Assembly: GCF_019923565.1 (NCBI RefSeq) | Contig: NZ_CP074435.1 | Span: forward strand, 219,089 to 283,088 | Direction of reading: 5' to 3' | Origin: Candidatus Schneideria nysicola | GTDB lineage: Bacteria; Pseudomonadota; Gammaproteobacteria; Enterobacterales; Enterobacteriaceae | Length of the DNA stretch: 64,000 nt | Shown: positions 1 to 64,000 of the stretch, piece by piece | Layout: each line of letters starts with the position of its first letter | Numbering within the stretch: position 1 is the stretch's first letter | Program-made: the position numbers and the translations under genes | The notes under the pieces: generated by a model | Told to the model about the DNA's origin: nothing | Database searches by the model: none | The model's input: the letters and a program-made list of their open reading frames with translations, nothing else

Positions 1-103
1 TGGAGAATCCGCCCCATCAGAACAATTATTTGAAGTATTTGGTTTCACGATTAAGAATATAATAAATAAAGCACGTGCTTTATTAAAGAAGTCCAATCTT
101 TAG
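1..103 (+). CDS. tktA: transketolase, C-terminal end (partial)
   Basis: Only the last 33 codons and a TAG stop (101-103) lie in the window, read in frame from base 2. The residues begin [19 protein letters not shown], close to my recollection of the E. coli TktA C-terminus (GESAPAELLFEEFGFTVDN), followed by a short basic tail. Transketolase is the TPP-dependent two-carbon transferase of the non-oxidative pentose phosphate pathway, a natural partner for zwf at 32101. The 5' part is outside the window, so nothing can be said about its active site. The choice between tktA and tktB is not resolved by this fragment. Confidence 0.85.
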
Positions 104-178
104 ATTGTTGGTGAAAGAGAATGAAAAGTCAACATTCTTCATTCCTATTCATTGATCTTCTTAGCTATTAGATACTCT

Positions 179-1666
179 ATGTCTTCCTTATATTTCTGTT
201 TACATCCTCATCATCGGATATGGATATTTTGGGCATGTATGTTAGCAACCTTTATGGCTGCAGTTGAAGTCACTATTGTAGCAACTGCTATGCCCAATAT
301 TATTGCTGATTTGGGAGGATTTCACTACTTTGGTTGGATTTTTTCTATCTATTTACTGATTCAATCAATTACTATTCCTATTTACGGTCGATTAGCAGAT
401 TTATTAGGACGTAAGCTAATATTTTTTATTGGAACCACATTGTTCTTAATTGGTTCTATGATGTGTGGATTTGCTAAGAGTATATTATGGCTGATTATTT
501 TTCGTGCTATTCAAGCATTTGGGGCAGGATCGATTGTTCCGTTAGCGTCTACCATTCTTGCTGATATATATAAACAAGAAGAAAGAGCTAATATACAAGG
601 TTATCTTTCTAGTGTTTGGGCAATATCTGCGATTATGGGACCATTGATAGGGGGAATGATAGTCAAATATTATCATTGGTCAGGAATTTTTTGGATTAAT
701 ATTCCATTAGGTTTAATATCTATAATATTACTCATGAGATTTTTACCCTCTATGCCTAATAAAAATCATAACTATACCTATTCCGATTTAGATATAGCTG
801 GAATAAGTTATTTAACCTTAGCTATAAGTAGTTTATTACTTCTTCTTCTACCAGGAACTAATCTAGGAAATTGGAACATATGCTTATTAATACTAACATT
901 AATAAGTAGTATATTACTAATCAGAGAACAACGAATAAGTACATATCCACTATTTCCATTAGCATTATGGAAAAATAAAGTAATTATTGCGAGTAATATT
1001 GGTAGTTTAATTATTGGAGCATCAATGATGGGTATTGCTGCTTTTTTGCCTACCTATATACAAGCAATTATTAGTGGTAGTCCATTTCAAGCCGGATGGA
1101 CATTAGCAGTAATGTCTATAGGTTGGACATTGGCTAGCACTCTTAGCGGTCGTTTAATGCTTCAAACTTCTTATCGATTTGTAGCGTTACTTGGTGCAAG
1201 TTTGTTATTTTTTGGAAGTGTTATGTTACTTCATATCAATATATATTGTAGCATAACTTATGCTCAATTATCCGCTTTTGTTATTGGGATAGGAACAGGT
1301 ATGTGTAATACTACATTTCTTGTTTCTGTACAAAATGAATCCACTTATTCGATTCGAGGTATTGCGACCGCTTCAACACTCTTCACTCGTATGTTAGGTT
1401 CCGCTTTTGGAACCGCCATATTAAGTGCTGTTTTAAACCTTAACTTAAAGTGGAGATTACCATTAGTACGTGATCCTTTACAAATATTGATTGCTACCGA
1501 TCATAATTTTTTTAGTAATGATTATTTAGAGGTAATCACATCTCAAGTAAAATTATCAATGTACTGGATGTATTTTTTTGCCGTATTGATAGCCTTATTT
1601 GCCTTTTTTTCTGCCGTATTAATACCAAGAGGTCTACGTCCTAGTAAAAATTATTCTAATAAATAG
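179..1666 (+). CDS. MFS transporter, DHA2/EmrB-QacA-like multidrug exporter
   Basis: A polytopic inner-membrane protein of about 495 residues with many hydrophobic segments, in the range of 14-helix drug:H+ antiporters. The conserved MFS loop 2-3 motif is visible as GRLADLLGRK, and TM1 carries the motif TFMAAVEVTIVATAMPNI typical of the DHA2 family. The start is uncertain. ATG 179 gives a short N-terminus before TM1, an in-frame TTG at 152 is also open, and neither has a clear Shine-Dalgarno site. A separate 16-codon reading frame starts at ATG 121 behind a purine-rich stretch and stops at 171, so a lost frame is possible. Substrate cannot be predicted. It follows tkt and ends 13 nt before the convergent proS. 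Confidence 0.8.
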   Translation: MSSLYFCLHPHHRIWIFWACMLATFMAAVEVTIVATAMPNIIADLGGFHYFGWIFSIYLLIQSITIPIYGRLADLLGRKLIFFIGTTLFLIGSMMCGFAKSILWLIIFRAIQAFGAGSIVPLASTILADIYKQEERANIQGYLSSVWAISAIMGPLIGGMIVKYYHWSGIFWINIPLGLISIILLMRFLPSMPNKNHNYTYSDLDIAGISYLTLAISSLLLLLLPGTNLGNWNICLLILTLISSILLIREQRISTYPLFPLALWKNKVIIASNIGSLIIGASMMGIAAFLPTYIQAIISGSPFQAGWTLAVMSIGWTLASTLSGRLMLQTSYRFVALLGASLLFFGSVMLLHINIYCSITYAQLSAFVIGIGTGMCNTTFLVSVQNESTYSIRGIATASTLFTRMLGSAFGTAILSAVLNLNLKWRLPLVRDPLQILIATDHNFFSNDYLEVITSQVKLSMYWMYFFAVLIALFAFFSAVLIPRGLRPSKNYSNK

Positions 1667-1679
1667 ATAGATCTATTGC

Positions 1680-3395
1680 CTATTCCAAATTAGATAATAA
1701 AAAATGGACAAGATCTGCAATTTTTATATTTTGACGTATTTTTTTTCTTCTATGATTATATTCAATTTCTCCTTTTTTTAAATTAATATAGCTGATAATA
1801 AGAATATGTGGAATCCCTATTAATTCCATATCTGTAAACATTACTCCTATATGTTCCTCCCTATCATCTAACAATACCTCAATATCATGAAATACTAGTT
1901 GATTATAGATATGATTTACCGTTTCTTGAATTAGAGTATGATGATGCATACCAACAGGTAATATTGCTACTCTGAAAGGGGCTAACATTTCTGGCCACAG
2001 AATTCCACTTTCATCGTTATTTTGTTCAATAACAGCAGCAAGTAATCGTGTAATACCTATACCATAACAACCCATTAAAATCGTTTTATTATGACCGTTT
2101 TTATCTTGGGCTTTTGCATGAATTAACTCAGAGTATTTTTTTCCAATTTGAAAGATATGACCTATTTCTATTCCACGTTTTATTTGAAGCGTTCCTATTC
2201 TATCTGGACTCATTTCCCCCTCTATTATATTTCTAATATCTGCTATTTGTGGTAAATTTATATCTCTACCCCAATTAATCCCAAAAAAGAACTGACAGTT
2301 CATATTAGATCCAGCGATAAAATCGCTCATGACAGCTACACTACGATCGATAATCATCGGACACTTTAAATTAAGTGGACCAAGTACTCCATATTCATTT
2401 CCTATTAATTTATAAATTTCCTCTTCTGTAGCAAAAGTCAGAGGAACTGAAATTTGATTAAGCTTTTCAGCTTTAATTTTATTAAGTTGATGATCGCCAC
2501 GAATCACTAAAGCAACAAAGCGATATGTAAGATCTTTTTTTGCCCGTACAATAAATGTTTGTACTGTTTTTTCTATTGGTATATTGAATTTGTTTATTAA
2601 ATCCTTCATTGTATAAATATCTGGAACATTTACTAATTGCATTACTTCTTTAGCTTCAGGTCTTGATATAAGGGGGAAATTTGTTTCGGCTAATTCAATA
2701 TTAGCTGCGTATGTAGATTCGCTTGATAGTACAATACTATCTTCTCCTCTATCAGAGAATGCATGAAACTCATGAGAAATATGTCCACCAATTGATCCAG
2801 TGTCAGCTTTTACTCTACAAAATTTTAAATTCATAGTAGTAAAAATATCCTTATAAGCGTTACTTATTACATCATATGTCGATTGTAAAGATTGCTGATC
2901 CATATGAAAAGAATATGCATCTTTCATAAGAAATTCACGTGAACGTATTATACCAAAACGAGGACGAGCTTCATCTCTAAATTTTGTATGAATTTGAAAG
3001 AAAATAAGAGGTAATTTTTTATAAGAATTTATTTCACTACGAATAAGATCCGTTATAACTTCTTCATGGGTTGGACCTAGTAAAAAAGCACGCGTACTCC
3101 TATCAGAAAATCGAAATAATTCTGAACCATATTGAGATAAACGACCACTTTTACTCCATAAATTTGCAGGTTGCATTATTGGCATTAATATCTCTATAGC
3201 TCCTATTTTATTCATTTTTTTACGTATAATATTTTCTACTTTTTTAATCACTCGAAGACCAGTAGGTAGCCAAGTATAAAGACCAGATGCTAATTTACGT
3301 ATCATACCAGCACGTATCATTAATTGATGACTGATAACTTCCGCATCATTTGGAATTTCTTTTAAAGTAAATAATAAATATTGACTAGTACGCAT
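1680..3395 (-). CDS. proS: prolyl-tRNA synthetase, bacterial type with inserted editing domain
   Basis: Class II synthetase charging tRNA-Pro. Its 571 residues match the E. coli length of 572. Motif 2 is seen near residues 139-153 ([17 protein letters not shown]), the INS insertion spans about 224-407, and a C-terminal anticodon-binding domain is present ([18 protein letters not shown]). The INS domain, which in E. coli hydrolyses Ala-tRNA-Pro, keeps its length. At the two positions reported as important for editing in E. coli (K279, H369), however, this protein has Q279 and F369, in identical numbering. Aminoacylation residues look intact. It is divergent from rpmG, and the 168-nt gap between them holds only AT-rich sequence. 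Confidence 0.97.
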
Positions 3396-3563
3396 TATTT
3401 TCCATAAAATTTTATATAATAAAAATATATTATAAGTTACTTCTTCGATTACAGATATTAAAATTTATATTATAAAAAATACTAGTAATATAAGTAATTA
3501 TCAGTAATATAATAATATAAAGTAATTTATTAAAAATTTAAATCTTTCATTTAGAGGATTATT

Positions 3564-3725
3564 ATGAGAAAAAGTTTAAGTGAAAAAATAAAATTAGTTT
3601 CTTCTGCAAATACAGGACATTTTTATACGACAACAAAAAATAAAAGATCTATCAAGATACAATTAAAAAAATTTGATCCAATTATTCGTAAACATGTTCT
3701 CTATAAAGAAACGAAAATTAAATAA
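3564..3725 (+). CDS. rpmG: 50S ribosomal protein L33
   Basis: A 53-codon reading frame starting [20 protein letters not shown] and ending [11 protein letters not shown], the L33 pattern, with the [12 protein letters not shown] stretch typical of the family. It has no cysteine pairs, so it is the zinc-free form. A Shine-Dalgarno-like AGAGGA lies at 3553-3558 ahead of ATG 3564. In most enterobacteria rpmG follows rpmB (L28). No rpmB is found upstream here, so the usual pair has been split. It precedes thrS by 102 nt. Confidence 0.93.
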
Positions 3726-3827
3726 TATTAATTCAATTCTATCGTAAAATATATTGGGAAAAAATAGATTAGATCAAATTATGTACATCTTTTATCAAAG
3801 AAATTTATTAATATTCAATAGTAAATA

Positions 3828-5069
3828 ATGAAAATACTATCGAGCGAGGAATATACTATTCAAAGAGATCATCGTATTATAGGAAAAATACTCAATCTTT
3901 ATCATATTCAACCTGAATCACCTGGTATGATATTTTGGCATAATGATGGCTATATTATTTTTCGTGAACTAGAGTCTTTTTTACGTGAAAAATTAAAATC
4001 TTATAACTATCAAGAAGTAAAAAGTCCATTTATGATGGATAAAATTTTATGGAATCAAACTGGTCATTGGGATAATTATTCGGAACATATTTTCACCACC
4101 TCTTCAGATAATCGTGAATACTGTATTAAACCTATGAATTGTCCTGCTCACGTTTTAATTTTTAAACAAGGTATAAAATCTTATCGTGATTTACCTTTAC
4201 GTATAGCTGAATTTGGTAGTTGTCATAGAAAAGAACATTCTGGAGCATTACATGGATTAATGCGAATTCGTGGATTTCATCAGGATGATGCACATATTTT
4301 TTGTACAAGAAATCAAGTAATAGATGAAGTCAAAAGTTGTATAAAAATGGTGTATGATGTATATAAGATATTTGGATTTAAAAAAATATCTGTGAATTTA
4401 TCTACACGTCCTAAAAAACGTATCGGTGATGATATGATGTGGGATCAAGGGGAACATGATCTTACTTGCGCATTAGAAGAAGAAAATATTCCATTTTATA
4501 TTAAAATGGGAGAAGGTGCATTCTATGGCCCCAAAATTGAATTTACTTTATTTGATTGTATCAATCGTCCTTGGCAATGTGGTACTATTCAGTTAGATTT
4601 CTCTCTACCAAGGAGATTGAATGCTTTTTACATTGAAATCAATAATACTAAAGCTATACCTGTTATGATTCACAGAGCTATTCTAGGTTCTATAGAACGT
4701 TTTATTGGAATTTTAACGGAAGAATATGCAGGATTTTATCCAACATGGTTAGCACCTACGCAAGTTATTCTTATGAATATTACTAGTCAACAGTCAGAAT
4801 ATATATTACGATTAGCCAATAAAATGTCCAATGCGGGTTTACGTGTTAAAGTAGATTTGAGAAATGAAAAAATTGGTTTTAAGATTAGGGAAAGTACGAT
4901 ACGTCGTATACCTTATATGCTCATATGTGGTAATGAGGAAGTAGAAACCAATAGTGTAACAGTACGTACATATCGGGGTAAAAATATGCTTCGTGTTAAT
5001 TATATTAATTTTATTGATAAAATCAAATACGAAGTGAATAATCGTAGTCTTTATCAATGGGAGGAATAA
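3828..5069 (+). CDS. thrS: threonyl-tRNA synthetase, lacking N-terminal TGS and editing domains
   Basis: Charges tRNA-Thr. The 413 residues align with roughly residues 230-642 of E. coli ThrRS. The class II catalytic core is complete, with the three zinc ligands in their contexts: Cys in KPMNCPAHV, His in DDAHIF, His in [11 protein letters not shown]. The anticodon-binding domain also follows ([14 protein letters not shown]-like). The N-terminal TGS (N1) and Ser-tRNA-Thr editing (N2) domains are absent. The preceding 102 nt back to rpmG have stops in all frames and no remnant. In E. coli the N-terminal domains also bind the thrS operator, so autoregulation of that type is unlikely here. It heads the block thrS-infC-rpmI-rplT-pheS-pheT, and its stop is 3 nt before infC. 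Confidence 0.95.
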
Positions 5070-5072
5070 AGT

Positions 5073-5615
5073 ATTAAAGGTGGGAGAAGAACCCAATTAG
5101 CAAAATCTAATCGTATTAATCAAGAGATTTATGCTAAAAAGGTACGTTTAACAGGACTTGATGGTGAACAAATTGGTATTTTTAAATTAAGCGATGCCAT
5201 TAAACAAGCTGAGGATATAGGATTTGATTTGGTTGAAATTAGTCCTAATGCAGATCCTCCTGTTTGTCGAATTATGGATTATGGAAAATTCCTTTATGAA
5301 AAAAGTAAATCAATAAAAGAGCAAAGAAAGAAACAAAAGACAATTCAAATAAAAGAAATCAAATTTCGTCCTAGTACTGATAAAGGAGATTATCAAGTTA
5401 AATTACGTAGTTTAATACGTTTTTTGGAAGAAGGCGATAAAGCTCGAATTACTATTCGATTTCGCGGACGTGAAGTGGCACATCAACAGATTGGAATAGA
5501 AATGCTCAATCGCATACGTGATGATTTAAGTGCCGTTTCTATTGTAGAGTCTATGTCAAATAAGATAGAAGGTCGTCAAATGACTATGTTACTTTCACCA
5601 AAAAAAAGTAAATAG
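5073..5615 (+). CDS. infC: translation initiation factor IF-3, AUU start codon
   Basis: IF-3 binds the 30S subunit and discriminates against non-canonical start codons. Starting at ATT 5073 the frame gives 180 residues, the E. coli length, beginning (M/I)[18 protein letters not shown], homologous to E. coli. The first in-frame conventional start (5229) would delete the first 52 residues, most of the N-terminal domain, so ATT is the start. A strong Shine-Dalgarno GGGAGG lies at 5059-5064, 8 nt upstream and inside the thrS end. In E. coli the AUU start lets IF-3 repress its own translation, and its retention suggests that loop survives. Both the N domain and the C domain (to PKKSK) are complete. 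Confidence 0.95.
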
Positions 5616-5713
5616 AAGCAATTCAACAAAAATATAGCAGCAGTATATTTACGATGAAAATTCATATTTTCAATATGAAAAGTGTGAAAAGAGATAGTAT
5701 AAGGAGGATTTTG

Positions 5714-5917
5714 ATGAAAAAAATTAAAACATTACGTAGTGCAGCAAAACGTTTAAAAAAAACTGCTTCAGGACATTTTAAACATAAACGTTCTAATCTT
5801 CGCCATATTCTTACTAAGAAAGCATCGAAACGTAGAAGACATCTCCGTCATAAGTCTTTAATTTCTAAAGCCGATCTATCTACTGTTTTATGCTATTTAC
5901 CATATAGTATTAATTAA
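5714..5917 (+). CDS. rpmI: 50S ribosomal protein L35
   Basis: A 67-residue basic protein, [20 protein letters not shown] at the start and [18 protein letters not shown] in the middle, the L35 signature. The start is ATG 5714 because a near-perfect Shine-Dalgarno AAGGAGGA occupies 5701-5708. The longer upstream frame from 5654 has no support. It lies between infC and rplT, as in other Enterobacterales. In E. coli L20 represses rpmI translation through an mRNA pseudoknot in the infC-rpmI region. Whether that structure exists here was not established. Confidence 0.96.
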
Positions 5918-5929
5918 GGAGAAAAAGGT

Positions 5930-6319
5930 ATGACGCGTATAAAAAGAGGCGTAGTTGCTCATGCTCGACATAAAAAAATCATGAAAAAAGCTAAAGGTTA
6001 TTACGGTGCACGTTCTCGATCTTACCGAGTAGCTTTCCAAGCAGTGATAAAAGCGGGACAATATGCTTATCGTGATCGTCGTCAGAAAAAGCGTCAATTT
6101 CGTCGACTTTGGATTACTCGAATCAATGCAGCTGTTCGTCAACATGGTATTTCCTATAATATTTTTATAGCAGGCTTAAAAAAAGCATCGATTAATATTA
6201 ATCGTTATATTCTCTCCGAGATAGCAATTTTTGATAAAAAAACTTTTACTTTTTTAGTAACAAAAGCAAAAGAAGCGATGTTATTTCATATTGATACTCC
6301 TGCGCTATTAAAAAAATAG
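5930..6319 (+). CDS. rplT: 50S ribosomal protein L20
   Basis: 129 residues, starting [20 protein letters not shown] and containing [13 protein letters not shown] and [16 protein letters not shown], unmistakable L20. It is about ten residues longer than the E. coli protein (118), the extra lying at the C-terminus ([12 protein letters not shown]). A Shine-Dalgarno AAGGAG is at 5916-5921. It assembles early on 23S rRNA and in E. coli is the autoregulator of rpmI-rplT. It sits 12 nt after rpmI and 62 nt before pheS. No pheM-like leader peptide is visible in that 62-nt gap. Confidence 0.96.
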
Positions 6320-6381
6320 TATATCCAAATTTCAATCTATGTTTAACAATCTAATTCTGATTTCATCAATAATGTTACTCT

Positions 6382-7383
6382 ATGACTAAAATTAAAAAAG
6401 AATATATAGAAAAATTAATTTTAGACGCGAAGATAGCACTAAAAAAATGTGAAACTATCCATGCTGTTGAATCATTACGTATTAAGTTCTTAGGGAAACA
6501 TGGATACATTCATCAAATGATAAAAATCATGAGAGATATTCCTCCCCAAGATCGACCGCAAATAGGATTATTAGTTAATAAAGCTAAAGAGCACATCCAA
6601 ATAAGTATTATAAAAAGAAAACAGATATTAAAATCGATATGTCATTCTAATTTAATATCAGAAAAAATAGATGTTTCACTTCCAGGAAGAAATATAGAAA
6701 AAGGTAGCCTTCATCCAATAACTCTTACTATTGCGAAGATAGAAAAATTTTTTATACGTTTAGGATTTATTAATGTATCTGGTCCAGAAATTGAAAATGA
6801 ATATTATAATTTTAGTGCGTTAAATATCCCTTTTCATCATCCTGTTCGAACGGAATATGATACATTTTGGTTTGATCCAATACGTTTACTTCGTACTCAA
6901 ACTTCTAATGTACAAATTAGAACTTTGATCAATAAAAAACCCCCGATTCGTATTATTTCTTCCGGTCGCGTATATCGTAGCGATTATGATTCGACTCATA
7001 CTCCTATGTTTCACCAAATGGAAGGGATGATGATAGATAAAAATATTAATTTTTCCCATTTAAAAGAAATCATCAATAATTTTTTAAAAAATTATTTTGA
7101 TGGTTTTAATAATTTAGAAATGCGTTTTCGTCCGTCTTATTTTCCTTTTACGGAACCTTCAGCAGAAATAGATATCAAATGGAAAAGTAAACATTGGTTA
7201 GAAGTATTGGGTTGTGGTATGATACATCCTAATATATTTTATAATACTAATATAGATCCAGAACAATATACCGGTTTTGCTTTTGGTTTAGGAATAGAAC
7301 GATTGGCTATGATACGTTATGGTATTAACGATGTGCGACTATTCTTTCAAAATGATTTACGATTTCTAAAACAGTTTAAATAG
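6382..7383 (+). CDS. pheS: phenylalanyl-tRNA synthetase alpha chain
   Basis: 333 residues (E. coli 327). An N-terminal coiled-coil tRNA-binding arm (about 1-90) is followed by the class II catalytic core: motif 2 near RIISSGRVYRSDYDSTHTP, the FHQMEGMM element, and motif 3 GFAFGLGIERLAMIRYGI. It forms the alpha2beta2 enzyme with pheT, which starts 13 nt downstream. Nothing is missing in the catalytic chain. The Phe-binding pocket Ala of motif 3 context (AFGLGIERLAM) is conserved as far as can be judged by eye. Confidence 0.96.
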   Translation: MTKIKKEYIEKLILDAKIALKKCETIHAVESLRIKFLGKHGYIHQMIKIMRDIPPQDRPQIGLLVNKAKEHIQISIIKRKQILKSICHSNLISEKIDVSLPGRNIEKGSLHPITLTIAKIEKFFIRLGFINVSGPEIENEYYNFSALNIPFHHPVRTEYDTFWFDPIRLLRTQTSNVQIRTLINKKPPIRIISSGRVYRSDYDSTHTPMFHQMEGMMIDKNINFSHLKEIINNFLKNYFDGFNNLEMRFRPSYFPFTEPSAEIDIKWKSKHWLEVLGCGMIHPNIFYNTNIDPEQYTGFAFGLGIERLAMIRYGINDVRLFFQNDLRFLKQFK

Positions 7384-7396
7384 ATGGTAAGAATAG

Positions 7397-9808
7397 GTGA
7401 AATTAAGTGAATTTTGGTTAAGAGAATGGATTAACCCTCCTATTGATATTAACCTATTAACAGAAAAAATGACCATGATAGGGTTAGAAGTTGAGGATAT
7501 TGAATACCTACCTAATCAATTATACGGAGACGGAGAATTAATAGTAGGTAAAATTATAGAATGTAAAAAAGTCTCTTTTGATGAACAGGATTTTTTTTTT
7601 ACTAGAATAGATATTAGTAGAAGCAAACCCATTGACATTTTCTGTAAAAAATTTCATGGTCATATTGGTCAAAAAGTAGTAGTTTCTACCACTTTCTTCG
7701 ATACTACCCTACCATTAACACTTTCCATAGAAAACCTTCCTATTAAAAATGAAGGGATATTATGTTCATTTGAAGAAATAGGTATTCCTACTCCATGTAG
7801 AGGGTTTATAAGGTTACCTAATGATGCTATCATAGGATCAGATGTACGAAATTATCTACAACTTGATGATAATATTCTTAATATTAATATTACATTTAAT
7901 AGACCAGATTGCTTAAGTATACAAGGTATTACTAGAGATATAGCGGCATATTTCCAATTACCGATTAATAGACCCAAAATTCCTTCAGTTATACCAGTTA
8001 TTAAAGATATTTTACAGGTAAACATTACTGTACCAGAAGTATGTCCACACTATCTTAGTCGCATTATAAAAGATGTCGATATTACTACGATCACCCCTTT
8101 CTGGATAAAAGAACGATTACGTCGCTGTGGTATATCATCAATAAACATTATAGCCGATATTGCTAACTATGTTATGATAGAGCTAGGACAACCTATTTCT
8201 ATCTTTGATTTGCAAGAAGTTGGAAATGGAATAACTATTCGTATGGCCCGATCCGGAGAAACGATCAAATGCCGTCTTCATGAAGAATTTATCAGATTAA
8301 CTACAGAGACCTTAATCCTTGCAAATGAACAAGGCAAAATTCTCTCTCTTGCAGGAATTACGACGAATGATATAGTTGAAAAAAAGAATAATATTAGAGA
8401 TATAGTATTATTAAGTATTTTTTTTGATCCTTTAGCTATTAGGAATCGAGCTCATCATAAACAATTACAAACTGAATCCACTTTGAGATATGAACGAGGT
8501 GTGGATCCGACGATACAAAATCTAGCTATAGAACGTACTACTACTCTTCTCCTTTCAATATGCGGGGGTAAAGCAGGTCCTATTATTAATATTACCAATA
8601 AAAAAGGATTACCCAATCGTAGAGAAATTTTATTCAATCGATATAAAATAAAAAAATTACTCGGTTATACTATACCAAATAAAAATATTTGTCGTATTTT
8701 AGATAAACTGGGGTTTGAATATATTCCTATAAAAAATGGTTGGAAAATAGTCCCACCATCTTGGAGATATGATATCTCTATGGATGTAGACATAATAGAA
8801 GAATTAGCACGAATATATGGATATCATGATATTCCATCTATTACTCCACTCTATATTCGTACTATTATACCCCACCATAAAGAAACGTTTCCTTTAGAAA
8901 GAATCAAGATATTCCTGGTTGATCGCGGTTACCAGGAAGTTATTACTTATAGTTTTGTATCTAATAGAATACAAAATATATTTCATCCTAATCACCAATC
9001 TTTATCTATATTAAATGCTCTTTCAAAAGAAATGTCCGTAATGCGACTTTCTTTGTTTACTGGTATCATCAATACAATAGTCTATAATCAAAATAGACAA
9101 CAAAATCGTATTCGTTTATTTGAAAGTGGATTATGTTTCATCCCAGATAAAACAGTGGAACTTCAAGTACGTCAAGATCTTATACTCGCAGGAGCGATTA
9201 CTGGACCACGTTCTAATATAAATTGGATAAATGACTGTCAAATTGTGGATTTTTATGATATAAAGGGAGATATAGAGTCCTTACTAACGCTAATAAATTT
9301 AGATTTGAATCACATAGAATTCAAATCTGACGTCACATTCCCATCGTTTTTACATCCAGGAAAAAGCGCTAGTATTTTTCTGGATGATGAACAAATTGGG
9401 GTGGTTGGTATGATTCATCCGAATTTAGAACAAGAACTTAATCTCAAGTCTCATACGTTTGTTTTTGAAATTTTATTACATAAAATTTCTACTAAAAATA
9501 CCATGGATATACGAGACATTTCTCGTTTTCCTGCTAATCGTCGTGATATTTCACTCATTGTTTCTCAAGAAATTCAGGCGGGGGAGATTATAAAAGAATG
9601 TAAGAACACATTAAAAGACAAACTAGTTAATATAAACATCTTTGATGTATATTCTGGGGAACCTATAAAACAGGGCTTTAAAAGCTTATCAATTAGTCTC
9701 ATTCTCCAAGATTACTCCCGTACTTTAGGAGAGGTCGAAATAGTCGAATATATAGAAACATGTAAATCAGCTTTAAAAAAAAGATTCCAAGCTTTTATAA
9801 GAGAATAA
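7397..9808 (+). CDS. pheT: phenylalanyl-tRNA synthetase beta chain
   Basis: 803 residues (E. coli 795), start GTG 7397 chosen because MKLSEFWLREWINPPID matches the family N-terminus. Domains are complete by length: EMAP/tRNA-binding region about 40-150, B3/B4 editing module about 210-400, B5, the catalytic-like core, and the C-terminal ferredoxin-fold anticodon-binding domain (RFPANRRDISLIV to end). The B3/B4 module hydrolyses Tyr-tRNA-Phe in homologues. Here the QPxHxFD His is replaced (QPISIFD, S268) and the conserved Glu before the FF pair is L339, so editing is doubtful. A run of ten T residues at 7591-7600 lies in frame and could be slippage-prone. Confidence 0.95.
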   Translation: MKLSEFWLREWINPPIDINLLTEKMTMIGLEVEDIEYLPNQLYGDGELIVGKIIECKKVSFDEQDFFFTRIDISRSKPIDIFCKKFHGHIGQKVVVSTTFFDTTLPLTLSIENLPIKNEGILCSFEEIGIPTPCRGFIRLPNDAIIGSDVRNYLQLDDNILNINITFNRPDCLSIQGITRDIAAYFQLPINRPKIPSVIPVIKDILQVNITVPEVCPHYLSRIIKDVDITTITPFWIKERLRRCGISSINIIADIANYVMIELGQPISIFDLQEVGNGITIRMARSGETIKCRLHEEFIRLTTETLILANEQGKILSLAGITTNDIVEKKNNIRDIVLLSIFFDPLAIRNRAHHKQLQTESTLRYERGVDPTIQNLAIERTTTLLLSICGGKAGPIINITNKKGLPNRREILFNRYKIKKLLGYTIPNKNICRILDKLGFEYIPIKNGWKIVPPSWRYDISMDVDIIEELARIYGYHDIPSITPLYIRTIIPHHKETFPLERIKIFLVDRGYQEVITYSFVSNRIQNIFHPNHQSLSILNALSKEMSVMRLSLFTGIINTIVYNQNRQQNRIRLFESGLCFIPDKTVELQVRQDLILAGAITGPRSNINWINDCQIVDFYDIKGDIESLLTLINLDLNHIEFKSDVTFPSFLHPGKSASIFLDDEQIGVVGMIHPNLEQELNLKSHTFVFEILLHKISTKNTMDIRDISRFPANRRDISLIVSQEIQAGEIIKECKNTLKDKLVNINIFDVYSGEPIKQGFKSLSISLILQDYSRTLGEVEIVEYIETCKSALKKRFQAFIRE

Positions 9809-9856
9809 AAAAAAGCACTACATCATCTCTCACAATCCTCCCTCTCCCTCATTCAT

Positions 9857-9890
9857 CCACCTCCACCACTCTTCCTCCTAGTGGAGGTGG
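9857..9890. terminator. GC-rich hairpin between convergent pheT and ilvC
   Basis: A 10-bp perfect stem, CCACCTCCAC at 9857-9866 and GTGGAGGTGG at 9881-9890, with a 14-nt loop. It lies 48 nt after the pheT stop and 27 nt before the ilvC stop. It is strikingly GC-rich for this sequence. A T-rich stretch follows on the + strand after 9890, so it may end pheT transcription. The other strand lacks a clean T tract. Confidence 0.55.
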
Positions 9891-9916
9891 AAATAAATGA
9901 TTGTTTATTGGTTTTT

Positions 9917-11389
9917 TTATTGGGTTTCGTAGCGCATAGACTCACGGAGTTTTTCCCCGATTACCTCAATAGGATGAGAACGAATCTTCTTATTCATATC
10001 TTTCAAACGAGTATTATCAATACTGCTGTTTTCTATATAAAATTTGGTATTATTACCTATATCTCCCTCGTTTACATTCTCCCGGCAGAATTCTTCTAAA
10101 ATGGGAATCAATATATGACTGAATAGATAACTTCCATATTCAGCCGTATCGGATATAACTCTATTCATCTCATACAGTCTATTTCTCGCCAGAGTATTAG
10201 CAATCAGAGGTAATTCATGTAGAGATTCATAATATGCCGATTCTGGACGTAGACCGGTAGATACCATTACTTCAAAAGCCAATTCCACACCCGCCTTGAT
10301 TATGGCAATTAAAAGGATACCGTGATCAAAGTATTCTTGTTCACTAATCTCACCCTGATATAGAGGAGCCTTTTCAAAATCACTCAGACTAACCTGTCGA
10401 CGCCAACTCAAAAGTTGAGTGTCTCCTGTCTCCCAATCCCTCATCATTTCTATAGAAAACGTTCCATCAAGAATCTTATCCATATTCTTCTCAAAAAGAG
10501 GACGCATTACGTTCTTTAATTGCAGTGACAAATTGAACGCACGTAATTTAGCGGTGTTGGATAATCGGTCCATCATTAATGTAATTCCACCTTCTTTCAA
10601 GGCTTTGGTCAGCGTTTCCCAACCATATTGGAGAAATTTACCTGCATAACCTGGATCAATCCCATCCAAAATCATTTTTTTATAGAAAACAATTGAGGCG
10701 GACTGTAATATTCCACATAAAATAGTTTGTTCACCCATTAAATCTGATTTCACTTCCGCTACAAAAGAAGACGCTAATACTCCAGCCCGATGCCCCCCTG
10801 TTGCAAATGCCCAAGCTTTAGCAATAGCCATCCCCTCATTATAGGGATCATTATCTGGGTGCACAGCAATTAAAGTAGGAACACCAAAACCTTTCTGATA
10901 TTCCTCTCTCAACTCGGTACCTGGACACTTAGGAGCCATCATAATCACCGTGATATCACTGCGTATGGTCTCTCCTACTTCCACAATATGAAATCCGTGT
11001 GAGTAACCCAGTGTGGCACCTTTTTTCATCAAAGATTGTAATATGCTTACTACGGAAATATGTTGTTTATCAGGAGTCAAGTTGATAACCAAATCTGCTT
11101 GCGGAACCAGTTCTTCATAAGAACCAACAGTCAACCCATTTTCAATAACTCTTTTCCAAGAAGCCTCCTTCTTACGAATGGATTCACTTCGTAAGACATA
11201 AGCAACATTCAAACCAGAATCACGCATATTAAGACCTTGATTAAGACCTTGCGCGCCACATCCAATAATAACAATTTTTTTCTCTTTGAGAGAAGATATA
11301 CCATCTCTAAATTCATTTATGGGAATGAAACGGCATTGTCCTAATTGTTTGATTTTTTGTCTAAATGTTAATCTATTAAAATAATTCAT
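9917..11389 (-). CDS. ilvC: ketol-acid reductoisomerase (class II, long form)
   Basis: Second enzyme of isoleucine/valine synthesis: NADPH- and Mg-dependent isomeroreduction of acetolactate and acetohydroxybutyrate. At 490 residues it is the long enterobacterial form (E. coli 491), with a duplicated knotted C-terminal domain. The Rossmann motif [17 protein letters not shown] is near residues 43-59, and [19 protein letters not shown] carries metal-site residues. A strong Shine-Dalgarno TAGGAGGAG precedes the ATG, next to a short inverted repeat (GAGTAA/TTACTC). It is 42 nt downstream of ilvD on the same strand. In E. coli ilvC is a separate transcription unit with ilvY, and no ilvY is present here. 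Confidence 0.97.
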
Positions 11390-11431
11390 ATGAGTAATTT
11401 ACTCCTCCTATTTTTATCTACATACGATGTG

Positions 11432-13282
11432 TTAAGAAATTTCGATAAGAGATTTATTACGAACGGCGCCCATATTCGCACTAGTTGCCAGCATAGCATA
11501 CGCTTTTAAAGCTAAAGAGACACTCCTTTTTCTCTGTAACGGAGTCCAAGCGGCAGTACCACGATCTAATTCCGATTTTCTACGATCCATGATTAACGAA
11601 GATGGTAAATCTAAAAGAATCCTACGATTAGGAATATCAATCTCTATAATATCTCCATCTTGTACTAATCCAATTAATCCACCACTAGCAGCTTCTGGGG
11701 AGATATGACCTATAGAAAGCCCTGATGTCCCTCCAGAAAAACGTCCATCTGTAATTAATGCACAATGTTTATCTAATTGCACAGCTTTAAGGTAAGCAGT
11801 AGGGTATAACATTTCTTGCATACCCGGTCCTCCTTTGGGACCTTCGTATCGAATAACAACGATATTACCAGGAACAATTTTTCCATTCAATATAGCATCA
11901 CAAGCGTTTTCTTGACTGTCATAAACTTTAGCTATCCCTCTAAATTTTAAGTGATCTTTATTGACTCCAGCCGTTTTTACAATACAACCATCTTCAGCAA
12001 GATTCCCATATAATACAGCTAATCCTCCGTCTAAGCTATAAGCATATTCATGAGATCGAATACATCCATTCATACGATCCGTGTCTAAGGAGGGCCATTG
12101 ATTCTCTTGGGAAAATGCTTGTGTAGTGCGGATATTTGCTGGAGCAGCAGAATACATTTTTCTGACTCTGACATCAGTAGTGACCATTATATCATATTGG
12201 GATAACATTGCCGACAAAGATAAACCAAGTATATTATGGACATTCCTATTCAGTAAACCACTACGATTTAATTCTCCTAAAATTCCTATTACCCCTCCAG
12301 CACGATGGACATCTTCCATATGATATGAAGAACTCGGAGAAACTTTACATAAATTCGGTATTTTCTTCGATAATCTATCTATAGTATCGATAGAAAAATC
12401 TACTTCTCCTTCTTGTGCAGCAGCTAATAAATGAAGAACGGTATTAGTCGAACCACCCATAGCAATATCTAATGCCATAGCATTTTCAAATGCGGATTTG
12501 CAAGCTATACTACGTGGAAGCACACTATAATCATCAGTTTCATAATATTTTTTAGATAAAGTCACTATGTGTTTACCCGCATCTACAAATAGTTTCTTAC
12601 GTTCAGCGTGTGTTGCTAATAATGACCCATTACCAGGTTGTGCTAAACCTAAAGCTTCAGTTAAACAATTCATTGAATTAGCTGTAAACATTCCAGAGCA
12701 TGAACCACAAGTTGGACAAGCAAACTTTTCAATTCTATTGCAATCTTCATCCGAAATTGCGATGTTCGCTCCGTATACCATTGCGTCTATAAGATCTAAT
12801 TTAATCTCTTTACCCCCTAATGTAATTTTACCAGATTCCATAGGGCCACCTGAAACAAAAATAGTCGGTATATTAAGACGTAAAGCTGCCATTAGCATAC
12901 CAGGAGTGATTTTATCACAGTTAGAAATACAAACCATAGCGTCAACACAATGAGCATTAATCATATACTCTACGGAATCCGCAATTAATTCTCTTGAAGG
13001 TAACGAATACAGCATCCCACTATGTCCCATAGCAATACCATCATCTATAGCAATAGTGTTAAATTCTTTTGCAACTCCACCATAAATTTGTATAGATTCT
13101 ACTACTAATTGACCTAAATCACGTAAATGTATGTGGCCTGGTACAAATTGAGTAAAAGAGTTGACAACAGCTATAATAGGTTTACCAAAATCTTCATCCT
13201 CCATACCCGTCGCTCGCCAGAGTGCACGAGCTCCAGTCATATTACGACCATAAATAGTGATAGAGGAGCGATACTGAGGCAT
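11432..13282 (-). CDS. ilvD: dihydroxy-acid dehydratase
   Basis: Fe-S dehydratase that forms the 2-oxo acid precursors of valine and isoleucine. 616 residues, the E. coli length. Cluster and metal-site motifs are visible: [12 protein letters not shown] (about 119-130), [19 protein letters not shown] (about 190-208), and the C-terminal [20 protein letters not shown]. The start [26 protein letters not shown] is family-typical, with Shine-Dalgarno AAAGGAG 6-12 nt upstream. It lies between ilvM and ilvC. The ilvE gene normally found between ilvM and ilvD is absent. Confidence 0.97.
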
Positions 13283-13491
13283 AAAAAACTCCTTTATTTA
13301 TAACTCCTATTTTAATCTGTGAGTCTTAGTCTTTATTCCTTCCCTTTGATATAAATTTATATAAAAAGGACAAATACTAGATTAGATACTAGAAGATTAA
13401 TAGGAGCCCATTTTTTTAGAGAGATTCATTTCAATGAAATGAACATGTATGTTGTTGTATCAATTTTCTATTAGATTAGGTTCTAATGGAA
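13283..13491. other. ilvM-ilvD intergenic gap where ilvE is missing
   Basis: 209 nt with no reading frame of note. In E. coli this position holds ilvE (branched-chain aminotransferase). I see no ilvE-like residues in any frame. A perfect 19-nt palindrome (TTCATTTCA, A, TGAAATGAA) is at 13425-13443. It is not followed by a T run on the minus strand, so it is not a convincing terminator. ilvD may have its own promoter here. Confidence 0.5.
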
Positions 13492-13758
13492 TCAATCCTC
13501 TCTATTTTTAGAGGATAAAATTTTTTGTATTTCAATGGATTGAACATCAATAAGTTTACTTAACTGTGTCACTAGTAACTCTACCGATCTTCGACTAGAA
13601 ACAGTTAAATAAATATTAACTATTTTAGTGCTATAAAAAGGGATGACATTTAAAGCACATAATTCAAATCCTCTATGACGAACTACACGCAATATACGTT
13701 CAATCATTTCGGGACAATACCGTGATTCTATAGAAAGAGAATAATAGTATATGATCAT
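13492..13758 (-). CDS. ilvM: acetolactate synthase II regulatory (small) subunit
   Basis: 88-residue ACT-domain protein. The stretch [19 protein letters not shown] matches the E. coli IlvM stretch [19 protein letters not shown] as I recall it. It stabilises the IlvG catalytic subunit, and isozyme II is naturally valine-insensitive. Its ATG overlaps the ilvG stop by 4 nt (ATGA, 13755-13758), implying translational coupling. Length equals the E. coli protein (87). Confidence 0.93.
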
Positions 13759-15404
13759 GAGAACTTCTCCAACATGGTATCATTTCCGGCACCTGGAGGG
13801 ACTATCGGCCAAACATTTGAACACTCATCTATTGAAACATGTAAAAGAAAGGGACCTGGTTGGGTCAACATCATATTAATAGCAGAAAGAATTTCTTCTT
13901 TTCGAGAAATATGCATACCAGGAATATCAAATGCACGAGCTAATAGGAGAAAGTCAGGATTATCGTTTAAAGTAGTTTCACTATAACGTTTATTAAAAAA
14001 TATCTGCTGCCATTGTCTTACCATACCTAGCCGTTTATTATCTAATAATACAATTTTAATAGGCAATTTTTTTCTTTTAATCGTGGCTAATTCTTGAACA
14101 TTCATCATAAAAGAACCATCTCCAGAAATACATACTACCATACTGTGGGGTCGTGCTAATTGAGCTCCAATAGCTGCGGGGATCCCAAATCCCATCGTAC
14201 CTAATCCACTTGAAGTGATAAAATTTTCAGGAAGACTAAAACGCATATGCTGAGCAGTCCACATCTGATGTTGACCAACATCGGTAGTAACAATAGTATC
14301 TTCTGGAGCGTAATCACTAATTGTTTTCAACAGATATGGAGCATAAATTGCTTCTCCTAATTGCTCATAACTCCAAGCATATTTTTTCTTTAAAAGATGT
14401 ATTTCCTTGATCCAAGGATCAATAGATAGAGGGTGGATCAAAGCGGATAATAAAGTATTTAAATCTCCTAATAAAGTAACATGAGCCTGACGTAATTTAC
14501 TTATTTCAGCGGGATCAATATCTAAATGAATAATTTTCGCATTGGGAGCAAAAGTATTTAACTGTCCCGTCACCCTTTCATCAAATCTCGCTCCCACCGC
14601 AATGAGTAAATCACAAGACTGTACGGCAATATTTGCTGCTGGATTCCCATGCATGCCTAACATGCCTAGATAAGAACTATTGTGATAATCGGCTGACGTA
14701 CCTAATCCTTTTAATGTGACTACATGAGGTATACTTGTCTTATCAATAAAATGCCTTAATGTTGATACCGCACGGGCCATACCCACTCCACCTCCAATAT
14801 ATAATATTGGACGTGATGCTTTATTCATTAAATATTTGGCGGATTTTATGCTCCCATGAAGATTAATGATATGATTTTTCTTCTTAATGACACAGTTAGG
14901 TAACACCCCTTCTGCTAATTGAATATCTTTAGGAATATCAATTAGCACGGGTCCAGGGCGTCCACTACTTGCAATAAGGAAAGCTTCCGATATAATTTCG
15001 GGAAGAGCCTCTAGAGATGGGACTAAAAAACTATGCTTAGTACAGGATAATGATAATCCTAAAACATCAATTTCTTGAAAAGCATCGGTACCCATTAATG
15101 TTGTTTCAACTTGTCCTGTAATCGCTACTAATGGAACAGAATCCATAAGCGCATCAGCTAATCCGGTAATTAAATTCGTAGCACCTGGACCAGAAGTCGC
15201 AATACACACTCCCACTTTACCTATGGATCGCGCATACCCTATTGCGGCAATAGCTGCACCTTGTTCATGACGGCATAAAAGATGTTCAAGATCGCTATCA
15301 AACAGCGCATCATATAAAGGCATAATAGCGCCACCGGGATAGCCAAAAACCACATATACACCTTGTTGTTGTAGTGCTTGCACTACCCATTGAGCTCCAT
15401 TCAT
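13755..15404 (-). CDS. ilvG: acetolactate synthase II catalytic (large) subunit
   Basis: TPP-, Mg- and FAD-dependent acetohydroxyacid synthase, the committed step to valine, leucine and isoleucine. 549 residues (E. coli IlvG 548). It starts [29 protein letters not shown], has the catalytic Glu in CRHEQGAA, and a TPP/Mg motif [35 protein letters not shown] near the C-terminus. The reading frame is intact, unlike the frameshifted ilvG of E. coli K-12. No attenuator leader peptide is seen in the 101 nt upstream. Instead a 12-nt Shine-Dalgarno-like unit is tandemly duplicated just before the start (15406-15429). Confidence 0.96.
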
Positions 15405-15505
15405 AATTCATTTCCTTATTCATTTCCTTGATTTCATTCGAAATATCGACCGACTTATGAGATTAGAATAATTTATATCCTTTTTAATTTTAATGATGGA
15501 CCATT

Positions 15506-16017
15506 TTATTGAATGAGGAGATTTGTAAGTAAAATAGTGGCAGTTATCATACCCGAAACAATATCATCGAGAATAATTCCTACTCCCCCTCTAATTTTAT
15601 CACAACAGCAAATAGGCCAAGGTTTACAAATATCCAGTAAACGAAATAAGAAGAAGCTGATCAAAATCTCATTCCAATTATTTGTTGGAAAAAAAAAAAT
15701 GTAATCCACATACCAATAAATTCATCTAATACAATAAACCCGGGATCAAGAGATTGAGTATCTCTTGCAGTTTTATCACAAGCATCTATACCGACTAAGA
15801 TAGTCAACAGAATAAAAACCAATAAAGATGAACGAGACTGAAAGACAAATAATATCAACTCATGCCAAATTAGCATTGCTACGATTGATCCTATGGTTCC
15901 GGGCATTCTAGAATAGAGTCCACTTCCCAAACCGGTTGCTAAAAGATGCCAAGGATTAGAAATTTGTATCTTTTTTTGGATAAAACATTTGAATTCATAC
16001 ATCTCGGAATGAATCAT
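15506..16017 (-). pseudogene. pgpA: phosphatidylglycerophosphatase A, split by a frameshift at a poly(A/T) tract
   Basis: PgpA dephosphorylates phosphatidylglycerol phosphate. The first frame (from 16017) gives SNPWHLLATGLGSGLYSRMPG and DEFIGMWITFFF, then runs out of frame and stops at 15661. The rest of the protein continues in another frame: PTNNWNEILISFFLFRLLDI, then KPWPICCCD and GGVGIILDDIVSGMI, ending at 15506. The break is an 11-nt homopolymer (A on +, T on the gene strand, 15689-15699). One added T would restore a 170-residue protein (E. coli 172). It may be a pseudogene, a sequencing error, or a gene rescued by polymerase slippage. In E. coli thiL lies between nusB and pgpA. It is absent here. 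Confidence 0.85.
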
Positions 16018-16061
16018 TCCTTTTTTATTAAAGGGGGGAATTAATTTTATGGCTATTTTAC

Positions 16062-16532
16062 TTATTCCTGAGAATATTGAGGAGAATGACGAATATGAAC
16101 CGCTATTTTATCTAATACCCCATTAATAAATTTATAACTTTCTTTAGGACCAAATTTTTTAGCTAATTCAATAGCTTCATTAATCGTTACTCTATATGGA
16201 ACATCTTTACATTGCAAGAATTCATAGAGGGCTAATCGTAATACAGCAAGCTCTATATAACCAATTTGTTCTATTCTACGAGAAAGATATGGTAACATTA
16301 ACTTATCTAACTTTTCAGCATGAGTAGCCGTTCCTAAATAGACTTCACGAAAATAGGAAATATTCGCATGTGCCATCACCTCTAAATTAGATAAAAAATC
16401 TATTTCAATTTCCGCAATATTGTTTTTAGATAAATGCCAGGCATAAAGCGCCTGTATAGCACACTCGCGAGCACGATGTCTAGTCATTACTGATGAATGT
16501 AACATGGTTTCTGATTGAATTTTGGTCTTCAC
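16062..16532 (-). CDS. nusB: transcription antitermination factor NusB
   Basis: All-helical RNA-binding protein that with NusE (S10) acts on boxA during rRNA antitermination. Conserved segments are [18 protein letters not shown] and [26 protein letters not shown]. The longest frame (156 residues) starts at a GTG whose GTGA overlaps the ribE stop by 4 nt, giving a 15-residue extension over E. coli (139). An internal ATG (16487) gives [11 protein letters not shown], closer to the family, but has no Shine-Dalgarno site, so the coupled GTG start is preferred with moderate certainty. It keeps the enterobacterial order ribD-ribE-nusB. Confidence 0.93.
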
Positions 16533-16999
16533 AATTTTATTCTCTGTAAGAGATTAATCATCTCTAAAACCGTCAATGCTGCTTCTGCACCTTTATTTCC
16601 AGATTTGACTCCTGCTCGATCAATAGCTTGTTCAATATTTTCAGTCGTGAGTATTCCAAATGCGATAGGCAAGTTTCTATCAAGAGAGATAGTTGCTAGT
16701 CCTCTACTACATTCACTAGAAATAAAATTAAAATGAGGCGTCTCTCCTCGTATAACTGTACCTAAAGCTACTATAGCATCATATTGTTCTTTTTGAGATA
16801 AAATTTTCACTACTAAAGGTAATTCATATGCACCAGGAACCCATATTACTGTTATATTGTCTTCTTTAACTTGTCCAATACGTATCAGCGTATCAATTGC
16901 ACCATTTAATAAATTTTCATTGATAAAATGATTAAATCGCGCAACAACTATGGCAATGCAAGCGTCAGGTGAAGAAACGTTACTCTTTATAATTTTCAT
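16529..16999 (-). CDS. ribE: 6,7-dimethyl-8-ribityllumazine synthase
   Basis: Penultimate step of riboflavin synthesis, in an icosahedral or pentameric complex (ribH in other nomenclatures). 156 residues, the E. coli length. Visible are [20 protein letters not shown] at the N-terminus, the [10 protein letters not shown] substrate loop, [15 protein letters not shown] with the phosphate-site Arg and catalytic His, and [17 protein letters not shown]. It is transcribed after ribD with an 18-nt gap. Confidence 0.96.
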
Positions 17000-17018
17000 A
17001 ATTTTTCCAAATTTTATT

Positions 17019-18173
17019 TTAATGTGATAGATTTAATTTTCTAGGTTTTAAAATGAGACGAACATCCGGTCCTATCTTTCGAATGTCTATCAAATCAAAA
17101 AATAATGCCTCTTTTAATTGTCTCATTTTAGGTAAAATGAATAAAGGATATGCATCATTTCCCAGCAATTTCATAGACTGATAAATAATTAACTCATCTA
17201 CTAATTGATGAATTAATAAATTTCCAGCCAAATTCGATCCAGACTCTACTAAAACATTATTAATTTGTCTATGACCAAGTTTTTTAAATAGAGCCATTAG
17301 TTCAATTTTATTAGCATTATGTTTAGTTGATGGTAATAGTATTTGTTCTACGGATTTAGGCCAATGTATATCATCTTTTCTTAAACGTGCTAACCACGTT
17401 GGATTATCTCCATGTACAATACGATGTATAGGAGTAATTTGATTCGCACTATCGATAATCACACGTATTGGCTGACGTATCTTTTTTTTTCTATGATCAC
17501 AATATAATAGCGACTGTATATCCCGTGGTAAGGAATCATAACGAATATTTAATTCTGGATTATCTATTAAGACTGTGGATGCAGTAGAAAGAATGACATC
17601 ACTTTCTGCGCGAAATATTTGTAGATCTTGTCGTGCTTGAGACGAAGTAATCCATTTACTTTCTCCAGAAGCCATAGCAGTACGTCCATCAAGGGAGGAG
17701 GCTAATTTTATTCGAATCCATGGTAATCCAGTTCGCATTCTTTTTAAAAATCCTTTATTAATTGCTTCAGCTTCTTCTAACATTAAACTATGACGTACTT
17801 CAATCCCAGATGCTTGTAAGCGCAATATTCCCCTACCGGATACTTTCGGATTAGGATCTAACATTGCAACCACAACCCTTTTTACATTTGCTTTTATTAA
17901 AGCATCAGCACAAGGTGGAGTTCGACCATAATGACTACATGGTTCGAGTGTGATATAAACTGTAGCATTCGATGCATATTTACCAGCTATATCTAATGCA
18001 CAAATTTCCGCATGAGGCTCTCCTGCACACATGTGATATCCCTCACCAACAATTTTCGCATTGCTAACAATCACACATCCTACATTAGGATTGGGTGCGG
18101 TAGTAAATCTTCCACGTTTAGCTAATTCAAACGCTCGTGCTAAATAAATTAAATCATAATCCAAGATGGACAC
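17019..18173 (-). CDS. ribD: bifunctional riboflavin deaminase/reductase RibD
   Basis: Deaminates and then reduces the pyrimidine intermediate of riboflavin synthesis. 384 residues (E. coli 367). The N-terminal zinc deaminase domain has HAEICAL (about 54-60) and [11 protein letters not shown] (about 79-89). The C-terminal reductase domain has [23 protein letters not shown] and the [15 protein letters not shown] element. The longer length comes from the reductase middle region. It lies between dxs and ribE, so thiamine-pyrophosphate-dependent isoprenoid synthesis and flavin synthesis share a strand and probably a transcript. Confidence 0.95.
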
Positions 18174-18212
18174 GCTTCGTCCTTATTTTATTATTAAAAG
18201 AATAATTGAAAT

Positions 18213-20024
18213 TCAGTTTATTTGACTTGATCTCCTGATGGGAGATAACCATCTATTAATTTTTTGAATAATTCCTTTACTATCGAGACCTAGATAACTT
18301 CTTACTTCATTTTGATTTCCATGGGGAATAAACGAATCAGGTAATCCGATGTTTAATACGGGTATTGATAAACGTTCATGCATTAAAAATTCATTGACAC
18401 TACTTCCTGCTCCTCCCATAACTACATTTTCTTCTAAAGTAACTAATGTTTGATGTGTAGACACTACTGCAAGGATTAACGATTCATCAATGGGTTTAAC
18501 AAATCGCATATCTACTAAAGTTGCATTAATTTCTTCCGCTACGTCTATTGCTTGTAAAAGTAAAGTCCCAAAGTTTAAAATAGCAATTTTTTTGCCTTTT
18601 CTACGTATCACCCCTTTACCAAGGGGTAAATTATAGAGTGGACTTATTGTGACACCTACGCTCTCACCTCTTGGATAACGTACTACACTAGGACCGTTTT
18701 TATAATGATATCCCGTATATAACATGAGTTGGCACTCATTTTCATCACTTGGAGTCATAATCAACATATTAGGAATACAACGTAAATATGATAGATCAAA
18801 TGCACCTTGATGGGTTTGTCCATCTGCACCTACTATCCCTCCTCTATCAATAGCAAATAATACGGGTAATTTGGGAATAGCAATATCATGAATTAGTTGA
18901 TCATAAGCACGCTGTAAAAAAGTGGAATAAATAGCAACGACAGGTTGATAACCCCCTATAGCTAATCCCGCTGCAAAAGTTACAGCATGTTGTTCTGCAA
19001 TAGCTACATCAAAGTATTGATGGGGGTATTGACGTGCAAAAGTGACCATTCCAGAACCCTCACGCATTGCGGGTGTAATAGCCATAAGCTTCTTATCGAC
19101 AGCCGCTGTAGAGCATAACCAATTACCAAAAATTTCGGAATATGTTTTTTTTTGTTTATCTATGATACTACAGGTATTTTGAGGGATAATACCTACGGCA
19201 GGATCGAATTTAGGAACAGCATGCCATCCAATAGGATCCATCTCAGCTGGAATATATCCTCTACCTTTTTGGGTAATGACATGTAATAATTGCGGTCCTC
19301 GTCGATCACGCATCTTTTGTAAAGTTTTTAATAATACAGGGATATCATGTCCATCAACAGGACCAATATAATTAAATCCTAATTCTTCGAAAAGAGTACC
19401 AGGATTGTCACTACTTGTTGTAGATAAAATACGAGATAAATAATTCTTCAATGCGCCTACATTTTCCGAAATAGACATCTCATTATCATTTAAAATAACT
19501 AATATATCCGATTGAATATATCCAGCATGATTCATTGCTTCAAACGCCATACCTGCTGTCATCGATCCATCCCCGATTACACACACTATACGTCGGCCCA
19601 TACCTTCACGTTCTGCAACGACAGACATTCCGAGACCTGCACTAATTGAAGTCGAGGAATGTCCTACGGATAAAGAATCATATTCACTTTCTTCGTGACA
19701 TGGGAAAGGATGGAGGCCACCAAATTGACGAATCGTATTAATATGTTCTATACGACCAGTAAGAATCTTATGAGGATAAGATTGATGACCCACATCCCAA
19801 ATTAAGCGATCAAATGGTGTATTATAAATATAATGTAAAGCGACGGTTAGTTCGATTACTCCCAATCCTGATGCAAAATGTCCGCTTGAACGACTAATAC
19901 TCTCAATTAAGAATTTTCTTATATCTTGACATAATCCAATTAATTTATCAGTGGTAAGATTACGTAATTTCTTCGGATCATTTATCCGAGATAAGATAGG
20001 ATATAGTTTGCTATTAAGAGTCAT
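18213..20024 (-). CDS. dxs: 1-deoxy-D-xylulose-5-phosphate synthase
   Basis: First committed step of the MEP isoprenoid pathway, also feeding thiamine and pyridoxal routes. TPP enzyme of 603 residues (E. coli 620). The TPP motif is [18 protein letters not shown] near residues 151-168, the catalytic His region is [16 protein letters not shown], and the transketolase-like pyrimidine domain contains [17 protein letters not shown]. The ispA and xseB genes that accompany dxs in E. coli are missing. A hairpin at 20098-20120 separates it from atpC. Confidence 0.96.
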
Positions 20025-20097
20025 GTAATCTTTCTTACAATGATTTATCTATAAAATTCAGCAAAGAAATAGATATATATTGTTGTAATATTCCAAG

Positions 20098-20120
20098 CGA
20101 GCTAGTTAGTAACTAGCTCG
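20098..20120 (-). terminator. hairpin between atpC and dxs
   Basis: A 10-bp perfect stem (CGAGCTAGTT at 20098-20107, AACTAGCTCG at 20111-20120) with a 3-nt loop, 7 nt after the atpC stop on the minus strand. The distal sequence is AT-rich but lacks a strong U tract, so it may be a weak terminator or an mRNA 3'-end stabiliser at the end of the atp operon. Confidence 0.6.
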
Positions 20121-20127
20121 TTACTTA

Positions 20128-20562
20128 CTATAAGCTTTTTTTGGTTAATCTAATGACCTTTAGTTTTGCTAATGCCTTTGCTAATTCTATCGTAGCTTTA
20201 ATGTAAGCTAAGTCAACATGATTCGTATATTTACTAATATTTTCTTGTGCTTTTTTTCTTGCTTCTATTGCTTTGACTTCATCGAGATCTTTGCCACGAA
20301 TCGCAGTATCCGCTAACACTGTTACTGCATCAGGTTGTACTTCAATTATACCTCCAGATACATAAATATATTCTGTACTACTGCATGATTTTACAATATA
20401 TATCATTCCGGGTTTTATTTGTGATAGTAAAGGAGCATGTCTAGGGAAAATACCCATTTCACCTTCACTACCAGTCACGCGAATTTTCTTAACTAATCCA
20501 GAAAATATGCGACTTTCTGCGCTTACTATATCTAGCTGATAGCTGCTGCTCATAGCATCCAT
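20128..20562 (-). CDS. atpC: ATP synthase epsilon subunit
   Basis: Central-stalk subunit of F1 that regulates rotation and ATPase activity. 144 residues (E. coli 139). An N-terminal beta sandwich ([39 protein letters not shown]) is followed by a C-terminal helical hairpin ending VIRLTKKSL. The start is ATG 20562 (MDAMSSSYQ), and a second ATG three codons in is also possible. Last gene of the atpBEFHAGDC operon. Confidence 0.95.
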
Positions 20563-20596
20563 TATCTTTAATCTTTACTATTAAAAATTTTTTTCT

Positions 20597-22003
<1,407 letters not shown>

Positions 22004-22036
22004 CTATCTTCTCTTTATATCAAAATATAACATTCA

Positions 22037-22909
22037 TTAAAATACACTTGATCCTGATATAATTTCTGTAAGTTCTTGGGTAATATTAGATTGTCTCATT
22101 CTATTATAAGTTAGTTGCAATTCTTTAATCATTTCTCCCCCATTATCAGAAGCCGATCTCATGGTTATCATACGTGCGGCTTGTTCACTAACCATATTTT
22201 CAATCACACTGTTATACACTTGTGATTCTATATAACGTTGTAATAACATATCCACGATAGATTTAGAATCTGGCTCATATAAATAATCGCCAAATTTATT
22301 ACTTTTATTAACATTCTTATTATTAATCGCTATTGGAAGAAGTTGTCTCAATTGAGGAGATTGTGACATTGTATTAATAAATTTATTATTAGCGATATAT
22401 AATCGATTGATATTGTTTTTATCGTATTCTTTTAACATAACATTCACTATTCCAATAATATCTTCCAATTGAGGTTTATCGCCAATACCAGTTATCTGAG
22501 CTATAATTTTAACGCCAATCCCACTAAAAAATAATACTGATTTATAACCTATTAGTGCAAAATGAACGTCCATATTATTTTTTTCCCATATTTTAATATT
22601 AGTTAAAATATGTCGAAATAAATTCGTATTTAAGCTACCTACTAAACCCCTATCGGAAGAGATTACTATGCATCCAACACGCATAATTGATTCTCTATCC
22701 AATAAATATGGATGTTTATATTCTAAGCGTGCACATAAAAGGTGGGAGACAATTTTATGTATCATTTGTGCATAAGGGGAATGAGCTAACATATTTAATT
22801 TATTTTTTCGCATTTTAGCAATAGCAAGCATCTCCATTGCTTTAGTAATTTTTTGAGTATTCTGAATACTATTAATTTTAGTGCGAATATCTCGAGTACA
22901 AGTCATCAT
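22037..22909 (-). CDS. atpG: ATP synthase gamma subunit
   Basis: Rotor shaft of F1. 290 residues (E. coli 287). The N-terminal helix (RDIRTKINSIQNTQKITKAMEMLA) and C-terminal helix (ASDNGGEMIKELQLTYNRMRQSNITQELTEIISG) that form the coiled coil are conserved. The middle globular part is more divergent, with several Lys/Asn-rich stretches reflecting AT-biased codon use. It lies 9 nt after atpA. Confidence 0.96.
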   Translation of the reverse strand: MMTCTRDIRTKINSIQNTQKITKAMEMLAIAKMRKNKLNMLAHSPYAQMIHKIVSHLLCARLEYKHPYLLDRESIMRVGCIVISSDRGLVGSLNTNLFRHILTNIKIWEKNNMDVHFALIGYKSVLFFSGIGVKIIAQITGIGDKPQLEDIIGIVNVMLKEYDKNNINRLYIANNKFINTMSQSPQLRQLLPIAINNKNVNKSNKFGDYLYEPDSKSIVDMLLQRYIESQVYNSVIENMVSEQAARMITMRSASDNGGEMIKELQLTYNRMRQSNITQELTEIISGSSVF

Positions 22910-22918
22910 TTTTTATAT

Positions 22919-24481
22919 TTATTCTATTTTAATATAACAGTTAAAATCTATTTCTTTTATGGTATTCAGAATATTTGTAAAATATTGTTCTACCTGTTCA
23001 TTATAAATACCAGTCATATTTATATGTTCTAAAAAATCATTTTTATTTTTATTCATATAAGATAGAACGGCATGTTCAAATTTTCCAATTTGTTCAGGTT
23101 TTAAATCTTCAACATAACCTTTTTCTACGGCAAAAAATAATATTGCTTGACATACTAAGGCTATGGGCGCATGTTGTTTTTGTTTTAATAGTTCAGTAAC
23201 TTTTTTTCCATGCTCCAATTGTTTTCTCGTATCTTCATCTAAATCTGAAGCAAATTGAGAAAATGCAAATAATTCACGATACTGAGCTAAGGCTGTACGA
23301 ATACCACTAGATAACTTTCGCATAATAGTTGTTTGTGCCGCTCCACCAACTCGTGAAACCGAAATTCCAGGATTGATAGCAGGACGTATTCCTATATTAA
23401 ATAAATTTGATTCTAGAAATATTTGTCCATCTGTAATGGAAATTACATTAGTTGGAATAAAGGCGGATACATCACCTGCTTGAGTTTCTATAATAGGTAA
23501 GGCAGTTAACGATCCAGTTTTCCCTATTTTTTTACCTTTAGTAAATTTTTCTACATATTCAGCGCTAACACAAGATGCTCTTTCTAAAAGGCGAGAATGT
23601 AAATAAAAAATATCACCAGGATATGCTTCACGTCCAGGAGGTCGACGAAGTAAAAGAGAAATTTGTCGATATGCAACAGCTTGTTTAGATAAGTCATCAT
23701 AAATAATAAGTACATCTTCACCTCTATCCCGAAAATACTCTCCCATAGTACAACCAGCATAAGGAACTAAATATTGTAAGGTAGCAGATTCAGATGCAGT
23801 AGCTGCAACTATAATCGTATTCTTTAATGCATCATTTTCTTTCAATTTTCTTACGACATTAGCAACAGTTGACGCTTTTTGTCCAATTGCAACGTAAATA
23901 CATTTTACGCCACTTTCTCTTTGATTGATAATCGTATCTATTGCTAAGGTAGTCTTACCAGTTTGTCTATCACCTATAATTAACTCACGTTGACCTCTAC
24001 CTATAGGAATCATTGCATCAATAGCCTTATAACCGGTCTGTATTGGTTCAGAAATAGATTGTCTTTCTATAACACTAGGAGCGATTACTTCAATCGCAGA
24101 AAAATTTTCATAATCTAAGGGACCTTTCCCATCGATTGGTTCTCCCAAGGCATTAATAACACGACCTAGTAACCCGCGTCCTACTGGGACTTCTAGTACA
24201 CGCCCTGTACTTTTCACTTTCATTCCTTCACTTAAATCTATGTAAGGTCCCAGAACGATTGCCCCAACAATCTCATTTTCGAGATTCAAAGCCATTCCAA
24301 AAGTCCCATTGGGTAATACAATCATTTCACCTTGCATAACGTCAGATAAACCATGAATTCTAATAATGCCATCTCCAACAGAGATAATAATACCTTCATT
24401 TCTTATTTCATCTGTTATATCAAATTGAGCTATACGTTTCTTAATCAATTCACTAATTTCAGTAAAGTTCAGCTGTTGCAT
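22919..24481 (-). CDS. atpA: ATP synthase alpha subunit
   Basis: Non-catalytic nucleotide-binding F1 subunit. 520 residues (E. coli 513). It starts [20 protein letters not shown]. The Walker A is GDRQTGKT (about 169-176), and the arginine-finger context is [13 protein letters not shown]. The C-terminus is somewhat longer and Asn/Lys-rich. It sits 6 nt after atpH. Confidence 0.97.
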
Positions 24482-24487
24482 CTTCCC

Positions 24488-25036
24488 TCACTTTTTTAAT
24501 AGAGCTGCTGTCAGACGTTCCATACGATATCGTATACTACCATCTATAACAATATTTTCTCCTATTAAAAGTAATATTCCACCTAAAATTGACGTATCAA
24601 TTTTTATATTGAATTTTATCTTATATTTAGGAAAATATTTTGTCATTACATTAGCAATTTTTTTTATCTGATCCGTACTTAATCGTATTGTAGATATAAT
24701 ATCTATATTAATTATTAATTCTCTTATGGAACGTAGATAAATAAATCGTTCCAAAACATTTGGTAAGATTTGTAATCTTTTATTTTTAGCCATAATTCGA
24801 ATGAAATTTTGGCCAAAACAATCAAGTTTCTTATCACTTATTTCTATGAAAATAGAAGCAATATCATCGGAGGAAATAATAGGACTACATATCAATTTTT
24901 TTATCAATCTATTATGATGAATTAGTTGAGAAGCAAATTCCAACATGGATTGCCAATGTTCTATTTTATTCTCTAAAAGAGCAAAATCAAAAGATGCCTG
25001 AGCATATTGATGCGCTACAACCATATATTTCATCAT
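24488..25036 (-). CDS. atpH: ATP synthase delta subunit
   Basis: Peripheral-stalk subunit joining F1 to the b-subunit dimer. 182 residues (E. coli 177). The N-terminal helical bundle starts VAHQYAQASFDFALLE. The C-terminal signature ILGGILLLIGENIVIDGSIRYRMERL matches the family. Fast-evolving, as usual for this subunit. Start ATG 25036 (MMKYMVV), with nearby in-frame Met codons as alternatives. Confidence 0.94.
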   Translation of the reverse strand: MMKYMVVAHQYAQASFDFALLENKIEHWQSMLEFASQLIHHNRLIKKLICSPIISSDDIASIFIEISDKKLDCFGQNFIRIMAKNKRLQILPNVLERFIYLRSIRELIINIDIISTIRLSTDQIKKIANVMTKYFPKYKIKFNIKIDTSILGGILLLIGENIVIDGSIRYRMERLTAALLKK

Positions 25037-25059
25037 TTTTATCTTATTCTAGAAGCATT

Positions 25060-25530
25060 TTAAAGTCTATTTATAAATTGATTAATAATTTCACTATTAA
25101 TATTTTTATTAATAGAACTTTCAAGTAATTTTTCTACACTCATTAAGGTTAATTTAACCGTTTCTTTACGTAATTCCTCTTGAGCACGTTTTTTTTCTAA
25201 AAGAATCTCTTCCTGAGCTAATAACATTAATTTTTTGTATTCCTGTTTTGCTTTATTTTTGGATTCTTCCATTATTTGGATTTGATGTTGATGAGCTTTT
25301 TCTATAATATTTTTAGCTTCTAACTTTACTTGTTCTAAATAGGAAAGAGTTTCACTACGTTCTTTTTCTAATTGCTTTTTTTCTTGTTCAATAGCATTAA
25401 AATTTTCCAATATTTCCTTTTGACGATTCTCTATAATGTTGATTAAGGGAGGCCACACATATTTCATACAAAATAGAACAAAGAAGAAAAATGCTATGGC
25501 TTGTCCTAAAATTGTTGCATTTAAATGCAT
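25060..25530 (-). CDS. atpF: ATP synthase b subunit
   Basis: Membrane-anchored peripheral stalk. 156 residues, the E. coli length. One N-terminal transmembrane helix ([19 protein letters not shown], about 12-30) is followed by a long charged coiled coil (about 35-140) rich in Glu and Lys. The motif [18 protein letters not shown] matches the family. Confidence 0.95.
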
Positions 25531-25565
25531 AGATAATACCTCGAATAGATTTCTCTTTTTTTTAT

Positions 25566-25814
<249 letters not shown>

Positions 25815-25849
25815 TCAGTATATAAGTAAGAAGTAGATTATTAATCTAA

Positions 25850-26701
<852 letters not shown>

Positions 26702-26798
26702 TCACAATATAATATTAATAATCTTTCTCTAAGAAAGCAAAATTTAAAAGAGATATTTTCTTATTTCCAACATAAAATAAACAGGATAAATTCTTCTA

Positions 26799-28679
26799 TT
26801 ATGATAATAAATTATATTTTTTTACCCAAATTAGTAATATAGAAATAGCAGCGGGTGTTATACCTGGAATACGTGATGCTTGACCAATGGAGGTAGGTTT
26901 ACATGCATTTAATTTACTCACAACTTCATTAGAAAGTCCAGGAATCATACTGAAATCAATAGTATTTGGTAATCTTGTTTCTTCATTACGTTTATGAGAA
27001 AGAATTTCTTTTTGTTGATTCTTAATATAACCTTCATATTTGATTTGAATTTCAATCTCTTCTGTTACTTGACTCTCTTCTAATAGAGGAGAGAATTGAA
27101 CTATATTTTTTAGTAACCTATAGTTCATTTCAGGTCTACGCAGTAATTCTTCTCCATTATATTCACGGATTAAAGGTGTTTTCATCAAATTATTAAGTAT
27201 ATTAATATTACTATCACTTGGTTTAATTTTGATGTTCCGTATTCTTTGACGTTCTTTTTCTATTAAAGAAATTTTATTACAAAAATGACACCAACGTTCT
27301 TCATCTATTAATCCTAAATTTTTAGCTATTTCTGTTAAACGAATATCCGCATTATCTTCACGAAGCATTAGTCTATATTCGGCACGTGAAGTAAAAATAC
27401 GATATGGTTCTTTTGTCCCTAATGTACATAAATCATCTATCATTACTCCTAAGTAAGCTTGATCACGTCGAGGTATCCAATAATCCTTATCCTTAGCTAA
27501 TTGTGCCGCATTCAATCCAGCAAGCATCCCTTGTGCCGCAGCTTCTTCATATCCAGTCGTCCCATTAATTTGACCAGCGAAAAATAAACCTTTTACTAAT
27601 TTACTTTCTAATGTGAGATACAAATCTCGAGGATCTAAACAATCATATTCTACAGCATAACCTGGTTGAATAATATGAGCATTTTCTAATGCTTTTATTG
27701 AACGAATCATTCTAATCTGTATTTCAAATGGTAAACTAGTAGAAATACCATTTGGATAAATATTATTACTATTTAATCCTTCCGGTTCTAAAAAAACTTG
27801 ATGAGAATCTCTATTTGGAAATTTAATCACTTTATCTTCTATAGAAGGACAATAACGAGGTCCTGTTCCTATAATCTTTCCCGAATACATTGGACTATAT
27901 TTTAAATTATCTCTAATAATTGTATGGGTTTGTATATTGGTATGAGTAATATAACAAGGGATTTGACGAGGATGTTGATCTATTGATCCCATAAAGGAAA
28001 ATACTGGCAGTGGATTATCACTATATTGTTTTTCTAGTTTACTTAAATCAATACTACGTGCATCAATACGAGGGGGAGTCCCCGTTTTAAATCTTTTTAT
28101 TCGAAAAGGAATATCATGAAATTGATGGAATAATATAGTAGTTGGTAACTCTCCAATTCTACCTCCATTAGAACTATTGGATCCAATATAAATTTTCCCA
28201 TTTAAAAAAGTTCCAACCGTAATAATTATAGAAGATGCATAGAATATTAATCCATTGGTTGTCATGATTCCTATAATGGAATTATTTTTTATAAGTAATT
28301 TACTTACTATTTGCTGTATAATTTGTAAATTATTTTGATTTTTTAGTGCAGTATATATTGCCTTTTTATAAAGCATTCTATCCGCTTGAGCTCGTGTAGA
28401 TCTAACCGCTGCTCCTTTTTTCATATTTAATTTTCTAAATTGAATGCCTGATATATCAATAGCTTTTGCCATAATACCACCCATAGCATCAATTTCTTTA
28501 ACTAAATGCCCTTTTCCTATTCCTCCTATTGATGGATTACAAGATAAATTTCCTATAGTTTGTATAGATTGTGTTAAAATTAAAGTCTTACAACCTAATC
28601 TTGCTGCAGCCATTCCAGCTTCTGTTCCAGCATGACCTCCACCAATAACTAGTACTTCGAAATGATTCGAACGTTTCAT
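26799..28679 (-). CDS. mnmG: tRNA uridine-5-carboxymethylaminomethyl modification enzyme MnmG (GidA)
   Basis: FAD protein that, with MnmE, modifies U34 of tRNAs reading NNA/NNG codons. 626 residues (E. coli 629). The dinucleotide-binding motif [10 protein letters not shown] is at about 12-21, with [11 protein letters not shown] and RCDPRDLY-like segments and the C-terminal helical MnmE/tRNA-binding domain ([19 protein letters not shown]). In many enterobacteria and reduced symbionts mnmG marks the origin side of the atp operon. Here glyA and lolA lie beyond it. Confidence 0.97.
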
Positions 28680-28732
28680 ATATTAATTTTATCAATATTA
28701 TAAATTAAATGATATATACTAATTTACTTCAT

Positions 28733-29989
28733 TTATTTTTTATAAACTGGATATTTATTACAGAGATATAATACCTTCTTTTTTATAAATTGAAGATGAT
28801 CTTTATCATGAATATTTTTTATGATATCACATATCCAATTAGCAATTTTATTAACCTCACATTCTTTAAATCCTCTACGCGTTACTGAAGGGGTCCCAAT
28901 ACGTATCCCAGAAGTAAGAAATGGACTTCTCTTATCATTTGGCACACTATTCTTATTAACAATAATATTAGCTTGATTTAAAATATCACTAATCATTTTT
29001 CCAGTAAACGTATCATTTGTAAAATCTAATAAGAATAAATGATTCTCAGTATGTCCGGATACTACTTTATAATTACGAGAAAGAAATACTTTCACCATTT
29101 CTTTTGCATTTTTAATAACTTGCTTTTGATATAATATAAATTTTGGTTCCATTGCTTCCTTAAAAGCAATAGCTTTTCCTGCAATTACATGTATGAGAGG
29201 TCCTCCTTGTAATCCAGGAAAAATCGCACGGTTTAGTTTATCATAAAAATTTTTTTCTCCTATCGAGGATAAAATCATTCCACCTCTCGGACCAGCAAGA
29301 GTCTTATGGGTAGTAGTAGTTACTACATGTGCATAAGGGATTGGATTAGGATAGAGACCTGTAGCTACTAGACCGGCAATATGTGACATATCGACCAGAA
29401 AGTATGCATTAATATAATCAGCTATTTTTCTAATTTTCTTCCAATTTACTATGCCTGAATAGGCTGAAAATCCACCAATTATCATTTTAGGTTTATACAT
29501 TTTGGCTAATCGATATATCTCATCATAATTAATGTATCCTTTTTCATTTAAACCATAAGATATTACATTATATAATTTACCAGAAAAATTCACTTTTGCA
29601 CCATGAGTTAAATGTCCTCCTTGATCTAATTTCATCCCTAATATCATATCTCCTGGTTGTAATAATGCACTATATACAGCTAAATTCGCTTGTGAACCTG
29701 AATGTGGTTGAACATTGGCATAATCTGCTTTAAATAATATTTTAGCACGATCAATAGCAATTTTCTCTACTAAGTCAACGTATTCACATCCTCCATAATA
29801 ACGATTTTCCGGATAACCTTCAGCATATTTATTCGTTAAGTGAGAGCCTTGAGCCTGCATAATAGCAGGACTAACGTAATTTTCTGATGCAATTAATTCA
29901 ATATGTTCTTCCTGTCTTTGTATTTCTTTTTGTATTGCATCCCATATTTCAGTATCATAATCTTTCATTGTGTTGTTCAATATAAACAT
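28733..29989 (-). CDS. glyA: serine hydroxymethyltransferase
   Basis: PLP enzyme interconverting serine and glycine and charging tetrahydrofolate with C1 units. 418 residues (E. coli 417). Visible are the N-terminal [25 protein letters not shown], the PLP-lysine segment [14 protein letters not shown], and the C-terminal [18 protein letters not shown]. It works with folD at 38437. Start ATG 29989 ([14 protein letters not shown]). The second Met (codon 8) is an alternative. Confidence 0.97.
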
Positions 29990-30059
29990 AAAATTCTTCC
30001 TTGTTAGTTCAGAATGAGCTTAAAGTATCTATATATACTGAATTTTATGTATGTTGTGA

Positions 30060-30701
30060 TTAAATATTAATAGAGAAATTTTCTACCGTTACATCTTTAG
30101 GTAATTTAAATTTGAATATAGACGAATCTTCTTTTTTTAAAAATTTTTGATTTTTTAACTCATAAACACTCTGAGTCCCATTTTTTTCCCAAAGATTAAA
30201 ATATTGAATTATTCCGCTTTTATCTATATGAATAGATATCATTTTTAAATGACTCTCTTTATTTTTTGGAATAAAAATAAAAATATCGTCATTTTTATTC
30301 ATTTGATACGATTTATTATAAATAGGTTTAAAGTAGAAATCCGTTAATATTACTATATTTTTTAATTCTTTTTTCTGTAAGGAAAAAATCATAACTTGTT
30401 TTAATATAGGATAATAATTCCAAAGATTTTTTCCATCTGAAATGAAAAAACTTTCTGGATTAATAGTATGAATATGACATAAATTAGGATATTTTAACCA
30501 AAGCTCTCCTTTTGCTTCTTGTATAATATTATCTTCAATATCTAATATTTTTTGTTCAAATATAGCATAAAAGACATCATTCTTATTTAAACGTTTTTTA
30601 AAACTATCATAATGTTCTGTAGCTAGAACTTGAGTAATAATTAGAGAAATAATGATAATAGTAATTACTAAATATTTTTTCATTAGATTGTATATATTCA
30701 T
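30060..30701 (-). CDS. lolA: outer-membrane lipoprotein carrier protein LolA
   Basis: Periplasmic chaperone that carries lipoproteins from LolCDE to the outer membrane. About 213 residues from ATG 30701, or 207 from the internal ATG at 30683 (MKKYLVITIIIISLIITQVLA), which forms a clean Sec signal peptide with cleavage after VLA. Mature features: FEQKILDIEDNIIQEAKGELWLKYPNLCHIHT and DGKNLWNYYP, as in LolA. Its presence implies a retained outer membrane with lipoproteins, such as DolP at 61756. Last minus-strand gene before the strand switch. Confidence 0.9.
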   Translation of the reverse strand: MNIYNLMKKYLVITIIIISLIITQVLATEHYDSFKKRLNKNDVFYAIFEQKILDIEDNIIQEAKGELWLKYPNLCHIHTINPESFFISDGKNLWNYYPILKQVMIFSLQKKELKNIVILTDFYFKPIYNKSYQMNKNDDIFIFIPKNKESHLKMISIHIDKSGIIQYFNLWEKNGTQSVYELKNQKFLKKEDSSIFKFKLPKDVTVENFSINI

Positions 30702-30970
30702 ATATAATTAAAAATTATTTACATATATAGATAAAAAATCTAGATCAAATAAATATGATAAAATATCTCCTTCACTATATAAAAATAATAGTTAGTTGAT
30801 CCAGTTATAATTAATATAATTAAGATAAAATAAAAAATTTATATAATTGAAATATTTTTATATGCTACAATCCTAATATTAAATAATAATTATATATACT
30901 TCTCTATGAATAATTTATTTATATTTTGGATAATGAAAAAATAAATATATCAAATAAAAAGTATATAACA
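30702..30970. other. divergent intergenic region lolA/trxB; strand-switch point
   Basis: 269 very AT-rich nt between divergent genes. No reading frame, no perfect DnaA box; the nearest match is TTATTTACA, one mismatch from TTATNCACA. Two GATC sites are present. Promoters for both genes must lie here but AT content makes any hexamer match unreliable. It is the point where the coding strand changes from uniformly minus (9917-30701) to uniformly plus (30971-38199). Confidence 0.4.
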
Positions 30971-31930
30971 ATGACAAAATTAATGATAAAAAAAAATGAT
31001 GATTTAATTATATTAGGATCGGGTCCTGCAGGTTATACTGCTACTCTTTATGCTGCAAGAGCTAATCTTAATCCAATATTAATTACTGGTAAAAATTTAG
31101 GTGGCCAACTTATGTCTACAGATATAATAGAAAATTGGCCTGGAGTAGTCGAATCATTAACAGGACCTTCTCTTATGGAGAAGATGCATGCTCATATTAA
31201 GAAGTTCCAAATTCCAATTATTTCTGATCATATTAGCAAAGTCAATTTAGATAACAAACCATTTCATTTAACTGGATATAATACAGAATATTTCTGTAAT
31301 GCATTAATTATTGCTACGGGAGCATCACCTCGTTGTCTTGATATTCCTTCAGAAAAAAAATTTAAAGGAAAAGGAATTTCTTTTTGTGCTACTTGTGATG
31401 GTTTTTTTTATCGTAATAAAATTATAGCTGTAGTAGGAGGAGGAAATACTGCAATAGAAGAGACACTCTATCTATCTAATATAGCTAAAAAGATACATTT
31501 AATTCATAGACGTCATATTTTTCGAGCTGAAAAGATATTAGTAGACAGATTAATGAAAAAAGTAAAATCTAATAATATTATTTTACATATGAATTCTATA
31601 GTAGAAGAAATTATAGGAAATGATAATGGTATTACTAAAATTCGATTAAAAGAAAAGGATATTACTACTAAAATTATATCAGTTTCTGGATTATTTATTG
31701 CTATAGGTTATATACCTAATACAGAAATTTTTGCAAAAAAACTTCATCTAGAAAATGGATATATTCAAATACATTCAGGATTAGATCAAAGTAAAACAGC
31801 TACTTCTATAAAAGGAGTTTTCGCTGCTGGGGATGTTATGGATAATAGATATCGTCAAGCAATTACCGCTGCTGCTTCAGGATGTATGGCTGCATTAGAT
31901 GCAGAACGTTATTTAGAATCTATCAAATAA
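30971..31930 (+). CDS. trxB: thioredoxin reductase
   Basis: FAD/NADPH enzyme that reduces thioredoxin, the electron source for ribonucleotide reductase (nrdAB at 45750). About 319 residues from ATG 30971. An in-frame TTG at 30926 would add a Lys/Asn-rich leader without homology. Motifs: FAD-binding [18 protein letters not shown], redox-active CATC in [16 protein letters not shown]-binding [17 protein letters not shown] with the HRR motif, and C-terminal [23 protein letters not shown]. Complete. Confidence 0.96.
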
Positions 31931-32100
31931 AATCAAATGAGAATTGAATTCCTCATGCATCATTAAATAAAATATTCTTTTTCTATATTTTAAATATTAT
32001 TTATTATGTGAATGATAAAACGAACTAGATTGATTATCTAATTTGAATAAAAATACTTAGTCTGAATGTTCGAATTATCAAGGAAGGAGATAAAGGGCAT

Positions 32101-33576
32101 ATGTTACCAACAGTGCAAGCCTGTAATCTAATTATTTTTGGTACAAAAGGCGATTTAGCAAGAAGAAAGTTACTTCCCGCATTATATCGTCTTGAAAAAT
32201 TAGGTTCAATACATCCAGCAACTCGTATTATTGGTGTTGGACGTGCAATATGGAATCGATCTTTTTACTGTAATATCGTACGTGAAGCATTAGAAAACTT
32301 TTTAGGAGAAATGATCGAAGAAAGTATTTGGAAAACATTTAGTACAAGATTATATTTTTATAATCTTGATGTAAACGAAATAGAAAACTTTCATAATTTA
32401 TCTAAAAAAATAGATAAAAAAAATAGTATTACTATTAGTTATTTTGCTATGCCACCCAATACATTTGGTACTATTTGTAAAGGGTTAGGATATGCTGGAC
32501 TCCATAAGGAACCTAACCGTATTGTTATAGAAAAACCTCTTGGTACAGATTTAATAACCTCAAAATTAATAAATAATAAAATAGCCGATTTTTTCAATGA
32601 AAAACAAATTTATAGAGTAGATCATTATTTAGGAAAAGAATCAGTAATTAATCTATTAACACTACGTTTTGCTAATTCATTATTTTCAGTAAATTGGGAT
32701 CATCGAACTATTGATCATATACAAATTACTGTAGCGGAAGAAATAGGTATAGAAGGAAGATGGGGCTATTTTGATAAAGTAGGTCAGATGCGTGATATGG
32801 TTCAAAGTCATTTACTACAAATTTTAAGTATAATTGCTATGGCTCCTCCTTTGGACTTAAGAGCCGATAATATTCGGGATGAAAAAGTTAAAATTTTACG
32901 TGCACTAAGGCCAATTAATGAAAAAAATATTTTGACAAATACAATACGTGGTCAATATACAGCTGGTTTGATTCATACCGAAAAAGTTCCTGGTTATTTA
33001 GAAGAAAAAGGAGCAAATAAAGATAGCTGTACAGAAACTTTTGTATCACTTAAAGTGAATATTGACAATTGGATTTGGTCAGGAGTCCCTTTTTATTTGA
33101 GAACAGGAAAACGTTTACCTCTCAAATGTTCAGAAATAGTCATTTTTTTTAAAAATCCGCCCATCAATTTTTTTGATAATTTTTGTAAGAAATTACCTCC
33201 TAATAAAATTACTATTCGTTTACAACCCGATGAAGGTATTAGTATTAGTATTTTAGAAAAAAATGTTGAAATAGAAAATATGTCTTATTTCAAATTGAAA
33301 AAAATTCATTCAAATATTACTGATCATTCTAGAAATAATGATGCATATGAACGTTTATTATTAGAAGTAATGCGCGGTAATCAAGCACTTTTTGTTAGAA
33401 GAGATGAAGTAGAGGAAGCATGGAAATGGGTAGATTCTATTATGCAAGCATGGAAAGTCGTTCAATATATACCAGAACCCTATACCGCAGGAAGTTGGGG
33501 TCCTAATACTTCTCCAGAAATGATTAGAAGAGATGGTCGTTATTGGAATGAAATGGGACAATTGACAAGACAATGA
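32101..33576 (+). CDS. zwf: glucose-6-phosphate 1-dehydrogenase
   Basis: Oxidative pentose phosphate entry step producing NADPH. 491 residues, equal to E. coli. N-terminal nucleotide-binding GTKGDLARRKLLPALYRL (about 14-31), the substrate motif YRVDHYLGKESVINLL, and RTGKRLPLKCSEI are present. A strong Shine-Dalgarno AAGGAAGGAG precedes ATG 32101 by about 10 nt. The C-terminal YTAGSWGP motif is intact. Confidence 0.97.
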   Translation: MLPTVQACNLIIFGTKGDLARRKLLPALYRLEKLGSIHPATRIIGVGRAIWNRSFYCNIVREALENFLGEMIEESIWKTFSTRLYFYNLDVNEIENFHNLSKKIDKKNSITISYFAMPPNTFGTICKGLGYAGLHKEPNRIVIEKPLGTDLITSKLINNKIADFFNEKQIYRVDHYLGKESVINLLTLRFANSLFSVNWDHRTIDHIQITVAEEIGIEGRWGYFDKVGQMRDMVQSHLLQILSIIAMAPPLDLRADNIRDEKVKILRALRPINEKNILTNTIRGQYTAGLIHTEKVPGYLEEKGANKDSCTETFVSLKVNIDNWIWSGVPFYLRTGKRLPLKCSEIVIFFKNPPINFFDNFCKKLPPNKITIRLQPDEGISISILEKNVEIENMSYFKLKKIHSNITDHSRNNDAYERLLLEVMRGNQALFVRRDEVEEAWKWVDSIMQAWKVVQYIPEPYTAGSWGPNTSPEMIRRDGRYWNEMGQLTRQ

Positions 33577-33641
33577 ATGAAATTGTTGTTAAAAATATTC
33601 TTTTTAATTTTTCATAATTCTTTGCTCCTTGAAAGGAAGAT

Positions 33642-34460
33642 ATGTCTGATCCTTGGATAAGTACTATAGATTTAAAATGTAGAAGATCTGATAGAGATAA
33701 AAAAACTGTTTTATATTGTCGTAAACATACTGGACCATTAATGGTCCAACATCCTTTTTATCCTGAAGGAGAAAAGAAATCTTGCCATATTTACTTATTA
33801 TATCCGCCTGGAGGGATAGTTGGAGGTGATAAACTTTTTGTTAATCTCTATATGAATAAAAATACTAAAGTTTTACTTACTATGCCAAGTATCACTAAAT
33901 TTTATTTTAGTAAAAGTTCCAAATCCTCTTCTCTTACTCAATATTTTTTTCTTGAAGAAAAGGCAACATTAGAATTCTTACCTCCAGAAACTCTTTTATT
34001 TCCAGGAGCATATGCAGAAATAACAACTTATTTTTATATACAAAAAAATTCCAAAATTATTGCTTGGGACAATTTATCTTTCGGTCGTACCGTTCTAAAA
34101 GAACCCTTCTATAAAGGAAATTGCAATTATCAATTACAAATTTGGCAATCAGATATACTATTATTATATGAAAAATTATGTATTAGTAATGGTGATTTAT
34201 CAATTATTAATCATTATCCGCTACTATCAACATTAATAGCAACGCCCGCTAATGAGCAATTATTAAATATAGTACGAAAAATTATCTACAATAAAAGAAT
34301 AATCGCAGGTGCAACTTTATTAGATTCCTCTTTATTAGTAGTAAGGATCTTATGTAATAATGATGATTATTTACGTACTATATTATATAAACTATGGGAT
34401 GTATTACGTCCAGAAATTATCGGTGATATTTCTTTTCCACCACGTATTTGGTTTACTTAA
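33642..34460 (+). CDS. ureD: urease accessory protein UreD
   Basis: Scaffold of the UreDFG maturation complex that loads nickel into urease. 272 residues. Family motifs include [27 protein letters not shown] and [13 protein letters not shown]. The Shine-Dalgarno GAAAGGAAG precedes the ATG. First gene of the cluster ureD-A-B-C-F-G, the enterobacterial order except that ureE is missing. ureA starts 14 nt after its stop. Confidence 0.95.
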
Positions 34461-34474
34461 AGAAGGAAATAATA

Positions 34475-34777
34475 ATGAATCTTACACCAAGAGAAAAAGA
34501 TAAGCTTATGTTATTTACTATCGCTCTTTTAGCCGAACGCCGTCTTGTTAGAGGAATAAAATTAAATTATCCAGAGTCTATTGCTCTTATTAGCTCCTTT
34601 ATTTTAGAAGGAGCCAGAGAGGGAAAATCTGTGACAGAATTAATGGAATCTAGTAGGCATCTTTTAAAAAAAGAACAAGTTATGAATGGTGTTGCAGAAA
34701 CACTGACCAAAATACAAGTAGAAGCAACGTTTTTAGATGGAACGAAATTAGTAACGGTATACAATCCGATTATATAG
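34475..34777 (+). CDS. ureA: urease gamma subunit
   Basis: Structural subunit, exactly 100 residues from ATG 34475, starting [20 protein letters not shown] and ending [15 protein letters not shown]. This start has Shine-Dalgarno AAGAAGGAA and equals the Klebsiella UreA length. An upstream in-frame extension into ureD has no support. Separate ureA and ureB are the enterobacterial arrangement, unlike the fused Helicobacter subunit. Confidence 0.97.
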
Positions 34778-34792
34778 TATATAGAAATTTTT

Positions 34793-35137
34793 ATGATTCC
34801 AGGTGAATTTCAATTATTACCCCAATTAATAGAAATCAATAAAGAAAGAGAAACATTACAATTACTTGTTGAAAATCATGGAGATAGACCCATACAAATT
34901 GGCTCACACTTTCATTTTTATGAAACGAATAGATATTTAAAATTTGATAGAAAAAAAACCATAGGATTTCGTCTTCATATTCCTGCAGGTACCACCATAC
35001 GTTTTGAGCCAGGACAATCACGTAAAGTTATATTAGTTCAATTTTCTGGAAAGAGAATAGTATGGGGATTCCGTTCAAAAATAATGGGATCACTCAATAA
35101 ATATCAGAAAAATAAAGAAGAAGCATTGCAAACATGA
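34793..35137 (+). CDS. ureB: urease beta subunit
   Basis: Structural subunit, 114 residues. It starts [21 protein letters not shown], followed by [19 protein letters not shown] and [25 protein letters not shown], standard UreB. Its TGA overlaps the ureC ATG by 4 nt (35134-35137), indicating translational coupling of the two subunits. Confidence 0.97.
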
Positions 35138-36840
35138 ATAAAATATCTCGTCAAGCCTATTCAGAAATGTTTGGTCCTACTATAGGCGATCGTATTAGAT
35201 TAGCAGATACTGAACTATGGATTGAAATAGAAAAAGATTTCACAACGTATGGTGAAGAAGTAAAATTTGGAGGAGGGAAAGTTATTAGAGATGGGATGGG
35301 TCAAGGTCAACTCTCTTGCAAAGAAACAGTAGATTTAGTCTTAACTAATGCTATTATTATTGATTATTGGGGAATCATAAAAGCTGATATTGGAGTAAAA
35401 AACGGTCGTATTCATTCTATTGGCAAAGCAGGCAATCCAGATATCCAACCTAACGTTAATATTCCAATTGGAGCAGGTACAGATGTTATTGCGGCAGAAG
35501 GAAAAATTGTTACTACTGGTGGTGTGGACTCTCATATACATTTTATTTGTCCTCAACAAATAGAAGAAGCTCTCATATCTGGGATAACTACTATGATTGG
35601 AGGAGGTACGGGTCCATCCACTGGGACCAAAGCCACTACCTGTACTCCTGGTATATGGAATATCTCACGTATGCTACAAGCTACAGATATCCTCCCAGTG
35701 AATATAGGTTTATTAGGAAAAGGAAGTAGTTCTTGTCCCAAAGCATTATATGAACAAGTTGATTCGGGAGTTATTGGATTAAAAATTCATGAAGATTGGG
35801 GTGCTACTCCTTCTGTAATTGATTGTTGTTTATCCGTTGCAGAATTATCAGATATACAAGTTTCCATTCATACTGACACTCTCAATGAATCCGGTTTTTT
35901 TGAAGATACAATAACTGCAATAGGAGATCGTACCATACATACTTTCCATACTGAAGGTGCGGGTGGAGGACATGCTCCTGATATTATTCGTGCTTGTATG
36001 TATCCTAATATATTACCTTCTTCCACGAATCCAACATTACCTTATACCATACATACTATAGATGAACATTTGGATATGTTAATGGTTTGTCATCATCTTG
36101 ATTCTAATCTTGCAGAAGATATAGCTTTTGCTGAATCTCGTATTCGAAGAGAAACAATTGCAGCGGAAGATATCTTACATGATATGGGAGCTTTTTCTAT
36201 GATATCTTCTGACTCTCAAGCAATGGGAAGAGTTGGAGAAGTCATATTACGTACTTGGCAATTAGCACATAGAATGAAAATAGAAAGAGGTTTCTTACCA
36301 GAAGATACAACAAGAAACCATGATAATTTTCGTGTTAAACGTTATATAGCTAAATATACCATTAATCCAGCTATTACACATGGTATTGCACATGAAGTAG
36401 GTTCAATAGAAATTGGAAAATTAGCAGATTTAGTTCTATGGTCTCCAGCTTTTTTTGGTGTGAAACCCAATTTAATATTGAAAGGAGGTATGATAGTTAT
36501 GTCACAAATGGGAGATATTAATGCATCTATACCGACTCCACAGCCAGTATATTATAGGAAAATGTTTGGTACATTAGGTAATGCCTGTCATGCTACTCGT
36601 ATAACTTTTCTATCAAAATCTGCTATAGAAAAAGATATTATAAGTACATTAAATATTAGAAGTCTATTTAGTGTCGCTAAAGATTGTCGTTATGTACGAA
36701 AAGTAGATATGATACATAATAATTTGATGCCAAATATTCAAGTTAATCCACAAACATATGAAGTATATGTAAATGATTCTTTAATAACTTGCAAACCAGC
36801 CGCCATATTACCAATGGCGCAACGTTACTTTTTATTTTAA
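35134..36840 (+). CDS. ureC: urease alpha (catalytic) subunit
   Basis: Hydrolyses urea to ammonia and carbamate with a dinickel centre. 568 residues. All active-site residues fall at the Klebsiella numbering: H134, H136, carbamylated K217, H219, H246, H272, flap C319 and H320, and D360. The enzyme is therefore predicted active if nickel is delivered. In insect symbionts urease is thought to recycle host waste nitrogen. The ammonia-assimilating enzyme is not in this window. Confidence 0.98.
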
Positions 36841-36862
36841 AAATTTTAATTATTAAAAAAGG

Positions 36863-37549
36863 ATGATAAAAATAAATAATACTATAAAAAAATTTCGTCT
36901 ATTACAGATAACGAGTAGTAATTTACCGATCGGTAGTTTTATTTATTCCAAAGGATTAGAGTGGGCCGTAGAATCGGGTTGGATTGCTAATATAGAAAAT
37001 TTTCGTCTATGGCAACAACAACAAATTGATTATACGTTAACTCGACTCGATTGGCCAATTCTTAAACGTTTATATATTTCTTATAAATTAGACGATATAG
37101 ATAGTTTTCAATTCTGGATTCAATTATTATTAGCTAATAGAGAAACAAGTGAATTAAGAGATGAAGAAAAGCAACGTGGTGCGGCTTTATTTAAATTATT
37201 TCATATTTGGGACCTTCCTGTTCCCAATTCAGATTGGAGTTCACTTATAAAAAAAAGTCAAATTAGCGGATTAGCTTGGTTAGGTAATCAATGGAAGATA
37301 CCTTTATTTGATTTAGCAATTTCTTTCGGTTATAGCTGGTTAGAAAATGCTATTATAGCAGGTATTAAATTGGTCCCTTTTGGTCAATCTACCGCACAAA
37401 TTTTACTAAAAGATCTGTCTCAATCATTAGCATATTCTTTACCAAAAGCCTTATCAATGACTGATAATGATTTAGGATCTGGATTACCATTAGTAGCGAT
37501 TGCTTCTTCTTGTCATGAAACACAATTTACGCGTTTATTTCGTTCATAA
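36863..37549 (+). CDS. ureF: urease accessory protein UreF
   Basis: Member of the UreDFG nickel-insertion complex, regulating the UreG GTPase. 228 residues, all-helical. Conserved [18 protein letters not shown] near the N-terminus, [17 protein letters not shown] in the middle, [15 protein letters not shown] later. It begins 22 nt after ureC, where Klebsiella has ureE. No ureE sequence is present. Confidence 0.94.
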
Positions 37550-37566
37550 TACTAAAAGATAATAAA

Positions 37567-38199
37567 ATGAAAAAAAACAACAGTAATAGGCAGCAGCATC
37601 CTATCCGTATTGGAATAGGTGGTCCAGTAGGATCAGGAAAAACCGCATTAATTGAAGTATTATGCAAGTTAATGAAAAGAAAATATCAACTTGCAGTTAT
37701 TACTAATGATATCTATACGAAAGAAGATCAGCGTATTTTAACTATTGCAGGTGCATTAGATCCTGATCGTATCATTGGGATAGAAACAGGCTGTTGTCCG
37801 CATACCGCTATTCGAGAGGATGCTTCCATGAATTTAGAAGCCATAGAATTTTTATGCGGCAAGTTTCATAATTTAGATATTATTTTTATTGAGAGTGGAG
37901 GAGATAATTTAGGAGCGACTTTCAGTCCAGAATTGGTAGATATAGTAATTTATGTGATTGATGTTGCAGAAGGAGAAAAAATTCCAAGAAAAGGAGGTCC
38001 AGGTATTACTCGTTCTGATTTTCTGGTAATAAATAAAATGGATTTAGCTTCATATGTAGGTGCATCCCTCCAGATAATGGAGAAAGATACGAATACTATG
38101 CGATTGAATCGACCATGGACTTTTACAAATTTAAAAGAGAGAAAGGGTTTAGAAAGCCTTCTTCTATTTTTTAGATCCCAGGGTTATCCTATCTCTTAA
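37567..38199 (+). CDS. ureG: urease accessory GTPase UreG
   Basis: SIMIBI-class GTPase that carries nickel to apo-urease. 210 residues. The P-loop GGPVGSGKT is at about 19-27, the metal-binding CPH motif in [13 protein letters not shown], switch/Walker B in [10 protein letters not shown], and base recognition NKMD. The N-terminus is Asn/Gln-rich with one His, not a His-rich nickel store. Last gene of the cluster, followed by a strong hairpin. Confidence 0.97.
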
Positions 38200-38215
38200 A
38201 AAGATTCCTCATTTT

Positions 38216-38271
38216 ATAATAAAATACTATCTTATCTATATTAGTATTAGTATAAGATAGTATTTTATTAT
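38216..38271. terminator. 20-bp perfect inverted repeat between ureG and tRNA-Arg
   Basis: Two 20-nt arms (38216-38235 and 38252-38271) are exact reverse complements around a 16-nt loop. The stem is AT-rich with A/T ends, so it would end transcription from either side. It lies 16 nt after the ureG stop and 8 nt from the 3' end of the minus-strand tRNA, the expected place for a bidirectional terminator of convergent units. Confidence 0.75.
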
Positions 38272-38279
38272 ATATAAAT

Positions 38280-38353
38280 CACGCCCTACAGGGATCGAAC
38301 CTGTCACCTACGGCTTAGAAGGCCGTTGCTCTATCCAACTGAGCTAAGGGCGC
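38280..38353 (-). tRNA. argU: tRNA-Arg (anticodon UCU)
   Basis: A full cloverleaf reads on the minus strand: acceptor GCGCCCT, D-arm AGCTCAGTTGGATAGAGC, anticodon loop CTTCTAA, T-arm CAGGTTCGATCCCTG. It matches E. coli argU closely. Position 72 is T, giving a G1-U72 pair, and the discriminator is G. CCA is not encoded. It decodes AGA/AGG, which AT-rich genomes use heavily. Confidence 0.95.
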
Positions 38354-38436
38354 ATATTTGATGGATTTTTTTCAGTGATTAGTTTAAATAAACTAAAATA
38401 AAATTATTTTTAAGATTAGTATACACAAAAATTAAA

Positions 38437-39309
38437 ATGATAGCAAAAATAATTGATGGGAATCTTATTGCAGAAAAAATTCAAAATAAAATAGCCAAAC
38501 AAGTAGATAAACGTATTCGCTTAAATAAGCGTAGACCTGGATTAGCAGTAATTTTAGTTGGTGATGCTCCATCTTCAAAAATTTATGTTTCTAAGAAAAG
38601 AAAAGTTTGTGATATGGTTGGATTTTTTTCTCTTTATTTTAAATTTCCGGAAACCATTCAAAAAATGGAATTATTGAATGTAATAGATAAATTAAATAAT
38701 GATATAAGAATAGATGGAATTTTAGTTCAACTCCCTTTACCTAAAAATATTAATACAATTAGTATATTAGAAAGTATTGCTCCCCATAAAGACGTAGATG
38801 GTTTTCATCCATATAATATTGGAAGATTATGTAAAAGAGCCCCACTTTTACGACCTTGCACTCCAAAGGGAATTTTAACTCTACTTAAAGAGTATAAAAT
38901 TAACACTTTTGGACTAGATGCTGTTATAGTTGGAGCTTCTAATATAGTTGGTATTCCAATGAATATAGAATTATTATTACAAGGTTGTACGGTAACTCTT
39001 ACTCATCGTTTTACTAGAAATTTACAGTATCATATTAATAATGCTGATTTACTAATCGTTGCAGTTGGTCAAGCATATTTTATCCCAGGTCACTGGATTA
39101 AACCTGGTGCAATAGTAATCGATGTAGGTATTAATCGTCTTGAAAATGGTAAAATAGTAGGAGATGTAGATTTTTTTACTGCCTTGAAAAGAGCGTCTTA
39201 TATTACCCCAGTCCCTGGAGGTGTTGGTCCAATAACGGTTGCTACACTTATGCAAAATACTTTACAAGCTTGTGAACAGTATTACGATAGATTTATTTAT
39301 GTCAAATAA
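38437..39309 (+). CDS. folD: bifunctional methylenetetrahydrofolate dehydrogenase/cyclohydrolase
   Basis: Interconverts methylene-, methenyl- and formyl-tetrahydrofolate. 290 residues (E. coli 288). Motifs: [14 protein letters not shown] with the catalytic Tyr/Lys, [36 protein letters not shown]-type nucleotide-binding segment, and [14 protein letters not shown]. Pairs metabolically with glyA. Confidence 0.97.
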
Positions 39310-39445
39310 ATAAATTTTTATAGTGCAATAATATTATAACGATGCTAAAATTAGAAGAATTATACTCATAATAATTAATTTTATTAATCTTCATATCTTT
39401 TTTATTAATTGCATTCATTCTAACATTAAATTTTAAGGTAAAATA

Positions 39446-40708
39446 ATGCCAATTGATCTTTATCATACAAAAAGTCCTTTGAATATTAAAAATTTAAAAT
39501 CATTATATGAACAATATGCAGGACCAGTATGGGTATATGATGCTGAGAAAATTTACGGTCAAATTGATCAATTAAATCAGTTTGATATAGTACGATTTGC
39601 TCAAAAAGCATGTTCTAATATTCATATTTTACGTTTAATGCGCAAAAAAAATGTAAAAGTGGATGCTGTTTCATTAGGGGAAATTGAACGGGCTCTATTA
39701 GCAGGATTTTTAATAGGAAAAGAACATAATGACATAATTTTTACCGCTGATCTATTAGATGAAGTTACTCTTGCAAGAATTATTGAATTAGAAATTCAAG
39801 TCAATGCTGGCTCAATAGATATGTTAGTTCAATTAGGAGAACGTTCTATAGGTCATAAAATTTGGCTCAGAGTTAATCCTGGTTTTGGATATGGGCATTG
39901 TCAAAAAACTAATACGGGAGGTAAAAATAGTAAACATGGAATATGGTATGAAGATTTACCTTTAGCATTAAAATATATTAAGAAATATAAATTAGAACTT
40001 ATTGGATTACATATCCATATTGGATCTGGAGTAAATTATACACACTTAACAAAAGTTTGTGATGCTATGGTAAAATGTGTAAAGCATTTAGATTATGATA
40101 TATCGGCTATATCGGCAGGTGGAGGATTATCAGTTCCTTATCGTTTTGGAGAGATTCCAGTCAATATCAATCATTATTTTAATATTTGGAATACAGCTAG
40201 AGAACAGATTCAAGATCATATTGGTCATCCTATCAGTTTAGAAATAGAACCTGGGCGTTTTTTAGTAGCTGAATCAGGTATATTAATCGCTAAAGTAAGA
40301 GCGGTGAAAAAAGTAGCTAATAGATATTTTTTTTTAGTAGATGTAGGGTTTAATGATTTAATGCGTCCTGCTATGTATGGAAGTTATCATTATATCTCAC
40401 TATTACCTGCAAATAATCAGGATATCATTCATGAAAAAAGATATGAGGTTATAATAGGTGGACCTCTTTGTGAATCCGGTGATCTTTTCACTCAAATAGA
40501 AGGAGGAAAAATTTCAACGAGAAAATTACCGCTAGCAAAAATTAATGATTATTTAGTTTTTCATGATACTGGAGCTTATGGGGCCTCAATGTCATCTAAT
40601 TATAATAGTCGTCTTTTACTCCCAGAAATATTAGTTGAACAAGGAACAATGAAACAAATTCGACGACGTCAGTGTTTTGAGGATTTATTTCTTTTAGAAA
40701 TGGTTTGA
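39446..40708 (+). CDS. lysA: diaminopimelate decarboxylase
   Basis: PLP enzyme converting meso-diaminopimelate to lysine. 420 residues, equal to E. coli. The PLP lysine is K54 in FAQKACSNIHILRLM. Further motifs are HIHIGSGVNY, AGGGLSVPY, EIEPGRFLVAESG, and CESGDLF for the substrate site. With dapE at 41665 it shows a complete late lysine route is likely. meso-DAP also serves the cell wall. The LysR-type regulator divergently linked in E. coli is missing. Confidence 0.97.
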   Translation: MPIDLYHTKSPLNIKNLKSLYEQYAGPVWVYDAEKIYGQIDQLNQFDIVRFAQKACSNIHILRLMRKKNVKVDAVSLGEIERALLAGFLIGKEHNDIIFTADLLDEVTLARIIELEIQVNAGSIDMLVQLGERSIGHKIWLRVNPGFGYGHCQKTNTGGKNSKHGIWYEDLPLALKYIKKYKLELIGLHIHIGSGVNYTHLTKVCDAMVKCVKHLDYDISAISAGGGLSVPYRFGEIPVNINHYFNIWNTAREQIQDHIGHPISLEIEPGRFLVAESGILIAKVRAVKKVANRYFFLVDVGFNDLMRPAMYGSYHYISLLPANNQDIIHEKRYEVIIGGPLCESGDLFTQIEGGKISTRKLPLAKINDYLVFHDTGAYGASMSSNYNSRLLLPEILVEQGTMKQIRRRQCFEDLFLLEMV

Positions 40709-40835
40709 ATAAAATTTACTATTTACAATTAATAAAAAGACACTCTTTCTATCTATTCAAAATAGTTATATTGAATTGATTGGAATATCAAGAATAAAAA
40801 AATATTACTACTCTTCAAAACTATAAAGGATATGT

Positions 40836-41672
40836 ATGCGTAAAGCAATTTCAACCGTTTCTTTATCAGGTACTTTACCGGAAAAATTATATGCTATTTC
40901 TAAAGCAGGATTTGATGCCGTGGAAATATTTTCTGATGATCTAGTTCAATTTACTGGAAAAATAAGAGATATTCGTCTTTTAACTGAAGATTTAAATTTA
41001 AAAATTGTACTATTACAACCGCTCAGAGATTTTGATGGGATACAACCTGAAAATAGAAATAAAGCTACTGAGCATGCTAAAAAAATGTTTGAACAGATGA
41101 ATAATCTTGGTTGTCAACAATTATTAGCATGTAGTACAACTGATATTTATGCTTCACCTTATATGGATATACAAATTGAAAATTTATTAAAGTTAGCAGA
41201 AATAGCTAGACAACATGATTGTTATGTTTCCTACGAAGCTCTATCTTGGGGAAGATACGTTAATCGTCTTAGTCAAGCTTGGGATAGAGTACGAATTGTT
41301 GATCATCCAAATCTTGGATTAATACTTGATAGTTTTCATGTCTTAGCTATTCAAGATAGTTTGGATATAATAAAATATATCCCTGTAGAAAAATTATTTT
41401 TTATTCAAATAGCTGATGCCGATCCTCCTCCAACACCAATATGTTCCTTTGATGAATGGAGTCGACATTATCGTTGTTTTCCAGGAAGAGGAATACTTGC
41501 TATAGAAGCTTTTGCTAAATCGGCACAACAAACTGGATATAAGGGAATATGGTCATTAGAAATTTTCAGTGATCGATATAAAAGAATCTCTCCTCATTCA
41601 GTAGCAAGAGAAGGATTGAATTCGCTAATTTCACTAGAAAACTTCCTTATACAACAACATGGTACTACATGA
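40836..41672 (+). CDS. probable 3-dehydroshikimate dehydratase (QuiC1-type TIM barrel)
   Basis: 278-residue xylose-isomerase-like TIM barrel. It starts MRKAISTVSLSGTLPEKLYA and resembles the N-terminal domain of Pseudomonas QuiC1 as I recall it (SIATVSLSGTLPEKLEAI, FEIFENDL-type, YEALAWGRHVN, VILDSFHTLS, FVQMADA, EWSRHFRCFPGQG, SLEIFND). Likely metal ligands are E134, D165, Q191 and E242, with H168 and R210 in the pocket. QuiC1 converts 3-dehydroshikimate to protocatechuate. The C-terminal dioxygenase-like domain of QuiC1 is absent here. No quinate-use genes are nearby. It follows lysA by 127 nt and overlaps convergent dapE by 8 nt. A general sugar isomerase is the alternative, but the match is specific. 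Confidence 0.75.
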   Translation: MRKAISTVSLSGTLPEKLYAISKAGFDAVEIFSDDLVQFTGKIRDIRLLTEDLNLKIVLLQPLRDFDGIQPENRNKATEHAKKMFEQMNNLGCQQLLACSTTDIYASPYMDIQIENLLKLAEIARQHDCYVSYEALSWGRYVNRLSQAWDRVRIVDHPNLGLILDSFHVLAIQDSLDIIKYIPVEKLFFIQIADADPPPTPICSFDEWSRHYRCFPGRGILAIEAFAKSAQQTGYKGIWSLEIFSDRYKRISPHSVAREGLNSLISLENFLIQQHGTT

Positions 41673-42810
41673 GAATTTTGGAGATAATAAATTGGTAAAT
41701 TTTAGCTAGTACTTGTAAATCTGTAATTTTTGTACATTCATTTACTTTATGAATTGTCTTATTTATTAAACCTAATTCTACTATTTCTGATCCAGTTTGT
41801 ACAACAAATCTTCCATCAGAAGTCCCACCTGTTGTTTCAATATGAGGTGTAATGCCTTGATAATGTTGAATCGCTTGAGATACGACTTCTAATAATTTAC
41901 CCGGTAAGGTTAAAAATGGGGGTCCAGAAAATAACCAATCAATATGGTAATCCTCCTTATTAAAATGACTTTGCAGAATGTTCTTGACTTTATTACGAAT
42001 TATTAACTCATTGGTTTGAGTTCCGAATCTAAAATTTATTTGTAGATGTAATTTTCCTGGAATTATATTACTATTTCCGTGACCCGCATGAATATTAGAT
42101 ATTTGCATAGTAGTAGAAGGAAAAAAGGCATTTCCTTTATCCCATTCATGATAAATCAGTTCTTTCAAAAATAGAATAGAACTATGAATGGGATTGTTGG
42201 CAAGATGAGGATAAGCAATATGTCCTTGTATTCCATGAATCACTATATTAGCTGTCAAAGATCCTCTTCTGCCGTTTTTAATCGTATCACCTATTTTATA
42301 AGTACTAGAAGGTTCACCTATTAAACAGTAGTCTATTCTTTCATTTCTTTTAATTAAAGTATGAATAACTTTTTTTGTTCCATTTTCAGATTTTCCTTCT
42401 TCGTCTGACGTAATAATGAATGCTAATTTTCCTTTATGTAATGGATTATTTTTAATAAAACGTTCTGTTGCTATTATCATCGCAGCTAAGGCTCCTTTCA
42501 TATCAGCTACACCACGTCCATAAATTATATTATTACGTATAGAAGCTTCAAAAGGATGACTATTCCATTGTGATAAATCTCCAGCGGGTACTATATCTGT
42601 ATGTCCAACAAATAATAAACTTGGACCTTTCTCTTTTCCTTGATGAAAAGCCCAAATATTTTGGGTATCTTCAAAGGGAAGATACTCAATTATAAAATCT
42701 AAAGGTTTGAAATAATCTTCTACAAGAATATCCTGACAACCTGCATCATTTGGACTAATAGATTCACATTGTACTAAACGTTTTGTAAGTTTTAAAATTG
42801 GACAAGACAT
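41665..42810 (-). CDS. dapE: succinyl-diaminopimelate desuccinylase
   Basis: Zinc M20-family hydrolase giving LL-diaminopimelate. 381 residues (E. coli 375). Metal and catalytic motifs: FVGHTDIVPAGDLSQW (H70, D72), YGRGVADMKGALAAM, TSDEEGKSENGTKKV, LIGEPSST, and ETTGGTSDGRFV near the C-terminus. Convergent with, and overlapping by 8 nt, the preceding plus-strand gene. Functionally linked to lysA. Confidence 0.96.
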   Translation of the reverse strand: MSCPILKLTKRLVQCESISPNDAGCQDILVEDYFKPLDFIIEYLPFEDTQNIWAFHQGKEKGPSLLFVGHTDIVPAGDLSQWNSHPFEASIRNNIIYGRGVADMKGALAAMIIATERFIKNNPLHKGKLAFIITSDEEGKSENGTKKVIHTLIKRNERIDYCLIGEPSSTYKIGDTIKNGRRGSLTANIVIHGIQGHIAYPHLANNPIHSSILFLKELIYHEWDKGNAFFPSTTMQISNIHAGHGNSNIIPGKLHLQINFRFGTQTNELIIRNKVKNILQSHFNKEDYHIDWLFSGPPFLTLPGKLLEVVSQAIQHYQGITPHIETTGGTSDGRFVVQTGSEIVELGLINKTIHKVNECTKITDLQVLAKIYQFIISKILM

Positions 42811-42858
42811 ATCAATCCTGTAAGAAAATAATATTCAATAAAAATTAGTTTAAAATTA

Positions 42859-45426
42859 TTATTGATCTTTAATATCAATAGATTGAGTAGAATTAGGATA
42901 AGGTGAAGGAATACGCTGTAATCCAACGACATGCTCACATTTTGTAGTACGAATTAGCATCACTCCCTGTGTATTACGACCAATAATATTTATTTCAGAT
43001 ACTCTGGTTCGGACTAATGTTCCAGCATCAGTAATAATCAAAATTTGATCTTCATTATTTACTTGTACAGCACCAACAACTTCACCATTACGTTCATTCA
43101 CTTTGATAGAAATAATTCCTTTAGTAGCACGAGATTTAGTAGAAAATGCTATTTGTTTTGTTCTTTTTCCATATCCATTTTTTGTAATAATAAGAATAGA
43201 AGCTTGATTATTAGGGATAATAATTGAAACAACTTTATCATTTTTAGATAAATGTATTCCACGAATACCAGAGGTTGTACGATGTGTATTACGTACTTGA
43301 TCTTCGGGAAATCGCACTACTTTCCCATAAGCGGAAAACAACATAATTTCATCCGTACCATTTGTTACATCAACTCCTATAAGTTCATCCCCTTTAATTA
43401 GATTAACTGCAATAATACCAGTACTACGTGGACGACTAAATTCAGATAAATCCGTTTTCTTTACAATTCCTCGAGCAGTAACCATAAAAACATATTTCTT
43501 ATTTTTATATTTATTCACAGGTAATATAGCGGTAATTCTTTCATTTATTTCTAATGGTAATAAATTAATAATTGGTTTTCCTTTAGATATACGACTAGCT
43601 TCTGGAAGTTGATATACCTTCATCCAATATATTCTACCTCTATTAGAAAATAATAAGATAGTATCATGAGTATTTGCTACAAGTAATCGATCAATAAAAT
43701 CTTCTTGTTTCGTTCTTGCTGCTGATTTTCCTCTTCCTCCTCTATGTTGTGCTTCATAATCAGTAAGTGGTTGATATTTAACATATCCTTGATGAGAAAG
43801 AGTAATAACTACATTTTCCTGATTAACTAAATTTTCAATATTAATCGTTGTGTCAACAACTTCAATATTAATTTGAGTACGTCGAGTATCACGATATTTT
43901 TCTTTAATATAACAAAGTTCATTACGTATCACTCTCATTAACTTATTAGAATCTCTTAACGTTTGATTTAAATCAGAAATATATATAATTAAATTTTTAT
44001 ATTCGGATAATAATTTCTCTTTTTCTAAATTAGTTAATTTTTGTAAACGTAAATCTAAAATAGCTTGTACTTGTTTGTCATTTAGAAAATATTTACTATT
44101 TATTAGAAATTGAGGAAGTGATTCCTTTTTATCGGTGTAGAAATCTAGTTCTTTTTTTAAAAGAAAAGAAGGATCTATATCCCACTCTCTTTGTAATAAA
44201 TTTTTTCTAGCTTCTTCAGGAGTCGAAGATTCTTTAATCATATTAATTACTAAATCAATATGTAAAATAGCTATTATTAATGCTTCTAGAAGCAGTATTC
44301 TATTATTAGCTTTATTTAACTCAAAGATAATACGACGTATGACGATATTACGACGGTGTTGTATAAAAGATACAATAATATCTTTTAGAGATAATAATTT
44401 AGGTACCCCCTCATGTAATGCAACCATATTAATTCCGAAAGTAGTTTGAAGTTGCGTTAGAGAATATAAATTATTCAACACTATTTGAGATGTCGTATCT
44501 TTTTTTATTTCTATTACTATACGCATTCCTTCTTTATCAGATTCATCACGTATATTATTAATACCATCTATTCTTTTTTCTTTAATTAAAGAAACAATTT
44601 TTTCAATTAATTTAGATTTATTAACTTGATAAGGTAATTCATTTATAATAATAGATTCATTATTTTTTTCATGTGCTGATTCTATTATCACTTTTGCACG
44701 AATATAAATTTTACCTTGTCCAGTTCTATATGCATCTTTAATACCATTTTGTCCATTAATAATAGCTGCGGTAGGAAAATCAGGTCCTGGAATATATTGC
44801 ATTAATTCTTCTATACTAATATTTTCATCTTTGATATATGCTAAACAACCATCAATAACTTCACATAAATTATGAGGAGGAATATTAGTAGCCATACCTA
44901 CTGCAATTCCAGAAGAACCATTAATTAATAAATTGGGAATTATAGTTGGCATTACATCAGGAATATATTCTGTTCCATCATAATTAGTGGAATAATTTAC
45001 TGTCTCTTTATCGATATCTGATAATAATTCATGAGCAATTTTAGACATTCTAACTTCAGTATATCGCATAGCCGCTGCAGGATCACCATCAATAGAACCA
45101 AAATTTCCTTGTCCATCTATTAATGTATAACGTAGTGAAAAAGATTGAGCCATTCTTACAATACTGTCGTATACAGCCGCATCCCCATGTGGATGATATT
45201 TCCCAATAACATCTCCTACTATACGTGCAGATTTTTTATATGGTTTATTCCAATCATTGCCAAGCATTTTCATAGCAAATAGTATTCTACGATGTACGGG
45301 TTTTAATCCATCACGTACATCAGGTAAAGCACGACCTACAATAACAGACATAGCATAGTCTAAATATGAACGTTTTAGCTCTTCTTCTATGTGAACAGGT
45401 ATAATTTCTTTGGCAAAATTCCCCAT
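42859..45426 (-). CDS. gyrA: DNA gyrase subunit A
   Basis: Breakage-reunion subunit of gyrase. 855 residues (E. coli 875). The catalytic Tyr is Y122 in [14 protein letters not shown]. The GyrA-box is present as [10 protein letters not shown], so negative supercoiling should be retained. The acidic C-terminal tail is shortened. In the quinolone pocket, residue 83 is Ala ([10 protein letters not shown]) where E. coli has Ser, and D87 is kept. Divergent from nrdA across 323 nt. Confidence 0.97.
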
Positions 45427-45749
45427 TAATTATATTCCTACATATCTTTTATAAAGGATATAAATTATATCATCTTTATAATAAAAAAACACTCTAAAAA
45501 TAAAGTAAGCTAATTATAATAAATACTTATTGTCATAAATTTTTTTATTGATATAATTTTTATTAATAACATTCTAAAAGAAGATAGATAACATTATGTT
45601 TTTTATATAAACTTAACTTTTCCTCTCTAATTATATTCGTTTCGAAATTATTTAAGTTTCTAATACTCTATTACTGTTATTATTAATTTAATCTCAGATC
45701 AATACCATAAAAAATTATTAAAATTCTATTAATAGGATAATAAATTTGC
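45427..45749. other. gyrA/nrdA divergent intergenic region
   Basis: 323 nt, very AT-rich, without a credible gene. It holds one good sigma70-like promoter toward nrdA (45530-45557). I looked for NrdR boxes (paired 16-nt palindromes) and saw none that matched. Nothing else recognisable was found. Confidence 0.5.
45530..45557 (+). promoter_or_regulatory. sigma70-type promoter candidate for nrdAB-yfaE
   Basis: TTGTCA at 45530-45535 and a consensus TATAAT at 45552-45557, spaced by 16 nt. It would give a leader of roughly 185 nt before the nrdA ATG. Chance matches are common at this AT content, so support is moderate. Confidence 0.4.
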
Positions 45750-48023
45750 ATGAATCAAATTCTTTTAGTCACTAAAAGAGATGGAAGAAAAGAAGTTCTT
45801 AATTTAGATAAAATCCATCGAGTAATAGAGTGGGCAGCTAAAGGATTAGAAAAAGTATCGGTTTCTCAAGTTGAATTACATTCTCGAATTCAATTCTATG
45901 CAAATATTACAACATCAGAAATACATGAAACTTTGATTAAATCTTCAGCAGACTTAATATCTGCTGAAATACCTGATTATCAATATTTAGCCGCACGTCT
46001 GGCAATATTTCACTTACGTAAAAAAGCTTATGGTTGTTTTAACCCACCACATTTATATAATCATATTTTACGTTTAGTTAAACTAGGAAAATATGATAAA
46101 CATTTACTAAAAGATTATAGTATTAAAGAATTTAATATTATGAATAATTTTATTAATCACTCAAGAGATATGAATTTTTCTTATGCTGCCGTCAAACAAT
46201 TAGAAGGAAAATATTTAGTAAAAAATAGAGTAACTGGAGAAATTTATGAAAGTGCTCAATTTTTATATATACTAGTATCAGCATGTTTATTTTCATCTTA
46301 TCCTAAAGATATTCGATTAGATTATATAAAAAGATTTTATAATGCTATATCAACTTTTAAAATTTCTTTACCAACACCAATTATGTCTGGGGTACGAACT
46401 CCAACACGTCAATTTAGTTCTTGTGTGTTAATTGAGTGTGGTGATAGTTTAGATTCAATTAATGCTACTGCAAGTTCTATTGTAAAATATGTTTCTCATC
46501 GTGCTGGAATTGGCATTAATGCAGGTCGTATACGTGCACTTGGTAGTCCTATTAGAAACGGTGAAGCATTTCATACAGGATGTATTCCGTTTTATAAACA
46601 TTTCCAAACAGCAATCAAATCCTGTTCACAAGGAGGAATTCGTGGAGGTGCGGCTACTTTATTCTATCCGCTTTGGCATCTAGAAGTAGAAAGTTTACTA
46701 GTTTTAAAAAATAATAGAGGAATAGAATCTAATCGTATTAGACATATGGACTACGGGGTTCAAATTAATAAATTAATGTATCAAAGATTAGTTGATAATG
46801 AATATATAACTTTATTTAGTCCTTCTAGTGTTCCTGGTCTATATGATGCCTTTTTTTGTGATCAAGAAGAGTTTAATAAATTATATATAAAATATGAACA
46901 AGATAAAAATATTCCACAACGTCAAATTAAAGCATTAGAATTATTTGCATTATTAATGCATGAACGCACCTCCACGGGTCGCATTTATATACAAAATGTT
47001 GATCATTGTAATAATCATAGTCCATTTGATAAAATGATAGCACCGATACGTCAATCTAATTTATGTTTAGAAATTACTCTTCCTACCGAATCTTTAAATG
47101 ATATAAAAGATGAAAATGGTGAAATTGCTCTATGTACTTTATCAGCTCTAAATTTAGGAGAAATAGATCATTTAGAGGATTTATATGAAATTTCCGTACT
47201 AACAGTACGAGCACTTGATGCGCTACTTGATTATCAATATTATCCAATACAGGCTGCTAAAAGAAGTGCTATGGGAAGACGTACTCTGGGTATTGGTGTG
47301 ATTAACTATGCTTATTATTTAGCTAAAAATGGGGTAAAATATTCGGACGGTAGTGCTAATGTTCTCACACATCGTACATTTGAAGCTATTCAATACTATT
47401 TACTAAAAGCGTCCAATGAACTTGCCAGAGAAAAGGGCCCATGTCCTTGGTTTGGTGAAACTTCTTATTCACAAGGTATATTACCTATTGATAGTTATAA
47501 AAAAGATGTTGATTTTATTGTAAATGAACCGCTTTACTATGATTGGGAAAAATTACGTAAATTAATACAAGATTTTGGATTACGTAACTCTACTCTTTCC
47601 GCTATAATGCCATCCGAAACCTCTTCTCAAATTTCTAATGCAACAAATGGTATAGAACCTCCCAGAGATTATGTTAGTATTAAAATATCAAAAGATGGAA
47701 TATTAAGACAAGTTGTTCCAGAATCTATTCGTTTAAAAGATGCATATGAATTTCTTTGGAATATGCCAAATAATGAGGGTTATATAAAATTAGTGGGTAT
47801 AATGCAAAAATTTGTCGATCAATCTATTTCAGCAAATACTAACTATGATCCATCTCGTTTTCATAATGGAAAAATACCTATGAAGCAATTATTAAAAGAT
47901 TTGTTAACTGCTTATAAATTTGGTTTAAAAACATTATATTATCAAAATACTCGTGATGGTGCTGAAAAAATTATACAACAACAAGATGATTCTGATTGTG
48001 AAAGTGGTATTTGTAAAATATAA
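45750..48023 (+). CDS. nrdA: ribonucleoside-diphosphate reductase class Ia, alpha subunit
   Basis: Catalytic R1 subunit of aerobic ribonucleotide reductase. 757 residues (E. coli 761). An N-terminal ATP-cone (TKRDGRKEVLNLDKIHRVIEWAA) is followed by the catalytic barrel. Active-site contexts are SSCVLIECGDSLDSI, SNLCLEITLPT, and the C-terminal redox pair C750/C755 (DCESGICKI). Operon with nrdB (42-nt gap) and yfaE. Confidence 0.97.
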   Translation: MNQILLVTKRDGRKEVLNLDKIHRVIEWAAKGLEKVSVSQVELHSRIQFYANITTSEIHETLIKSSADLISAEIPDYQYLAARLAIFHLRKKAYGCFNPPHLYNHILRLVKLGKYDKHLLKDYSIKEFNIMNNFINHSRDMNFSYAAVKQLEGKYLVKNRVTGEIYESAQFLYILVSACLFSSYPKDIRLDYIKRFYNAISTFKISLPTPIMSGVRTPTRQFSSCVLIECGDSLDSINATASSIVKYVSHRAGIGINAGRIRALGSPIRNGEAFHTGCIPFYKHFQTAIKSCSQGGIRGGAATLFYPLWHLEVESLLVLKNNRGIESNRIRHMDYGVQINKLMYQRLVDNEYITLFSPSSVPGLYDAFFCDQEEFNKLYIKYEQDKNIPQRQIKALELFALLMHERTSTGRIYIQNVDHCNNHSPFDKMIAPIRQSNLCLEITLPTESLNDIKDENGEIALCTLSALNLGEIDHLEDLYEISVLTVRALDALLDYQYYPIQAAKRSAMGRRTLGIGVINYAYYLAKNGVKYSDGSANVLTHRTFEAIQYYLLKASNELAREKGPCPWFGETSYSQGILPIDSYKKDVDFIVNEPLYYDWEKLRKLIQDFGLRNSTLSAIMPSETSSQISNATNGIEPPRDYVSIKISKDGILRQVVPESIRLKDAYEFLWNMPNNEGYIKLVGIMQKFVDQSISANTNYDPSRFHNGKIPMKQLLKDLLTAYKFGLKTLYYQNTRDGAEKIIQQQDDSDCESGICKI

Positions 48024-48065
48024 AGTAAATTTATAAGAGAATAAATAAGAATAAAAGGAATTACT

Positions 48066-49196
48066 ATGGCATATACTACTTTTTCTCAGAAAAATAATAA
48101 TCAATTAATAGAACCAATGTTTTTTGGTCAATCAGTAAATATTGCTCGTTTTGATCAACAAAAACATAATATCTTTGAAAAACTTATTGAAAAACAACTA
48201 TCTTTTTTTTGGCGTCCCGAAGAGATTGATGTTTCTCGAGATCGTATCGATTATCAGTTACTACCAGATCATGAAAAACATATTTTTATTAGCAATCTCA
48301 AATATCAAACACTACTCGATTCTATACAAGGACGTAGTCCTAATATTGCATTTCTACCTTTAATCTCAATTCCAGAGTTAGAAACATGGGTAGAAACTTG
48401 GGCATTTTCTGAAACTATCCATTCTCGTTCTTATACTCATATAATACGCAATATTGTGAATGATCCATCTATAGTTTTTGATGATATTATAAATACGCAT
48501 GAAATTTTGGAACGTGCTAAAGATATTTCCCATTATTATGATGATTTAATTCAAAAAACTAGTTATTATCATTTATTCGGAAAAGGGGTGCATCAAATTA
48601 ATGGAAAAAAAATAATAAATAATTTATATGAATTGAAAAAAAAACTTTATTTATGTTTAATGAGTGTTAATGCATTAGAAGCAATTCGATTTTATGTGAG
48701 TTTTGCTTGTTCTTTTGCCTTTGCTGAACGTGAACTAATGGAAGGTAATGCTAAAATTATTAAATTAATTGCAAGAGATGAAGCCTTACATTTAACTGGA
48801 ACACAACATATGATTAATCTTATGCGTCTAGGAAAAGACGATCCTGAAATGGTTAAAGTTGCTAAAGAATGTGAGCAAGAAAGCTATCAACTTTTTCTTA
48901 TAGCAGCACAACAAGAAAAAAATTGGGCCAATTATTTATTTAAAAATGGTTCAATGATTGGTTTAAATAATAATATATTGTGCCAATATATTGAATATAT
49001 TACTAATATTCGTATGCAGTCCATTGGTCTGAAATTACCATTTGAAAATCATTCCAATCCTATTCCATGGATTAATTCATGGCTAATATCTGATCATGTA
49101 CAAGTAGCCCCCCAAGAAGCTGAAGTTACTTCTTATTTAGTTGGACAAATTGATTCTGATATGAATAGTGATGATTTAAGTGATTTTACTCTATAA
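48066..49196 (+). CDS. nrdB: ribonucleoside-diphosphate reductase class Ia, beta subunit
   Basis: R2 subunit carrying the diiron-tyrosyl radical. 376 residues, the E. coli length. The radical Tyr is Y123 in [12 protein letters not shown] (E. coli Y122). Iron ligands D85, E116, H119 lie in their expected contexts ([15 protein letters not shown]), with the second set in [10 protein letters not shown] and RDEALH. Its TAA shares one base with the yfaE ATG. Confidence 0.97.
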
Positions 49197-49486
49197 TGAA
49201 AATAATATATAAAAAGAGATTAATCTTATACGAGAATAGATATATTTTATATAATAGAAATTATAATTCATTATTAAGTATATTAGAAGCAAATAATCTA
49301 AAAATAGATTTTCATTGTCGTTCTGGTTATTGTGGTATATGTAGGCTTAAATTAATCAAAGGAACTGTTAAGTATCACAATGAACCTTTAGCTTTTTTAC
49401 AAAAGAACGAAATTCTTCCGTGTTCTTGTTTACCCATTAATAATATTCAATTAGATCGAGAAGAATTATCTAATTTCATTGATTGA
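49196..49486 (+). CDS. yfaE: 2Fe-2S ferredoxin YfaE (NrdB cofactor maintenance)
   Basis: Small plant-type ferredoxin that in E. coli helps regenerate the NrdB diferric-tyrosyl cofactor. 96 residues (E. coli 84). The cluster cysteines follow C41-x4-C46-x2-C49 (CRSGYCGIC) with a final Cys near 76-78 (ILPCSC). Position directly after nrdB with a 1-nt overlap supports the assignment. A 7-bp hairpin (49484-49501) begins at the stop codon. Confidence 0.92.
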   Translation: MKIIYKKRLILYENRYILYNRNYNSLLSILEANNLKIDFHCRSGYCGICRLKLIKGTVKYHNEPLAFLQKNEILPCSCLPINNIQLDREELSNFID

Positions 49487-49501
49487 CAATTTTTATTGTC
49501 A
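49484..49501 (+). terminator. short hairpin overlapping the yfaE stop codon
   Basis: TGACAAT and ATTGTCA around a TTTT loop. The first three bases are the yfaE stop. No U tract follows, so it could be a weak terminator or RNA 3' protection at the end of nrdAB-yfaE. Confidence 0.35.
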
Positions 49502-49623
49502 TGAAAATAAAAATCTTTGTAGAGTTGCTCTATTAATAGAGAATCGCTATTATTATTTAATAAATTTAGAAAAATAGATAGCATTGATATATAATATTTT
49601 AATGTCTATTGAATAATTATTAT

Positions 49624-50214
49624 ATGAAAGAAAAAAAGAGTATTTCCACCAATTTACTTTATTTAGTCCAAATGTTACATCTACAAAAAGTTATTGCGTA
49701 TCCAACAGAATCGGTTTTTGGATTAGGATGTGATCCAGATAGCAAAGTTGCAGTAGAAAAATTACTGCAATTAAAAAAACGATCTTGGAAAAAGGGTCTG
49801 ATTTTAATCGCCGCGGAATATTCACAATTAGTGAATTATATTGATCAAACTAAAATACAAAGAGAACAACTCGCTTATGTTTTTTCATATTGGCCTGGAG
49901 CCATTACATGGTTATTTCCAGCAAAAGCATATACTCCTTATTGGATAACTGGAGGATTCCACTCTATAGCCGTTCGTATAAGTTCTTTTGAACCAGTTCG
50001 ACAATTATGTTTAGCATTTGGTAAACCATTAATATCCACTAGTGCTAATTTATCTGGACTTTCTCCGGCTCGTACTCAAGAAGATGTAGTATTTTATTTT
50101 GGCAAAGATTTACCAATCATGAATAAAAAAATACAGGGTAATCCTTATCCTTCAGAAATTCGAGATGTGCTTACTAAGCGATTAATTCGGAATGGGAACA
50201 ATAACAATCATTAG
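49624..50214 (+). CDS. tsaC: threonylcarbamoyl-AMP synthase
   Basis: YrdC/TsaC family enzyme making threonylcarbamoyl-AMP for the t6A37 modification of tRNAs. About 196 residues from ATG 49624; an in-frame TTG at 49609 is less likely. Signature segments: AYPTESVFGLGCDPDS, KKGLILIAAEYSQL, WPGAITWLFPA, STSANLSGLSPARTQEDV, and the terminal NPYPSEIRDVLTKRLIR. Adjacent to aroE as in E. coli. Confidence 0.95.
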   Translation: MKEKKSISTNLLYLVQMLHLQKVIAYPTESVFGLGCDPDSKVAVEKLLQLKKRSWKKGLILIAAEYSQLVNYIDQTKIQREQLAYVFSYWPGAITWLFPAKAYTPYWITGGFHSIAVRISSFEPVRQLCLAFGKPLISTSANLSGLSPARTQEDVVFYFGKDLPIMNKKIQGNPYPSEIRDVLTKRLIRNGNNNNH

Positions 50215-50236
50215 ATTTATCCAAGGAGTGATCTAA

Positions 50237-51073
50237 ATGGATGATTTTGCTGTATTTGGGAACCCAATTGAACATAGTAAATCTCCAGTTATTCATGCTT
50301 TTTTTGCGAAAGAATTAAAAATATCGCATTCTTATTGTCGAATTTTAGCTCCATTAAATAATTTTGAAGATACTATAAAAAATTTTTTTAATCAAGGTGG
50401 TTTAGGTGCCAATATTACGGTCCCATTTAAAGAGAGAGCGTTTGATATATGTCATCAATTTACTGATTCCGCTTTATTAACTAGAGTAGTAAATACAATA
50501 AAAAAACAAAAAGATGGTTATTTACTTGGAGAGAATACAGATGGTATTGGTTTGATTAACGATTTACAACGTCTTGATTTTTTACATAAGAACAGTAAAA
50601 TATTACTAATAGGTGCTGGTGGAGCTGCAAAAGGAGTACTACCATTATTAGCAAATTTTTCTAAAAGCATAATAGTTACTAATAGAACATTAATACATGC
50701 TGAGAAATTAATTAAATTTTATCAAGAAAGAGGAATAAGTAATATTTATACTGTTTCTCTCAATGAAGTTCATTTGGTAAATAATATTGATTTGATTATC
50801 AATGCTACCTCTTGTGGAATTTACGGAAAGATACCAACATTACCCGATTATTTAATTAATAAATCGGTTCGTTGTTATGATATGTTTTATAATACAATAT
50901 CAGATGTATACAGTGATACACCTTTCTTATCTTGGTGTCGTCAAAGAGGTGCAATATATTGTGCAGATGGATTAGGTATGCTAGTTGCACAAGCAGCATA
51001 TGCATTTTTACTTTGGCATGGAATCTTACCTCCAATTGATAAATTACTTAATCAATTAAGAACAAAGAAATAA
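50237..51073 (+). CDS. aroE: shikimate dehydrogenase
   Basis: NADPH-dependent reduction of 3-dehydroshikimate to shikimate. 278 residues (E. coli 272). Substrate motif NPIEHSKSPVIHAFFAKEL, catalytic K65 (NITVPFKERA) and D102 (ENTDGIGL), then the nucleotide-binding GAGGAAKGVLP and NRT motif. It competes for the same substrate as the predicted dehydratase at 40836. The 3' end overlaps convergent murI by 18 nt. Confidence 0.97.
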   Translation: MDDFAVFGNPIEHSKSPVIHAFFAKELKISHSYCRILAPLNNFEDTIKNFFNQGGLGANITVPFKERAFDICHQFTDSALLTRVVNTIKKQKDGYLLGENTDGIGLINDLQRLDFLHKNSKILLIGAGGAAKGVLPLLANFSKSIIVTNRTLIHAEKLIKFYQERGISNIYTVSLNEVHLVNNIDLIINATSCGIYGKIPTLPDYLINKSVRCYDMFYNTISDVYSDTPFLSWCRQRGAIYCADGLGMLVAQAAYAFLLWHGILPPIDKLLNQLRTKK

Positions 51074-51910
51074 TTCTCTTACATGACTAAATCCATAATG
51101 TTTTAGTATAGGTAATATACTAATAACCTTATCCGTTAGTGATATACAATATGCAATATTTTTTTGTTTATCTTCTCCATCTTTTTTTTCCGAACAATCA
51201 AAATATTTTTCTATGAAAAGGTAAACCTTTTTAGCTAGAGGAATACTAGGATCTAAAAAAAGAGTGTTAGGGAAAATGGATTGAAATTCTTGAAGAAGTA
51301 AAGGAAAATGAGTACAACCCATAATAATCGTATCAGGTTTATTATTTATTTTTAACCAAGGAAGGAGTATCTCTTTTATAAAGGGGAGAGGAGTTAATCC
51401 ACCTCTTAATTTAAATTCAGCTAATTCTACTAGTTTTGAAGATCCTAATAACAAAAAATGATAATCTTTGCTACTATATTTTTTTGTTAATTGAATAATA
51501 TATCGACGATTTATGGTCGCCTGCGTTGCTATTATTCCAATAATTTTGTTCTTAGTATACTGAGTAGCCGATTTTATATTAGGTATAACTCTCATAATTG
51601 GATAAGAGAAGTATGGATGTAGTTTATATTTTATATTGTTAATAGTACTCACAGTATTACAAGCAATAATTAATATATCTATATTATGTAGGCGCTGTAT
51701 TGCTTGAATAATACTATTTATTCTTTCAATTATAAAGTGATCGGTTTTTTCTCCATAAGGGAAGCCTTCATTATCAAAGACATATAAATAATGGGAATTT
51801 TTTATAAATTTATTGACTTGAATATAAGTAGAAAGTCCTCCCATCCCAGAATCCAAAATCATAATAGTAGGTTTTTTCTTTTTTTTTTGAAAAAAAACGG
51901 ATGTATTCAC
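51056..51910 (-). CDS. murI: glutamate racemase
   Basis: Supplies D-glutamate for peptidoglycan. 284 residues (E. coli 285). Motifs: ILDSGMGGLSTYIQV, FPYGEKTDHFI, catalytic Cys in IACNTVSTI, second catalytic Cys in IIMGCTHFPLLL. The N-terminus before the first motif is low-complexity (FFQKKKKK), coded by a run of 10 A on the gene strand (51879-51888 complement) next to a run of 8 T, so slippage or a downstream start is conceivable. Confidence 0.95.
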   Translation of the reverse strand: MNTSVFFQKKKKKPTIMILDSGMGGLSTYIQVNKFIKNSHYLYVFDNEGFPYGEKTDHFIIERINSIIQAIQRLHNIDILIIACNTVSTINNIKYKLHPYFSYPIMRVIPNIKSATQYTKNKIIGIIATQATINRRYIIQLTKKYSSKDYHFLLLGSSKLVELAEFKLRGGLTPLPFIKEILLPWLKINNKPDTIIMGCTHFPLLLQEFQSIFPNTLFLDPSIPLAKKVYLFIEKYFDCSEKKDGEDKQKNIAYCISLTDKVISILPILKHYGFSHVRELFLCS

Positions 51911-52065
51911 ATTATATCTTTTATTTTTTTAATTATTATGACAATTTAAAATAGCTCTCTTTTATTTTTGCAATAAAAATCAAAAATTCTATCTATTATA
52001 GATAGAAACGTATATAACATTTATATAATGAAAAAAAAGAAAGATTAATTCATTGGAATCATATT

Positions 52066-53709
52066 ATGTTTTTTTATGATATTTATCGTTTTTATTTAAT
52101 AATTCGTACATTACTTATCTATGGATTAGATGATTTTATCCCAAAAGAACAATATACTTTATCTCTACGTTTGGGAAGAAAATTTTTCTTTTGGATCAGA
52201 AATAGATTCCAAGATCATCCATTAGGTGAACGTTTAAGATTAGCTTTACAAGAATTAGGTCCGATGTGGATTAAGCTAGGTCAAATGCTTTCTACTCGTC
52301 CTGATTTATTTTCTTCTATGGTTATACATCATTTATCTATGTTACAAGATCGTGTGAAACCACTTGATGGCAATATAGCTAAAGAATATATTGAAAGATA
52401 TATAGGAAAACCACTCACTAATTGGATATATGATTTTCAAACGACTCCTATAGCTTCTGCATCTATTGCTCAAGTACATACAGCTAAATTAAAAAAGAAT
52501 GGAAAAGAAATAGTAATTAAATTAATTCGTCCTGATATCTTACCACTTATTAAAGCGGATTTAAGTTTACTTTTTAGTTTGGCAAAATTTACATCGTATT
52601 TTTTTAAAAAGAGTAGTTTTTTTAATTTAAAAAAAATTGTTGTGGAATATGAAAAAACAATACTAGGTGAACTGAATTTATTACGTGAGACAGCCAATGC
52701 TCTAAAATTACGCCGAAATTTTAGAAAAAGTAAAATATTATATATTCCAGAAGTTTATTCAGATTACTGTAGTGAAAATGTAATGGTTATGGAACGTATT
52801 TATGGAATTCCTATTAATAATATTCAAAAGTTAAAAAAACAAAGAACCAATATGAAACTTTTAGCAGAAAGAGGAGTACAAATTTTTTTTACTCAAGTTT
52901 TTCGTGATAATTTTTTTCATGGAGATATGCATCCGGGTAATATTTTTGTTAGTTTAAATCATCCAGAAGATCCGGTATATATTGGTATTGATTTTGGAAT
53001 TGTTGGGACTCTGAGTAAAAAAGATAAACGTTATCTTATAGAAAATTTTTCTGCTTTTTTTAAACAAGATTATTATAAAGTAGCCCAGTTACATATAGAT
53101 TCTGGATGGGTTCCATTAAATACTAATATCATAGATTTTGAATCGGCTATTCGTACCGTCTGTGAACCCATTTTTGATAAACCATTGTCAGAGATTTCTT
53201 TTGGACGTATTTTATCTAATCTTTTTCACACAGCTCGTCAATTTAATATGGAAATACAACCACAATTCATCTTACTTCAAAAAACCTTATTGTATGTAGA
53301 AGGAATAGGACGTCAACTTTATCCACAATTAGACTTATGGAAAACAGCCAAACCATTTATTGAAAAATGGGGTAAAGATCAGATTAAAATGACCTCCGTT
53401 TTACGATTAATAAAGGATAATAGTTCTATTTGGATAGAAAGATTACCGGAATTTCCAGAAATGCTCTTTAGAAATTTAGAGAAGAATACTCTTCTTCAGG
53501 AAAGTATTGCTCTATTTCTAATAGAAAATAGAAATAAACATGTTAAAAATAGTCAAGCTTTTTTTTTATTTAGTATTGGTGCAATGTTCTTGCTCTGTGG
53601 AATCTTATTCCTTAAAAAAGATTGCTTGGAAGAGAAGCTATACTTTCCTATTATTTTTATAGGAGGAGCTATAGGTAGTTGGATTAGAGGATGGAATAAA
53701 TTGAAATGA
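52066..53709 (+). CDS. ubiB: ubiquinone biosynthesis protein UbiB (ABC1/ADCK kinase-like)
   Basis: Atypical kinase needed for coenzyme Q synthesis. 547 residues (E. coli 546). The KxGQ motif is in [19 protein letters not shown], the Ala-rich/Ser loop in [16 protein letters not shown], and the catalytic-like elements in [12 protein letters not shown] and [11 protein letters not shown]. Two C-terminal hydrophobic segments anchor it. It ends 1 nt before the convergent rhodanese-like gene. Other ubi genes are not in the window. Confidence 0.95.
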
Positions 53710-53710
53710 T

Positions 53711-54184
53711 TTATTTCTCTTCTTTTATTAGTCTTTCTCTTCTTTTATTAGTATGTTGCTCACTTTTAATCAGTGGTAAATTGGCTTTTTCCCATCCTAA
53801 TATCCCTTCTTTTAGAACATATATATTTTGATATCCTGCTATATGAAATTTTCTAATTAAACGACGTATAAGGAATCCATTATTATGAATAAAAATAATA
53901 GACTGCTTTTTATCAGAAAATTTCCATTTTTTAGCTTTTATATCATCTAAAGTAATATTAATACTATTAATAATATGTCCTTCTTCATAGTCACATGAAT
54001 TACGTAAATCGATAATTTTTGCATTGCATTTATTAATGAAATAAATAACTTCATCATTACTTATAAATTTAATTCTATAATAAAAATCGTATAAAAAATG
54101 AAAAATTAGAATAACCAATAATATTAACCATGTTATAATAATCAATGGATGTTGTAAAATAAATTGTATTATTGCTTCTATCAT
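53711..54184 (-). CDS. yibN: membrane-anchored rhodanese-like protein without the active-site cysteine
   Basis: 157 residues (E. coli YibN about 143). One N-terminal transmembrane helix (about 10-35) is followed by a rhodanese fold: NAKIIDLRNSCDYEEGHIINSINI and IYVLKEGILGWEKANLPL. At the active-site loop, where a Cys is expected, the sequence is IIFIHNNGFLIRRL, so sulfurtransferase activity is unlikely. The C-terminal tail is coded by a 20-nt tandem duplication (53714-53752). A structural or membrane-insertion role is possible but unproven. Confidence 0.75.
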   Translation of the reverse strand: MIEAIIQFILQHPLIIITWLILLVILIFHFLYDFYYRIKFISNDEVIYFINKCNAKIIDLRNSCDYEEGHIINSINITLDDIKAKKWKFSDKKQSIIFIHNNGFLIRRLIRKFHIAGYQNIYVLKEGILGWEKANLPLIKSEQHTNKRRERLIKEEK

Positions 54185-54282
54185 TAGATTTAATACTCCT
54201 TAAAACTGAAATGAGAACTATTTATCACTATCTTCATAAAGATATTTAATAAATTACTATTAAAAGTAGGACTGATTAGCCA

Positions 54283-55308
54283 ATGAAGAAAAGAGAGTAT
54301 AATCTTTCTATAGATAAAAAAAAATTACAAATTACTTCTTATTTATTAATGTTTATATTTATTATTTTAATTATTCCTCTTCGTCTCTTTCCCTGTTTTA
54401 TAGCTGGATTACTTACTCATGAAATTATAATTTTACTTACTCCTTTATTTGAAAAATTAGTAGGAATAGGTCGTGCACGTTGGGTAGTAGTTGGTATAAT
54501 TACTACTTTTTTTAGTATCATACTCGTCATTGGGATTCTAAATGTAGTAAATTTTCTAACTTCAGATATACTACAGAAAGAAATTGATATTTCTATTGAA
54601 ACTAGTAGAATTTTAAATAATGTAAAAAATCATATAAAAGACTATTTTCCTTTTTTCCCTAGAAGTGTAGAAGAACTAAAAGATAAAATATTTTTTTTAG
54701 TTGAATCAAATTTAGCTATTATTAGAAATATGAGCACTAATTTTTTACATGGTTTAATTACTATATTTGTTGGTTTCATAATGGGAATAATAATATCATT
54801 ACAGAAAAATGCTGAACAGCAACAAACCTACTTTATTAAACAAATATTAAAACGTTTATATTATCTTTCTCAAGCTTTTCGTAATATTGTATTTGCACAA
54901 ATTAAAGTTTCTATTATTAATACTATATTAACTTCTATTATGATTCTAATCATATTTCCACTTTGTAATATTTTTCTTCCATTAGGAAAAACATTAATCA
55001 TTTTTACTTTTATATTTGGGTTACTACCTATTGTAGGAAATTTACTTTCGAATGTTATGATTATTATGTCCTCTTTATCAATTTCATTAACAGTAGGAGG
55101 GATAATGCTTATTTATCTTATTTTTATCCATAAACTTGAATATTTTCTCAATGCGGAAATCATTGCAAATCATATCAAAGCTAAATCATGGGAATTATTA
55201 TTAGCTATGCTAATGTTAGAAGCTATATTTGGGATGGAAGGACTAGTAGCCGCCCCTATTTATTATGCATATTTAAAAATAGAACTACGTGAACTGAATT
55301 TAATTTAA
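54283..55308 (+). CDS. AI-2E family (UPF0118) inner-membrane permease
   Basis: 341 residues with about seven or eight hydrophobic segments, a variable soluble-like loop (about 100-150, FLTSDILQKEIDISIETS), and the family C-terminal signature LLPIVGNLLSNVMIIMSSLSI with GGIMLIYLIFIHKLEYFLNAEIIANHIKAKSWELLLAML. The family (PerM, TqsA, YdiK, YhhT) has proposed export roles. I cannot tell which member this is. Its length and HxxE-type C-terminus best fit a PerM-like protein. Confidence 0.75.
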   Translation: MKKREYNLSIDKKKLQITSYLLMFIFIILIIPLRLFPCFIAGLLTHEIIILLTPLFEKLVGIGRARWVVVGIITTFFSIILVIGILNVVNFLTSDILQKEIDISIETSRILNNVKNHIKDYFPFFPRSVEELKDKIFFLVESNLAIIRNMSTNFLHGLITIFVGFIMGIIISLQKNAEQQQTYFIKQILKRLYYLSQAFRNIVFAQIKVSIINTILTSIMILIIFPLCNIFLPLGKTLIIFTFIFGLLPIVGNLLSNVMIIMSSLSISLTVGGIMLIYLIFIHKLEYFLNAEIIANHIKAKSWELLLAMLMLEAIFGMEGLVAAPIYYAYLKIELRELNLI

Positions 55309-55327
55309 AACTGGTATTTACTCTTTT

Positions 55328-57637
55328 TTAATCAGAAGAGTGCTCTACAGGATAGATTCTTCTTATAAGGAATGGTTGACTTTTCTTATAATAAAGTACT
55401 TCTTCTGAATCTGTTAACCAAACAGGAATAATAGATACGGCTCTATTTTGATTAGAGATAAAATTACCATCTTGATCAATCGGTATACAACTAATATTCT
55501 TTGGCAAGGATAGTTCTAATTTTAATGGAGGTTGATATTTTAAGTAATAATGATATAGTAAAAGAGCGCCATTTGAACCTGTAAGTTTTCCAGGACCATT
55601 ATTATCACGACCAATCCATATAATAGCTACATCTTTTCCATCTATTCCTGCAAACCAACTATCGCGTAAATTATTAGTTGTTCCTGTTTTTGCTGCTAAA
55701 TGATGAAAAGGAAATTTTTCTGATAGAGAACGAGACGTTCCTCTTTCTACTACCTGTTGCATAGCATAAAGAATCAAATAAGAAGCTTCAGATGAAAAAA
55801 CACGCTTTGCTTGTGGTAAAGAATGATAAATTATCTTACCATTTTCATTAATAACGGAACGTATAGAGGTGACCATAGCGTAATTTCCATGACTCGCAAT
55901 AGTCTGAAATTCTTGTGCTACTTCTAGTGGACTTAAACAGATAGATCCAAGTAGAATAGATGGAGTTTTTGTACTTAATGCTGTATCTGGAACTCCTAGT
56001 TTCTTAAAAGTTGTTATAATCTTATCAATTCCAATTTCTAACCCCAGATTGACTGTTGGTACATTAATAGAATTGACTAATGCATCTATTAGCATTACTT
56101 TTCCACGAAATTTTCTATCATAATTTTTTGGACACCAAAATCCACCATGAGGTTGTTTTAGAGAAATAGGTTGATCATTTAACCAAGTATTTAACCTATA
56201 TTGATTAGGATAGCTGAGTGCAGTTAAATACGTAGCTGGTTTAGCTAAAGAACCAATGGATCTTCTGGCATCCATAGCACGATTAAACCCAGCAAATTGT
56301 GGATTGGCTCCACCTACCATAGCACGAATTTCTCCACTAAATTTATCAACTACTACCATAGCCCCTTCAAGATCTTGAATATTTTTTTGAGCTCGTAAAT
56401 AGGAGACTCCTTTTTCCACTGCTTGTTCTGCGGCATTTTGTGATAATAGATCAAGTGTTGTAAAAATTTTTAGACCTGAAAGATTCATTTTTTCTCCTAA
56501 TTTCTCTTTCAGTTCCTTTTTAACCATTTGTATAAAAGCAGGTTGTTGTGAGAAAATACTACCTTGTTTTTGTACATGAAGATCACATATTTTTAATTGA
56601 TTATATAAATCTATATTGATAATGAATTGATCTTTTAATACTTTAAGAACAAAATTTCTTCTTTGTATAGTTAAATCAGGATTACGCCATGGATTATATA
56701 AGGAAGCTCCTTTAACCATTGCTACCAACATAGTTTGTTGAATTAAACTTAATTCATTTACTGGTCTACCAAAATAATAAAGACTTGCTAATGGAAATCC
56801 TCGAATTTGATCATTACCTATTTGACCCAGATAAACTTCATTTAAATATAATTCCAGAATACGATCTTTAGTATAACGATAGTCAAGTATTAATGCCATA
56901 TACATTTCATTCAACTTACGCCATAAAGAGCGCTCATTATTTAAAAATATATTTTTTACCAGTTGTTGGGATAAAGTACTCCCCCCTTGTATAGTACGAC
57001 GAGCAAGAATATTAGCTAGAAAAGCACGTCCTATTGAAGTAAAATTCACTCCGTCATGATGATAAAAATCCCTATCCTCAACAGAAAGAAGAATTCTTAT
57101 AAGTAAATTAGGAAAAGTATCAATAGGCATAAAAAGACGTTGTTCTCCATTTGGAGAACGTAAAATAGTTACTAATTTAGGGTCAAGAAAAAAAAGACGA
57201 AATTTGCGTTGATTATTTTTATTTTGAATAGAAAATAATTTATCGGATTTAAAGAAAATATAAACATGAGCTTCTTTTTCTTTTCTTCCTGGAAGCTCAA
57301 AAGATCGACGAAATAATTCAATCCTATCTGGTCTTACTATAAATTCACCAGGAGAAGTAATATGATTGACTAGTCGGTATTGTATACTTTCTAATAGCTT
57401 AATGATTTCATCTTGACTATAAGGTAAATCGGGTTCTAAATGAATAATTCTACTATATACTAGTGCAGGTAATTGCCATATTTTTCCATTCATTCTCTTT
57501 TTAATTTGTGAATCTAAATATAGACCATAAAATATAGTGAGAATAATAAAGAATGGTATAATAATATAAAAAAAATATATTAAGATGAGAGAGAGTTTAT
57601 TAAAAAAATTTTTCTTAGATGATCTATAGGATAACAT
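55328..57637 (-). CDS. mrcB: bifunctional penicillin-binding protein 1B
   Basis: Class A PBP, polymerising and cross-linking peptidoglycan. 769 residues (E. coli 844). A short cytoplasmic tail, TM helix (about 14-40), UB2H domain (about 55-150), glycosyltransferase with E187 (SVEDRDFYHHDGV) and RTIQGGSTLSQQLVKN, transpeptidase with S463xxK466 (RSIGSLAKPATY), SxN in SINVPTVN, and KTG in AAKTGTTNNLRDSW. Catalytically complete. The UB2H domain implies LpoB dependence in E. coli. The shorter length reflects trimmed termini. Confidence 0.96.
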   Translation of the reverse strand: MLSYRSSKKNFFNKLSLILIYFFYIIIPFFIILTIFYGLYLDSQIKKRMNGKIWQLPALVYSRIIHLEPDLPYSQDEIIKLLESIQYRLVNHITSPGEFIVRPDRIELFRRSFELPGRKEKEAHVYIFFKSDKLFSIQNKNNQRKFRLFFLDPKLVTILRSPNGEQRLFMPIDTFPNLLIRILLSVEDRDFYHHDGVNFTSIGRAFLANILARRTIQGGSTLSQQLVKNIFLNNERSLWRKLNEMYMALILDYRYTKDRILELYLNEVYLGQIGNDQIRGFPLASLYYFGRPVNELSLIQQTMLVAMVKGASLYNPWRNPDLTIQRRNFVLKVLKDQFIINIDLYNQLKICDLHVQKQGSIFSQQPAFIQMVKKELKEKLGEKMNLSGLKIFTTLDLLSQNAAEQAVEKGVSYLRAQKNIQDLEGAMVVVDKFSGEIRAMVGGANPQFAGFNRAMDARRSIGSLAKPATYLTALSYPNQYRLNTWLNDQPISLKQPHGGFWCPKNYDRKFRGKVMLIDALVNSINVPTVNLGLEIGIDKIITTFKKLGVPDTALSTKTPSILLGSICLSPLEVAQEFQTIASHGNYAMVTSIRSVINENGKIIYHSLPQAKRVFSSEASYLILYAMQQVVERGTSRSLSEKFPFHHLAAKTGTTNNLRDSWFAGIDGKDVAIIWIGRDNNGPGKLTGSNGALLLYHYYLKYQPPLKLELSLPKNISCIPIDQDGNFISNQNRAVSIIPVWLTDSEEVLYYKKSQPFLIRRIYPVEHSSD

Positions 57638-57951
57638 CTATTATTCCTTATACTCAAAATAAAATTACAATATTTCTAAATAGTCACATAAAATTTAGAG
57701 TAATCTCTAATAGAGAATTTTATAGAATGATAATTCCTTAAAAAGGCTAAAGTATTTCTAAAATAGAAATTACTTAGGATAAATAGGATTAATTATTTTA
57801 TATTTTTTTCTAAATGATCGTGTCTGATTAATATAATATTCCGTTAAAATGATATAAAATATCATTAAAAGAATAGTCAGAAATAAATATTCTAATTTTT
57901 TTAGAATAATTTTTTCAAAAAAAAGGAATTTTTTATATTGGAAATAAATTT
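57638..57951. other. mrcB/fre divergent intergenic region
   Basis: 314 AT-rich nt with no gene. It holds two small inverted repeats: TCTCTA/TAGAGA around one base at 57704-57716, and ATTTCTA/TAGAAAT around AAA at 57754-57770. They could be operator-like or chance. Promoters for both genes should be here but cannot be singled out. Confidence 0.4.
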
Positions 57952-58644
57952 ATGTCCTTAATAACTTGTCAAGTTTTTTCTATAGAAAACATAACTAATA
58001 TAATCTATCGTGTACGATTAATACCATTATCCCCTATTCATTTTCGTGCCGGTCAATATATAATGATTGTAATCAATGAAAAAGATAAAAGACCCTTTTC
58101 TTTTGCTTCTCCTCCTTCGGAACATTCCTATGTGGAATTACATATTGGTCCTTCACGTTCTTGTGATTTTACAATAATTAATTATCTTTATAATAATACT
58201 TCTATACAAGTTGAAACTCCTCTGGGAGAAGCCTGGTTACGTGATGATAGTAATTGTCCTATTCTTCTAATAGCTGGTGGTATGGGATATTCATATATTC
58301 GTTCTATTCTATTAACAGTAATAAAAAATCAACCTCAAAGAAAGGTATTACTATATTGGGGAGGTAAGACTCCATCTCTTCTCTATGAAATAAAAGAATT
58401 AAATCGATTAACTCTACAAAATCCTCAAATCACTATCTTTCCTATAGTCGAATATCCAGATAATAGTTGGAAAGGAATGAAAGGTACTGTATTAGAAGCA
58501 CTTCAAAATAATAAGAGAAGATTAGATAAATATGATATTTATATAGCTGGAAATATTGCTATGGTAAAAGTAATTAGAAATTATCTCACGTTACAATATA
58601 ATGCACGTATTGATAGAATTTTTAGTGATGCTTTTTCAATATAA
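57952..58644 (+). CDS. fre: NAD(P)H-flavin reductase
   Basis: Reduces free flavins with NAD(P)H. In E. coli it supports ribonucleotide reductase activation and is linked to ubiquinone genes. 230 residues (E. coli 233). Flavin-site motif DKRPFSFASPPS, GEAWLRDD, pyridine-nucleotide motif LIAGGMGYSYIRSIL, and WGGKTPSLLYEI are all family-typical. The C-terminus IDRIFSDAFSI matches E. coli Fre. It may cooperate with yfaE in NrdB maintenance. Confidence 0.93.
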   Translation: MSLITCQVFSIENITNIIYRVRLIPLSPIHFRAGQYIMIVINEKDKRPFSFASPPSEHSYVELHIGPSRSCDFTIINYLYNNTSIQVETPLGEAWLRDDSNCPILLIAGGMGYSYIRSILLTVIKNQPQRKVLLYWGGKTPSLLYEIKELNRLTLQNPQITIFPIVEYPDNSWKGMKGTVLEALQNNKRRLDKYDIYIAGNIAMVKVIRNYLTLQYNARIDRIFSDAFSI

Positions 58645-58696
58645 AATGAGTAAATAGAAGATATATTATTTATTTATATATATTATGTTTTTTCTT

Positions 58697-60079
58697 CTAT
58701 CTTACTAATAGAAAAATACTTGCGTCTCCACGCATAATATGTAAAGCCATGACAGTGGGTTTACGATTTAATGCTTTACGTAATTGTATTAAGTTTTGTA
58801 TACGTTCTCGATTAAGACCAATAATTATATCTCCTTTTTGTAATCCTATAGTAGAAGCCGGCGAATCTTTTATGATATTATCTACACATACTCCTTTTGT
58901 TCCATCTTTTGATTGTCCATTACTTAGTAATGCACCTTCTAATGCGGGAATTAATATTTCTGAAGCTGAAACAATCGAAGCACTATCTTCTAGTATTACA
59001 GACACAGAAATAGGTTTACCATTGCGTAGCAAAAGTAATTTCACTACTTTACCCGGTGGAGTAGTACCTATTTTTGCTCTAAGTTCAGCAAAACTACGGA
59101 TGGGATTATCATCTAAGGAGATAATAATATCACCAGACTTAATTCCCGCTTTATCTGCAGCAGACGATTTGATTACTTCACTAACGAATGCACCTCTTTG
59201 TGCATTAATATTTAATGCTTTGGCTATATCTGCTGTTAATTCAGTACCTTTAATTCCAAGTTGACCTCTCTTTACTTCTCCAAATTCAATAAGTTGTTCA
59301 CTAAGATTTTTTACAATATTACTAGGTATTGCAAATCCTATTCCAATATTTCCACCACCAGGTGTTAAAATTGCAGTATTAATTCCAATTAATTCTCCAT
59401 TAAGATTAACTAATGCACCTCCCGAATTTCCTCTATTAATTGAGGCATCCGTTTGAATAAAATTCTCTAAACCTTCTAAATTAAGTCCACTTCTACCTAA
59501 AGCTGAAATAATACCTGAAGTTGCGGTTTGACCTAAACCAAATGGATTACCTACAGCAATAGCAAAATCACCTACTTTTAACTTATCAGAGTCAGCTATT
59601 TTTATTTCTGATAAATTTTTAGATGAAGGTAATTGTAATAATGCTAAATCAGTTTTATCATCACGTCCTATTAATTTAGCGTCAAATTCTCTTCCATCAT
59701 TTAATTGAACTTTAATTTTATCAGCACCACTAATAACATGATTATTAGTAATTATATATCCTTTTTCGGCATTAATAATTACACCAGAACCTAATCCTTC
59801 AAAAGGTCTAGAATAATTTCCTCCATTGGGAATATCAGGAAAAAAGAAGTACCTAAATTCTTTAGGTAAAATAGGTCTCTGTATAGATTGAGTTCCTTCT
59901 ACATGTACACTCACTACGGCTGGTAATACTTTAGTTAACATAGGAGCCAAACTTGGCATAATTTGTTCGACGGATGTTTCAATCAATTGACGTGAAAAAG
60001 CTTTTTCAATCCCTAAGTAATCTAAGGGATTAAAATATATTGATGCTAATAAAGAGTATAAATAATGTATCTTTTTCAT
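58697..60079 (-). CDS. degQ: periplasmic serine protease DegQ (HtrA family)
   Basis: Periplasmic protease/chaperone. 460 residues (E. coli DegQ 455). Catalytic triad H114 (TNNHVI), D144 (KTDLALL), S219 (RGNSGGAL), then two PDZ domains (about 270-365 and 385-455). Sequence and the neighbour zapG indicate DegQ rather than DegP; in E. coli zapG is beside degQ and near rplM-rpsI. The N-terminal signal peptide is unusual: the hydrophobic stretch (YLYSLLASIYFN) is short and broken by charged residues before the expected cleavage region. Confidence 0.93.
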   Translation of the reverse strand: MKKIHYLYSLLASIYFNPLDYLGIEKAFSRQLIETSVEQIMPSLAPMLTKVLPAVVSVHVEGTQSIQRPILPKEFRYFFFPDIPNGGNYSRPFEGLGSGVIINAEKGYIITNNHVISGADKIKVQLNDGREFDAKLIGRDDKTDLALLQLPSSKNLSEIKIADSDKLKVGDFAIAVGNPFGLGQTATSGIISALGRSGLNLEGLENFIQTDASINRGNSGGALVNLNGELIGINTAILTPGGGNIGIGFAIPSNIVKNLSEQLIEFGEVKRGQLGIKGTELTADIAKALNINAQRGAFVSEVIKSSAADKAGIKSGDIIISLDDNPIRSFAELRAKIGTTPPGKVVKLLLLRNGKPISVSVILEDSASIVSASEILIPALEGALLSNGQSKDGTKGVCVDNIIKDSPASTIGLQKGDIIIGLNRERIQNLIQLRKALNRKPTVMALHIMRGDASIFLLVR

Positions 60080-60144
60080 TAAAATAAATTAAATATTATC
60101 TCGAATTAATAAATGTTTTTTTCATTCCTCATGAAGATGAAATT

Positions 60145-60543
60145 TTATGAGTGAGATAAATCTGGATTTATCTCTTTTTTAGAACTTTGAGGTTTTATCT
60201 CTATTGGAATTTGATCGTTATCTGATTCAGCTTCAGTTAATCGATATTTCCAATTACTTTTATTACTTTTTTGATTTAATAAAAATTTATTAGAACTTTC
60301 TAATATATGATGATAAAATTGATTATGAATTTCTGCCATATTATCTAATAACTCTTTTGTAGAGGAAAAATAATTAGATAGTTCTTTTTGATAAAAATCT
60401 AATTTAACTTTACTTTTTTCTAATTCATATTGTAATATTTCTTGTTTATGAGATTTACGATTTTTTATTCGCATAATAACTATACCAATTATTATCCCTA
60501 TTATTAAACTAATAATAATTAGTCCATATTGCCAATTCATCAT
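60145..60543 (-). CDS. zapG: cell-envelope/division protein ZapG (YhcB)
   Basis: 132-residue single-pass membrane protein. N-terminal TM helix (about 4-24), then a coiled coil (KQEILQYELEKSKVKLDFYQKELSNYF) and a polar C-terminal tail. In E. coli YhcB links division, lipid and peptidoglycan synthesis. The EYELEK-type coiled coil and position next to degQ support the call. The last 40 residues are low-complexity. Confidence 0.88.
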   Translation of the reverse strand: MMNWQYGLIIISLIIGIIIGIVIMRIKNRKSHKQEILQYELEKSKVKLDFYQKELSNYFSSTKELLDNMAEIHNQFYHHILESSNKFLLNQKSNKSNWKYRLTEAESDNDQIPIEIKPQSSKKEINPDLSHS

Positions 60544-60876
60544 AATCTCCTTTTGACATTATCAAATTAATACTTATAATTAATTGATATTTATTCTATT
60601 ATGCTATTTTATACAACAAAATAGTCTTAAACAAATAAATATATTATAAATTAATAAATAGAATATTTATTCTCAATGAGAAGTTATATAAATCATTGAA
60701 ATTAAATATCAAATAAAAAAATACAATTTTTAAATACATAATAACTATTTTTTATTACTTAAATTTCTATTATTTCTATATTACTACTTAAGTAATTAAT
60801 AAATATATAGTAAAATTTTATTGATTGAGAATTTATTCTCAAAAAATGTATAAAATTAATATAGAGTAATTAAACA
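60544..60876. other. zapG/rplM divergent intergenic region with inverted repeats
   Basis: 333 nt, extremely AT-rich, no gene. Two related inverted repeats share the TGAGAA/TTCTCA half-site: TTCTCA-A-TGAGAA at 60670-60682, and TTGAGAAT-TT-ATTCTCAA at 60825-60842, the latter 34 nt before the rplM start and able to form a leader hairpin. The rplM-rpsI promoter must lie here but no hexamer pair stands out. Confidence 0.45.
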
Positions 60877-61296
60877 ATGAGAAAAAAAATAAAAAAATCA
60901 GAAAAAAATTGGTATATTATTGATGCTAAAGGAAAGATATTAGGTCGTCTTGCCACACAATTAGCATTACGTTTAAAAGGTAAACATAAGCCTGAGTATA
61001 CTCCTCATATGGATAATGGAGATTATATGATTGTTATTAATGCTGAAAAAATCTCTATTACTGGAAAAAAATATATCAATAAAATCTATTACCATCATAC
61101 AGGATTTATTGGTGGAATTAAGAGTGTTTCATTTAAAGAAATGCTAGAAAAAAATCCAGAAAAGATAATTTTTAATGCAGTGAAAGGAATGCTTCCAAAA
61201 GGTCCACTCGGTCGTGCTATGTGTCGTAAATTAAAAGTATATGTAGGTAATATCCATAAACATATGGCACAAAATCCATCATTTCTTGAAATCTAA
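60877..61296 (+). CDS. rplM: 50S ribosomal protein L13
   Basis: 139 residues (E. coli 142), with [45 protein letters not shown] and [20 protein letters not shown]. First gene of the conserved rplM-rpsI pair. The E. coli N-terminus MKTFTAKPETVKRDW is replaced by a Lys-rich [12 protein letters not shown]. In E. coli L13 represses its own operon, and a leader hairpin is present here (60825-60842). Confidence 0.96.
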
Positions 61297-61324
61297 TCAG
61301 AATTAAATTATGGATAATGAATTT

Positions 61325-61723
61325 ATGAATAAACAACAACAATATTATGGTACAGGTCGTCGTAAAACTTCTGTTGCACGAGTTTTTTTAAAAGAAGGGA
61401 ATGGAGAGATTTTAATTAATCAAAAAAGTTTAAATACATATTGCTCTAGCAAAGGAATTATTGCCCAAATTATTCTTTATCCATTAAATATTACAGATAT
61501 CATAAATAAAGTAGATTTGTATATTACTGTTCATGGTGGAGGTATTTCTAGTCAAGTTGGAGCCATTCGTCATGCCATTTCACGTGCTTTAATAGAATAT
61601 AATATAAATTTGCGTATCATATTACGCAAAAATAATTTGGTTACTCGTGATGCTAGAAATGTTGAAAGAAAAAAGGTTGGGTTACGTAAATCACGTAAAC
61701 GTCCTCAATTCTCTAAACGTTAA
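61325..61723 (+). CDS. rpsI: 30S ribosomal protein S9
   Basis: 132 residues from ATG 61325 ([21 protein letters not shown]), closest to the family N-terminus (E. coli 130). An in-frame ATG at 61310 would add five residues, and neither start has a strong Shine-Dalgarno site. The C-terminal tail [18 protein letters not shown], which reaches the P-site, is intact. It follows rplM by 13-28 nt and is followed by a hairpin. Confidence 0.95.
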
Positions 61724-61727
61724 TTTC

Positions 61728-61755
61728 AGAATAATTTTAATATTGGAATTATTCT
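61728..61755. terminator. hairpin between convergent rpsI and dolP
   Basis: A 9-bp stem (AGAATAATT at 61728-61736, AATTATTCT at 61747-61755) with a 10-nt loop, followed on the + strand by TTATTTTGT. It starts 4 nt after the rpsI stop and abuts the dolP stop, consistent with a terminator shared by both units. Confidence 0.6.
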
Positions 61756-62340
61756 TTATTTTGTAATATCTAAATAATTAAAAGCAACATTGACACATTT
61801 TATTCCTGATACGTTACTAACTATTTGTACTAATTGATTACCTTCAGATTCTGTAACTAGACCAAGTAAAAATACCTCACCATCTTCTGTAATAGTTTTT
61901 ATACTTGTTGATAAATGAATTTTTTTTATTAATATAATAGAAGTAATCTTTAAAGTTATCCAAGAATCTTTAATAAATTGTCCAATAGTAATTGGTTCAT
62001 TTAAACGAATTTCATTATATATTTTAACATCACTGTAATTATTAAAAATAAGATTTTGAGCACGTTTTATTAATTCATAATTAGGAGATTGTCCAGTTAA
62101 AAGTACTTGACCTTGATATACTGTACTAACAATACGTGTAGTTTTATTCAATTTTTTATCTCTAAATAAAATACCCAAAATTCTATTTTCTAAAATTTTA
62201 TCATCTATTTGTTTACTAATAAAACGTGGATCTATTATTGTTCTAGTAGTAATTGTAGTAGTAATAATTTCTTTATGTGTACATCCCAGTAATAATGTTA
62301 CTACAATAAAATTTATTAATAATAATAAATAATATTTCAT
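61756..62340 (-). CDS. dolP: outer-membrane lipoprotein DolP (YraP), dual BON domains
   Basis: 194 residues (E. coli 191). A lipoprotein signal peptide with lipobox LLLGC (lipidated Cys20) is followed by two BON domains (about 45-115 and 120-194; VLLTGQSPNYELIKRAQNL, GEVFLLGLVTESEGNQLVQIVSNVSGIKCV). DolP supports outer-membrane integrity and BAM function in E. coli. It would be a LolA client (lolA at 30060). Confidence 0.9.
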   Translation of the reverse strand: MKYYLLLLINFIVVTLLLGCTHKEIITTTITTRTIIDPRFISKQIDDKILENRILGILFRDKKLNKTTRIVSTVYQGQVLLTGQSPNYELIKRAQNLIFNNYSDVKIYNEIRLNEPITIGQFIKDSWITLKITSIILIKKIHLSTSIKTITEDGEVFLLGLVTESEGNQLVQIVSNVSGIKCVNVAFNYLDITK

Positions 62341-62572
62341 GTAATTTTTACAAATTTAAAAATTTCAATCTAAATTAGATGAACAAATTTATATGAAATA
62401 CTTTTTATACTAAAAGAAGTATTTTATCATAAAAAATAAAAATAGATTGCTTTTTTTATAAAAAAGTTATTACTATAAAGAATTATTAAATTTTACTTGA
62501 AAAATATTTAAAAATTCGTAGATAATCAACATTGCGCAATAATTTCTTTTGATAAAAGGAGATACATATTTT

Positions 62573-63466
62573 ATGATGCGTATTGTGTTATTTCTTCTTA
62601 CAAACTTAGCCGTAATGGTAGTTTTTGGTATTATACTTAGTTTAACTGGTATAAAATCTTCTAGTGCTACTGGTTTAATAATTATGGCTGGATTATTTGG
62701 ATTTGGAGGTGCATTTATATCACTCTTAATGTCCAAACGTATGGCATTATATGCAGTGGATGGACAAATCATTGAGAATCCTCAGAATGAAACAGAAAGA
62801 TGGTTAATTAATCTTATATATAATCAATCTCAGAGAGTAGGAATATCCAATCCACAAGTTGCTATTTATCATACATCAGATATGAATGCATTTGCTACTG
62901 GTAGTCATCGTAATTCATCTCTCATTGCAATTAGTACTGGACTACTTAATAATATGAATAGAAATGAAATAGAAGCAGTAATTGCTCATGAGATTAGTCA
63001 TATATCTAATGGTGATATGGTCACTATGACTCTAATACAAGGTGTAGTAAACACATTCGTTATATTTATTTCTCGTATTTTAGCACAATTAGTATCAAGT
63101 TTTATCTCGAATAATAGAGAAGAAAATAATGAATTAAATAATAATGGTAATCCATTCGTTTATTTTGCTCTCTCTACATTTTTAGAACTAATTTTTGGTA
63201 TATTAGCTAGTATTATAACATTATGGTTTTCTCGTCATAGAGAATTTTATGCAGATGCAGGTTCGTCTAAATTAGTGGGTCGTAATAAAATGATTGCAGC
63301 TCTTCAACGTTTAAAAAACAGTTGTGAACCAACTGAATCTAAAAGCGTTAGAGCATTTTGTATTAATGGAAATAGTAATACCAATAAAATTAAAGAATTA
63401 TTTATGTCACATCCTTCTATAGAAAAAAGAATTGAAGCTTTACGAAATGGAATATATTTACGTTAA
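62573..63466 (+). CDS. htpX: inner-membrane zinc protease HtpX
   Basis: M48 metalloprotease for membrane-protein quality control. 297 residues from ATG 62573 ([19 protein letters not shown]), like E. coli (293). A Shine-Dalgarno AAGGAG is at 62556-62561, so the upstream TTG (62549) is not needed. Two N-terminal TM helices, the zinc motif HEISH with the third ligand Glu in [10 protein letters not shown], and a C-terminal [12 protein letters not shown]. The 232 nt upstream hold a weak 8-bp hairpin (62396-62424) and a TTGCTT/TACTAT promoter-like pair. Stress control cannot be judged. Confidence 0.96.
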
Positions 63467-63483
63467 TTATTATTGATTGGTCT

Positions 63484-63556
63484 GTCCCCTTCGTCTAGTG
63501 GATTAGGACACTGCCCTTTCACGGCAGCAACAGGGGTTCAAATCCCCTAGGGGACG
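63484..63556 (+). tRNA. tRNA-Glu (anticodon UUC)
   Basis: Complete 73-nt cloverleaf: acceptor GTCCCCT with AGGGGAC, anticodon loop CTTTCAC, T-arm AGGGGTTCAAATCCCCT, discriminator G. It matches E. coli tRNA-Glu closely. CCA is not encoded; the next bases are a run of eight T. First of three tandem tRNAs. Confidence 0.96.
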
Positions 63557-63564
63557 TTTTTTTT

Positions 63565-63641
63565 GGTGCGGTAGTTCAGATGGATAGAATACTGGCCTGT
63601 CACGCCGGGGGTCGCGGGTTCGAGTCCCGTCCGCACCGCCA
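63565..63641 (+). tRNA. tRNA-Asp (anticodon GUC)
   Basis: 77 nt including an encoded CCA. Acceptor GGTGCGG pairs with CCGCACC, anticodon loop CTGTCAC, T-arm GCGGGTTCGAGTCCCGT, discriminator G. Starts 8 nt after tRNA-Glu. Confidence 0.96.
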
Positions 63642-63656
63642 TATTATTAGGGTATT

Positions 63657-63729
63657 AGGGGTGTAGTTCAATAGGTAGAGCACCGGTCTCCAAAACCGGT
63701 TGTTGGGAGTTCGAGTCTCTCCACCCCTG
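63657..63729 (+). tRNA. trpT: tRNA-Trp (anticodon CCA)
   Basis: 73 nt: acceptor AGGGGTG with CACCCCT, anticodon loop CTCCAAA, T-arm GGGAGTTCGAGTCTCTC, discriminator G. The three following bases are CCC, not CCA, so the 3' end must be added or repaired. The anticodon reads UGG only, so UGA is a normal stop. Confidence 0.96.
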
Positions 63730-63770
63730 CCCTATAAAAAAATTTATAATAAAAATTTTTTGGAAAAATT

Positions 63771-64000
63771 ATGTTAACTCTTTTAGTGAAAATTAGAAAT
63801 AAGGTTGGAAAAAGTGCCAGTCGTAGAAATCGTAGAAATAATAAATGTCCTGCTATTATTTATGGAAAAGATAATAATTCTACTTTACCAATTATTTTAG
63901 ATAATGAATCTATATTAATAATTAATAAAAATTTAATTTTACTAGAAAAAAGTAAGAATCTATATTCTAAAAATAAAATCTTATTAAAGATAGAAAATAA
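63771..64000 (+). CDS. rplY: 50S ribosomal protein L25 (partial, runs off the window)
   Basis: Starts ATG 63771: MLTLLVKIRNKVGKSASRRN, then NKCPAIIYGKDNNSTLPI, matching L25 (E. coli [28 protein letters not shown]). L25 binds 5S rRNA. 76 codons are in the window and the 3' end is outside. About as long as most of the single-domain enterobacterial form (94 residues). Confidence 0.92.
   Translation, partial: MLTLLVKIRNKVGKSASRRNRRNNKCPAIIYGKDNNSTLPIILDNESILIINKNLILLEKSKNLYSKNKILLKIEN

Follow-up and report, generated by a model that had tools for sequence, protein, structure and literature searches.

The question raised by this locus is what a symbiont with a genome of 572,184 bases would do with protocatechuate. 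The window analysed here is a stretch of 64,000 nucleotides (C1:219089-283088) from the genome of Candidatus Schneideria nysicola (G000; one contig, C1, 99.58% complete, GC about 0.26-0.36). Size, composition and relatives together point to an insect symbiont. The initial annotation read one of its genes as a stand-alone 3-dehydroshikimate dehydratase (DSD) of the QuiC1 type, whose product had no obvious catabolic partner and could be made for the host. The enzyme assignment withstood the analysis. Protocatechuate as the end product is not supported, because the same genome carries an AroY-type decarboxylase and UbiX, and the proposed product becomes catechol. The genes concerned are the following (positions are those of the window unless preceded by C1).

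40836..41672, plus strand: predicted single-domain DSD of the QuiC clade, 278 aa (profile, structure-database match, residues and tree)
50237..51073, plus strand: aroE, shikimate dehydrogenase (NF001310, 345 bits, cut-off 221)
57952..58644, plus strand: fre, NAD(P)H-flavin reductase (NF005963, 280 bits, cut-off 230)
C1:44902-46416, outside the window: AroY-type prenylated-FMN decarboxylase (PDB matches and residues)
C1:79982-80554: UbiX (NF004685, 266 bits, cut-off 188)
C1:157605-158057, minus strand: type II dehydroquinase (AroQ)

Identity and form of the dehydratase

The DSD reading frame starts with ATG and is free of internal stops. Its GC content at the three codon positions (0.47/0.37/0.12) is similar to the values obtained for seven other genes of the window, and it is flanked by lysA and dapE, each of which scored above its curated cut-off in a profile search. 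Against the NCBIfam QuiC model (NF042435) the protein gave 268 bits, the match spanning positions 1-266 of the 635 in the profile; it falls short of the cut-off for the whole protein, 1200, as expected when more than half of the model is absent. No IolO, hydroxypyruvate isomerase or ketose epimerase family reached its curated cut-off: the next four families scored 32.9 bits or below, where 300 or more is required. PDB 5HMQ (QuiC1) matched at 1e-67, and in a structural search QuiC1 was 42% identical in the structural alignment, IolI being the second structural match. All ten active-site residues listed in the excerpt of PMC7442255 (R64, L97, E134, L136, D165, H168, Q191, S206, R210 and E239) are identical, and the four metal ligands initially proposed, E134, D165, Q191 and E242, are all where they were said to be. 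This residue list does not by itself single out DSDs, since the IolI row keeps five of the ten positions and the Lmo2234 row seven, several of these residues being common to the wider fold family; R64, L97 and L136 are absent from both rows. In a tree of 54 rows, where the only two non-DSD rows were both on very long branches, the protein grouped inside the QuiC clade, apart from IolI-like proteins. Kinship with IolI or hydroxypyruvate isomerase, which the initial annotation had named as the finding that would overturn its assignment, was looked at with profiles, tree and structural search, and none of them displaced the DSD reading. The protein is likely, as far as such comparisons can tell, a metal-dependent DSD.

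QuiC1 of Pseudomonas putida and QsuB of Corynebacterium glutamicum share the catalytic TIM-barrel domain with the G000 protein but are two-domain enzymes, whereas the 278-aa protein encoded between lysA and dapE has no C-terminal dioxygenase-like domain, as had been noticed. According to the portion of PMC7442255 covered, QsuB retains activity when reduced to its N-terminal domain. Of 80 named loci from genome contigs, 78 lie in open frames of more than 500 aa, as is the case for fused proteins, and two, from Edaphovirga and Pseudomonas sp. v388, in frames of less than 360 aa. The stand-alone form had been presented as that of a reduced symbiont; it is indeed present there but is not peculiar to it, because the five closest homologs (57-61% identity, frames of 277-299 aa), which come from genomes of 3.1-5.2 Mb of the same family, also have a single domain. 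The absence of the domain is therefore most likely inherited, with the stand-alone form as the ancestral state. These Sodalis-type proteins (G130, G078, G004, G026 and G127) are sister to the G000 DSD in the tree, which was built without the G026 row. The G026 homolog has one stop inside, and the G127 match covers residues 25-271, the first 24 residues being missing. We take G004 to be S. praecaptivus and G026 to be S. pierantonius, a weevil symbiont. G127 agrees with Sodalis glossinidius in chromosome length (4,171,146; Table 1 of PMC7218078). The G004 gene has yejA-like and mepS-like neighbours (names by eye), unlike that of G000. In itself, the DSD gene is ordinary for the Sodalis group.

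Its substrate can probably be provided: a type II dehydroquinase was found in G000 (type I was not, in a genome search) together with aroE, so that 3-dehydroshikimate can presumably be made if the upstream steps are present. The presence of aroE had been reported, and the resulting competition between AroE and the putative DSD for 3-dehydroshikimate is supported.

The decarboxylase, its cofactor and its origin

The view that protocatechuate lacks a catabolic partner holds for what was seen within the window and fails genome-wide. The sole UbiD-family match found by the genome search in G000 is AroY-type: three PDB AroY chains matched it at 537-546 bits, and the next structure at 215 bits. A canonical UbiD identity was rejected (117 bits versus a cut-off of 788, with no ubiquinone pathway found for it to serve). 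The protein is 51% identical to 5o3m, which with 5o3n and 5ny5 represents the AroY protocatechuate decarboxylases, although it falls in a separate sub-clade from these three. The residues given as essential in AroY in the excerpt of PMC5656893 are R181, R188, E289, H327, K363 and H436. The last five are identical in the G000 protein; R181 was not placeable in the numbering used, and an aligned Arg (query R183) is, like the other five, invariant in 36 of 36 tree rows.

Searches of G000 for UbiC, for the FAD_binding_3 family, which includes UbiF/H/I, and for UbiA homologs other than CyoE found none, E. coli matching as a control in each. The only UbiA-family match is CyoE, the heme O synthase (371 bits versus a cut-off of 285), and a role of protocatechuate as ubiquinone precursor was rejected on this ground and for want of UbiC and UbiF/H/I. 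As these ubiquinone genes were not found and AroY is the sole UbiD-family match, no other client for UbiX was found in G000. Two further observations concern the same genes. UbiB is intact at 52066-53709 of the window (NF003404, 743 bits, cut-off 667) despite the failure to find UbiA, UbiC and UbiF/H/I. A Flavoprotein family search of G000 found UbiX alone; CoaBC, which shares this domain, appears absent.

In the AroY tree (36 rows), the G000 protein sits on a long branch within a sub-clade of 17 rows (support 96/91) that it shares with proteins of larger genomes and that is devoid of characterised enzymes. Orthology with the Sodalis-type copy of G004 was rejected by the AU test (p 1.2e-10), and so was grouping with six small-genome AroYs (p 5.8e-4), for groups that were named after the tree was seen and with G000 as a long branch. 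The nearest copies in plasmid records are from Klebsiella aerogenes, Pantoea dispersa and Enterobacter (61-63%). The Hsp20 gene beside aroY finds its best plasmid matches in the insect symbionts Arsenophonus, Hoaglandella, Serratia symbiotica, Sodalis and Erwinia haradaeae, and a small ORF nearby matches Arsenophonus plasmids at 63.6%. The Hsp20 gene is divergent from aroY in G000 (L127:7842-8719) as on a plasmid of Ca. Pantoea carbekii (L182:11123-13681); the AroYs of the two sit in different sub-clades despite this common order, and no Hsp20 gene was seen within about 1.5 kb on either side in the 29 other AroY loci scanned. We infer that aroY reached the G000 lineage on a plasmid and became a fixed part of the chromosome afterwards. 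The second ORF past the Hsp20 gene is an MdfA-family gene.

The surroundings hold other genes of possible metabolic interest. An NCS2 xanthine/uracil-type permease adjoins aroY (L127:10723-12117, minus strand), and a urease cluster, ureD-A-B-C-F-G, occupies 33642-38199 of the window, with no ureE ORF between ureC and ureF (UreD was named by Pfam, the other urease genes by eye); together they may hint at purine nitrogen recycling. The portion of PMC9381600 covered states that Sodalis-allied symbionts of Formica, Plagiolepis or Cardiocondyla have no urease operon.

Co-occurrence in large and reduced genomes

DSD homologs (E < 1e-30) and AroY (E < 1e-100) were counted in the same 392 genomes of the family. 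Both were present in 41, DSD only in 46, AroY only in 32 and neither in 273, a co-occurrence with a Fisher p of 8e-13, relatedness not being corrected for. The two genes are neighbours in just one of the 41 genomes having both. Below 1.5 Mb, eight genomes have a DSD homolog and eight have AroY, and the two sets are identical (G000, G013, G082, G118, G144, G247, G318 and G377, from five genera); neither gene appeared in 43 other reduced genomes among the matches listed. Apart from that of G000, the DSD homologs of these small genomes all fall in a single clade (94/87), so that independent origins of the pair may be as few as two. The pair is not stable everywhere: AroY is split in G144, where the DSD homolog is intact, the pair is decaying in G026 and in part in G127, both larger genomes, and G078 (85% complete) and G130 (81% complete) have a DSD with no AroY found. 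As a side observation, in six of the seven small genomes besides G000 (L163, L167, L169, L171, L173 and L175) the contig bearing AroY is short (7-15 kb) and also has genes judged by eye to be of arginine-succinyl-pathway, thiamine or plasmid-replication-like type; only that of P. carbekii is confirmed to be a plasmid.

The small-genome homologs are only 30-33% identical to the G000 DSD. In all seven rows R64, E134, D165, H168, Q191, R210 and E239 are conserved, and L97 is replaced by Q, L136 by M and S206 by A. The rows form a cluster (95/89) with a protein of G126 in which L stands at R64. The G126 gene comes immediately after AroY; upstream is a LysR-like gene and downstream an exporter-like one (both named by eye). 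The Ishikawaella homolog gave 141 bits against the QuiC model. DSD function is thus predicted as likely for these seven, less certainly than for G000. Across four genomes of 0.8-0.9 Mb that make up one genus, dN/dS ranged from 0.087 to 0.126 in 6 pairs of the DSD homolog and from 0.150 to 0.201 in 3 pairs of AroY.

Two of the small genomes belong to known, reduced stinkbug symbionts. G082 is Ishikawaella capsulata (chromosome 745,590 bp; Table 1 of PMC7218078), where UbiX was also seen, and the G118 AroY shows 100% identity to the one encoded on pBMSBPS1, a plasmid of Ca. Pantoea carbekii of Halyomorpha halys, on which it is annotated 'UbiD family decarboxylase'; the plasmid and the G118 contig have the same length, 14,562 bp. 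This protein and the Ishikawaella 'UbiD' are both AroY-type and accompanied by a DSD homolog. The DSD homologs of these two symbionts are of the distant clade, whereas their AroYs are closer to the characterised enzymes than that of G000. In the part of PMC7218078 covered, 'ubiD' is Ishikawaella-specific among the species compared, and 'ubiXD' lies with ibpB on the Benitsuchiphilus plasmid, both under ubiquinone names; the latter was not among the plasmid matches listed here (30 of 59 records in one listing).

A proposed catechol branch and its possible uses

The activities, direction of flux, export and use by the host that we infer are as follows. With a divalent metal, the DSD would divert 3-dehydroshikimate, supplied by AroQ and otherwise used by AroE, to protocatechuate, which AroY, with prenylated FMN from UbiX, would convert to catechol and CO2. 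Fre might reduce FMN for UbiX, and catechol could leave by diffusion or through an exporter, for which the MdfA-family gene near Hsp20 is a candidate. We regard this enzyme chemistry, from 3-dehydroshikimate through protocatechuate to catechol, as probable in G000. What would keep the branch in place is a need for catechol, or for what forms from it on oxidation, in the association with the insect, the likeliest use being delivery to the host for cuticle or wound tanning or for chemical defence. Selection keeping the DSD gene is plausible, and the pairing with AroY strengthens the case.

Other readings have to be weighed. It is unlikely that the branch serves the bacterium itself, for example with catechol or protocatechuate binding iron weakly, or that it is a relic yet to decay. 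The decay seen in the Sodalis-type genomes and the split AroY of G144 would fit, as would the setting of AroY near regulators, UbiX or unrelated genes in three annotated plasmid neighbourhoods of free-living bacteria and, by eye, in G004; against this, DSD and AroY are intact in 572 kb with the tested catalytic residues, dN/dS is low in the one genus of reduced genomes, and the G000 AroY, not being the Sodalis-type copy, is no plain leftover. Delivery of protocatechuate itself to the host has a somewhat smaller chance: the DSD is well supported and the larger relatives G078 and G130 have it without AroY, but in G000 the AroY-type decarboxylase is intact and accompanied by UbiX, and no ubiquinone pathway that could employ the two was found. 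It is improbable that the main activity of AroY is the reverse reaction or one on a different hydroxybenzoate, so that it might, for example, clear catechol of host or plant origin, with an incidental DSD: the enzyme is reversible in vitro at high bicarbonate (excerpt of PMC5656893) and 32 genomes have it without DSD, yet the DSD should make protocatechuate available in the very cell that contains AroY, co-occurrence is complete in the reduced genomes, and the genes are paired in G126. A sugar isomerase or epimerase is hardly credible, as the shared Pfam fold family and the likeness to IolI and Lmo2234 are outweighed by the QuiC score, the three residues that both lack and the place in the QuiC clade.

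Production of catechol remains our preferred reading, and in the G000 lineage the branch was probably reassembled, independently of that of the stinkbug symbionts. The similar gene pair in two of the latter gives a hint of a phenol that symbionts make for their hosts. Megacopta insects deprived of Ishikawaella are paler and low in tyrosine, which the authors attribute to tyrosine (PMC9561257, in part); 'catechol' has one match in the text covered, in a reference title. Tyrosine synthesis is the common function of Sodalis-allied ant symbionts in the excerpt of PMC9381600. Among the open-licence PubMed Central papers listed (in three of the listings the best 12-15 of 68, 51 and 15), none was seen to describe a DSD, an AroY or the making of catechol in a symbiont of insects. 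The wider proposal is that mutualists of insects make catechol by a branch that different lineages assembled from different parts (a QuiC-type DSD and a plasmid-borne AroY in G000, a distant DSD and another AroY in stinkbug gut symbionts), and that the host oxidises it to o-quinone for tanning of cuticle or wounds or for antimicrobial defence, alongside the well-known tyrosine supply; we put it forward tentatively, as a possibility with the balance still somewhat against it.

Its interest lies in the two-gene branch, in the recurrence in stinkbug symbionts and in the probable independent assembly. The aromatic compounds that symbionts are known to supply are tyrosine or phenylalanine, which derive from chorismate. 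If the proposal is true, a second and shorter exit from the shikimate pathway would bypass chorismate, need no nitrogen and lead straight to an o-diphenol. The persistence of UbiX and of a 'UbiD' in a symbiont that lacks the tested ubiquinone genes would then have an explanation, and the annotation of 'UbiD' in two known stinkbug symbionts would be corrected.
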